Source: Nymphaea colorata
Lineage: Eukaryota > Streptophyta > Magnoliopsida > Nymphaeales > Nymphaeaceae
Length of the DNA: 64,000 nt
Direction: 5' to 3'
NCBI RefSeq assembly: GCF_008831285.2
Contig: NC_045138.2
Span: 39,485,115 to 39,549,114 of the forward strand
Shown: positions 1 to 64,000 of the stretch, piece by piece
Layout of the letters: every line of letters begins with the position of its first letter
Position numbering within the stretch: the first letter of the stretch is position 1
Notes under the pieces: generated by a model
Database searches by the model: none
What the model saw: only the letters and a program-made list of their open reading frames with translations
What the model was told of the DNA's origin: nothing
Translations under genes and position numbers: made by a program

Positions 1-1405
1 ACTAACTTACATCCCCAAATCGTAACTCGTCAGGTGATCAACTTGGTGACTTGGGCTATGTTTTATTGAATATTGCTCTTTAAAGAAGTCGCTTTTGGTG
101 TAAAATCTACAACATTGATATTTTAAAAGTTTTGGTTTACTTAAGTGTTTGAACGGACCTATAATACATTGTTCAACTCAAGTGTCGTGTTTGCTACATT
201 TTACAGGCCACAGAAATAACACTTCAAAACGTGACAGCAGATTTAAATGTCCGATCCCTTAAATATATACTGTGTCAATTGCCACCCGGTTGTACGCTAG
301 GAGTTCCATTTTTACCATTTACATTTCTCACTGTAACATTTGTACAACATTTGAAGGGAAATAAACGGACGGAGCTTTCAAGCGTCACTATTTTAGCATA
401 TTCCAAAACAACCCCCACTTTTCAATCATTTTCATAAAGGAGCCTTCCGTTTTTTTCATTTAACCGTGACAAACCTATATCAGTCAACAAAATTTCAAAG
501 ATCATCATGTCGATACTAAAGAGGGTCACGCGTCCTTCCAAGGTCGATTTCAAATAGAAAGGAAAACGTAATTGTGGTTTTGAAACGAAATAAGGAACAC
601 ATTAAGTTGGATGTTCTCAAACGAAAAACCAACGATAAAACATTTATTTAGAAAAAAAAAAAGGAGGTTCTCGTTGCCGTTGTAGATTAAATATATGACT
701 GCGATCTTTGTAACAAACTCATGTTAAAGCAAGTAGATTTGTTGATAACATATTCAGCGGTTCCTATGTTCGTGCTTCAGAAGAAATTGGATGTTCAGGA
801 AAGAAGCTAAATCTGAAATCTCAATCGGGTCTTGCTTCTGCCATATCTTTTCTCTATAAGAGCTGATGTTCTTCATGGCGCCTTAAAAAAACAGACGGAA
901 AGATATTTCCTATCTCATGCCAACACGCAATAAGATCATTTCTTCTGAAGCAAATCTCTTTATTTCATGTAACCGAACAAAAGGAAACGTCAGTGGGAAT
1001 CCAATACGGAAGCTTTCACCATTTCCAATTTAATGGCGTTCTACATTGAGAGATCTCCTATGAGCACCACCACACTGCGTGGCGTCCCCATTTGGTAAGA
1101 CCCATTTTGCGACGGTATCTTTCGTCGTTTCGCTCCGCTTATCGGCTGCGGGGTCGCCTCGCTGACCGTCTCCCACGCGTTCCCACCCGATCAAAGAAGT
1201 AGCTCGTTCTCCGGCGCCCTTTCCGACGATTTTATCCTCATCTCTTCCCACTCGCGGCTGCTTCAAGTTCAAGGAGTCAACCACAAGTTTGAGGAATGTT
1301 GTAATGCATGCGTGAAGTGTGTAAAGTCTTTCTCTCTGTAGAATAACCCGCTCTCTCCAGCTATATATGCTGTCAAAACCGTCCACTGGAACGACCACAA
1401 TCACC
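1..1405. other. Upstream region of the GABA transporter gene; no gene seen
   Basis: AT-rich sequence without a supportable gene up to about 1030, then a more GC-rich stretch leading into the first exon. A TATA-like CTATATAT lies at 1361-1368, only about 40 bases before the chosen start codon, so it would give a very short leader; the true promoter may be elsewhere. An upstream in-frame ATG at 1367 overlaps this TATA-like string and would add 13 residues with no resemblance to the family. Confidence 0.5.
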
Positions 1406-4400
1406 ATGGGAACGGTCGAACCTCACGGGTTCTCCCCCGGCCGCCGGGACGCAGATGCCGGAGCCATGTTCGTGCTCGAATCGAAAGGTGATTTTGCTCT
1501 TTCCTGTTATCAGTTTCTTCCTTTGATTGGATGCTTTGGCTCTGTTTTGCGGTCAGAAAAACGGATCATGCTGTTATGCCAGTGGTCGTCTCTTCAAATG
1601 GAAGGTTTAGTCTTTTCGATTTTTTTGGCTGAAGTAGTGGGTATTCGCTTAATTTGCCATATTTTACGGGCAAATATGAAAACCAGTTTCATGGGCACCT
1701 TAATTCAACCAGTTCTTGCCAATTACAAACACGTCTATCCAATGTTAAGTAGCTGAAAATTTCTGCAAAACAGAAAAACAAAAACTTTTATAGATGTTTT
1801 CGTATGTTGTATTTTTCCAGTTTTCATAGAACAAGGAAATTCGAAACGTTGGAATAATCGGCCCCTCTCGTGACCGCCACATTCCGTCATCAAAATGGAA
1901 TTTTCTTCTTGTTTGCATCGATGGCCTCCAGATTCTCGCTTTCTTTCCTTCTTCTTTCTTTTAAAACGTCCAAGAAGTTGGGGATTCTTGTGCCATGTTA
2001 ACGATCGGTGCCCTCTTTAATCTGCAAATTCTGACAGTATCATCTTTTCATCTTCGGGTCTTCTTGGGCATTGTTTTTTCCATAGGGAAATGGTGGCACG
2101 CCGGCTTTCACCTAACCACAGCAATCGTTGGGCCGACGATCTTGACGCTGCCATATGCTTTCCGGGGGATGGGATGGGCGGTGGGCATCGTGTCGCTGAC
2201 CGCGACGGCGATGGTGACGTTCTACTCCTACTACCTCATGTCCAAGGTGCTCGACCACTGCGAGAAGGAGGGCCGCCGGCACATCAGATTCCGGGAGCTC
2301 GCCGCCGACGTTCTAGGCAAGATGGCTTCTCCTTTCTTCATATTCTTCGTCATCCTCTGTTTTTCACTGGTCGCCGTATCGATATCGTTGTCCGTCTTCC
2401 ATCATCTAATTCATCTCGACTTCGACTGATACGTTAACAAAATAACAACCAAACTTGTGCCCCATTTATGTCTTGAAATGGGAATGTTCAGGCGGATGAA
2501 ACTTGCTTCACGAAATCCAGAAACCTGCAAAACTATTATTCTGAAAATATCAAGCACTTTCGACACAGATCTTGGACTTTGGGAGAGAAGAAGTTTCATT
2601 TAGTTATTGAACTTTGGACTTACTTCGGCTAGAGGACTTCTAAGACAAACCTGTCCACACAAGCAAGAACTTTATAGCAATTTGGCTTGGCCTTTTCTTG
2701 TTCACATCGACTCCATTTCTCCCTTCATTTGCTCTTGTCGCTCTCAATTTGATCAAGAAATCAGATGGGACCGAAATTCAAAGGCCTCTCGTTCTTGAGC
2801 GAGCAGACTTGAAAAATTCTCTGTGAGGACCGAATTTACCGACATGACGACGTGGTTACGTGCACAGAATGGTCCACTTCTAAGACTACGTGTCATGCAC
2901 AGAAGCTTGTGCATATAACAGCTTCAATAAGATAAGAACAGGCAATCAATTGGGTGTCCTTTCAAGTTTCCTTTCACTATGACCTTAGCAGTCAATCACT
3001 CATCTCAATTATTAGGGTCGTTTAATCTATCTTGATATTTTGACAGAAAACTATTGAATTTACAAGCGTCCAAAACAGACTGTGAATGTGATCTTTTTAT
3101 GGTTTAAACGTGTCTAATTACTGCATAATGCATTGACGTTGTTCGGATTTAAAAAAAAAAACAGACTCAATAAAATAGTCAACTGTTCTGAATGGTATTT
3201 TAAAACTCTCCTCAGCCTAATTTACTATGCTCATACTTCTTCCTGGCTAGCATGAAAGTGCTCACATTTATGTCCGCACTGATTGGCTCTATGTTTCCTT
3301 GTTCTTGACAACCTAAAATAGTTGAACACAGATACAAAGATACAGATGGATTTGCCACATTCCTTAGTATAATGTGGCTGGTTGAATCCTTCATTTCTTT
3401 ACTGATTTGTCCAGATTTTCTTTGCTTTTTCTCGTGATCCGTGGTCTCAGGGTCTGGCATGATGTTTTACTTTGTAATCTGTGTTCAAACCGCCATCAAT
3501 ACTGGAGTTGGAATTGGATGCATACTGCTCGCAGGAGAAAGTCTGCAGGTAATTCTTTTCTCAGTTTTCTAGTCCAATTCATTATTAAACCAGATCATAT
3601 GCTTCGTCATCGATAAATTATTTGTGAAAGAAACAGGAGCAAAAGAATACACAAAGAAGGTGGCGAAGTAATCTTATCAAACTAAACAAAAAGTCGACGG
3701 GAATATGTTCTGCAATTTGAAAACTAACTATGCAGCATCCCTTTGCATTAAGTGAACATACAGAAGGGATCATATCTAACGCGAGCAGCTTGTCTTCAAG
3801 TTTCTGAAGTTTGAAAGTCCACCTTTACAATGTTCTATGTTTCAATTATGAGATTAAAATAATTTGGAATTTTCTTTTGTTGAAAGAAAAAAGAGGATGA
3901 CATTTTTTTTAATGGACAAAGGCTACAGCAAATTAAGAAGGCAAGAAAAAGTCATTAGAGTGGGGTCGCATCGACCATTCTATTTAATTTTTGGATAGAA
4001 GTTTTTGTCTGAGGGGGCACTAATAGTATATATTTTAATCTTGAAGGGGCGTTCATATATAACTAAATAAAAATGATCTAAAGTCTTCATGTACAAATAA
4101 ATCAATTTTGTCGACTAGTGTGGGCTTTTCTTTGTATGATCTGTGCAAAAAGGCTTTTCTTTTTTCTCTCTTAAAAGTAGAGTCAACTTAAAACGATGGA
4201 AAGAAGGAAGACTGCGAGATCAAGTTTTCCTTGGGAGTGTTCATACAGAAAATTTAATTTCATCTTCAATTATTGTCTTCATTTACGACCTCAAGCTGAT
4301 CGCCTGCTGACTGTTGAAAAACTGTTGTTGCTAGATCATGTATACAAGCATTTATCCGGATGGGCCCTTGAGATTGTACCAGTTCATCGCCATGGTCACG

Positions 4401-7400
4401 GTGGTGATGATACTTCTCTCTCAGATGCCATCCTTCCACTCTCTGAGATACATAAACCTCGCCTCCCTCATCCTCAGCTTGGGCTACTCTTTCGTGGTTG
4501 TTGGTGCTTGCATTTATGCAGGTTTGGACTTCACACACTTACTTCACAGTGACATATCCTCTTATTTCTTATTCATGTTCCATACGCAGGACATATAATT
4601 CATGCTGACCCTGCCCACCTAAGTATGATGAGAAAATTCACACTATATTTACCTTGAAATTTCGTGGACCTGCTTGAGCGGGCTAGGTTTTCAACAATTA
4701 ATCAACTGAGTTAGGTACGTTGGAACAGTATGTGAGTGTTTCATGAATTACCAACAAATTCCTTGAAACTAATGTTTATGAATCTGCTCTAATCTTTGTG
4801 GATTCATGAAACACTTATATACTTCTAATAGAAAAGCTGCCTCATTTTGCAGTTTTATATCCGAAATTTTGGATGCCGAGGTGCCATTTTGGATTGGCTT
4901 TGAGTTAACATGCTGGTCCTCTGAGATCTTGGATTTGGATCCAATTTTAAATCTCGATAATGAGCGCGGCAAGATCTAGGATGAATCAAGTGAGCTGATA
5001 GTGTTCTTTACTGTTTCTTTTGTTAGGGTACTCGAAGGACGCCCCACCCAAAGACTATTCGCTAGAATCATCAAAGTCTGCACGGACATTCAGTGCCTTC
5101 ACGTCCATCTCCGTCCTCGCTTCCGTTCTCGGTAATGGGATTCTCCCCGAGATCCAGGTACGCCTGATCCCAAGAATGTTTCATAATCATCTCTTAAATC
5201 ATCTGCTTTGTTCTAATAATAGATCATATGACTGATAACATTAATTCCACGGGCTTGGATTTGGGCACAGAAAAAATATATATATATATAATTTGTTTCG
5301 CATTTGGATGCCCAAAATTACATGAATGACCCCAAGAAAAAATGACAAATGGATAAGATTAGGAATGTTAATGGATCAGATTTTAATCAGATTTTCAAAT
5401 ATTCATATGTTCGCATTTGGATACTAACAAAAAAAATATATTTGGATCTAAATCCAAAATCTAATTTCACAATCCAAATCTGACCTAAATCTGATTTTTG
5501 CATTCACTCCCAAATTCGAATCTGAATTTTGAACCGAATGTAATGGATTTTTAAAAATATAAGGGCGTTGGATATATAATATTTATGTAAAACTAAATCT
5601 AGTCAGAATCCAAATCTAAATCTGATCAGATTACTTATGTACATCCCAATCCATATCTGGCAAATGTCATTTCTTAAATATGAATCTGATCCAATTTCTT
5701 AATTGGATATCAAATTTTGTTTTCTATATCCAATTTTTTCAGAATTGATGGGTTGAATATCCAATCCAAATTAAATATATTGACACCTCTATCTAAGACC
5801 CAAATGAAAGAAGAATATTTATCTGCTCATATATCTACATTGTTTCTGGGAAATTTTAAAAATTTAGTTCTATTTTAGATTTGAATTGGTTATGTCGCTT
5901 ATTCTCATTTTCTCAAATGCTTCGTCGCGGAATGCTTAACGAGAGTTGAATATGGTAATGATATATATATATACTCTACTTGGTGACGTTCCATTAGCGT
6001 AATAATGAAAAACTTTAAACTTCTCGTCAATTTTTTTGGGATTTCGCTCGCGTCGATAAACATCCACTCAAGTTCATTGGTGACGGATATTCTAAAATTC
6101 CAGTTATTGTTTTACGTATAAAAAATTTAAGTCAAACTCAGCTGATCTCAACGATCTCGATAACGACCAAACCATTGATCTCCACAACTTTGATTGCCAT
6201 TGTCTTAAAAATTAATTTGTTAGAGTACATTTAACTAAAAACAACAGGAACTACCTGAAACTGGTTCACAATTCCCTTGATTTTTTCAAATTGGCAAGCT
6301 GTTAGCCAGGCCAAAAAACTGGGAGATTGTGTTGCGAGACTCAAAATCACCAAATTTTAGCGTGCTATTGAACATTCACCACTACAACGTGGTTGTTTTT
6401 TTATGTCCACTTCTCTATAGAGGTTCTCATGTTCTACATCCCAACTCATCCCGAGTCGTCATCCCGGCAGGGGCAGAAGCAGGTGAGGTCATTCTGAGTC
6501 AGGCGTATGCTCTACAAAACTTAATTTAGTGTTGAATCTTGGGTGAATCTGAATTCAGAGTTGTATGGGTAATGAGATTGAGTTCATGATCAATTGAAAA
6601 TTTGTTAATATTTGTGTCTATAGGCGACTTTGGCACCTCCGGCAGCAGGGAAGATGCTGAAGGGGCTGATCATGTGCTACACTGTCGTAATGGTGACTTT
6701 CTATTCTACGGCCATCACCGGTTATTGGGCGTTCGGCAACAAAGCCAGCTCCAACATCTTGAAGAGTCTCATGCCCGACGATGGGCCTTCTTTTGCTCCC
6801 ACATGGCTCCTTGGCCTTGCCGTCGTCTTCGTCCTCTTGCAGCTCTTCGCCATTGGCATGGTAGGCAGCTCGCAGCACAGCCTGTTTCTAATTGCACACA
6901 CAGAAAACAGCAGCGCCGTCATGGGGTTCGCCAGATCCACTTCTTTCTTACAAACTTCCTTGGCGCCATGAACACTTTTTTCAGAAAATACGAACCATGC
7001 TAGTTGCTTTTTAAATGGATTGGGGATCTTACAAAGGAATTGCCTGGCCAATTACCATCTGCAGGTATACTCTCAAGTTGCATACGAAATCATAGAAAGG
7101 AAGTCGGCAGATGTGAGGAAAGGCATGTTCTCAGCGAGGAACCTTCTGCCCAGGTTGCTGCTTCGATCCGTCTACATGGCAGCCTGCGCCTTCGTCGCGG
7201 CCATGCTTCCCTTCTTCGGGGACATAAATGGGGTGGTGGGAGCCATTGGCTTCATCCCTCTGGACTTCGTCCTCCCCATGCTCCTCTACAACAAGAGCGT
7301 GAAGCCACCTCGCACCTCCCTTACCTTCTGGATCAACGTCTCCATCATGTTTGTGTTTTCCGGCGTCGGGCTCATGGGTGCTTTCTCGTCCATCAGGAGG

Positions 7401-7454
7401 CTGGTTCTGGATGCCAATCGATTCAAGCTCTTCAGCAATGATGTGGTTGATTGA
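1406..7454 (+). CDS. GABA transporter 1-like amino acid permease (AAAP family), 7 coding exons
   Basis: Predicted plasma-membrane, proton-coupled carrier for gamma-aminobutyrate and related amino acids. Coding exons are 1406-1487, 2086-2316, 3451-3548, 4335-4521, 5027-5157, 6624-6860 and 7065-7454; frames join without a break to give 451 aa, the same size as Arabidopsis GAT1 as I remember it. Family blocks are seen in order: [20 protein letters not shown] (first membrane helix region), [71 protein letters not shown] and the C-terminal [10 protein letters not shown], which matches the usual family ending. About ten hydrophobic segments are spread over the protein. The start at 1406 sits in a good context (ACCATGG) and gives the usual acidic N-terminus. 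Oddities: intron 2 begins with GC instead of GT (2317-2318), intron 5 carries a decayed repeat, and the last codons are duplicated in the 3' flank. A related AAAP carrier with another substrate cannot be excluded. Confidence 0.93.
5361..5790. repeat. Decayed dispersed repeat with AGGGATGT-like ends, in GAT1 intron 5
   Basis: The left end reads AGGAATGTTAAT and the right end, on the other strand, reads AGAGGTGTCAAT. Between them are many degenerate copies of short words such as AAATCTGATC and ATCCAAATC. Related ends occur at 38620-38631 and 53523-53534. A (TA)n run of about 16 bases sits just upstream (5275-5290). No coding capacity or target duplication is seen. Confidence 0.45.
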
Positions 7455-7535
7455 TTGGTGTATATCCCATTATGTTCATTCACATTCTTCAAGCTCTGTG
7501 GCAATGATGTGGCTGATTGCTTGGTGTATATATAT
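7422..7535 (+). repeat. Imperfect 66-bp tandem duplication spanning the GAT1 stop codon
   Basis: The segment beginning TTCAAGCTCT at 7422, which encodes the last residues and stop of the permease, recurs at 7488 in the 3' flank as TTCAAGCTCT followed by a diverged copy of the same end (GGCAATGATGTGGCTGATTG). The period is 66 bases. The second copy lies after the stop and is not translated in frame. Confidence 0.7.
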
Positions 7536-8629
7536 ATGCGGACACTTGGGGCTTGGATTTCTCCGTTCAAGTTTTACGACGGAGAAATCCTCCGGCCTCT
7601 CACAGCATTCCGCGCATGTTGGAGATAGTTGTTATAAAATTAATAGAACCTTCCCATCATCAACAACATATAAGATCGCAAGATCAAGGGCGGTGTTGGT
7701 CGAAAACCATGTCTCAGGTGTTTTAATTTTGAGTTCATCCACGGGCTTGGCTTACCTTGTGGGGGAAGGCTTGCTAAGTTGCTGGGGTTATTCGTCGGTT
7801 ACCAAAAAAAAAAAAGGAGAAAGAAAACAAGAATTTGAGTTTGATTCATAATGACCTTTTGTAAGAAGTCCCGTCTGTTAATTTTCACTGTTTTATTTTT
7901 CCTTCTTTTGTATACAAAAATTATATTGAAAACTAATCAAAGATTGTCATGTTTCACTATCTTTAGCTGCATTCCTGCTATCTGAATGTCACAATTGAAG
8001 GGATGACACTTAATTATTCCATCTACCGACATGCCTTTAACAAAATTACAAGGTAGAAAAAACAAATTAATACTAAAGGGGGATGTCAAGTTTGAGAAAC
8101 GAAGAAAATGGTTCTACGAGAGCAATAACAACGAGATGATGCAAAATCTCTTTACAAGGTGATCATAGATGAGGGATTCAAAATTTAAGGTGATTTGAGA
8201 ATCTGGAATCTTAAATTTTAATATTTTGAAGAAGGATGTAAAATCTTTTCCTATAATCCATGAATTTCAAGTCAAATCTCTTCTTTTTTGAAGAATAGTG
8301 AAGACCTTGAATTTATGATTCTCGAATTTTCAATCTTCTTGTACTTAGACGTATGGAAGATCCAGAGTCTAGATCCATGAAACATGCTAGTACGCTGTTT
8401 TATGTATTTTTAAATTGGAAATATTCTGATTATAAAATGGATCGACAAGAAGTGGGTGCATGGTGGCACGCTGCTTAGACTTCACGGGTCCCCAACTGAA
8501 CCGACCCACATCTCCAACGGAGCTCTTTCTTTATTACCAAACCGTGCAACCCAAGCCGACGAGGCTGACAGGAGAAGAAGGAGAGGAGGGCTGACAGGAG
8601 AAGAAGAGAGCGAATCAAGGGAAGCGAAG
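7455..8629. other. Intergenic: 3' flank of GAT1 and 5' flank of the small membrane-protein gene
   Basis: After the duplicated end this holds AT-rich, unremarkable sequence with an A-run at 7803-7815. From about 8455 it becomes more GC-rich and purine-rich, consistent with a promoter or 5' UTR of the gene starting at 8630. No further gene is seen. Confidence 0.5.
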
Positions 8630-11600
8630 ATGATAATGAAAAAATGGAGTCTGCTCACAGGACCTACCATGATCTTTGGGGCTGTCGCCGTCGTTACCAC
8701 TGCGAGGGCTTTCTTCGCCCGAGATTACGTGAGCCTTCTTACTTACCCCTCCTGGCTTTGATTAGTCCCTTCTTTTTTTCAACAGGATCGCTTGTATGTG
8801 GGGAGCTCCGTTTCGATTGTCGATATGGTTTAAGAGAACTCCTGTGTTGTGTCCTTTTTTGCGAGAGATCATTTCCTTCAACATTAGGTATCGGATGTAA
8901 TAAATAGGACTTTTTCTGCTTCTTAGTTAAGGATACTTCCCGTTACTTGAAGATCTTTCCTAAATTTCAGGCATGATCTTCCTAAATTGCTGGCATGATT
9001 TGGACATGGCCCAAGTCTAATTCGAATCTCGATTAAGCGTTCACGGTTCTTATGTGCTATGCCGTGGTGTTCGTTTGCTTTTCTTCTGTTTGCTTAGATT
9101 GATTGAGTGCGCAGGTTAATCGGCAGCTGATTTTGCTTGTGTATCTGGTCTGCTCTTCTTTTTTTTCATCTTATGAGAAGGGGATCTTGTATTTCTGGTT
9201 GGTTGAATCTAAACTTGTTTATAGGAGCTTTCAGGTGAAGGGTATCATTTGTTGCACGTTCAATACTTGCAGTGGATAATGCGTTAGGGAATACTAGTTG
9301 TGTTGGTTAGAATTGTCACCTGGTTGCATTTCCCTTTCTGTTAGTGTGTAGTAAGCGGTTTACTGTTAATTTTTCTGGATATTTTCGTGCATTGTGTCCT
9401 TACATGTTGCTTCTATTGAATGTCAATGCCGTTTTTTTTTTTTCTTTTCGTGTTTACTCGTACTACTGTGTACATGGTATGCAGGTTCGTCCTTCTTGAA
9501 TCCCTTTCTCCTATTTATTTCTTTGCACATGCTGTAGACTGTCATTTTTAGTCCATTTTTGGTTGTGTAATTGTTGTCTGATGTGAGGTGTAGGAGATTG
9601 CCATTGCCTCAAATAAGCCGAAACATTTGTTTGCAATGTTTGGGGAGGAAAGGGGATTTTGAAATGTCTATTTTTTTATTGTTTAGCAAATTTAAGTAAG
9701 ATGATCCATTCTGAATCTTGATCCATCAGGTCTGAGATGTGGAAGTATTTTGCACGTAACATTCAAATTAACTTCTGTTAGCATGTAAGGGAGAATCCTA
9801 TTCTTTAAAAGAAGGAAGGTTCACGCCACGCTCGTATCGCAGTTCATCATATGCAATAGTAGGTTTATAACCAAAGACAGGATGTGTAAAACAAAAGTAA
9901 TCATTCCCATTTGAATCGGTGTTGATATGATAATGGCAAGGCAATGATTTACACTTACAAAAGTGTCTTTCTCTGCATTGAGTTTCTAGCTTAATGGATG
10001 TTCCCATCTATTTTCAAGGTTAGCCTTGGAATTTCACTGAAGACGTGTAAAGAGCGCTTGATGCTTTTTCATTGTGATTATTTTCATTTTGTGATATTTG
10101 ACACGCCATCACTCCTCATAAATGTGACCTCCTTAGCAAGGTATTCAATCTTGAGATATAGTCACAGATTCTAGACTCTGCACAGAACAAATGATGGGCT
10201 TCCAATCGATTAAGATGGATAGCTGTGGAACATCCTTAGCAATAGGTAACTCTGTGGCAGTGATGTCCACAAAGCTCAAACGTGCTAGTTCATAATTGTA
10301 TCCTGAACCTTGGATGCAAATAACATGATAGACGGATAACATTTTGAGCAACAGAAACACTTGAAAAAATTGCCTGTTACAAATTGTAGCTTGCATTTTA
10401 CTTGTTTACCTCCTGTTGAGGACAGCGCAAGAAATTTTAACTATAATGTTATCTTCTGTTCTTTGTCTCCTACTCTTTTAGCTGCTTAAAAATGTAGCCT
10501 TAGCTGTAACTACAATTGGAAAAAAGTGAAACTGTTAGAAGGGACCCAAAACATAGTTCAACGAGTGGGATTGCAGCCACGTGGTAGTGAAAATGTAACA
10601 TAACTGAAAATCTTCTGCTGAATTTCTAAGGCCTTCCAGGCTTTTACCATGATATCATATGTTCATTGTGGATTTTTCAGGATATTCAGATATCTCATGA
10701 ACTGAATAATCCTTGGAGGCTCTGGTGTCCTCCATTTTTTAGTCTATAGGGATGAACCAGTAGATACTAATTTGAAGTTGTTTTCCTATCGCTAGCATGT
10801 TTCCAGGTACTGTTTATCATTCCTCTAAATGCTGCTTTACCTCCTTCAGACTTATTTCCCTCTGACTTACTAGGTTAAGCTTTCATAGAGAAATCAAGGG
10901 AGGCTGTCCTTGTGACTCTGTTACCAAATTTAATGAGCAGAATGGATTTGTAAACCTTGCAACCAAATTCTCTTGAAAGATAGTCATATTCTAAAAATAT
11001 ATTTTCCTCTACTTCAGTAATGAAACCAATATTGACATTTTCTGTCTAGAATTTAGTTAAGTCACCAGTACTACGTCTCAGTCGAACCCACCATTCTCTC
11101 TAGTTGACAACACTAATATATGGCCGAGATGGAAGTAAGTCTCAGTAGTGAAAAGAATAAGGTATAATGTAGTTGAGGCACCAGCTCATCTCTGTAAAAC
11201 CAACCACTCTCTACTAATGTCTGAGCTGATTTCTCAACTGATCCTATAAATCTATCTTTACCATATCCACATATCTGCCATAATTTGTGTGGTTATATTG
11301 TATGCTTATTCAAGAATTCAAAGCTTTCTTACTGTTGACTTTGCCCATTTTCTTGCTTAGACGTTACTTTGAATTCTCAAGTCACTAAGTACTTGCTGTA
11401 ATGCACCTTAAAATGTGCAAGACCAATCATCGTAAGACTAAAAATATCAATTACTCATGGTATTTCTGTACATGTTTTCCTGTTTTTGGATAACTTTGCC
11501 TGGTAGAATCAAGTTTGTGATCCATGTTGACACAGTGGCGGAGCCTCATGTGGGCCTGTGTGGGTGGGTTATAAACTGATAGTGAAGCAGAATTTGTGTC

Positions 11601-12560
11601 TGGAGGTCCCACACACTGGATTCAGGTCCATGCCTCAAATATTTTATTTGATTATGAATCAGTTATCTGTCTCCTGATTGCACTTTGGTCACCAACGGGA
11701 GAATCTACTGCTCTCTCTTCAAGCCATTACTTAGTGCCCCTTAGCCTAAAATTTCTAGCTACACCATTGTGTTGACATAACCTTTCAACTACATGTATGA
11801 AAACAATTGATGGTGAAAATTTCTTGTCATTTATTTCTATTTAGTAGTTACCGAGCTGCCAATGTTGACTCCATTAATTAAATACGACATTTCTATAACT
11901 TCATTCTTTTTACACCCATTGGAGTGACCTCAGGAGAAAATATGTACCCTATGGACATGATTTGCGCGGCTTTCTTTTGGTCATTATTAATGTGTTTATG
12001 GAGGTGGTTCTGTTCCAAACTGGACGTACATGCCTGTGCCCTAGCTTTGGTAGTTTTTGACGTGCCTATGTGTGGTCTTATATGAATGAGGCCACAAGGT
12101 AACAAAGAAAAGCTGTATTAGAAATGGTCCGTCAAAGATATTCTTAATTCTAGTGGCTGATGTGGATCGTCTACAGGACCATTGCAATAATAAAGGTTAG
12201 CATGGTGTTGGGAGAAGACTTAGAGCCAAGGGAAAAACCATTGAAAGGTACGGAGAGAGGAAAATTTAGACTGGAAAACTACTACTCTGCAGGTGACTCC
12301 ATCTAGCTAGTAGCGTATGTTGAGGATGATTTATGGTGGAATTTCTCTGCTTTGTTTAAGGTCTTCTGAGCTTCCACCATTTTGACTGGTCAAGATAGTT
12401 TCAAACTGCTGCCACCTGCTTGAATGGGTCTAGGTTTTAGGATATACCTTGTCAACACTGAATTGTTTGGTTGCATCTGACTAACATAGGGCCTCTTCTT
12501 GTTTGCTCTTTGCAGGAACGATACCTAAAGACACCTAAGAAAGAAGCACCAGCGACATGA
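8630..12560 (+). CDS. 47-aa single-pass membrane protein, unknown function, two exons
   Basis: Exon 1 (8630-8728) encodes 33 residues starting MIMKKWSLLTGP, followed by a hydrophobic helix (TMIFGAVAVVTTARAFFA) and RDY. Exon 2 (12516-12560) adds ERYLKTPKKEAPAT and a stop. The donor TAC/GTGAGC and acceptor TTTGCAG/GAAC are good, and both exons are in phase 0. The layout (short N-terminus, one membrane helix, lysine-rich tail) is like tiny accessory subunits of mitochondrial inner-membrane complexes, but I do not recognise the family and give no function. It rests on splice signals, a coherent protein and a GC-rich leader. The 3.8 kb intron is long for so small a product. A different partner exon is possible. 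Confidence 0.5.
11533..11769. mobile_element. Non-autonomous hAT-type element (237 bp) with 8-bp target duplication
   Basis: The element begins CAGTGGCGGAGCC and ends GCTACACCATTG, so its ends are imperfect inverted repeats of about 12 bp with CA...TG termini. It is flanked on both sides by the identical 8-mer TGTTGACA (11525-11532 and 11770-11777). Eight-base duplications and CA/TG ends are typical of hAT transposons. There is no coding capacity. It sits inside the intron of the 47-aa protein gene. Confidence 0.75.
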
Positions 12561-13260
12561 AGATGGTGAAGGCAATCTCGAGTACAGCTTGGATGTCCTC
12601 TATGAAATGATCCTACTTTGCTGTTGACTAAAAAGGGGATTTGGACCGAGTTGCTTGAAAAATAAGCTGAAACCAAAAAACTGGTTGCGTCCACTCCTAC
12701 TTTGACATCTTTTGGTTCTGTTAGAACATGTTTGGTTTATTGTTGACATGGTCCACTTATTTTCTGATGTTATGGCTCCTGGGTTGATCAAATGTGTCGC
12801 CACAAATATTGTCTTGGCTACCGTCCTTGTTGCAGATGTTTTTCTTTTGGCTGCTTTTGTTGCAGATGTTTTTCTTCAACTCCTGCAAATGCAAACCTCA
12901 CGATGCGAGAAGCGGAATTTTGCCCACCTAAGAAACCAAGGTGCAAACACGTCGATTCCTCGATATAGTACCTCAAGTAATCAACTAGTTCGCGTTTTGC
13001 TATTTATTCTCATGCACATTCCTGCGTCCTTTCCTTTAAGGAGGAGATCGACCTCGTCTGGCTCACTGGGACTGCCATACTTTTTGTTCTCCCCTTGTGG
13101 GCACCCTCGCTGGCTTCTCACTACCTCGGCCACCTTCAGGCTTGCCTCTTGTTACCTTGCTGCCTTCAGCCCTTCCGTACCTTACCTTCCCAACCAGGCT
13201 CTTTCGTTTCCTGGTCCTTCTCACTGAGACATTGTTTTTGCCGGCTGCCACTTAGGCCAC

Positions 13261-13426
13261 GTCAACTTACCTCCTGCTCGTTCTTTCATCACTTTTGGCC
13301 TCTTTGTCTGCTCTTCTCCACGCATACCCTCTTCCATGTCAACTTACCTCCTGCTCGTTCTTTCATCACTTTTGGCCTCTGTTTTGGCCTCTTTGTCTGC
13401 TCTTCTCCACGCATACCCTCTTCTTT
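13261..13426. repeat. Tandem repeat, two copies of a 77-bp unit
   Basis: Copy 1 starts GTCAACTTACCTCCTGCTCG at 13261 and copy 2 starts with the same string at 13338. The copies are nearly identical, but copy 2 contains a 12-bp internal duplication of the TTTTGGCCTCTG segment. Confidence 0.8.
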
Positions 13427-13440
13427 GTCTGCAAGGTGTT

Positions 13441-13600
13441 TTACCTGGTAGTCTTGGCTTATCAAACTATTGGTGGAGAATCTGGGAGGAGCGGAATAAT
13501 CGGGTTTTTGAAAGACAACTAATGCAGTTACGTTGTCTTGTGTGGTTTTTCTTACCAATTTTTTGTCAACTGGCTTGCATTTTGTGATGCCAATGAATTT
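13441..13600 (+). pseudogene. Fragment of the 3' end of a LINE reverse-transcriptase ORF
   Basis: One frame reads WRIWEERNNRVFER near 13470-13515. This is close to the tryptophan/arginine/asparagine block (IW-ERN-R-F) near the C-terminus of plant LINE polyproteins, after the zinc-binding RVT domain. The preceding reverse-transcriptase domain is absent and the following sequence decays, so this is a dead fragment. Confidence 0.55.
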
Positions 13601-13610
13601 CCATTTTATC

Positions 13611-13611
13611 G

Positions 13612-13647
<36 letters not shown>

Positions 13648-13648
13648 C
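13611..13648. repeat. CT microsatellite
   Basis: An almost uninterrupted run of CT dinucleotides with a few TT interruptions. It is followed by a second copy of CCATTTTGTGATGCC-like sequence, suggesting local slippage or duplication. Confidence 0.9.
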
Positions 13649-13864
13649 ATTTTGTGATGCCGAATTACCAGTTTTTGTTACCAATCTTCATTTTTTCTTT
13701 TGCTTTTTTTTTCTCCTTAATGATGTGAATGGAAAAAATGGAGGATGCTTTTTCGTTTCCAAGTTGTTATAATTGCGCCAAACTATTGGGAAAGAACACT
13801 GTTAGCTTGCATTAACTAGGATCCCCTTCAAGGACCAAACTGGAAAAACAAAATCAAATCGTGT

Positions 13865-16243
13865 TCAATGGACCTCTTTGAACACGTTCAACTTCCTTGA
13901 TTGAACCTTGTCAGTGGGCAGCGACTTGTTGCCTTCAGCTTCTGTTGATCTGTTGTATTCTTCCATTGCTTTCTTGTACGCTTCCATCTCTTCTGCTGCT
14001 TTCTCATTCCATATCTTTTTGTCCGCCTCATTTAATTCCTGTTGGTGAGCCAAGTTCGTTTGGATTAGCACGTTTTAGAATGGGGAGAACAATGACAGTA
14101 GAGGCGAGATGATAAAACTACCTTCCAACGCACTGAAATGAGAGCGTGCAATGTGCTGTTGCTGACGCCTGGATTCCCCTCCATCAACGTCTTTCTAGCT
14201 TCTTTGCTGAAAAGCAGGAAAGAAGTTGGTGGTTTCTTGGGCTTGTTGGTGTCTCTGTTCTCTTTCTTCTTCTTGTGTGTTGCCTTTACCTTCTGTTAGT
14301 ATAAATAAAATGAAATACTTGGTCGAAAGTTTATGAACAACTGGATACAAATAAGACAAACATGGATCATCTAGATCAAAATAAGCGTGCCATTCAAGAG
14401 CCATGTTAATGATAGTAAAATGAATGAAAACGCTGACCTTGATTATCTTTTCTGTTTTTTCCTTCTTCTTTAGCAATTGCAACGCCTCCTGTTTCTGCAC
14501 CTTGGTGTTCTCTTCCTCTTGCCGACGGATATTCTCCTCTTCCTGATTCAGAAACAGAAAGAATCATCTGGCTATTCGTGGACATCGGCCACTGCTGCTG
14601 ATGGTTGAAGAAATTACCTCTGCTTTTTTCTGCTTATAGAGTTCCATTTCACGTGAATATTGTTCCTTTTCCTTCTTTGCAGCCTAATTTTTTTTACCAA
14701 GAGAGTGAAAGTTCAGTAGTTAGGTGCAAGAACTTCGCATATATAGTAAAACTCTAATTGATGAAAAGTGCCAAGATTTGATGTTTTTACTTCTTCATAT
14801 GGTGCCCTATCCTCCTCTGTCATGTTCTTCCACTCTTCTCCTACGATCTTGGAAATCTTCATGGAGAAGCAAGCCAGACAAAGGTTTCAACATTAAGGAA
14901 AAAAGTACCATGGAAAGGATGAATATTAAGAGAAGCATGCATCTTGCCGGTTCTGGTATTACCTCCAATACATTATTGTTCTGTGTAACTAGAGACGGCC
15001 TTCTTTCATTACAATACAAAAAGAAGGATGACAATGGCTTCTTGGGTTTCAAAGGGTCCTTCTCTTTCCTGCATATTGCAGAATGAAAATTTAATAGTAA
15101 TAATAAATCCAAAGCAAAGCAAAGGATAAGACACCGAAGCAGAAAGGCTGAGCACGCCAACCTACCCTTTCTTCTTGGCCTCTTTATCCCCATCCTGTTT
15201 GAACTGGAGATACTGCTCTAACAACTCCATAGCTATTCTCTGTTTCTGCTGTTCCATGAGCAGCTTCATTGCTTCATTCTCACGCTTCTCCTTCCCAACA
15301 ATCTGCATCTTACGTTAAAAGGTTAAGAGAGGAAGAAAAAGAAGGGAGAGAAAACGTTTTAAGCCGTAAACTACGTCTTGCCTGTTGGTATGCTTGTTTA
15401 TCAGCTTGGCATCTGTCTTCATAAGGCTTCTTCTCCTCTACGCTCAAGCTTTTCCATTTTGATCCAAGAATGTTGCTGATCTCCTTAAATTCTGCCCCAG
15501 GATTCTCGCTCTTCACCTGTAATGTCACACATCCAGAAAATGGGTAAGTTCAGAGAAACATGGTTCACATAAAGCGGAGGAGCAAGAGAACCGCAAGAGG
15601 AAATCAAGGTCACCTGATTCCACTGTTCTTTGCTCCACAAGATATATGCCGAGCATGGCTTCTTATCCTTCTTCTTCTTTGCTTTCTTCTCTTTCTTGTC
15701 CTTCTGCTTGTCTTCTGATGTGCTTGTGGGGAGTGCCTGATCCACCAAGAAAATAAGAAACAAGACATAAGAACAGAGTAGCAGCGAAGCAAGATATGTT
15801 AGAGAGAAGTTCTTGCTTAGTGTACTAACCACATTGGGATTGAACTCCTTCAGCTTCTGCAGCTTCTTAATTTCAATCTGGAGCCTCTCCTGATCCTTCC
15901 CTCTGATCTCGAGCTCCTCTTCCTTCTGCTTCAGAAGCGCATCTCGCTCTTTCAAGAGCTCCTCCGCTCTCTGTTTCTCCAGCGATAGACTTTCGAGTTT
16001 CTCCTGCATCTTCTGCAACTCCACGGCCAGTGATTCGGAAATGTTCTTCTTGTTTTTCCGAGCCCCATGTTTGGGGTTCTCCTTGTCTGCAATTGGGATG
16101 GATGACAGCCCAACAGGAGAAGGTTCACAGGCATTACCGACCATGATATTATCCTCGTTCTCCGGGTTTTTCCTCGCCTTCAATGGCTTCCTTGATTTCT
16201 TGGGAAGATTTGCCGATTGCTGATCTGCAAGAATGGACGCCAT
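13865..16243 (-). CDS. Three-HMG-box chromosomal protein (HMGB6/HMGB13, 3xHMG-box type), 10 exons
   Basis: DNA-binding chromatin protein of a plant-specific family that associates with condensed mitotic and meiotic chromosomes. Exons on the minus strand, 5' to 3': 16243-15830, 15736-15614, 15516-15382, 15302-15166, 15068-14963, 14856-14791, 14683-14618, 14542-14438, 14292-14122 and 14038-13865; all phases join, giving 498 aa. Residues 1-138 hold a basic N-terminus and a glutamate/lysine-rich coiled coil. HMG box 1 covers about 164-224 (KKPCSAYILWSKEQW), box 2 about 274-345 (PKKPLSSFFLYCNERR), box 3 about 400-470 (NKPKKPPTSFLLFSKEAR). Exon order and residue blocks match Arabidopsis HMGB13 as I remember it (the KEKREKEAMKLL block there is KEKRENEAMKLL here). 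Start chosen at MASILADQQ; an in-frame ATG 20 codons upstream lacks family character. Intron 3 starts with GC (15381-15380). Confidence 0.93.
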
Positions 16244-16332
16244 GGCTGGGAAATTGAAAGGATGGCTTTCCTGCTCTGAGAGGCGGAAGACAGTAGTTGG
16301 CACTGTAAGTAGGATTGGGATGATGAGACTTC

Positions 16333-16342
16333 ATTTTATAAA
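16333..16342 (-). promoter_or_regulatory. TATA box of the HMG-box gene
   Basis: TTTATAAAAT on the minus strand, about 90 bases before the start codon at 16243, a normal spacing for a plant promoter. Position and sequence only; no transcription start is known. Confidence 0.5.
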
Positions 16343-16349
16343 GACGAAT

Positions 16350-16399
16350 TCCAACGGGTAGATATGTTTTTCAAAATTCAAATTGTTCCCCACAAACGG
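16350..16399 (-). promoter_or_regulatory. MSA-like mitosis-specific motifs upstream of the HMG-box gene
   Basis: TCCAACGGGTA at 16350-16360 differs by one base from the plant mitosis-specific activator consensus (YCYAACGGYYA), and a second AACGG core lies at 16395-16399. Both are within 60 bases upstream of the TATA-like box. MSA elements are bound by three-repeat MYB proteins and drive G2/M expression, which fits a protein of mitotic chromosomes. Confidence 0.5.
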
Positions 16400-18933
16400 T
16401 CGGCGTGACGGTCGAACCCTTCATAAGAGCCAGAATACTTTTATGGCGCGACCCGAGTTCGACTCTGAATGGGTCCAATGTCCACAGAGCTCCGCAAGCC
16501 ACAAACAACACCTGCGTTTTAAACACTAGATCTGCCCTTTCTGTTTGATGTTGCAAATGGGTCGGACGCATTTTAGTATCCGATTTGAGTTTGCCTCGTT
16601 ATTTACACATTTAAATAATTAAGGACATGTTTAATCTTCCAGACAGTGCTTCTGGAGTGTATGTTTACTAAGTGTATTTACATTCTAAAATGTGTGAAGA
16701 AAGTCGCATCTCTCACTGATTTTATTTCCTCACCATATGCTTAATTGTTTTTAATTTTGGGATTTGAACCGGATTATATCCTTCGACATATCTGATTTAG
16801 TGGATGTTCAGTTGCCGCCACTCAGACTACTCGCATGCCGCTGGACAAGAACGATCCGTAAAGTGATAATTTCAGCTAAAGTTCGATGAATCTAATAGTC
16901 ACTGGCACCCCTGATTTCTTCTGGTTAAATTTGTCTCTCAAAAAAGTATCTTTTATAGAAGCTGATTTTGTTGCTTGCTTATAGAGAATGCAAAAAAACT
17001 TGATTTCTCATCAAATGCTTCCTGCATAGTTGGAGAAGGCAACTGTATGCATAGCAGGTTAACTTAAATCAGCGTGACCAGTTTTCTTCCCAACAGTGGC
17101 TCTTTTATTCTTGAGAGAGTGCTTTTTGTGCTTCTAAATAAATAACAGACATTGTTTTGGTTTACAATTGGCTTATTCAGAAGAACAACAGACAAGTTGC
17201 CAGTGATTGAAGTAAAAGAGAAGCCAAACTATTTTGGGTTTAAAATTTAGTAATGGTACCTCAAATCTTTTTCCATTTGTTCTTTTCACCAGGTGAGGAG
17301 GCCGCTAGCTAAACAACATTAGCAGCAGAGCACACTATTGAATAGGGATGCAAACAAATCAGATCCAAGACAATAAAATGAACTGAGAGTGAAATAGAAA
17401 ACGAATTCAGTAGCTTATAGATTGACGAATTCTTCAGACTAAATCAGAACCACTTGCAACTCTAGCATGAAAGAATAGTTTATGACTCTAATTTTTCCCT
17501 ATCATGTGCAAAAGAGAGAGAGGGGTAGGTGGCCGACGAAGTCTTCCACCAAAATCTCTCAGATCTAATACCAAACGCACGGCCGTTGTTATTTCCATTT
17601 TTCAAGAGCTTTCAGTAAATAGTTCCAATAAAAGGGTTGCTGGGAGGGTCGCTCCCTACTTTATTGCAGCTTTCAGTAAATAGTTAAATATCAGCTTCCA
17701 AGATTAGGTGACTTCTTAGTTCTCAAGCCCAACAAAGAACTGCTTCTCCACGCAATGTGAAGCACTAAACTTGTTATACTTGTTCACCAACCACCATTGC
17801 TACGGAACATTGTTACCACCGTCAATTATTATGATTATTATGTGACACCGAGAGGAGGCATTTATTTATGCACTCCAAAAACTAACCTCTAGAGTAGTGC
17901 ATGCAGGAACGTAGTTGAAAGCTGCTGAAGACGATCATGCCAATGCAGAGAAATGCACATATCGATCAATGCCAACTACGAAAATATTGACACCCTTACC
18001 TTGTTTTGTAACATGGAGGTTGAAAAGTAATTGCTGCCACCTTTCGCTTTTGCAATGAAATTTTCTTTTGTTTAACACTTAATTGGAGAGTTGAAGAATT
18101 CCAATTTGGAGAGTTTTTAGCTACTATGGCGAAGAACCTGCTGTCTTAATTGACACCACATGGAATTATTTTTGCTTAAAATTATTGCAGAATATTGAAG
18201 GAAGTCAATTTGGCAAACATACGAAATAGATTTTCTAAAAAAAAGGGGACGCGTACCCATAATAGAGTAACTTGGATGGCTTACTAGAGAGGCTGATCCT
18301 GCTCAAATGACGGAGATCACCAATGACAGCGGTACATGCTCCTCATATCACTGAAAGGTTGAATTTTTTATTTGAATGGAAAACATTCGCATATAACTAT
18401 TACAGAGAAAAGGCTCCCATGATTTGTTTTTCACGTGATTTGCTTTTATGATGTTCCGGAAGAAACCATGTGGATGTCTTATAAGATTCATTTTTCCTTG
18501 TTTGGCAAGGGGAAACACCACAAGAATGATAATGTTGGTGAACCTTAGAATCTAACCGTACTCGAAGAACAGCTCCAATAAGACAGCCAAATAATACAAG
18601 TGGAGAACAATTCAAGAACAGATGAACAACACAAATCGCAGAGAAAGACCAACAACTCACCCACTACAATGGACGCTTTAGTATACTGCGGTGACGAAGA
18701 TAATCTTCACTTTTTGTCACCTATTTGTGGCGTTATAAAATCATCAAATGACTCGCAAACTGAAGTAGTGATGGCCAACAAAGTCATGCAGCAACTGAGT
18801 ACAGACAGGAGGATTTAATCTTCGCTCCTGTTGCAGATTTCTGCTCTGTCATCATCTTCCTCAAACTGGAATCCAATTGTCTCTGCAAATGATACAACCA
18901 TCTTCACCTCAATCTGGTGATTGTTGAGGACGC
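16400..18933. other. Intergenic region; no gene seen
   Basis: AT-rich sequence upstream of the HMG-box gene and downstream of the TBL gene. No open frame here resembles a known protein and no clear repeat was recognised. The part next to 18934 is likely the TBL 3' UTR. Confidence 0.5.
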
Positions 18934-21900
18934 TCAATCATCTTCTACCATCTTCATCAACATGTCATTCCAGGAGTCTATAGGTCCAGGCAGGCACCAA
19001 TGCAAACAGTCGTTCTGCACCTTAGCATTTTTGTCCTGTGCAAAAGGATGGAGCTGTCTGTATGGCCCAGGATGCCCATCAGGCCGTAACAATGACAGCA
19101 TGGTTGTGTCAAAAAGTTTAAATTTTGCTGTATTTGCTGTCTGCCTTTCAAGTGCTTTCTCGAATTGCTCTAGCTCAATATCTCGCAGGATCCTGTCCAT
19201 ATCACTGATGCTGATCTCATTTTCTTTGAATGGCCTAGTCCTTTTGCATGTTCCCCCACTAAACCACTCTCCATTTTCAAAGTGAGATGGTGTTGAGGTC
19301 CTAAAAAATGTCACAACATTGTGCTTGGATGTTGCAATATAGTCAAATACCGATCCAAGTACCTTCCTGTAGGAATGCTGAAAACCAAGTTCAGTCAGAT
19401 TCCTTTTTGGGCAATAATGGCAACCAACTATCTTCCCTTCCTCATAGAAAATACTGGTCTTCAGGAACCACTTGCCACCCGCAATAACGACGAAGTCGAA
19501 TTTCTCGAATTGGTCAGTCCATTTCTTGTCCAGAACATCAAGATGCAACTCAATTTCAGATGTTGAGACACCATTTATGTCCTCAAAGATATCTGCTTTT
19601 GCAAGAAAAGGTGACCATATAACTGCAAGAGTGAAGTTGTATGAAGGAAACTGCCAGGTCCGGGACTTGTATTCTTCGTCATGGTAAACATCAACAACTT
19701 CAGCCACCTAAGGCAAGATAAGTCAGGACTTAGCAACAAATGCAAGAAAAAAAAAACTTGAACCTAAATTTGTGGCCCAAAATGAAGCCTCAGGTCCACC
19801 GGTCGCATTGACAGAAAAGAAAATGCTAGTAATACAATGGAGCCAATTATATCAGAAACATTGTAAGACATTCTTTTCCATTTTTTACTGGAAAACAGTA
19901 ATGTATTTCTCCTCAAAACTTCAAACTTACCAACAAGACCCAAACTTTGAAAGTTCAGGAGACCAACCAAACATTGTTACAAGGATACTTGAACCAGTTT
20001 ATGCATAAAATGAAATCTGAGAATCAGATTATTTGTGTTCAACACTTGTAAACTAGGTCATCCGGAACCCAGATGAATTCAGAAGGATGACCATTTCAAT
20101 GGACTGTGTAAAAGCTACACATCCTCATTGCAGTGCATATGCATGGAGTCATGGGCAGCATCAGTAAGACCCAACTTTCAATAACTGAAAGAAACATAAC
20201 CAATCAACAACAAAACAAAATTCTTAAAGATGGGTCATTGTCTACAAGGCAACTTAGCAGGTCAAGGGAAGCCACACGTCCTCAATAGTCAAAACTAGGT
20301 CATATTCATTAAGAAGAGTCCACCAGAGCTAGAAATGCCATCACACCTTTATAGTAATTAATTATCATTTCATAATATATGATGCTAATTTCTGGATTAT
20401 CCCTTCTAGTGATAGGTTATAGACCAAGATGCATGTATTGTAGCTACACAGGTCGTGGCAGGTTTGGTATAGGAATCCATCTTACCACAAGGCTATGAAT
20501 TAACAAATTCTTTTTGAAACCAACAGTCCTTCTCTGACATTGCCAAAGTTTGATCTTCAATCCTACATGCCTCAGACAGAGCCAAGTTGCTTATTGAAAG
20601 GAATATCAAACTTGATACCAGTTTTTGAAAAGACATTGTTGAATGAAGCCCAAAAGCAGGACCGATTTCTTTTCTCGAAAAAAGATACCGTACAAAAGAC
20701 AAAAGAAAACAGAGTTTGGCCAAGGAGAAATGACAAAGAGAGACTGAGACCAACATCTTGAAACACAAAACGTGGAAGGTGCAAACGCAGGTGAGAATCA
20801 TAACCATATGAGGAGTTGAGGACTAGTAATGCAAGTTCCCTCACAGAAACTAAAAACTAGTAGGTTGTAAACTGAAGCAACAGAATTTGAAACAAAACCA
20901 TGTACCATACGCAATGAAGCATTCAACAATGTAAACCTCTAGATGGAGCAGTCAAATTTGAGATCAAGAGGACAAGCGCATCAATGTGCTCTCCTTGGGA
21001 TATCCAAACTCGTACAAAATTTGAGGGACAATTTACTTCCCACAAATCAAACAGTAAAGCACATTTTTCTAGGAGAAAACAATGGCAGCTGTGCCAGCTA
21101 AGTCTTAAGAACTATTCCATACCTGAGACAGAAGACAGAGGAAAGACTGAACATGGTTCCTGCTAATGGAGTCCCCAATAAATGCCCATGTTTTATTTCT
21201 CATCATCTCTAGAAATTTCTCTCCATCAAAAACCGGCATCTCGCAATACCGAGGCTTCCACCTCCAATACAGATAGTCTGAGTCTGGTCGCCCATTCTTC
21301 ATGCAATTCTGATGATCTTCAATTCTCGGGCAAGTCGCGTTCGTATATCTAGGCCCAGATGGATAGTAGATCCAGTCTCCAACAAAAAAATCGCATTTTC
21401 CTGCATCAAATTGAAGCGTAGCCGAGATAAGCTTTACATGCATCAGAAGTGAAACAGAATTCCTCGATAATCAGAATCTGGGAAGCTCAAAATATAGAAA
21501 AGATATTCCCTATGATGTCACATGAAATGGCTCCACCATGAATGCAGCAGCTAGGGGCAAGAAAACATGACATGGAGGAGAAACAGCAAAAATGACAAAG
21601 AAGAAAATGGTCAATAAATCACATCCGAAGTTCACGGCATTTCCAGTCGCATAGAGTAGCAAACAAGCCAAGACAACGGCTGGTACCAAAGTCCTTTTAT
21701 ATTTCCTAGTAGATCAACTAAAAAATATGGAACCAATTTAAATATAGTTTATGAAAATGGAAAGCAAATCCGCGACGAAAATCTGATTAACATAATTGAT
21801 TTCACAAGAACGCGTGAGCTAAATAAGTCGTATATGAATTATGAACTTCTCCTGGCTATTCTCAAACCAACAGAGGAGCCCAAAAAGAGAGAGACGGATA

Positions 21901-22338
21901 CAGAGAAGAAAAGGGGAAATTTAAAATGAACAGCAGAGGCAATCGTCGAATTCCCCAAGTATTTACCGGCCAACGTTAGTTGGAAGTGGAAAAAGGAAAA
22001 AAGGCAAGCAGAACAAAAGAAGAAGAAGGGAGCTCGGATGTCAATGGGCCCTTTCAGCGAGAATCCGAAGAAATGGTAGCAGATCACTCACCTTCCCCAC
22101 TTTTATTCGTTTGGGTCACCGAAGCTCCCGAATCTGGCACCTGGGTGTCCGATCTTTCGCCTGCGTACCCGTCGGAAAAGGAGAGATTGGACTCTCTGAC
22201 CTCGGAAACCCGCTCCAACCCGCCGGAACTTGAAGCAAACAGACGGAATGCGAGACCAACCAGCAAAATGGAGACGGCAAGCTTTATGATAACGTGATTG
22301 TGTTTGCCGTACCTCCATGGACTCCAATCAGAGCCCAT
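18934..22338 (-). CDS. TBL (DUF231) polysaccharide O-acetyltransferase, mannan acetyltransferase-like, 3 exons
   Basis: Golgi type II membrane enzyme predicted to transfer acetyl groups to a cell-wall polysaccharide. Exons: 22338-22092, 21400-21123 and 19707-18934, giving 432 aa. Residues 16-34 form a membrane anchor; a variable stem follows. The TBL domain starts at KCDFFVGDW, then NCMKNGRPDSDYLYWRWKP, the esterase GDS motif at 158-160 (FIGDSISRN), and the C-terminal DCLH motif (Asp408, His411) in NDCLHWCLPGPIDSWND; together these give the Ser-Asp-His triad of the family. RTSTPSHFENGEW and LLRPDGHPGPY also fit. The sequence looks closest to Arabidopsis TBL23-26, reported as mannan O-acetyltransferases (MOAT1-4); substrate is inferred from that similarity and could instead be xyloglucan (TBL22/TBL27 group). 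Start chosen at MGSDWSPWRYG because it precedes the anchor and follows a CT-rich leader. Confidence 0.93.
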
Positions 22339-22355
22339 TTCCTCTCCCTCTAACA

Positions 22356-22360
<5 letters not shown>

Positions 22361-22392
<32 letters not shown>
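22361..22392. repeat. CT microsatellite in the TBL 5' leader
   Basis: Sixteen CT units beginning about 23 bases upstream of the TBL start codon, read as GA on the coding strand. GA-rich leaders are common in plant genes, so it may lie in the transcript. Confidence 0.9.
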
Positions 22393-22394
<2 letters not shown>

Positions 22395-24905
22395 CGCAAC
22401 TCCAGTGATAGCCGCAGCATGCCACCACAGCCTCTTCTGTACTCGAAACAAATACCCAAACAAGAATCACACAACTAAAAAAAACAGAGGGAAGGGAAGG
22501 GAATGACCGGCCATCAATAAAAAAACAATTATATTATGGATCTGCTCTGTCGGTAATCTTCAATAAGCCTCTGATTTGCGATTAACTTGTTGCAGTTGGT
22601 GAACCCTTATCATGTTCGGCCCCGCTTTTTTAATTCGTCCGCTAGATCCGTCCGATTCTCTCAGCTTTTCCAGATGGGCGGTGAGTAACTGGCTCCAAAG
22701 ACACCTGTTGACGTCGGGAGCATCCATGCCTGGCCTCTACTCAAATCTCACGTTTCTCATGAGATCTCTCTCTTTGGTAAAATCCAGATAATTTAAGTGC
22801 AATTTGGTTAAACTTAGTAAAATCAGGAAAACCAAAATCTAAAATTGATTCTTGATAGCTTATGGGACAAAGATGGCCCACTCAATACTGAACGATTACC
22901 AGATGTTTTTAAGGAAATTTTGTCCTTGAAATGTAAGAAAACTAGATTTAATTTTGTTCAACAGTCCATTAGCAGTTTTTTGTGGTCTATATTAAAAGCA
23001 CGTAGTTGTGCTTTCAATATATTAAAGATGCTTTATTTTTTGTATCGCCGTATCGAATAGCACGTCACCGTAAAGAGATCAAGTGGAAGATTGAAGTGGA
23101 AGAGAAAGAGGTCCTCGAGATCAAGAATTTTGCGAACATGGTGTTTAAGAAAGGCATCTCCATCGAAAGAATTAATTTCTTTTCTTTGAGTGTTAAACTG
23201 TACAATTCTCTGATGTCCTTTACTATTTACCTGAAATTTTAACCTATCATTGAATTTGGTCCAACGAAAAACACCCAATTTAGTTTAGCTGAAATTTAAC
23301 CTCCCGTTCAGGGTGCAAATTTTTTCTTCTACCTTCTTTTCAGCCTATCAAATGCCCCCATGAACAAGTTAATTGGTGGCAGTAAAGGAAATGCGAATTT
23401 GTTCTATATTAAGTAATATTAAAGGAAAAGGAGGTCAAACTAAAGCTGGTCGGTTTACAAGGGCCTGTTGTTAGTTTGACTCTTGTGAGTGTTATTGTCT
23501 TTATATTAGTAGGTGAAGTCGATAGGCACCAATATATCTCTGAGGACAAAGAGGAAAGAAACTTGGGCTTTCATCCTGGCATTGGGTATATTTTATTCCG
23601 TTCACCTGCAAAACAAACGAAGGTGAAACTAAAAGTTGGGCTAACTATCAAATCTCAGCAGTTCAAACTAAAAGTAATTCCTTAAGATGCACACAATTTC
23701 CAGGAGTCTATAGGTTTATGGTAGATCAACTAATTTTGATGCATTTCTGATATGCTTTCAAGAACCGTGGATGCGATTAACTCAGGCGGAGGACGGTAAA
23801 TCGCTTTTAAAATGAATTGACAGATCACCAGATTTTGTCTCTTCATTTTATAAACATAAACAAGCTGCTGGATGTCAATAGGCCATGGCATATGCAGCAG
23901 CTCAATGAGTTGAGGGCCCTGCAATAATTTGTGGCTCAAGAGTGAAAAGAATAACTCAGAATAAAGAACAATGTGGATATCCCAACAACGCCAACATCAT
24001 TAATACTAAACTATAAGTATTGTAGAGAGAGGAGAGGGAGAAGAACCAGTCTACTTAGTCTTATAATGGTGCTTTTAATCTCAAGATCAACACTACTCCC
24101 AAGAGACTGAGGATGTGACTACAACACGCCATCAAGTTCAAACTGATTGTACTACCCATCACTTGATAAAGTTAGGGAGAAAGAGAATACATTTTAAAAT
24201 TTAAAAAAAAAATTAAAATAAAACTGCTTCCTCTGGATATGGGTAAGACTACACTGACATTTTCCTTCACATCAATAAAATCGTCATAAAGGTTTTGCTG
24301 ACGTTTTCACTAATCTTAATGAATTGTTTATTGCCTAAGTAAAAACATGTGTTTTTTGTAATGTATGAAGGCACCATGTTCAATATATATCCGCATCATA
24401 TCGGTTTTTCACTGATCCGGATTTGAACTGACACGAATAACACTCTTGAAAAGATCGAAAATTGCTAAAAGTTATGGCAACGAGAAAAGGTTGAAGAACT
24501 GTATTGACTTTATTTTGGTATAATACACACTCGGAACCACAGATTGCATATCTACATCTCGTGTTGAGAGAGAAGTAAAAGACGCAATCTCAGCTTTTCC
24601 TTTAACCGAGATGCCCAAAATCTTTACCTTCACTTTATATCTCATCTCAAACGGTCGTGATATTCTGTCCAGTGTCCTCAATATCTTGTGAGTTGTAACA
24701 AAAGAGCTTTCCATTTAAATAAATAAAGACTGTAGCTATTTTCATCTTTTAATATTAGATCCATCAACAGAGAGACTGTCAACTCGGAGGGGTGAACAGT
24801 GAACTACCACTGCCCACATGGTGGACAAGGATTTCGTCACAACTGGCAAAATTAAGGCGACATTTGTTGCAATATTTTCAGGTCCCGATGGGAACTTAGC
24901 CCAAG

Positions 24906-25179
24906 GAGTTGGCATGTTTTGTTAATGCTTTGAAGTTATTTTAGAGTTATGTAGATCTGATAAGCAGAAGATTAATATCCCAACGTTCAGAGGTCTGAAG
25001 ACCCTTCATTCCTCTTATTCTTGTGGTTCGGAGCTGCGTTAAGAGTTGGCATGTTTTGTTAATGCTTTGAAGTTATTTTAGAGTTATGTAGATCTGATAA
25101 GCAGAAGATTAATATCCCAACGTTCAGAGGTCTGAAGACCCTTCATTCCTCTTATTCTTGTGGTTCGGAGCTGCGTTAA
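24906..25179. repeat. Two adjacent identical 137-bp repeats
   Basis: GAGTTGGCATGTTTTGTTAA begins at 24906 and again at 25043. The two units look identical by eye through GGAGCTGCGTTAA, and a third partial start (GAGTTGAGTG) follows at 25180. The identity suggests a recent duplication or an assembly artefact. Confidence 0.85.
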
Positions 25180-25195
25180 GAGTTGAGTGAAATAT

Positions 25196-25315
25196 GGTAC
25201 TCCAGAGAATTAAAAGATGGGAAAAGAAGTCTTCGACTTTTTCCTACCGATTTCTGGTACTGCAGAGAATTATAAGATGGGAAAAGAAGTCTTCGACTTT
25301 CCTATCGTATATTTG
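25196..25315. repeat. Imperfect tandem repeat of about 62 bp
   Basis: Two copies starting GGTACTCCAGAGAATTAAAA and GGTACTGCAGAGAATTATAA, each followed by GATGGGAAAAGAAGTCTTCG. It lies directly after the 137-bp duplication. Confidence 0.75.
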
Positions 25316-27263
25316 GTTGTCTGGTATAGTGAAAATGACCTCCACAAGAGACAATTATACAGTAAAACTGGAAATATTTATTCCCATTGATCTTTTGCAC
25401 CAGCCCTGAAGAATGGGTCAGCACCTTTCTGTCCCTATATATATTATGGCCCTATAATGTCAACATGGAATTTGTCTGAGGTCGGATGGAGGGGTCCAAT
25501 TTTAAATCCATGCATCTCAGGTCTGCTGTATAACAAACACGACCTATTTCAAATCACCTCCAAATCCCAGATAAACAAACGCCCAATAATGGGGAAAAGG
25601 AAACAAATTGTATAGAATAAACAGGGGTCTCGAGACTCTTGGTAATTTGCCTAACTTTCCGCGTGGAAATATGGAGAAGGTGGAAATGCCACACATCTGT
25701 GTCCAACTCAAGCTTGATGGCACAAAACTGGAGAGGAAAGTGTCAAAGTTGACTAAGGAAATATCACTGACAGACGCATATCAAGACCCCAGAGGCAGGG
25801 GGAATGGGGGGCTCTTTGTGTCTCGCTTCAGGCGGTGGGAAGATCCTCTCGCTCACCCGAAAAATTGACTAAGGAGAGTTTATCGACAAGATACTTCTAG
25901 TTGGTGCTCTCCCATTAAACAAACATTTTCTGAGAAATAGAGATCAAGTTGTTACCTGGTTGACCCTCGGCAACCTTACATCAAGCTTGTCGGTGTAATC
26001 TGATGAGAACAGTGTTATTTCTGGCTGTCACCAAATGCATGTTAACTTATTCACACAGGCAGTAACTTAATTCATTTTTTTCCAGATCCCATCTTACTTG
26101 TTCATGAGTGTCTAAAAATGTGATCTAAAAGAACCTTAAACTATTATGAAAATAAATTGATTTAAAAAAGTGAAAAAAAAAATCAGAAAAGTATGCGATA
26201 GAATAATATCACAAGCTTAATTTTTCGCCAGTGACACAATTTCGTAGACAAGTCAGTGTTAAAAAATGTACCGCGATATGGTCATCACATTTTCAAGGTA
26301 GCAGGTTAGTTCATTGTCACAAGGATGATCAAATTCAGATACAATGTAGCTGCTATTTGGTGTCTGACAGAAAATGGAATTTGAAATTTTGCATACAATC
26401 AGATTTCAATGTATATTACAATCAGGGTTTGTACTGGATTTTGTAAGAAAACCTTATCCAAGTACAAATTTTCTTATTCTATACAACTAATCAGATTCAA
26501 ATTTGAATTTAATACCAGCTAACACCTAAACCATTGACAACTATATATTGCTGTCAAATAAATATTGATTCACGCTTTTGACTGATTGCTTTGCCCTTGC
26601 ATGCTCTCATGTGATGAACACATTAAGATCCTCAAATTCTTTACTTCTCATTACTGCTCAAACCGGGAGAAGACGACATCATGCCAAAAGATTTAAAAAT
26701 AAAAAAATCCCGCACCATCACCTTTTTTAATCCTCATGTCATGTTGATGCCTGGTCGTTTTCAAACAATACTCAAATGGTTGATTTGTCTTTATCTTTCT
26801 ATCAGTAAGCCAAGTAACTTTTCATCTTACAGTTTTCATTTTCTTCAGTTGTTATATGGTGTAAGACAGATTCCATGGTCAATTATCCCATCGTGACAAT
26901 CCCAAGTCCTCAGCTTTGAACTCTTATCATCTTTCAACTTAAAGGTCTTAAATTCAAACCTTGAGTCAGTGGCAAAGTAAAAAAAATCGCCGAAGGGCTC
27001 TAGTACATACCCACTGAATTTTATACTCTTCAAAAACCCCTAGATCCTTCAAATACATAGCAAAGTGGTTGTGCAACACCACTATATAGTAACAAATTAT
27101 GTGGGTCCATGTGGGCAACTGGCCACACAACACCTAGCACGGCTAGCGCCTGAACCAAGTGAACAGAACACATTTGCAAAGTACACAGTTTCCCTCTCAA
27201 AGTGCAGCCATTAGGTGGTCCGGGCCCTAGAAAGATTGCAGATTGCTCATATAAACGATGCAT

Positions 27264-27265
<2 letters not shown>

Positions 27266-27301
<36 letters not shown>
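27266..27301. repeat. TA microsatellite
   Basis: Uninterrupted TA run of about 35 bases. Confidence 0.9.
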
Positions 27302-27305
<4 letters not shown>

Positions 27306-27523
27306 ACACATACAGACTAACAAAGCTAGAGAACAAAGGCTGCTTTCTTCGTAGGTTATCTTGCAAAGAGTTTGGATCACATTCAACACTCCAAGCTTAA
27401 TTTGGTTCTTGTTGTGCTTCTTTGGAAACACAATGAGGAAATCTACATCCTTTGTGGGTTAATAACTAATAGGTTACATTTTGCATGTGTCATTCCATGA
27501 AATGAATAGGGAAATGTCTACTT

Positions 27524-27701
27524 AGGGGTCATTTGGCACAAAGGCTCTGGGAGTGTCCCATGAATCATCTACATGAAAAATCTACATGAAAAATAGAGCA
27601 TATTCATGGAACATGAAAATTAGTATTCCATGAATCTGCCCTACTTTTGAGTCAGAATCATGGAATGCTCACTTAATATCCCATTATGCCAAACGACCTC
27701 T
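27524..27701. mobile_element. MITE-like element with 15-bp inverted ends
   Basis: Starts AGGGGTCATTTGGCA and ends TGCCAAACGACCTCT, an inverted repeat with two mismatches over 15 bases, spanning 178 bp with no coding capacity. The ends resemble many plant DNA-transposon derivatives (GGGG..GTTTGG type). No clear target duplication was found, so the superfamily is left open. Confidence 0.55.
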
Positions 27702-28432
27702 TCAAGAACCCCACGCTGGCTGATATTATAATGTGACATGCTCACCTAACTTGTTGACTAGGGCGACATATGTTAGGGGCCGCTGGGATGTGAGTTTGAG
27801 AAAAAATAGGGACAAAGAGACGCTGAAATTTCTTCTTACTATATCTTTGGGAGGAGAAAAAATTTTAGTAAGAAAAAAGTTTCACTTTGTTTCTATTCTC
27901 ACCCATTTTTTGACCTGAAAAGCTGGGTGAAAAATTTGAACACTTACGGAGAGAACATTTTTTGAACACTTATGGAGAGAAAATTTTCACCCAAGGATAC
28001 AAATTCAAATGTCAGGATGCGTTTGTCATTCTCAAGCAAGCATTCTGTAGATTGCCCAACTCTCTGATGGCCATTTTACTTTCGACTGAGTTACTTCCTC
28101 CTGTTACTAACAGCGCAAAACAGTAGAAGGATTTCAATGGCTTCACCTTCACAGGAAATGGGATTTCAGGTTTTCACGTCTTCAATAACCAGCAACGCAT
28201 CCCTTGGCATAAAAGTGGTCAGATCTGCTTAACAGCAGCTTGTCTATCCGAAAGATAAATTGAACGAGCGGGGGCAGCTTGGCAATATAATCATGGCCAA
28301 GAGCATGGCTGGCAAAGGTTGTCATACAAAATGGAGACGATGTGGTTTGTGCATACAGAGTACGTCAGGATAATTCGCTCCTCTCTCTTCATTCACTATC
28401 CAATTATAAATCATTGAACAAGAAAGGTAGAA

Positions 28433-28538
28433 AGAGTTTTCCCAGTTATTTGGGTTGGAATAATCAAGATCAATATCGATATACATATATATTAATATTG
28501 ATCATTCCAACCCATTGATAATTCCAAGCCAAAACTCT
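28433..28538. other. 106-nt imperfect foldback
   Basis: Arms: AGAGTTTT with AAAACTCT (8 bp), GTTAT with ATAAT (5 bp with one G-T pair), TGGGTTGGAAT with ATTCCAACCCA (11 bp), and GATCAATAT with ATATTGATC (9 bp), around an 18-base AT-rich loop. It could be a decayed MITE or a precursor-like hairpin; no known mature microRNA was recognised in it. Confidence 0.5.
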
Positions 28539-28710
28539 GTGCGTGTGTGTGGGAGAGAGAGAGACAGAGACAGACAGACTCAGCACTCAGCAGTACATAC
28601 TATAACTCTACAAATCCGACGCACTTTTTTATCGTGTCAGATCAATCACCCGTCTCCCCCTCTCTCGTAAAAATTTGCAATGTTGCAGTTTGTGTAGAGT
28701 TGATTTTTCC

Positions 28711-28759
28711 TCTCTCTCTCTCTCTCACTCTCTCTCTATAATATATATATATATATATA
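28711..28759. repeat. Compound CT and TA microsatellite
   Basis: A CT run interrupted by one CA step, followed directly by a TA run of about 20 bases. Confidence 0.85.
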
Positions 28760-29867
28760 AAGAATTTAGAAAAAGATTTAGCTACAATGCCAGGATTGCA
28801 TAGAAAATTACAAATGCTTTTTACATACAAACATGGCTGCAAAGTCCCACTCCGACCAGACTGCCTAGATGGGCCAATTTGCTCACGCAAAACAAACCAC
28901 CACCTCAAAAAAAAAAAAAGCATACCAACCTAAAGTCATTCCACAATCTTGAGGAAGCATTTGAATCTAAAACGACCTGATGAGTTAGCTGACATGAACA
29001 GTTCCTGCCAGAAAACAGTAGCAGGTGAGTCAAACACCAGAAACCAAAAAAGGAAAATAGTGTCTATAGCAATCAAAACAGGAGTCAAATTTTTTGTGAA
29101 GCAAAATTTTCATTGGCAGTGCATCATCAACTAATGCTCTAAAAGAAGCTCTCTGAACACAGGAACAGGAGGAAGCCAAGGTGCCAAAGGAGAATCATAA
29201 GGTTCTCAATCATTACAGAAAGACATTGAGATACAGCATGTTGACACAAGAAACCATTACCGAGATTTGATTTTTTTAGAACTTATAACCGACACTTGCA
29301 TGAAACAAAGAATCTAGCAATAACAATTAGGCATCAAGAACACCAAAGCGGAAATTATGACAATATAGATGCAAAATCAGGAGATGCCACATTTGGTGGA
29401 GTTCTACAAAAAGTTTCCACGTTCCAAAACCATGAACTTTATGATCTTGAAAAAACCTATCTAAATGGTTTGTTTTAAATTGTGCACCCCCACAGACCAA
29501 TCAAACTTATCATAGAGGTTTATTCACAAAACCAACATTTTTTTATCCTCAACCTCGTTGCTTCAGGGAAACAACAAAGATCAGACTTAATAAGAAAAAA
29601 CATATCAAGAAAAGGCAACAACGAGACAGGGTGTGGAGATCATGATGAACCGAAGATATTGCACCTAAATTTCACAACACAAAAATAGGAACACAAAAAA
29701 TTGTGGCTTTAGCAACTATAGCAAAGAAAAAGTTAACCAGGAGTTACATTTTTACCAAGAATCTCGCTGATGAATCTTTAGCCTTTATCTCTAAATTTGC
29801 AGCTTCTGAATCTTCTTTAGATAACAATAATAAGGCGTTCACAGAAGAAATATTTGCAGATTTTCAT

Positions 29868-32800
29868 CTATACAATTGCCTTGGGAAGCCGCATTCCAAA
29901 CCCACGTTTTATTTTCTCAACACTGCACCAAAGTTCATGCAAGTCATTATATGCAAGCAAATAGATAAAATCATCAGACAAAAGCATCTGTGATGAAATT
30001 CAGTTCATGAAATTTCCTTCAAAAATACTAGGACATGGTTAGATGCTAACATAGCAAGGAAAATGCTTCAAGAATGAGACAGGATCTCAGCATAAGCAAA
30101 ACAGGGTCCAACCTTACATATTGCAATACCCTAACAATAGAGTTTTCCCTTTAAAAGTTGCATCAATATGATAGAAGCTTCTCTATTTCATTCAAACCAT
30201 GAAGCCAAATGTATGGAAAACAAACTGTAGAATACTTGCTTGTAGAAAATATCTGTACCAAAAGTTATCATGTACGAGGCTGATTAGTTTGTCATATTCT
30301 CAAATAAGGCCCGCTGCATGACATTCATGAGAAAATTAACTTGCACAAGTGCAGCAGCTACATCTGATGTAGTATAGTTGCTTAGAAGACATATAAACCT
30401 ACATGCAAATACATTCTAAAGAGGTGCAAAATTGTAAATATGCAACCAGGTTCAAAAGGCACTTGGCAACACAGCTGGTTGATTCTTATTACTGCCATAA
30501 AACAGCCAACGAACTTCTATAGTACATGCATCAATAATCTATTTAGAAGGTGACAGTATTTTTGTTTGGTTGAAATTAGACACAGAAATCCTACACCAAA
30601 GCAGACTAGACTTCTCAGATGGATCTTGCCTATAATTGAGAAGAAGAAAGCAGAACATATGATCAAAAGAGAAACTTACGTTGGTGCAAGCTTGCCAAGG
30701 CAGTCCAACTCTTCTCCTGTGGCCTCATCAAACACCTTCCCTGAGATCTCAATAATGTATGACTTGTCTCTTGTAGTGGGCAGTCCCCTGCTAACAAGTA
30801 GGTCCCAATCTTTCTGGTGAAGCTCTCGACCATTGACAAGGACACCAGTGTTTCCACCAGAACAATCTTTCGGCACAGGATAATCGAACTCTTCTATGGA
30901 TGGCTACATATGAGATGAAATGCCATTGAAATACTCATACAAAAATGCCTACCAACAAAGAGTAATGGAAACGGTACACTGGCTAAAAATGGTTTGCACT
31001 TTGAACTAAAATATAAACTCACAGGAATTATCCCAATGCAAGGCTGTCCCATGACACCCCAAAATCCAGCTCGTGGGTCATACCTGGACGATGACAGTTT
31101 CACAATTCACCATCAATATTATACCAAATGCAAGTAAAGTATAGAAGGCCAACCAGCAATAAAACTGAAAAATGTACCATAAATTGATTTATCAGTAGAC
31201 ATGGAACACTATAGTTCCTAGAACAAGTGCTGAAATAAGACTAACGATCAGAAAGCTTACCATGAAAACAAAACTAAACAATCAGGAAGCTTACTGTTAA
31301 AATTAGGTGAAGCCCTTTACATCTAAGTTCGTGTATGCCATAAGTAATAATGCAAGTAAAGTATAGAAGGCCAACCAGCAATAAAACTGAAAAATGTACC
31401 ATAAATTGATTTATCAGTAGACATGGAACACTATAGTTCCTAGAACAAGTGCTGAAATAAGACTAACAATCAGAAAGCTTACCATGAAAACAAAACTAAA
31501 CAATCAGGAAGCTTACTGTTAAAATTAGGTGAAGCCCTTTACATCTAAGTTCGTGTATGCCATAAGTAATCAAAACAAAAATTTTGGAAAGGAATAGAGA
31601 TGACAAGAAAGAATGTGCTGACCAGTAATTCCCAGGATAGATAGGACCAGCTTGCTTTTCAGCCTTCCTAACCAATTTCTCAGGTATAGGTTTGCCATTA
31701 ACTGAGACATGAGTCTTCTCGCTATCTGATGAATGAGTAACCCTTGAGAAGTCCTTAAAGCTCTTCTTTATGAGATTAGTGAAGAATGACTCGCTTCCCT
31801 TCATGCTCCTTTCAGCAGATTCTTCTCTTCTTCCCTCCCCAGGATCTTGTGACACATCGAGGCTGGAGTCCCTTGGCATTGAAAGCTCTATCTCAGTTGC
31901 TACAGATGGCTCTTTGAAAGAGTGTTGTTTAAAGTTTCTTGTGGGCTTTTTCTTGGAAGTGCCTTGTGATGGATAAACTTTCTGCTCGTCTGAACGCTTG
32001 CTCCTGGTTCCTTCAAAATTAGAAACCATTTCATCATAAGATGAATGTCCAGAGTCCTCTTGAGGTGGAGAAGATGCTGCTGGTGAATCAACCCCTGACT
32101 TAAAGGATAACTGGTTGTACAGCTTTCTGCTTGTAGCAAGATTCCCTTCCCCATCCTGCGATGTGCTGGAAGATGAAAAATCAGACTGCCCTTTTTCAGG
32201 TTCACTCAAGTTTGGCCTCTCTTCCATCTGATCAATGGGATGACACAAGAGGACTCCATTTTCAGTCATGTTACGGTTAGACAAATGAGAAGGGAATGCA
32301 GATCTCCGATTTTCATGAGCCCCACGAGATGGATTTATCTGCCCATGCGAATAATCTCGGTCATGAAAATTACCCTGCCCAGTAGTCGAAGAGGCTATGC
32401 GAGAAAACACTTGTTCCCTTGATTCGCTATGAACGCTACCAGCATCTACAGAGGTAATCAGACTCTTGCCATCAAAAGAAACTAGGATTATTTTTGAGCA
32501 CGCCCCACATTGCAACTTGCAAGAACCTTCAGCCTGGGGGCGAAATTTCTCAGGTAACTTGAGCAACTGCAAGCAATGACAACAGGAGATAAATGGAGCT
32601 CCACCTCCAATGGGAAAGCATCCTCTTGTATACCCCACTTCAGGTAGATCCCTAGGCAAACTACGGTTCTGTCGCCGAGAAGCCTGTTCTATATCAGTAT
32701 ATGCAGCCCTTCGAACAGTGCGACTGGATTGATAAGAACTCAAAGGAGGACGAGCGGCATCCAAACCAATATAATCATGTATACCTTCTACCAATGGAAT

Positions 32801-34421
32801 ATCAGCATCATCATGATAATACATTGGACCACCCACAAGCTTCGGCATCCTCTGGTGATATAGAAGCCTAGATTGAGCTTGTGCTGGAACTTTAAGCTGT
32901 CCGTAGTAACAATTCGAGCAAGAGCAAATGGGAAAGGAGTCAACAGAATCAGGGTCAGTCTCCACGTACCTTCCAGTAAAATAACTGTTCTGGTCTCTGC
33001 TCATCAAGCCTCTCCCAGCCATCGGCATATGTGGGAATCGGGGAGCTTGGTGTGCAGGAATTCTTATCAATTGATCCCCATACGGATCCTTGTAGTTCAG
33101 AAGTTCATCATGGGCATGCCTGTGGTGACCAAAAGCAGGAACACCCAAGTGCTGCCTGCCCATCATAGTATGAGAAGCAGCTTGTTGGTGGCTATCGAAT
33201 TCAAGATCACGGCTATAGTAATACGGTCTCCGCATCAAATCTTCATGGCGAGAATGGTCCCTCAAGTTTCTCACTGGACCATAAGAACCCTGCTGCGGAA
33301 AACCTCGAGTTCTCCTCGCATTCAAAGGGATTCCATCATTTGGTGGCAAACCAGAGATATCACAGGATCTGGTGATTTGTTCCCTCAATTCGTCGAGCTT
33401 CTTGAGGAGTTCCCTCCTGTCCTGCTCCAGGTGCTCCACTCTATTGGCTCCGGCCACAGCGTGACCGTAGAAACCATCCTCATAGTCGCGGGCACCTCCA
33501 TGATGGAAATTCGACGGGCCTTCGTCTGGATATATCCGGTACTTGCTACAACCATCAAGCAAAGGACGGGTCCTCAAGCCACGGTCAGACTCGTCCCTCC
33601 GAATGTCCGGCGGCATCGAAATTTGATCAACAGAACCCCACGTCAGACCCTTCCCTTTGGTCTGTCTGCTATCGAGCTCCCCGCCGTCGTTCATAATGGA
33701 GCTCCGGTCGCTCCCGGTCGAGTTCTTAACAGGGGCATCAGTCGAATCCCCTGTTCCACTCCTGCTCGTGGTTCCTTCAGCACTTTCCACCCCACTACCA
33801 TTCCCCAGAACCTCATCAGTCTGTCCCACCACCGTTGGAACCTCCACTTCTGACTCGTTCGAAGGAACAATCCCCTGGTCTTCTCGATTCTCTTTTTGAG
33901 CAACCAGCACCGTTACTTCTGGAGAAGGAACTGGCTCGTCGTCACTAACACCCTGCTCCTTCTCCTCTGCCATTTCTCCGGCTACCTCAACAACATCACC
34001 CACAGTCTCCTTCGACGGCTCACCGCCTAAAGACTGTGCCTCCTCAGAGGCATGTGAAGGTGAACTCTCGTCGACAGAATTAGGCAGTTCAGTGGATACT
34101 CCCTCCCTCTCCGAATTAGGTAGCTCGGTTGGTACTACCTCCCTTTCTCCTCCAGCCAACCCGTTCTCCTCCTCCTTGAATTTCTGTTGCAAACTCGCGG
34201 CATACCTCTTCGCTGCTCGTAAACCAAAACAAAATCAATGACCAACAAAAACAAATAACCACGGGAGAAAGAGATGCCGAAAACAAGGTAGGGAAGGAAG
34301 ACTCACACTGAAGTTTAGCGCCACAACCACCGCACTGATACACAGGGTAGTCAGCGGGCTCGACGAGGAGGTTCTCGCATTTGGGGCAACGAACCAATCG
34401 AGCCTTCGTTCCCTCCACCAT
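29868..34421 (-). CDS. EDR4-like zinc-ribbon protein (DUF3133), 5 exons
   Basis: Related to Arabidopsis ENHANCED DISEASE RESISTANCE 4, which restrains salicylate-dependent defence and cooperates with clathrin and EDR1 at membranes. Exons: 34421-34307, 34212-31623, 31083-31023, 30903-30680 and 29922-29868; phases join to 1014 aa. The N-terminal zinc ribbon is C12-P-K-C15 with C30-G-G-C33 (VRCPKCENLL, VYQCGGCGAKL). A long acidic, serine-rich region follows, a short coiled coil (HLEQDRRELLKKLDELREQI) near residue 300, then a second ribbon around 575-620 (FISCCHCLQLLKLPEKF, KLQCGACSKIILVSFDGKSL) read from 32600-32460. The conserved C-terminus is split over exons 3-5: AGFWGVMGQPCIGIIP, VNGRELHQKDWDLL, SRGLPTTRDKSYIIEISGK, and last-exon VEKIKRGFGMRLPKAIV. 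The final 55-nt exon is too short for ORF finding but matches the remembered family ending. Intron 2 contains a 222-bp tandem duplication. Confidence 0.9.
31127..31570. repeat. 222-bp tandem duplication inside EDR4 intron 2
   Basis: Two adjacent copies (31127-31348 and 31349-31570), each starting AATGCAAGTAAAGTATAGAA. By eye they differ at one base (GACTAACGATCAG in the first copy, GACTAACAATCAG in the second). The second copy ends about 50 bases before the exon 2 donor, so splicing signals are not duplicated. Confidence 0.85.
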
Positions 34422-37400
34422 GGTATCCGCCAGATAGAAAGACAGTGGGGACCAAGAAGAAGGTTCACCACCTTGTCAAGGTTCTGCTCATTTCTTGAAG
34501 ACGCCAAACAGGAGTCTCAGAACTTCGAGAACGAAGAAAAGAATGAGAGAGAACGACAGAACGAGGAAGAAAGGAAACTACCGGACACCGAAATCAAGAC
34601 AGGAGGCGGAGGCGCGCTATGATTGTTGTGATGAGTGGCAGCAGGGAAGAAGAAGAAGGAAGGGGAGGAGGAGGGGGCGGGGAATTGTGCAATTTCGAAG
34701 GAATTTCTAGGGACCCTCTTCCTAGAAAGCAAAAGAGAAAAGAAGTGAGGATTTCCAATGACTTGCGGAAAAGAGAGGGAGGAAGAGGGGAGACTGTGGA
34801 ACGGGGAACAAGCAAAAGTCATCGTTCATCATGACGCGTTCAGGAAGAGCGAGAGAGAGAGAGACGCCAGAGTCCTTTTTCACCAGTCCCTCTAATCTAC
34901 TCGGTAATTAATTGATTGACGTAGTCTTATCATCACGATCATTTGCAGAATGGGATTTTTATGTTTTTCAGTAATAAGTACAATTTGATTCATTAGCCAA
35001 AAGCACCAAAACCGGGGATTTTAAATTGCAATATCAGCCATTCTAGTTTTTCAGTGAAGATCCTCTCGACTTTAACAAAGTTCTTTCTCATAAGGAAAGC
35101 GACATTAAAATCTGGTGAATTGTTGGAAAACTTGATCCCTTTGAACTAATCTGCTCTTGAACAATTCAATTAGAATACGTAAACATGTTTTTGACCCACT
35201 AACCAGCCCCACGCGTAGTTGGGATGTTAATTATAAAAACGCTCTGATCGTATCTGCTTTGACTAAATACAGTAGAGCAAAAGATGCATATTTTTTCTAT
35301 GTGCACAGTTGGGGAGATTATTTTATCATTACTTAATCAATTTAAGCGACGGACAGGGTCCAAACTAATCAAAATACAGCATTGGCCCTTGCTGCACTTG
35401 TGAAAACTAGTCTCTCTTCAAACTAAACTGCCCTTCCCGATTCATCCAGATTAAGCTTGACTGTAATCATCTTAAGATGGATAAGAAAGACTTGAATGCT
35501 GAATTTAAGATTAAGCAGCATGCAAGGCATATGGGGGGCGTTTCCTTTCTCCCTAAAAAGAGAAAGAAACTAAAGGCAAACATTGGATGCTTCCTATTTA
35601 TTTCTTTACTCAAAAACAGGAAAAACAAAGTACCATACCTCAAAAGAAATTCAAATCCGTCAATCGAACACTGATCCCCACAACCAATTCGAAGGCATTT
35701 CTTTTACCACCTTCTTGAGTTCTGTCAAAAGGATATGCTACTCCCCACTTTCGCTTTTCAAAGGCATCATGGCGCGCGTTTGCCAATCATGTGAAAAGCT
35801 CACCAAATTCCCAAAAACCTCATCGATGGCACTCAAGAATCCCTCACGAGTTCACGATCTCGGCGACGAATCATGAACCCATGAATGCAACCGAAAGCGA
35901 TTGCTCTTCTTTCTCTTCGTCTCTCCCATTCTTTTCCAAAAGACAGGTTTTGTGCGGTTGCTAGCATGGAAAAGAGCGTGAAACAATTTGCTTTCGATGC
36001 TTTCTCGCTCTACACCACACCAAAGGCATGTTTTGTCAGGAGGAGGAGGGAGGGGCAGTCTTCCGAATTTCCAAAAGTTCGAAAGCGGGAAAAGGAAAAG
36101 GGAAAAGCAGAGAAGCACAGTGCAACTTCCGTCTTTTTGAAAAGATCGGCGATTTTTTTCCCCTCTTTTTTTAGTTTCCCGGTAAAGAGAAAAGCCCGGT
36201 CTTGTCCGTCTGAGTGCTGGGCCCCGCCACGGTCTGGGCCGAAGGCTAGGGAGGGAAGAGCGGGTCCCACTTTCTCTGCCGGGGCTTCTGACTGTCAGAC
36301 GCATCGCCCCTCGGTGGTCCCCACGCTCCCTCTGAAGTGGGGTCCACCTTCGCGAATGCTTCCGTTTTGTTCTTTTCTTTTTTCTAATTTCTTCCGCTTT
36401 AATCAGCGGCGGAACAGCGGGGAAAGAAGGCGGTCAGACGGAGCACGATTCCGGGAGGGGATCGTACGGCTGTGCAGATGCCGTGCTCGAAACTCGCGCT
36501 CCGGTGACCGTCGATTGCGGTCAATTACATCTCGTCCTTACAACGTAAATTATCTTTAATTTAACGTGATCGAGGGTTTACTTGCTCTCTTAAAATCTAA
36601 TTTAAGTTTCGTATCTAAGATAAATTATCTCCAGAAAAAGTTCAACCACATCGAGCAGACGTAAGCCCACGGATGCCTACCTTACCTATATGCTTATAAT
36701 GTCCTTTATCGGTAAGCAATGGCGGTTTTGTTTTAAGGGCACTTTCACCATGTCACTAAGAAAAATGTTTGACTGCTTTTTGGGTGAATGTTATCCGTAG
36801 ATTGCTTCTTCCTTTTCTTTAAGAGATGAAATGCTAAAATCGTTCTTTTGCTTTCTTCTTTTAAGGCAATCTAGGTGTAGAGATCATGCGACAGAAGATT
36901 CTCACTCACAGTTGAACCTTGAGGAAGAAGAGATATAAAGGAAGTTGTCAAATGTTGAGTTGTCGGTGTCTAATCTTGTTGCTCTACATGTTCTCTAAAC
37001 AATGATAAAAGTTACGTATACTTATTTTTTAGCGTTTGAACAACATTTTGATTAATAACTTTATACATAAAGTTATTTTTCTAAACTTAAAAGTATCAAG
37101 TACTTCCAATTAAGTCAGATGAAACAAATGTAGCGTCCACTTCGCTTAGGCCAATTCAAAGTCCTTCTCATGCTTGCATGGGCAGCATACTACGTTATAA
37201 TAATAGGTTTAGCAGCTTCTGGGCGTCACGAAGTGAAAAAAGTTGGCAAGTTTTGGCAGAGATCATGTTTGATAATGCGATGAGGAGATATTTTTTGATG
37301 GTGGGAATCAAACAGGAGCCTTCTCGGAAGCAGCAATTGAAGAACGTCAGTCAGTGTACCTCCCTGACCGCTCGCTCGCCGGCGCCAATTAAATTTTTCT

Positions 37401-38172
37401 CAGGCCGACAATCAGGTCCGTTCCTACTGTTTGACAAAAATGATGAGCAATTAAAGAATACGTGACGAAGCCAAGATGCGGATATGGAGCGTGTTTGAGA
37501 GGTGAAGGATGTGCTGAGCTACCCCCTGGAAGGCGACTTCGCCGGAAATGGCGGACAAATCTGATGACGGCAGAGAAAAGTAAGCGTCGCAAACAACAAG
37601 AGCTATTTTGAGATATCTTTAATCTCATTCACCTAGAAGAATAATTGATTTTTCTTCCACTCTAAGGTGTGTTTGAAAGTTTGCGAACTGAGTGCTTGGG
37701 ACACCTTGTCTAGGACGCCCTATTCGTCTTCATATCCTAAAATTTATTGTTGTACTAAAGACTGCCATGGAAATAAAGGTAGAAAAAATCAAAAGGAGAG
37801 TACGACAGATACGCCCAACAGTAGCACATTTAATTTTTAAGTTGTACTTCCGAGGAGCATCTCAAAATGACTCCATCCACCTCCACCAATGTGTTCTTCA
37901 GGCATTCATGGCGGACGCTGAGAAGCTGAATGTGGAACATCCATAAACATTGTTTCCTGGTAGTCGACACTTTGTCACAGCGTTCCATTGGATCCGATCA
38001 ATTTGCATATCCAAGTCCCCTCACATGTTCCTCTTTAACTTTTCAGTAACTCTCGAGTCACTGACTCAGCTAAATCAGTTGTTAATCTGCCAAAATTATT
38101 GCAAACAATGTTCAAAAAATTGAAGAAGAATGTTTGAAAAATAATTACATGTAACAAAATTATAAAAACTAA

Positions 38173-38198
38173 GTTATATATATATATATATATATATT
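38173..38198. repeat. TA microsatellite
   Basis: Run of about 13 TA units in intergenic DNA. Confidence 0.85.
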
Positions 38199-38619
38199 CT
38201 CTGTAACTGAGATTTCTGGCTCTGTCAGTGGGGTGCAGTTGCTGCACAGATTCGTGACGTTTAGTAAAATATTAGATGAACAATGTTACTGAACTGATTA
38301 TCCAACTGGTATTTTTTTTTCATAAGGATAAAGACAGCAAAGTTTATTGAAGAGGAAAGGATCTACTGTTTGCCAACAGGAATCGTTTGCTTCTGTAAAT
38401 CCACGCAGAAACTTAATAGGGAAAATGCACTAAAGTAGATTGTTAAGGAATTGAACTTGCACCATTTTCTTGGGAAAACCAATCCCTTGGGCAGACTCGC
38501 AGAGTTCATATCATTTCACAAGAAAGGGCATTCCCATGCCTCGAAGGCCGAACCCTTGGGTATTGACTTCGTTAGGCCTGAAGTAATGAGAAAACATTTT
38601 CCTAGGATTGGATTTTGAC

Positions 38620-38790
38620 AGGGATGTCAATTGATTGACGAAATAGATTTTTAAAAAATCGGATATTGTAAAAAAATTTATCATCTGATTCAGCTTTATA
38701 TTTAAAAGTTAAATTCATATTTGATTGTGAACGTAGAAGTCGTATTTGGATCGGATTCAGATTTTGAATTTCAAATTCAGACTATGGTAT
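38620..38790. repeat. Fragment of the AGGGATGT-ended repeat family
   Basis: Begins AGGGATGTCAAT at 38620 and continues with the same word content as the copy at 5361-5790 (GATCGGATTCAGATTTTGAA). No matching right end is clear, so it is a truncated or decayed copy. Confidence 0.35.
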
Positions 38791-40614
38791 AGACGTTTCG
38801 TCATTAGCATTTGAACCATAGTAATATGTGAACTTCCAATGCCCTAATAATGCTGACCAACCTAGATGCTGATGTTGGCCAATGAAATGGCTTTTCTTGA
38901 ACCCTAAGTTATACTTATCTTGTTATGACGTTTACGTTGAATTTTATAAATAAATCCTAACAACTGAAGTACCGAGTGTATTTTCCTTGGCTTAAATTTT
39001 TTATCGTTAAACATTGCGTAAAAAAAGGGACAATCTGAATTCTGTTCACAATCTTATCTCCCTACCTAATCGACAAGTATGTTATTTCCCGTTGCTTACT
39101 TTGACAAAAAAAGGTGAAGAGAAGCTTATCATATAAAACAGAGGACGCTAGTAGCCATACGTTTGGGGCACGCCGTGTTTGCTGGGAACAAGTGCATCGC
39201 ATCATGAGGCCGTAGGAAATTGGTGTTTTGCCCACCGGAAGGGGAACATCTGATGTTAGAAAGGGGCCGAATACATGTCCGGCCTCGAACACATGAGCTC
39301 CTACCTTCTGCGGCAGTTTCATATGAAATCCCTTTCTTCTAGAAGACGTTGATTGGCGTCAATTGTAAGCAAGATAAAACAAAGATCCTGAGAAAGGATT
39401 TTGATGTTTAAATTTGGATTTTCCCCATTAAAGCTCTCTCACATAAAAGCTGAGTCGCTGAGGTCCACATTTTTTTTCTTCAATGTGCTGATCAACTCAA
39501 CCTGGAAATACAGTCGTTTTCCTGTCAAATTTTCTATTTCGATCACAACATGTATACAGCAAACTAGTCCTACTAGGTGAAGTCAGCAACTGCATGAGGT
39601 TCTAGGTAATAATTGTAACATAAATTTGTTTGGTTTCTTGAGACCAACTTCAACCCTCTATGTATAACGAGCTTTAGAAGCAAAAGGCAATATTGTCTAC
39701 GCCTATTTCGGCTGAATTTTTTTGGCGGATGGACAGATGCATTTCAACCCATATGGGGAACTTTATGTATACACTTGTATTAGAAAATAATTAACAGCCT
39801 GAATTGGCATATTTGAATTGCTATGATACTATAGCCAATAGCCAATTCAAGAGTGCCACAACACGTATTGCTTTTGGTTTTCTAAAAATAATTAAAAACT
39901 TTCTAGTTAATCATTTTATACCTTTTCTATTTGTTCAAAAAAAAAAAAATTGTAGATTAACAACAACTTATGTTGAATCACTGAATTGGATAAAGGACTG
40001 TTAAGCTCGGAACCAATGTTTGTAAGAAACGCTCGATATCAGAACGTATCATTCCCTTTGGAATACGATACAGGGCATGTTTATATATTTTATATTTTTC
40101 CAAAATTAATTTAGAATATATTACATTCACTTTTAAAATTTAAAAATAATTGAAAACTAGGGCAATACTGGCCGACACATATGCATCAACCCGATAAAAA
40201 AATACCTATGAGCAAACCATACCGTCCAGATGTTATTTACAACGCTGCTCACGATAAAATTATGCCGGATTCTGAGTGCAGTTGGCAGCCGCGGAAAGAC
40301 CCTTGATCTCAGCTGGCCAGACTTTAATTTCCGATTAGTTATATTGAAAGGTCATGAATAGCTCGCTCCAAGCCCAAACCTGTATATGTATTAGTCAAAA
40401 AATAGTAAGTCAAGGGCTTTGCCCCTCTTTCTGTAAGGGTTTAAATGTCGGTTTTCCTTCTACATTGGGGAAAAGGGGGAAAAGAAAAAGCTTCCGTATT
40501 TTCTTTTTACAGAGACTGAAGCAGGAGATAAGCAGAGAAAATGACAAGCCAAAATAGTAGAACAGAAGAAGTATAAAGCAAAAGACAATGCCCAAAGGTG
40601 TAGCAGAAGCTCAC

Positions 40615-43600
40615 TCAGGATGATGGGCAAAATAAGGGATCTTCCCGCTTCTGATATATCTCAAACAACTGCTTGGAGTAACGCATAGCCAGTTCTCGGC
40701 AGTACTCAACCCCCTCAGGCTTGTGCCTCTCCAATTCTTTTGCAGACTTCTTCAGTGGACCAAATGGATCGCCGTCAGTCAGAAATTCTGCTAGTTCAGA
40801 TCCCCTGATAAAAGATCCCACAGTAAGAAGGTAGACCAACAAGACAAATTATTACAACTAAATGAGAAAATTTCCATCATATTTACAGGGAAGAATAATA
40901 TGGGTGAAGGAAGAGATTGGTTCAAGTTCCATGAAAAACCAAAAACATTTCCAATAGCGATTAGTAGAACTAATTCAAGAGAAATGGAATTGACATTACA
41001 AAAGAGAAGTGGCTAAAGGGTCTAACGAGTCGATGACCAAGAAAAGGCTTGGACGGATCAATAAACAAGAGAAGGAAGAGTACGTTATGAAAGAATGAAG
41101 AAGAAAAGAAATGGATAAATGGGATGTTCTCCAATATCTTTCTTAAAAGCCAAGAACATCAATAGTTTTCAAACGTTCAACAACTAAACTAGCTTCCACT
41201 TAACGAAGAGGTTGCAGAAATACAAGACTGAAGTTGTAGCAAATTTGCAATCAAAATGCTGGACTAGCATTTAATTAACAATAGTCAATCTTGAGCAATA
41301 ATTAAAAACACGACTCAAGGAGAGCGAAGAGAAAAGATATAGAACATATTGTTCCAACACATGAAGTCATTTGCTTCACATTTCTGTAAAAACTCAAGTT
41401 CCTGATTTTGTAACATGAAAAGAGAACTAGCAGAAAAGATATACAAGATATTGTTCATGAATTCTTTTGCTTCATACTTCCGTGAAAACTCAAATTCCTG
41501 AGTCTGTAACATGAAAATAGAGCAAACAGAAAAGACATACAAGATACTGCCCGAACACATCAACATTTTAACTTAAAACTAGAGATCCTGATTTCGTTAT
41601 AACTTCAACAGTATTGATTTCTTGTTCTGGTTCATATGAAAAAAATACATAGATGCTGCCTGAATTTTTTCAACCAAATGAACAAAATGAGCACAAAATT
41701 TTCATGACAGTAAGTCCAAAAGACATATGCACATTGGCTACCAAAAGAGAAAAACACATTGCTCTGTACCCACATGGAAATATATGGATAACATAATAGT
41801 AATTCTTCAGTAGCATTTCACGACCACATCTGCTTGTTCTGCCTGTTTTAGAGAAAACCACAGCACAGAGACACCACTCGGATCTAAGGGATAACAATAA
41901 CAACAGAACACCACGCAGAATAATTTCACAAATCTGTACTCGCAAGTCCCCAAGTAAATAAGCCTGTGCATGGGTGTCATAGTCCTTAATTCTTGCTGGG
42001 AATGTCCCTCAACAAACAACATATGATTATAGGAAAGCACGCTGCTCCATGATAGGGAGACAGAGGATGCAGTCATACTGTGTCTTGTCTCCATAGAATT
42101 TAGCATCGTACTCTTCGAACCCTTGTGCATCCCATTGTGATCACTTCAAAATACTTGATTATTTGGGAAGCAGAAAACAAAATAGCAAGCAACGTGCACA
42201 ACCTTTTTAGGAAGTCGCATTTTGGATCAAGTAAAACACTAATAAGATGGAGTAAATAAAGAATAAAAAATAAAGAACACAATGCAAGAAATGATAAGCC
42301 CCATCAAAAGTAAAATGAAAAGGATTTGGGATTTCCTGTGACTAGGAAATGGTTTCATGTTTGGCAATTGGGTTTCCTGATGACTTCCACATCCTAATAC
42401 CTAGGAAGAGGAATTCCTACTTAGTCCAAGTGATTCTGGAGAACATGATGTGCGGTTTGCATGAATAGAATAAAAGCTCTAAGATGACATTCATCTGTTG
42501 GTAGTGATTGTTATCTATGCTTTATGCAGTGACAGCAGCTTGTTACCTCCCAGAATGCGTAAAATTGATTGTCGAGTATAGGCCTGCTTTTAGGGGATAT
42601 AACTATTTGAAGAGTCTAGAGTATTTCTTAGGGCATATAACTGTTTGAAAACCTAGACCTGTTTTTTAGGGCATATAACTGTTTGAAGCAATGCACCGTG
42701 AAGTGTGTAAATGTATTTTGACCTTTAAAGCACAAATTGATCCATCAAACACCTTGTAACAACTTTAACCTTTCCCAACGAACATGAAGGGATAACACAG
42801 TTTTCTCAGGCAGATAACTGTTTGAAGAAATGCTGCCTACAGATGCCTCTCACACTTAGGCACATATTTATACAGGTAGCTTCTTGTATGTACTTTAGCC
42901 GTTCCCTGCTAATATCAGACCAGATGAAAAAGTTGGGTCCTTAACAGACATCACCTAGAGAGATCAAATTTTAAGCAAGTCTTGACAAATGAACCAATTA
43001 GCACCTCATTTTCTGAAAAAGAACCTAATGCACTGCAATAATCCTAAGAGGCTAAAGCAAAGGTTTCTCTGGTCCACGTGCTGGACAGATGCATACGTAA
43101 TGCATCAAAATCCTGCCCTTCAAGTTTCATATTTCCATGTGAATTTCTTAAACTGAAAACTATGGCAAATACCATCTCACAAACCTATATCCAGGTCAAG
43201 GTTTAGTAAAACAGGTTCTAAAGTGTAATTTGTAATCCATACCTCAATGCATCAAACTTATTAAATCCCCGGCGGTTGTGATATAGTGAAGCCTTGCCTG
43301 CTTTCTCTTCAGACGTTTGCTGCCTATAAAGAGCACAAACAGCCTTCATGCAAAGCTCATCATCCCTCTGAAATGAAGCAAGCATATCAGCCTCAAATTC
43401 CCAATTTTCTGAACCTTTCTTCTTCTGGATTCTCCCTAAGATGTGGGTGAGTGAGTCCTGAGAAATGGAACCATCATCAGCTCCACAAGCTGATGAATCT
43501 GAAGAACTAGACTCAGCTTCTGATTCACCAGCCCCGTTTACGATAAATCCACCCAGACTTTCGCTTTCACTGCTCTCGATGGCATGGTTTTCATTGTGTA

Positions 43601-45341
43601 GATTTTCAGGAATAAATTCACCAGCAGCTCTAGATAATGTGCTCTTCACATCGTTGGCGTCACCTTCATCTGCAGGAACAACTGAAGAGATCTCTCTTGT
43701 GTCCCTCATTTTCTCTAGTTCTCGTAATAGATGAATGCGCTTTCTTGTAGGAGTCACTGGGCTTTTAAAAGTACTGATCTCTTCACTGCATCCAGCAGTA
43801 TCAACCTCCATCAACAAAAGACTGGTCTGAACAGAATCTTCGTTTTGAGGAGTGTCAACTAGCCGCTGGCCATCAACAAGAGCTGCAGGATCAGCATTCA
43901 ATTTACCATGCTCATTGCCTGCAAGCAGATCCACCAATAGCTTCTTTGTTCTACGCGTAGAGTTCCGGTTGTCTTCGTCCTCATCACTCTCGCCGTCACT
44001 TATAACCTTAGAAAGACGCCTTCTCTTGGGTGACAGAATACGGTCGTCCTCTTCACCCGGGCCCACATTTTTTTTCACTTCAATACTGTAATTTTTGTCA
44101 TTTGAACTCATCTTTGAGGTTGTTTCTGTCAGACTGGAAGAAGTTAGTTGCGAAGTCTGCACCAAGTCACCTAGGCCACAAGTCTTTGCCGCACGACCTG
44201 TTACGCGACGGGTACCTTCACCATTATCATCCACAGCTACCACTTCAGAGAGCAGCTTTATCTTAGGAGACAGAATACGACGCTCAGTACTTGAGCTAAT
44301 ATTGCTATGCGAAGCAACTACTCTTGTTTCACTCGTTGGAATTTTCAAGCTCGAGTTTGGCGTTTTTTCTGTCAAATTGGTAGGAGGTCCCTGAAGGAGA
44401 GACTTCACCATATTATCGGAAGAAATATTCAGAGTACCACTCTTTCTACTGGCGCTTGTAAGCAGTGGTGCGGGTGAGGCATCCACTTCTTCGTCACTGT
44501 CACTTATATCTATGACAAGTTTGTGTGGCCCTCCTGCCACAGTAGAGTGCTTCTTGTCAATTATTAGACGGTCTATAGGGGTTTCTGCCTTGGGGACAAG
44601 GTTTGGTGCACAAGGTTGACGGTTGCTTGATCTGTCGATCTTGGCGGCAGGGCTTAGGAGGGGAGGCTGCTGATTCGTGCTGTCAACCTCGTCAAACTTC
44701 AATTCAGCTTCCCTATAATGTTTGCTCGGCTCTCTTTTCTTCCCGAGCTCCTCTAACAACCCCTTAATCTGTTCCTTCATCTTCTCCACCTCCCCATGAA
44801 CCACTGGAAAATCTTCCTCCAACTTGTTGCATTTCCTCTTCCAATCCTCCAGCTCCTCCTCGACCATCCGCTTCTCGCCGTCCAACTCGGCAAACGCCCT
44901 TTCAAGTTCCCCAAATCGGACCGCCGCTTCTTCCTCCTTCTTCATCAACGTGTCGATTTCTATCCGCGCCTTCCACTCCTCTTCCCTCAGAAAGGTGCAC
45001 TCCAACTCCCACTTCCCACACTCATCCTCCAACTCCCTGTTCCTCACAAAAAGACTCTGCAATTCCCGCTCGCGCTCCTTCTCCCGTCTCGCTGCCTCTT
45101 CGTTCTTTTCCTCAAGTTCCCTAATCCGCTCATCCTTCAACTTCGATTCCTCCGCAACCTTCCGTAGCTCTGCCTTCAGGGATGCTTCCTTCTTCCCCGA
45201 ATCTTCCTCTCTCATCTTCAGTATATTCGCGGCCTTCTCGAAATCCGTCCTCAGGAAAGACCCCTTCAGGTAAGAAACCAACTCCCCCGCGCTGCAATTC
45301 GCCTCCGGGAAACCCTTAGTGTCGACGAACTCATCATCCAT
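40615..45341 (-). CDS. Uncharacterised nuclear coiled-coil protein with a SUMO-interaction-like motif, 2 exons
   Basis: Exon 1 is 45341-43243 and exon 2 is 40804-40615; AG/G joining gives arginine in FDALRGSELAEF and a 762-aa product. I do not recognise the family. Visible parts: residues 33-205 form a long charged coiled coil (ELEEKNEEAARREKERERE); near 275-285 LVIDISDSDEE has the hydrophobic-then-acidic form of a SUMO-interacting motif; RILSPK occurs twice (near 355 and 434), followed by basic residues (SPKIK and SPKRRRLSK), giving possible CDK sites and a nuclear localisation signal; acidic/serine stretches follow. The C-terminus is the most globular part: ENWEFEADMLASFQRDDELC, ALYRQQTSEEK, then the exon-2 region EFLTDGDPFGPLKK and YCRELAMRYSKQLFEIYQKR. 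A nuclear, possibly cell-cycle-regulated role is inference only. The 2.4 kb intron contains diverged repeats. Confidence 0.85.
41340..41565. repeat. Diverged tandem repeat in the coiled-coil gene intron
   Basis: Two copies of about 123 bp, each containing TTTTGCTTCA/ATTTGCTTCA, ACTCAAGTTCCTGA/ACTCAAATTCCTGA, TGTAACATGAAAA and AGATATACAAGATA/AGACATACAAGATA. Old compared with the other duplications in this window. Confidence 0.6.
42580..42690. repeat. Short tandem repeat in the coiled-coil gene intron
   Basis: Three related units around TTAGGGCATATAACTGTTTGA (also TTAGGGGATATAACTATTTG) with spacings of about 42 bases. A further partial copy (CAGATAACTGTTTGAAG) lies near 42810. Confidence 0.55.
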
Positions 45342-46554
45342 TCACTAAATTCACAACCTAGTAAACATAATTCACGCGACGGTTCTACTTCACACATCAA
45401 AAAGGAAACGCGGAAAAAGGAACCCTAACTCACAGCGCTGCACAGGACCAAGAAACCCATCCACCAGGAAACCTGACAAAGATCATCCCAGATGACCGAC
45501 TGCACCTCCAGCGTCGAGCAGAAAGACAATCCACTGACAATTGTACGGAACTCGTCGGAATCCTCTCTATCCGTCCCTTTCTTCCTCTACCCTCCATCGA
45601 CTCTGGACACCGAAAATGGAGAACACGCGGGAACGGCACAAAAGATGATGCCGAAGGAAGAAAGGCAGCAAGCTCGCGAGACGGAAGGTATACCGACGAA
45701 CCGAGGTTGATCCTCATCTGGATTTTTCCGAATGCCATGCTTATTTGTAGGAAATTGACATGTACGTACCTCCATCATATTGTGATTTTTTCAAAGGGCA
45801 AGCCGAATATATTTATATTTTTTTAAAACATTTGCTCTCTTTATATCATTTAATATTGTAACTGTAGCACGGACATCAATCTCGTTTTAGTCAAATACGT
45901 CATTTGAAAATATGTGTATGCCGTTCTTACTCATGTTGCTCTTCTTTGTTTCCAAAGAACTTTTTGTTGGTAAATCTGAATTTTGGAAATTATTTCGAAA
46001 TGCTTAAGTAAGAAACTGGAATGATATTGACAGAAAGGTAAAGTTGAATTTCTTAATGATCCATAAGATGAAATGAGTAGAGAAAAGAAAATCCCTTTCC
46101 TTTCTAAGAAAGTTTGCTGAAAAACTTCAAAACTTAATCTCACAAGATTTATTTTTTCCAACGACTTCTAAAGAGGAATTACACGTTGATTGGCCACAAT
46201 TTTGCTTTGTGTACTTTTTTTTGTCATGTTTAAGAACATACCTTATGCAAATCCGGGCAAGGCCGACTTGCTTATTGATTCATGTGAAATTTATCGAGGT
46301 CGAACTTTACGCTCTGAAGGCGCCCAAGATCCAGATATGTCAAAAACTGGCTCGCTTTTTCTATTAGTTCAGAAACCCCTTTTTTTCATCGTAATCGATG
46401 ATCCCACTGTCCGCAGAGATCCGTCGCCGACCGCCGTCTGGCGGCGCCCCTCGGAAACAATGTTGCCCACTTGCCTTTTGCCCCCTCTCCAAGTCTGTCT
46501 TTGACATTCTCTCGACCACCACCGTCACCCACCTCGGCACCTACCCTCCCCGCA

Positions 46555-46589
46555 TCTATATAAGCAACAAGAAACTGACTAAACCCTAG
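46555..46589 (+). promoter_or_regulatory. TATA box and telo-box of the CMC4-like gene
   Basis: TCTATATAAG at 46555-46564 is a good plant TATA box, and AAACCCTAG at 46581-46589 is a telo-box-like motif. Telo-boxes near the transcription start are common in plant housekeeping genes for translation and organelle biogenesis. Confidence 0.55.
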
Positions 46590-46669
46590 TCCCTTTACTT
46601 TCATTCACCTATAGTTCTCAATCTTCCAGTATTTCTAATATCGACGCCAAGCATTCTGTCTAATCTCCA

Positions 46670-46772
46670 GTAAGTTCGATCACCTTTGCTAGAATGTCCG
46701 TCTTCTGCTTGGTTGTCCAGATTTGAATCACAATCTTAGTTCGTTTCTTGTTTCTATTCCCATTTCTTCTAG
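46670..46772 (+). other. Likely 5' UTR intron of the CMC4-like gene
   Basis: Donor CCA/GTAAGT at 46670 and acceptor CATTTCTTCTAG ending at 46772 after a pyrimidine tract, 19 bases before the start codon. Inferred from splice consensus only. Confidence 0.45.
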
Positions 46773-46791
46773 TTTGTTTCTCAAAAGGAAT

Positions 46792-49779
46792 ATGTCGGAG
46801 GTCACGCCGGAGCCCGTCTGCGCCAAGGAGGCCCTGGAGCTGCTGAACTGCGTCGCCTCCGCCTCCTACGACTCGGATCGCTGCGCCGCTCTTCTCGAGT
46901 CCCTCCGCCAATGCGTTCTTAAAAAGGCACCAATTTCCATTTTCCATGTTATCCTATTCTGATTCCTCGTCGTTGATCAATCTTTCTGCTTTTCTTTGTT
47001 GTGGTTGGCTTTTGGTTTGTCGCCTTCCGAACTGGTCTGTGTTACGCCCATGTAGTGCATCTTCTTCTTATTGAATTGCTTACCAGTTGCTTCATGCGAG
47101 CCTTTTCCAGTTACGTGCTTTGCGCAGTCCTGTGATTTTTTTTTGGTGGATTCTTTGGAATTTTTTAGCTTTACTAACAAAAGATTCTAGTGAGGAACGC
47201 TACCTATGCAGGCGTCTGAGTTGGTCGCTAAGTATGCACGCCCAATTCTTAGAAGAGCTCCAGCAAGTACCTGCTAACCAAATTTTCAAAATTCTTAAAG
47301 ATATGGAGTAACATTAGTTTTTCTGCTGTCCCTTTCTCCATTCGTTTCTTTCTTCCCCACTCTTGTTTCTCTCACCTTTCGATTCTTCACCACTTTACCA
47401 AGCGATCGTTTACTTGCCACCACCACCACCCGTGGGATAATATCACCTACACCATTGATAGACGATCCATAGTTGATCAGTGAGCTATGTGAAATGCAGG
47501 AGAGTGAAGCGTAGGCAGGTCAAATTGAATGCGACAGGGTGCAGGGCTGCGTAACTGTGGTATTTCTACCAGGCCTCAGGTATTTCTACCAGGCCTCATA
47601 TCTTTGTTGTGTCGCGCGATCCCCGAACCAGTTAGATGGATTTTGAGCTCGGATTTTCTCGTTTGTGCTTCTCCTTGTATATGCTTGGATGAGAAAATCT
47701 GCTCCGATTTACATTTTTTCTTTATCGTGGTTTCTTAGTTAACTGTATGGCATATGCTTACAGATCTAGTTTGTAATTGACAATATAAAGCTTTTTAACC
47801 AACTTTCATAAAATGTTGCATAACTGTGCATTTCCATTCATATATGCCATGCATACGCCACGTCACACCCATATAGATTTAGCATGTGGATAGCAGCAAG
47901 ATTGAATGGGCTAGACTTTGCTATCATAGGCATATAAACAAGAAAATATGCCCCGATTCGATCGGCCATCATGGGGTGAGGTACTTCAATGTTCCATGTA
48001 CAGATGTAGAGCCGTAGAGGAACATAGATTGGACTCCTAGATAAAGTTCAGCAAGTGAAATTTGGCAGTTTGGGGAATGAGTACTTGAAAAGGGAGGAGG
48101 AGAAATGAAGGAAACAGAAGTGGTTTTGTTGTGGAAACGGCAAACATATGTAATGCATATTTTTGGGAAGTTCTTTGTCTCGCATGTCGGAGACATTTGA
48201 ATATTGTTTTGATAGGTGTCATCATCAAAGGGTACCAATTACCAAATAGTTGCTTTTCTCTCTTTCTGTCAAGAAAGGAAGGGTCGGATTGGTAGATTCT
48301 TCTCCTCCAGTGGGTGCACCTTCTGAATCTGATTGTTTCTTCTTCTCCTCCAGTATGTGCACGTACTAAATCTGATTAGAGTAGCATATATGTCCTGAAT
48401 TTCTCTTTATTTTTGTTTAGCAGTCATTTAGAGCTAACAATATGAGGGGCTCTAGTATGGAGCTTCATGTGAGTCTTTCGAGCCTATTTTTCCTGCACCA
48501 AACACAAATTATAAGTGAACTGTGGAAAGGTTGATGGCTGAAGTGAGCTGTGGAAAGGTTAGTCAGAGGGTTGGTCGCAGGAAGATTTCATTTGTTCAGA
48601 GATTTTGTTTAATTCAACACTTTATTTTAAAAAAGAATCCTCATATGACTCAGAGTAGATTGCATTTTGGTCAGTGCACTTTTGTCTAAATTTAACATCT
48701 TATTTCAGAAAGGATCGTCATATGACAAATGATCATACTGATTTAATTTCATTGGCTGTTCTTTTATGAAGTATGCAGACCCACTTTTTTATACAGCTTA
48801 TATTTTGAGAAAATCTAAGCCAGCGTTGAGTGGTTTGTAGTGGGACCATTTTCTGTTCACTCCAAATCAGCCCTTACGGATGTGTCTCACAATGCCAAGG
48901 AATGAATGTGTATTAATTGGATAAAAGAAGGATGGAGAAAATAAAAGCCTACATGAAACATATAAATTTGGATCTTCAAGGGTAAATGCTGATTTTTCTT
49001 TTTCAACAAGATGTTAAATAAAGATTTTGGAATGAAAATAGTGCTTCTAATGGGACAAATTTGTTAACAGTGAAAAGGAAAAGATTATATTTTGGATGAA
49101 AACTTTTCTGGCATGAGTTGAGCTAAAATATCTGGTTATCATTTTGTTGTTTTGGTGACCAGTGAAACAATCACTCTGCAATCATGGTGTAGAGTTTTAG
49201 TTTACAAAGGACCAATAAGGTCCGACCATCCCTGTTCATGCTTATTGAAAAATACTGAATAATGGCTCTTCATCTATGGGTTACCAAGTAATTCCACATT
49301 GAATCTAGAAGCTCTTGGGTTCCCTAATGTTTTTCATGTCAAATTATGAGAACTGTTCACTGTTCAGGATTAACTGGTTTTTTACCTGTGATATTCCTCT
49401 TAGCTAATTTGGTATACACACTTTTTGGTGGATGCACACACAATGTGTTGCATGTTACAGTCTGTGGTGCTCGAACCTGGAATTGTCTTGTCATTGGTGT
49501 GTCGCACTGAATTTTCTCTCATAGACATCAGATGTAATGTTTGAAACAAAGAAACACCAACTTGTGGCACAATACACCAACAGTGGCTTAAGACTGGGAG
49601 TGTTTGCATGAGAATTTGTTGCATGTTTTTCAGTCGTCTGGCTTCTTTCTTTTTTGAGTTCATGTTTGATAGTTTTTCTAATATTTTTGGGTAAATTAAT
49701 GCAGAACGTGAAGAAGTTCTCCCTCTCTGGTCCTAATCCGCCAGCTTCAAGCGCAGATGAGAAAAAAACTCGCCCTTGA
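46792..49779 (+). CDS. Twin-CX9C (CHCH) protein resembling CMC4, two coding exons
   Basis: Small protein expected to be imported into the mitochondrial intermembrane space by the MIA40 disulfide relay. Exon 1 is 46792-46926, exon 2 is 49705-49779, giving 69 aa. The cysteines are spaced C-x9-C, x10, C-x9-C (CAKEALELLNC then CAALLESLRQC), the same spacing as human CMC4 (MTCP1 p8). The C-terminus NVKKFSLSGPNPPASS is polar. Exon 2 ends in a clear stop and its acceptor (TTAATGCAG) is good. The donor is uncertain: the best protein comes from a GC donor (AAAAAG/GCACCA at 46927); alternatives are GT at 46915 (losing VLKK) or a GT about 25 bases downstream (adding APISIFH). All keep phase 0, so the product differs only after the fourth cysteine. 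The intron is 2.8 kb and holds no recognised feature. Confidence 0.8.
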
Positions 49780-50847
49780 ATTCTGATTACTAGGCGTCCT
49801 GTTGGATGGACAACAAAATTTTGTCACCCGCAAAAGTTTAACGAGTGATACACACTTCTGCGTTTGTTTCATTATGCATGTTTGAATAAGTAACTGTATC
49901 TGATACATTAAACGGTGTTTTCTGTGGACTTTTGACACCAGATTTTAATATACTCAGTTCGACCGAGCGATGAGAATCCTTGTGGAGAAGCTTTACGGCG
50001 AGCTGAGGCTAAGTTGCCTACGGCAGTTAACACAGAATTGTTTTTTATCTGATTTTAGCAGTAACTAGAAATGTAAAACTGCAATGTGTGAGGTTCTTGC
50101 CACTTCATCTGTGTCCTTTTGGCCTTGATCTCCTGTCCTGCATTGGGAATGGAAACGCCAATCTTATTGCTTTAAATTAATTGGCACTCTGAGGATTAAT
50201 TTGGTTGTTTGTATTCTGCAAAGATGGAAAGCTCAGTGAGATGAAACAACTGGGGAAAATGAAACCAGAGATTCGTGGGCAAGCCACTTTTCAACTATAT
50301 ACAGTTCCCATTGAAATTAATTTGTCTTTATGCATCTATACTTCGACGCCGCAAACTTCTCTGCGTCTCCGGCTTGCTCCGATGTTCTCTTATGGATGCG
50401 TTGCATGCCTACCTTTGGGGATCCCCTTAGGAAATGTAGCTTACTATGGGAAAATGTTTCCCCAGGGGAACGAGGTGACAACACAGCTTTCATTCGAAGA
50501 TGGGTGCATGATAGGAGGAGGTCTCCTTTAATACGAAAGTGGGCCTTTTTCTTAAAATTTGACGAGGAACTTGGGGAAGATCGTTTCGCATAAGAAAACA
50601 AAACCAAGATATTGCTGTCTCATCTCAAAAGATGGATATTGTCATGTTGGGCTTTCCGTGTTCTTGTAGTTTCTTCCAAGTTGTAGAGATTTTTAATTTA
50701 TGATGGACCCCTTGTTCCTCTTATCCTTTTCCCATCCACTGAGTGCCTATCCAAAATAGAAGGGTATTCTCATCTAGGGCCTTTGCAACTCGCCCCAATG
50801 GATGTACTTTCTCCAGCACCATATTCTCATATTTGTTCTTCTCAAAC

Positions 50848-50850
<3 letters not shown>

Positions 50851-50886
<36 letters not shown>
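50851..50886. repeat. TA microsatellite
   Basis: Run of TA units preceded by ATATG. Confidence 0.9.
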
Positions 50887-50889
<3 letters not shown>

Positions 50890-51267
50890 CATAATAGGAA
50901 AAAGGCAAGAGCACCTTTTCCTATTCAATCACAGACCCCTTCCCCTTAATGTTCTCCTTTACTTATTCATTCATAAAAGTGCTATGCAACCTACAAAAGG
51001 CTATTGACTTAACTTTAATAAATAAAGCTAGTCCATCACTCGACTGGCTTGCGATGGACTTCTCCCCATCTAGTCCATCCCCACTTCCTCTTTACTTGAT
51101 ATAGACTATGAGACTGCCATAATTGTGCTTACTATTTTGCACAATGACACCAACCAGACATATGACATATCAATTAATTGTCACATCATCGAAGGTCACA
51201 AGATGAATTCAATGCGTGGACTGAACAGGAGTGCAAGACCTCATAATGTGGCGTGATGTCGACCCTT

Positions 51268-51520
51268 GGGGGTTGTTTGGAAAAAGTAATAGTATGTTAC
51301 TGTTTCATGCATCTATCTAAAAAAGTATAGTAATTCATCAAACACTTTTTTAAAGTGTCCAATGAATCTAACCAACTTCAGAAAACTTGGTTTTGTCAAA
51401 ATTGGGTTTTCTAAAAGCCCAGCTTTTATGATATCCAAACACTCTAAAAAGTTGGTTTTGGAGGCAAAACCAGATTTTGTCTCCGAAACGCGTACTTTTG
51501 AAGTGTCATCCAAACGCCTC
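51268..51520. mobile_element. MITE-like element, about 253 bp
   Basis: Left end GGGGGTTGTTTGGA and right end TCCAAACGCCTC form an imperfect inverted repeat. The interior contains several AAAAGT/ACTTTT words and TTGGTTTTG copies in inverted arrangement. No open frame and no certain target duplication. Confidence 0.45.
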
Positions 51521-52554
51521 TTAAAAGTCTACATTTGCACAAGAATCATTCAAATGATGCTAGAAAAGTTCTAGATAAACCGAGGGCAATTTGTGTGTGC
51601 CCGCCTCACATAAGGGCGCATGTTAGGGTGTCTTCTCCTTGTGCCAGGTGCACACTAACATGCCACTTCACGTGATGCAGGCAAAACATAGCCTGCTCAT
51701 AGTAGCCTCCTGTACAAATGTTTTGGATTTTCTGTAACATCTACACGGTCCCAACTGAAGATCAATAGTTTTTTCACGCGAACTAGAAAGAAGTCCAATT
51801 ATATATTCCACTCAAATCTACAGGATCTAATTGATAGATGATGGACTTCAAGCACAACCTGTATTCTGCTTTAGATCCGTAAATTTTAAGATGTAAAATA
51901 AAAGTGATCATTCTACCGAGTAGGGGACGGCCCTGTTTCATGTTCCTCGATGAGCAGGGTGTGGCCTCTTTTGTGAAAATTTTAAGATGACCCGCAATTC
52001 TGTTGGGTTCTGCTTTCCTTTACATGATGGATTCTGATGTATGAGACGCCCGACAATGAATCTCGCTGGCCCAGGCCGGCCCCAATAAAATATATTATTA
52101 TTATTATTTAAATATTTATATTTATATATATAATATAAATATTTGAACTTTTTATTAAAATTCAATCGGGCCAGGCGGGGACCAGGCTGTGAAGCGGAGG
52201 CCCAATCGGCCCGATGCCCAGCCCTACTTCAAACCCAGGTTGGAGGACTATGTTGTTAGTGCAGGTCTGAAGACCCACTCGAGGAAAAGACCATAGCCTT
52301 GAACTGTAACTAAGCCAAAAAAAATGTTTTCAGATCTTAATTGGAGCTCCATTTAGATCTGGGTCTGGCTCCAAATCGTAGGAGACCTTCTTGTTTACCG
52401 CCAAGTCTGGATCCTGATGGGTTTGGATCAATCCTGGCTACTGTGTAGTTCTCCTCATTTTTTTTGTACCCTCAACACCCTAGACCTTTGTAAGCCCTAT
52501 AAAAAAAGGTCTCGATTCATCATAGTGTCAGCCCTAGCTTTTGATCATGTGAGG

Positions 52555-52735
52555 GAAAGTGACTATTTCAAAATCCAACAAGGAGTTGAAGGATCTCTTG
52601 AAAGATACAAAGACTTGGAGTGAATTTTCCAAAATCCAACAAAAAGTTGACAAAATCTCTTGAAAATGAAAGACTTCGTTATTTTTTCAAAAACTAACAA
52701 AAAAGTTGAAAGATGTCTTGAAAAATACATGTTTA
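52555..52735. repeat. Diverged triple tandem repeat of about 62 bp
   Basis: Three units built on AAAATCCAACAA(G/A)(G/A)AGTTGA followed by TCTCTTGAAA or GTCTTGAAAA. The third unit has AAAACTAACAAAAAAGTTGA. Confidence 0.65.
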
Positions 52736-53069
52736 ATCAAGAAGAGGTATTGATTTCTTCGAGATCTTTGAGTACATTTTTCATCAAATGCTAATATGCC
52801 ATTATATGTGTTGTTTTCTCTCCACTTGTAGCAGTTCCCAGAGTATGTCTGCAAGTTGACACCCAGATTCGAAATTCGATGAGGAAGCCATTCTCATTCC
52901 TCCAATTCTATGGATGCTTTCAATATTGCTTGGATCATTTTTAGCCCAAATTTTATTTGAAAACCTTTCAATGTGACACTTGAGATCTTTTATGCTGATA
53001 ACATTTTGAATAAAACTTAAATAGCACATCTTCTTTGTTGATTATATAGAAAAACAGGTTACTACCAGA

Positions 53070-53073
<4 letters not shown>

Positions 53074-53122
<49 letters not shown>
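53074..53122. repeat. Compound TA and GA microsatellite
   Basis: About 28 bases of TA followed directly by about 20 bases of GA. Confidence 0.9.
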
Positions 53123-53199
53123 GGATTTACAGCTATGATCCTTGTGATTAGATAGGCATAAGAAATGATGAAACCAAGAAGTGTAATATCAAATTATGG

Positions 53200-55379
53200 G
53201 GAGAATAAACTACTTACAGTAAATCCACCAATAATGTCCCAATTTCCTAAGGAAAGTTTACATTATCACGTGCAGCCTTTACCCAATACGACTCGACGGT
53301 ATTCTATATAAATCGGACTCAATTAATTTCAGGTTTCCTAAAACCGAATTTGGAGTGGAGCAACGTAAGCAAGATCCGATATTTCTATCGAACTACGGTT
53401 CAAATTCGGTTACGCAATCGCGAACCGTATCCGATTCAATCGGTAATCAAATCCGAGACTTCTTTATTGGATCCGACGAAGGTCAAGTCAAAATCAAATC
53501 CCTGGTAAAACGTATCCGACCCATTTACATCCCTGTGGGTCGCAGCGGACAGGGCCAAACCGGGGAAGTTGTGGGTCCCACGTGGGGGGGGGAGGGGGAA
53601 GGGGTTTGGTGCTGAGCTGGCATCGGTTGTGGAGCCAGAAGAGGCAACGGATCATGTGGGAGTGGGCCCCGCTGGACGTTCACCCCCCACCCCCATGGCC
53701 TTTGGGCCCCACCGGGTACGCGGCGACATTCGGAGGACCCAAGGCTTCGGCGGAGTGACGTGGCAAACCTGGGGCCACGTAAATCTCCCCTCACCACCAA
53801 CCGATGGCGACCGCGTGGCCTCCTTCCTTCCCTCCAGTGTCCCGCGACGAACTCTTATATTAAAAATATAAAACATCTCCGGTAACCACAACCGCTTCGG
53901 CTCGTATTTAAATCCCCTTGCCGGTCACCGTAATTACACCCATGCCAACGCGCGACCTCGACCCACACCGACCGATGCACCAATAGCCAAACCGATCCAC
54001 GTCCAAGTTTTAGGGAGAAATGAAATTCACTTGGTAGGCAAACTAAACGAAGCCAAATAAAACGATTTCTTTTCACAACATGGTAGTTATATCGATTCCT
54101 TCTTTATGTAGTAAGCAAATATTATTTTACTACCATATTAAAAAGGAGAAATATATGGCTGACAGACCAGGTCGGCGTGGGCGACGATGGTTCGAACCGA
54201 CCTGGATGGCAGAAACGCAATACTTTTGAAACAGAGGTCCGTTTCACGTGGCTCGTGGTGACTATGGCAGTGGCGGTGCAGTAATTCGGCGAGAAAGGAC
54301 GAACTACGCCACCACTGCTTTTCAGTTTTCTGCTGCCAGGAAAAAAAAAAAAAATCCTCCGCGTCTCTTCTCTCTCTCTCTCCGTCCCTTCTTTCGATTC
54401 TAAAGTTATTGTGCGTGTGCCTTTGCTTTGGCGCGCCCTCCTGTTTAGTTTATTTTATTTTGTTTTGCCTTTTAATTTACCTGGGGCTTCCGATGTACTC
54501 TTGCGAGCGAACGCGACGGACGCCGACGAGGACAAACGAAGCGATTTTGCACGGAAAAGGTGAGATTTAAAAAATTCTGCTGCAATGAGTTTTTAGTTTT
54601 GTGACGGCTGCCTGCAGTTTCCTGCTCTTAGTTGAGCTCTGAGGAAAAGCCAACGGAAGGAAAAAGCGCGGAATTTGAGCCATAAATCTAGCGGCTAGGG
54701 TACAATAATTCGATTGATTTCTCTTGTGTTTATTCGTTCTCCGTTTTCATTTTTGTTCGGGGTTCATCTGTTTCTCTACGGGTTAGGGTTTCGTAGTTGG
54801 GGTTCGACTGTGGAGAAGATTAATTCTGGGAATTTAGTGTTACGGGCGATCGTTTGCGGACTGGTTCTCTGTTTTGGTTTGTCGTTTGGTTCTACTCCGT
54901 CGAATCCAGTTTGTCCCGATTTTTTTTTTTCATTTTTCCTTATGTATTGGGGCCTTTCTGTTATACCTCGGGGGAGTGATTCTTGGTTCGGGTGCCGGCG
55001 GAGGTTGATTAAATTCTTCAGCTGCAGGTCCTTATCTTTTCAACTCTTTCTTTTCCGCTCTTATCGGATGGATTGCGAGTTTTTTTTATAAAAACGGAGC
55101 TGGTCTGTAAACTGTCGAGTTATTGTGCGTGCGAGTTGCAGAATTTGAATGTTGGGGGGTTTAAGTTAGGAAGTTCAGTAATTTCAATTGAGTTTCTTGC
55201 CATTTTAGCTGGCGATTGTTGGCTGTCGTGTGGAATGAATTATTGGTTTTGCGTTTTTTGTTACTTGCTGGAGGTTTTTTTTTTTTTTTTGGGCTAAACT
55301 TTCTCACATTCTGGGCACTGCAGTTGATGGTTTGTAGCTTGCTGGATGATGTGATTGTTTCGGATCTGTTTGGGGATCC
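53200..55379 (+). promoter_or_regulatory. Upstream region of the SPA gene with three G-boxes
   Basis: CACGTG occurs at 53267-53272, 53579-53584 and 54245-54250, all within about 1.3 kb upstream of the presumed leader. G-boxes bind the PIF and HY5 transcription factors that act in the same light pathway as SPA proteins. The region is locally GC-rich (53540-53850), contains a right end of the AGGGATGT repeat family (53523-53534) and a 9-bp inverted repeat (54167-54205). The CT-rich stretch at 54365-54385 is a likely start of the leader. Confidence 0.45.
54560..55323 (+). other. Likely 5' UTR intron of the SPA gene
   Basis: Donor AAAAG/GTGAG at 54560 and acceptor CACTGCAG ending at 55323 downstream of a long T tract. 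Inferred from consensus and from the leader position; the start codon lies 57 bases after the acceptor. Confidence 0.45.
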
Positions 55380-58300
55380 ATGGAAGGGATGGATGAAGGT
55401 CCTCAGAGCGAGACGGTAAAGCAGACGACGGGGTGTCCGCCCACTAAGGTAACCGACACTGATAACGTCCTGCAGCTGGATAGGTGCAATGCGTTGGAAT
55501 CTCAAGCCCAATTTGCTTCATCAGAGCACGAGTGGCCAGAAGAGCTCTCTTCATTCAGGTCACTTCTGGCACATAATGCCATTAGTTTGTACCCTGGATC
55601 ACCAGTGGTTTTTGGGGAGATTTTAGAAGCCAAGAGACAAATTCTTGATAGCTCAAAAGGTGGATCCCTTTCCCATTCTTGGTCTAATTCTGGGCATGAT
55701 TGCCCTATGAATAATACTGACTTAATGGTTGAAGAATTGACATTCAATAACTACAAAGGGAGGCCAAATGTTTCCTCAGCGGATGGGTGCTCGAATGCTG
55801 CACCTGTTGAAATTTGTGAAGTTGGGCAAGCGCAGGGAAGAAGAGTCCATGGGCAGAACCCTCACCAAATCGTGGATCAAGGAAGTGGAAGTGCACACAG
55901 TCAGGTGACCTGTAAGGAACAGGCAACTGTCGATTTTAGCGCAAAAATGCCCTCTGCAGGAACTCATGGTGATACTGACAAAGAGAAGTTCAGGAATGTC
56001 CGGTTGCACAGGACTTGGGACCAGACGCCGGTTTCAATTCTGCGTCCCTGTCAAGAACGTAGTATAGTTGTTGGGAACTTGGAGTCCAGTGATAGGCATC
56101 ACCAGTTAAGCGCTCCATCAACCACTGAAGTGCAGGGTGGGGGGATCCGCACCAGAGTTATATCATCTTCTGGATTTTCCGAGTTCTTTGCCAGGAGCAC
56201 CTTCAAGGGAAAAGGGATTGCAGTTAGGGATGTGGAGCCTCTTAAAGAATCTGATGCTGTTGCAAAACCTATAAATTTTGGAAAAGGTGTTTCTGATGCT
56301 AACATTTGTTCAGATGCATCTGAAGGTTCTGTTGCTTGTGCTGGTACTTCATCTTCACAGACTGGTTGTGGGATCAGTTTTGGTTCATTTGAGGATGCTG
56401 TTAATGTAAGGGAGTGGCTTCAGCCTGGGAGCCATAAATTAAATAAATCTGAACGACTGATTGTATTTAAGCAAATTGTAGAGCTAGTCAATCTGGCTCA
56501 CTCTCAAGGGGTTTTTATAAAAGATTTGTGGCCATCAAGTTTTGTGATCTCGTCACAGAATCAAGTTAATTATGTTGGTTCTTCAAGTTTTCATATGCCT
56601 TTGGGTAGTTCAGGTGGTACTTCTGCTTTCATGCACTCTTCTGTTGGTGGCCATTTGAAACGGAAGCGACAACATATGTCGATTCCTTTTGACAATAGCA
56701 CAGGAACTGGCATGAAACATGATTACTGGTCATTGGGTGGTTTTCACAGCCATTTAAGTCCATTGTCAAAACCTCAGCGGTTCAGCAGTGGCTTGAGGTT
56801 ATCTAATCAGCATCCCTTATCACCATCAACATATGATTTAAGACCTGAACCAGTAGCAGACGTAGCTGCAAATACTAATTTATTACCACATTCTCGGGGT
56901 AAACTGAGGGTACATCAGAGTGAGTATGAGGATCGTAATACCTCAAAAAGGTACATTGGCTCAGATTTGCCTAATCAACCTCAGAAACATTTTGTTCTTA
57001 ATGTTAAGCAGTTGGAAGAGATGTGGTATACTAGTCCAGAGGGGATCAACGGCAAGGCATGTTCCTTACCATCAAACATATACAGTCTTGGTGTTCTCCT
57101 TTTTGAGGTATGCACATGCTGGAGATATGATTGATTCTTTTTCTTTCACTTACCTTGAATATTGTTTTTTTTTCTTGGTTATAAGTTTCATAAATATGAC
57201 ATAAATCAAATTGCAAAATTCTTTTTCAGCTTTTTGAATATTAGTATTTCACTATTTCTAAATATTCTTAAAGATAAATGAAAACAAAATGACAAGAAAA
57301 GTAATGTTCAAATTTCTACCTTTCATAAATTCTCTTTTTGTGGTGCTTCTTTTTACAGTTGCTGCAAAAGCTGTCATGGTCATGTTTTTTATTATGAACT
57401 AACTCCATGTCACTCTAAAAGATCTTCACTTTATCATTTCTGTTAGTGAACCTTTGCTAACTTGTATGCATATGATTATGTTAATCGGCAAAAACTTATG
57501 GATTTGCAAATTTTTTATGGGGATGCTAATAAGAATATTCTTTGTCTAAAGGAATTTCAAACAAATAGATATTGGACATTGATTGGGATTTTTTATGTTT
57601 TTGTTACTTGCATGCTCTTGAGCTTCTGCCGCTACAGGGATTTCTTCTTATGCTATGCTGTAACCTGTATGTATGAACTATGAAGCTAGTGGCAATGCTT
57701 TTTTGTGTCAGCTGTTTTGCTGTTCCAAGTCATGGGAGATGCATGAAGCATCAATGTCAGATTTGAGGCATCGTATCCTCCCTCCAAATTTCTTGGCTGA
57801 GAATCCAAAGGAAGCGGGTTTCTGTCTTTGGCTGCTCCATCCCGAGCCACTATCTCGACCTAAAGCGAGGTATGTACTTAGGGGAAGCACTTTTTTTGGT
57901 AGAGTTCCTTTAATATGTGTACCATAGACCATAGTACGTTGTTAAGACAAATTCCAGAATGTAGCATCTTCCCTTTCAATGCAAAATAGTTGCAAATTCG
58001 AAAACTGCACCACCAAATGGAGGGTGATACATATATTTCCAGCTATGAACATCACGTGTTGGCAAAACATGGTAATAAGCAATAACACCATAGAGAATCA
58101 ATATTAGGGGAAGAATGGGTGAGAGAAGACATCACATCGCATGTGTTTGATTGTATTTATGGTAATATTAGGGGAAAAAGGGGCAGGACATCACATGGTA
58201 TGTGTTGGTCTAAATAGTGGCTCTTAAGAGGTGCTTAAATGGTGGTCAAGCTAAGACAGACTTTTGACTGGACTGTACATTCCTCATTGAAACATGGTTT

Positions 58301-61300
58301 TTAAACATAGTTAAGGGCATCCCATGACATGTTCTGCCAAACTTGCTTAAAAGCCTCCTTTTCTAAAAATTTCTGTTGCATCCTTGGGTGCGACTGAAAT
58401 GGGGGAAGAGAACATCTCAGACATTCTCTTCCATCTCTCAGGCACACCTTACTGTGTCTTGTTAACATGGGATTACTTTTCCCCTCATGGTATCGTATAT
58501 GTTAAGTAGAAGTTTCGCTTATTCATGTTAAGTAGGAAAGAGAGAGAGAGATGGTTTTTTTTGCTAGTGTGTGGCTGCCTTTTTACTATAATTATTCCTC
58601 CAGAAGATGACAACACTGCCAATGTACTAAGGGAAAACTATTTTTTACATAAGCAGAATTAAGATGAACATTTGAGAACCTGGTGTTGTTGGTATTGGCA
58701 GAAGCAAAAGGTATGAGGTCGTAACATTTATTGGTCATGCAACAAAAAGAGATGGCCAGGATTGTTTCTGTGTTGTGGAGTCATGCTAAAGTATAGCAAA
58801 ACTGACTGTCTACCACGGCTGTCCTTTGACAGTATAGTAAGAAGAATAAAAAAAAATCATTGTTGAAGAAAATAAAGATGAATGAACAAGAAAACTATTA
58901 GTAATTTTCACTAAGCAAGAATGACTGATAAGATTTATGCTACTGTATCGAGCATGTTTGCAGGACTATATTCTTTTTTCGATTTTTATATTGAAATTTA
59001 TACATAATTACATATTTTTATTATTTAAAATTTGAACATATTTATTGAGTTAAAAATCAAAGAAATTCATCCTGTTTTTGGCTTTTACTGATATAATCCA
59101 GCTTCTGTTTTTTGATCCTTGTTCAGATCTGTGTTCACAACATTACTTTGAGTGATTCTATGGGAGCTATGTCACAAAAACACTTAACAGACATTGTCGG
59201 AAGAACACTTTATAGACATTTTTTGTATTAAACCTGTATGTCATGCAATCAACGTAGTCTCATTCAGCTTATTTGAACAATATGCATTGGAAATTTTTAT
59301 GAAATTTGCATTTATTCTATCTTTATTTGGACTGATTTATTGGTGTTTTAATTATAATATGGTAGCAATTGTTGCTTACAGTTTTCATCTAAAATGCTGT
59401 TTAGAGAGAGAGAGAAAGAGAGCAATTTCATGTGTTTTATTTGGTAAATAGCATAGGCCTCCAGAGAATGGAAGTCTTGATTGTCTACCTTATCAAGTTA
59501 GTGTAAGTTTGGCATCTCTGCTTAGACATGGAGGCTTCTCATTTTTCATCCTTTGGTATAACAAACAGGGAAGTGCTGCAATCAGGTTTGATCTTTGAAT
59601 CACCTGAGATCTCAGGGGAAAATAATTCATCTCTATCTCTTGATGAAGAGGATGTTGAATCAGAGTTGCTGCTGCATTTCCTTTTACCTTGAAAGAGCAG
59701 AAGCACACACTATCCTGTAAGCTGGTTGAAGATATCGGAAGTCTAGAAGCAGATATATTGGAAGTTGAGAGAAGGCAAGCACTGTTGCAAGGTAATTCCT
59801 TTCTGCCGAAGTCACACAAGGAGGATAAAGCAGGCGATGACTTGAGAACTCAAATTCAGGATATCACTGAAAATCTAGGTTCAACATGTCAAAATAAAGA
59901 ATCTTTGGCAACAAATGTGGGAGGTTCCTCTTGGTCACCTATCTCATGTTCTAATGAAGCCAGGATATTAAAGAATATTAGTCAGTTAGAGGATGCATAT
60001 TTTTCCATGCGTTCAAAACTTAAGCTTGCTGAAAGTGAGAATGTAACACGGACAGACAGGGACGTGCTGAGGAATCAAGATAGATGCTCCTCACCGTCAG
60101 CTGATAGTGCTGAGGGTTCTAAGGATTCTGAAATAGAGGACACACGTGGAGCTTTTTTTGATGGCTTCTGTAGGTATGCACGATACTCTAAGTTTGTAGT
60201 ACGTGGTGTTCTAAGAAATGGCGATCTCCTCAATTCTGCAAATGTTATTTGCTCTTTGAGTTTTGACCGTGATGAGGAGTATTTTGCTGCTGCTGGTGTA
60301 TCAAAGAAGGTCAAGATCTTCGAGTTCCAGTCCTTAATGAATGGGATGGTTGACATTCACTACCCTGTGATTGAGATGTCAAGCAGATCTAAGCTCAGCT
60401 GTGTATGCTGGAATAGCTATATTAAAAACTACTTGGCATCAACTGATTATGATGGTGTAGTTCAGGTTTGTCTTCAATATCTACTGGAAAAAAATAATTG
60501 GTGAAAATGTTTCTCATGCTGATAGTTTATTCATTGTTTTTAGGAATCATAAATAGTGATTCTGTTAATTCCTTCTGCTTTATCTTGCAACTTCTATTTT
60601 CTTCCCAGCTCTCTAACATGCACACCTAAATCAAACCACTCTTCTTATTAAGGAGGCCTAACCAGCTCGTCTCATCTTGTCTTTCTTGAAAATATTTAAA
60701 ATACTGAAATAGAACAGGAAAAGCCAGGAACTAGAAGTCTATTTAAGAAATCTGAAGCTGGTCGTTTCTGCAACTGTTTCACACATTTATTGATTTATGT
60801 CATGCTTCATTCCATTGTGTTCTTGTTTAACATGTGCTTCAATATGTAAACTGTTGGTAAAGAATTGAAAAACCTCATAGTTGTCCTGAATGAAACCAAA
60901 TTGCTTTGACAAGGAAATGAAAATTAGGGACGGAAGTGCAATGTTACAAAGGAAAAAAAGCACTTGATAATTGATATTATTTTGAAGTTGAGGAAAAATT
61001 ACCTTGGATTAGACAAACTTTATCTCAACCTGGAACCATAGCTGGACAGTTGAATTAATTTGTAAAATTTGCAATAAGTTGCAGGTTTGGAAGGTAGACA
61101 ATTAAGCTGGACAATGTAATTAATTTGTAAAATTTGCAATAAGTTGCAGGTTGGAAGTTAGATACCTAACTGAATCGTTGGAATAAGAGACCACTAATGA
61201 AGTAAAAAATTAGTTTGTGATGACTTTTTTGTACTTTTAGATTGTAATTTTTGCTTGATTACAATTTGCGTGCATCCTTGATTAAGGATCTGATCTGTTT

Positions 61301-62831
61301 CATTTTTTGGTGTGGTACATCTTTCTCAGCTATGGGATGCAAACAGTGGGCAGGGATTTATGAACTACGGAGAGCACCAAAAGAGAGCATGGTCTGTTGA
61401 TTTTTCTGTAACTGATCCAACAAAGTTGGCCAGCGGAAGTGATGACTGTTCTGTGAAACTTTGGAGCATCAAAGAGGTATCTGTTTTCACTTTTCTGTTA
61501 ATTACACTGCTTTTGTTTATGGATCTTAATAAGCAAAGATATGCAAATCAAATAAGAATCCACTCTGGTTCTTTCCAGTGGAACATAGGTGTGGAGCTTA
61601 TTGAATGATTGTAAAATAAGGTCCATTCTGATTTTGCCAGCCTTGTATAGCTTTGTCATGACCTGTCCACTTGCAAATGAGGAACTGGAGATGCATTAAT
61701 CATCTCTCTAGAAGATTGTCAACTAGTGTTCGTTTATATTTTATAGCTTGGCAGCCAATTGATTTCTTTGGTTCTATATGAGAAGCCATTGGAAAAATAT
61801 AGGAGAAAGGCATTATTTTGAAAGTGGCTTTTTTTCTTTCTAATTTCCATATAGGAATGTGATTGTTTGATCATTAAAGGAACTAATTTTTACGTGATTT
61901 TGATAACTTTGAAGAAAGTTTGCTTTTCAAAATTTGCAGCTCACCCAAATTCTTTTCTTTTCATTTTGTTTACAGAAAAACTCTATCGGCACAATAAGAA
62001 ACCATGCAAATGTCTGTTGCGTCCAATTTTCCCCATATTCCACACATTTGTTGTCCTTTGGCTCAGCTGATTACAAGGTCTTCTGTTATGATCTTCGAAA
62101 TACAAGAGTACCATGGTGCACGTTAGCTGGACATGAGAAAGCTGTCAGTTATGTGAAATTCTTGGATGCGAGCACAGTCATTTCAGCATCCACTGATAAT
62201 AAACTGAAGATATGGGATCTCAATAGAACAAATTACTCTGGTCTCTCTTCCAGTGCTTGCAGTTTGACCTTGAAGGGTCATACAAATGAAAAGGTTTGTG
62301 TTCTAGTTTCTGAAATAATTTTTCAAAACAGTTATCTTTATGCTGATGAAGATATAAATAATTTTATTTTTCAGAACTTTGTGGGCCTCTCTGTTTCTGA
62401 TGGGTATATTGCATGTGGGTCTGAAACAAACGAGGTACTTTTTTTAACTTAAGTCTCACTTTGTCTACTTATCTCTTGCAAATGACACTTTAGTATGCTA
62501 GAAAATTCGAAAGAATATGTGTGGTACTTGCTTGATCATGACTCATCAAATTCAACGAAGATAAATTTTGGTTTTAGTGGATTCCTAAACATTAAACAAT
62601 CTGAACAAGTGTTGCTTATTCATGCTACCTCTCCCACAGGTTTATGCCTACCATAGGTCTCTTCCTATGCCGATAACTTCTCACAAGTTTGGTGCTTTGG
62701 ATCCAGTGTCGGGGCAAGAGATAGGTGATGATAATGGGCTGTTTGTTTCTAGTGTTTGTTGGAGGGCAAAGTCAAACATGGTTGTTGCTGCAAACTCCAA
62801 TGGTAATATTAAGCTGTTGGAGTTAGTTTAG
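55380..62831 (+). CDS. SPA1/SPA2-type repressor of light signalling, 7 coding exons, with a frameshift
   Basis: Plant partner of the COP1 ubiquitin ligase that represses photomorphogenesis in the dark. Exons: 55380-57107, 57712-57869, 59569-60465, 61330-61476, 61976-62293, 62375-62434 and 62640-62831. Exon 1 holds a long variable N-terminus and the start of a degenerate kinase-like region ([26 protein letters not shown]); exon 2 continues it ([32 protein letters not shown]). Exon 3 carries the coiled coil ([16 protein letters not shown]) and [14 protein letters not shown]; exons 3-7 encode WD40 repeats ([58 protein letters not shown]) ending in KLLELV. In exon 3 one base is missing near 59687-59691: the frame reads into TGA at 59690-59692, giving a 669-aa product without coiled coil or WD40. 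Downstream sequence is open in the other frame with all family blocks, so full length would be about 1166 aa. This is either a sequencing error in a short T run or a very recent mutation. Confidence 0.9.
57870..59568 (+). other. SPA intron 2
   Basis: The longest SPA intron (1.7 kb), with good donor (GCGAG/GTATGT) and acceptor (ACAAACAG/GGAAG). It contains an imperfect tandem repeat near 58100-58215 built on AATATTAGGGGAA and GACATCACAT, a short GA run near 59405, and nothing else I can name. Confidence 0.55.
61041..61165. repeat. 65-bp tandem duplication in SPA intron 3
   Basis: Copies start GCTGGACAGTTGAATTAATT at 61041 and GCTGGACAATGTAATTAATT at 61106, and both contain TTTGTAAAATTTGCAATAAG followed by TTGCAGGTT. 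They differ at a few positions. Confidence 0.75.
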
Positions 62832-64000
62832 TATGGGCATGAGTTCCTCAAGGAGTTTCATGGTTGAAAGTTAAAATCCCCAAAAAAGGTCTTGTTGCGG
62901 CCTTTGTCAATTTCCATATCTCTGTCACATGGACAAAGCAGCACGATAAGGGTCATCTACTTCCAGAATTTCTGAAAGACATAAAGGAGCCTGTACAGGG
63001 TGCTTTAGTGACATAAACCCAGTACCATACATTGGGCCTCCCCTTGTTGTTGGCTGACGTGACAAATGAGCACAATGGTTAACAGCTGCATATGATGCAT
63101 GGGATACTCATGGAAATAAGGGAGACTCCAAAGCATCAGCATATTAAGGCTTTATTGCTTTGTTGCTGGCTTTTGATAGATTGCAGTGATGGATCTGATG
63201 TTGTGCAAGGCACTGTTCTCATGATGCACCAACCTTGATTCGCTCTTGATATCCTTGATTTATTGGTACACCTTAGAAATGACCGTTATGATGAGCTTTT
63301 GTACATATTTTTTGATGAAAATTTTTGTTGGACCATATGCTGGGGTTTTTGCTTCTCGGAAAGCGTAATGCCCTGCTCTAAAATCTTACGGACTTCACCA
63401 GATGACCTATAGATTAATGGACACTGATTAGAACTGTAGAATTTGAGATGATCTCAACGTCTGCATACTGTATAGCTTGATTTTGCACATTTTCAAGTAT
63501 GTTTGAGAGCCCTGATGATGATACATCTTGATGGCCCCTGCTGCGTTACAAAACCTCCAGTGCTTTGAAGAAGCCGCTTCAGTGCTATCTACCAAATCTC
63601 AGGGTTGTCTGACTGAACCAAGATTGCAACAATTGTACATAAATTTGTCGTGCTAGAAGCAGCCAGATTTGTAATGTTTATTTGTTGCTTTAAACAGTTT
63701 CAAGTGAATGTTACATCGTTTTCTGATTGGCTTCGAGTCAGCTTCATCCGAGTGTACAAGGTAGAGGAGAGCTTGTAATAGGGCAGGTTTCGTAATATCT
63801 ATTTTACGGGAAAAATTTTGTATGTTTGACACCAAGAAGCTATAATTCTTCATATTCTCAATTTATGCTGCTGGTGTTCCAGTGGAAAATTCAACGTTTA
63901 CAAGAACTCTACTAGCCATTTGCAATTTTCTTCATTACGTAAGAGAGAGAGAGGGAGATTTCAAAAGCTGAAATCTCTGTGATTGGTAATATACGAATCT
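62832..64000. other. 3' flank of the SPA gene
   Basis: No further gene is seen. The first few hundred bases are likely the SPA 3' UTR. Open frames are short and unrelated to known families; a short GA run lies at 63941-63956. Confidence 0.5.

Follow-up and report, generated by a model that had tools for sequence, protein, structure and literature searches.

Does the SPA1/SPA2-type gene of Nymphaea colorata carry a genuine frame break, or does the break belong to the assembly rather than to the plant? The gene lies within the last 9 kb of the window, that is, the whole 64,000-nucleotide stretch of DNA analysed here, and occupies positions 55380-62831 on the + strand in seven coding exons. SPA proteins act in light signalling as COP1 partners in the COP1/SPA E3 ligase; their N-terminal kinase-like part resembles Ser/Thr kinases weakly, and their C-terminal WD40 domain is COP1-like, with seven blades. 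The family is defined by a kinase-like domain, a coiled coil and WD40 repeats, and divides into the subgroups SPA1/2 and SPA3/4 (PMC4091655). The published assembly comprises 409 Mb in 804 scaffolds, with 14 pseudo-chromosomes, and was produced with PacBio RSII, Canu, Arrow and Pilon (PMC7015852); the assembly analysed here has 407.77 Mb in 783 contigs. A search of one literature collection for SPA genes in Nymphaea found no publication. Elsewhere the window contains an amino-acid transporter exon (7020-7454, +), a PC-esterase (PMR5-like) gene (18934-19707, -) and a gene with an EDR4 zinc-ribbon domain (31496-34192, -). The SPA locus itself is made up of the following features.

55380-57107, +, coding exon 1: 576 codons that comprise the ATG, an N-terminal extension of about 330 residues and the bulk of the kinase-like domain; donor GTATGC
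57712-57869, +, coding exon 2, which completes the kinase-like domain
59569-60465, +, coding exon 3: end of the N-terminal domain, SELLLHFL, the frame break, the coiled-coil region and the start of the WD40 part
59585/59586 (junction), +, possible exonic donor CAG/GTTTGA, the sole plausible one for an exonic intron that would restore the frame
59684-59688, +, TTACC, the site of the break: 5 bases, against 6 in the partial copy on contig C12 and two whole codons in two SPA paralogues
59690-59692, +, premature TGA that ends the start-codon frame, giving a predicted product of 669 aa
61330-61476, +, coding exon 4 (WD40), undamaged when read in the shifted frame
61976-62293, +, coding exon 5 (WD40), intact
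62375-62434, +, coding exon 6 (WD40), intact
62640-62831, +, coding exon 7 (WD40), intact; TAG stop at 62829-62831

Exons 1 and 2, when joined, match Pfam Pkinase with 35.5 bits (cut-off 31.7), a partial match over residues 547-634. The downstream frame, which in the assembled sequence does not share the reading frame of the start codon, scores 92 bits with Pfam WD40 and aligns along its full extent with the WD40 domain of COP1 (E = 2e-110), while the segment between these two parts sits at the expected place of the coiled coil and aligns with the SPA paralogues. The same order of domains and a long N-terminal region ahead of the kinase-like part are common to Arabidopsis SPA1 and SPA2 (AT2G46340, AT4G11110) and rice OsSPA1. 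Both SPA1/SPA2 motifs were found: the boundary motif SELLLHFL is identical to that of Arabidopsis SPA1, and ARYSKF precedes the WD40 repeats as in SPA1 and SPA2 (PMC4957354). COP1, located at C1:41.73M in this genome, has a closely related WD40 propeller (structures 6qto, 5igo and others); however, it carries a RING finger and no kinase-like domain (PMC4091655). On domain order, both motifs and the length of the N-terminus, the locus is best read as a SPA1/SPA2-type gene, as the original prediction had it, with the subgroup taken from motifs and N-terminal length and not from a tree.

Two further SPA genes were found in the genome, at C9:276-282k and C1:37.93M. They share the domains and, in the part compared, the exon layout of the window gene, with about 40% identity in exon 3, but QEVLLQFL or QELLLEVL and LSYS replace SELLLHFL and ARYS. 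The stretch ahead of the kinase-like match is much shorter in the C1:37.93M paralogue, at about 80 residues compared with about 330 in the window gene. Because of the different motifs and, at C1:37.93M, the short N-terminus, both genes look SPA3/4-type. DNA searches of the genome, and protein searches that used exons 1, 3 and 5 as queries, turned up neither a second intact SPA1/2 gene nor a haplotig, so that no SPA1/2-type gene apart from that of the window was found.

As assembled, the window gene does not form a single continuous open frame. Its start-codon frame extends over 669 codons and ends at the TGA at 59690-59692 in exon 3, and the -1 frame is open for 497 codons, from TTG at 59689 to the TAG at 62829-62831, through exons 3-7 and the coiled-coil and WD40 regions. 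All six introns have GT-AG borders. The break falls at the boundary between the kinase-like N-terminal part and the coiled-coil part, directly after SELLLHFL, where only 5 bases separate the HFL codons from TTG-AAA-GAG. Compared with SPA1 and SPA2, the window copy is thus one base short and its start-codon frame stops ahead of the coiled coil; the two SPA3/4-type genes are unbroken at this site. Since the two frames jointly give a complete SPA-type architecture, and given the strength of the downstream COP1 WD40 match, the presence of a one-base frame break in the assembled sequence is confirmed far beyond chance. The original prediction had described a single-base frameshift in exon 3 with all other exons and splice sites intact, and that reading was exact. 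Programmed -1 frameshifting was set aside, as no X-XXY-YYZ heptamer is seen by eye in TTC CTT TTA CCT TGA.

The size and age of the break can be judged from the partial copy on contig C12. This 2.3-kb intron-containing fragment (C12:409114-411387, - strand) is 93% identical to the window gene; it runs from within intron 2 across exon 3 and intron 3 into the first part of exon 4, and lacks the other exons. It has 5-base and 1-base deletions of its own in exon 3 and has lost a splice donor. At the break site it reads GTAACC where the window reads TTACC, with an exact match on both flanks, and the C9 and C1:37.93M paralogues have six bases, or two whole codons. These alignments indicate that the window copy is exactly one base short at 59684-59688, in agreement with the expectation of a single missing base. 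The further proposal that this base was lost from the T run fared worse: relative to C12, loss of a T requires two additional substitutions, whereas loss of the G, or of one A of AA, requires one. The identity of the missing base thus appears ambiguous, and T loss is not favoured. Terminal inverted repeats flanking the C12 fragment were sought, none was convincing, and transposon capture of the fragment was set aside. Intron 3 of the window gene contains a near-tandem duplication of about 60 bases (61042-61162) that predates the C12 duplication, since the C12 copy shares it.

Substitutions between the window and C12 number 45/891, 31/490 and 47/854, with exon 3 and the introns about equally diverged. 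We polarised the amino-acid differences between the two copies with the C9 and C1:37.93M paralogues. The older residue was kept by the window at 11 of the 12 polarisable sites and by C12 at one (one-sided sign test, about 0.003); one further site was split. Because 11 of 12 polarised changes fall on C12, the window locus evolved as a working gene and stayed constrained after the duplication, and is therefore not an old pseudogene; the break is either very recent or absent from the plant. An old pseudogene with an intact gene elsewhere in the genome could draw on the existence of a second copy, but the decayed copy is the C12 fragment, which is missing the remaining exons; the searches revealed no further SPA1/2-type gene; and the window copy is constrained and has no other lesion. 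We regard this explanation as contradicted by these results and barely credible, since it would call for an intact SPA1/2 gene hidden in an unassembled gap. A processed or decayed pseudogene was rejected likewise, given the single lesion, the presence of introns and the concentration of polarised changes on C12.

A rescue by splicing was considered as well. Removal of part of exon 3 from a donor at 59585/59586 would restore the frame and yield a SPA protein without the SELLLHFL segment. The donor-like sequence is present, and several downstream AGs restore the frame (for instance, acceptors at 59696, 59753 and 59834). However, these acceptors score -1.5 to 0.2 compared with 1.3 to 4.3 for the annotated ones, the conserved SELLLHFL motif lies within the removed segment, and GA stands in place of the donor GT in the C12 copy. 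A rough plant site matrix was applied to every donor/acceptor pair that would restore the frame, and no pair had good sites at both ends. The frame-restoring splice pattern contemplated in the original prediction thus exists as combinations on paper, but all score poorly, including the best, which uses this donor; rescue of this kind is unlikely.

The choice between an error and a young allele depends on how accurate the assembly is. PacBio RSII assemblies polished with Arrow and Pilon retain occasional indels. We looked at dispersed intronless genes: in each of the 29 genes that have a whole GRAS domain, the domain lies in one frame, and 138 of 150 DYW-type PPR genes occupy open frames 485 codons or more in length. 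Reading the 12 short DYW genes one by one revealed introns, multiple lesions, or a frameshift combined with a stop, but a lone frameshift in none of them. Across both samples, about 230 kb of coding sequence, there was no lone frameshift, which limits lone indels in coding sequence to about 1.3 per 100 kb (95% bound); for the 3.5-kb SPA coding sequence, this amounts to 0.045 expected. A real disruption of the SPA gene is therefore possible. Among about 23 subtilase genes, by comparison, two otherwise intact-looking genes are split by a single frameshift, both in tandem arrays (C1:15741400-15743600 and C9:15433200-15436000); these may be errors or young pseudogenes. Two PPR-DYW genes, at C1:29.04M and C1:33.12M, have one frameshift and one in-frame stop each and are apparently young pseudogenes. 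Two nearby DYW-domain copies at C6:3.230M and C6:3.227M, which share the same open frames on their flanks, apparently stem from a recent local duplication.

A real and very young loss-of-function allele, homozygous or heterozygous, is a tentative alternative that deserves weight. Translation would end after 669 aa and the mRNA should undergo nonsense-mediated decay, because four introns lie downstream; any protein made would be a kinase-like N-terminus without coiled coil or WD40 repeats, and so would not join COP1 through its coiled coil. The break is single, clean and in unique sequence, lone frameshifts are absent from the comparable dispersed genes, the two single-break subtilase genes offer a parallel, and the SPA3/4-type genes could buffer the loss. 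On the other hand, the locus was constrained until recently and is the sole SPA1/2-type copy found, and genes of this kind seldom carry real null alleles.

The best explanation, to which we assign a probability of roughly 0.6, is a residual consensus error in the long-read assembly, which left the sequence one base short at 59684-59688. The downstream frame is kept perfectly over 497 codons with every splice site intact, while the C12 copy, a fragment free of constraint, has picked up two deletions that break the frame and has lost its donor in the same exon. Loss would also be costly, because this is the only SPA1/2-type gene found. Against an error, the assembly is clean where sampled (GRAS, DYW), and the break site is unique exonic sequence that should polish well with short reads. 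The per-gene base rate of errors is below about 0.045, and true null alleles are probably rarer still in a conserved regulator that is the only one of its subgroup; our division of probability between error and young allele follows from these rates and is a judgement, not a measurement. On this reading the locus is an ordinary SPA1/SPA2-type gene, maintained by purifying selection until recently. If the shortfall is a consensus error, the plant would carry an unbroken frame and produce a normal SPA protein that joins COP1 via the coiled coil and whose WD40 propeller recruits substrates and DDB1.

COP1 and SPA proteins meet via their coiled coils, and the WD repeats bind substrates and DDB1 (PMC4957354, PMC4091655). 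Both parts lie past the TGA and, as had been predicted, would be lost from a truly broken gene. Arabidopsis SPA1 without its N-terminus retains much activity (PMC4957354), so the part lost here is the one that matters most for E3 function. Visible effects on light responses, which were also anticipated, could nevertheless be buffered by the two SPA3/4-type genes, which would remain in the genome together with COP1. If the break is an artefact, the SPA gene will be mis-annotated or split in annotations of this assembly, and it should be flagged before a loss of SPA1/2 is inferred. A real break would amount to a natural knock-out of the one SPA1/2-type gene that was found, and would reveal whether an early-branching flowering plant can repress photomorphogenesis in the dark with SPA3/4-type proteins alone. 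It is improbable, though worth stating, that the break is both real and fixed in the sequenced line; this would give an early-branching flowering plant with only SPA3/4-type SPAs, in which the kinase-like N-terminus may persist, and thereby a natural test of the need for SPA1/2-type proteins.
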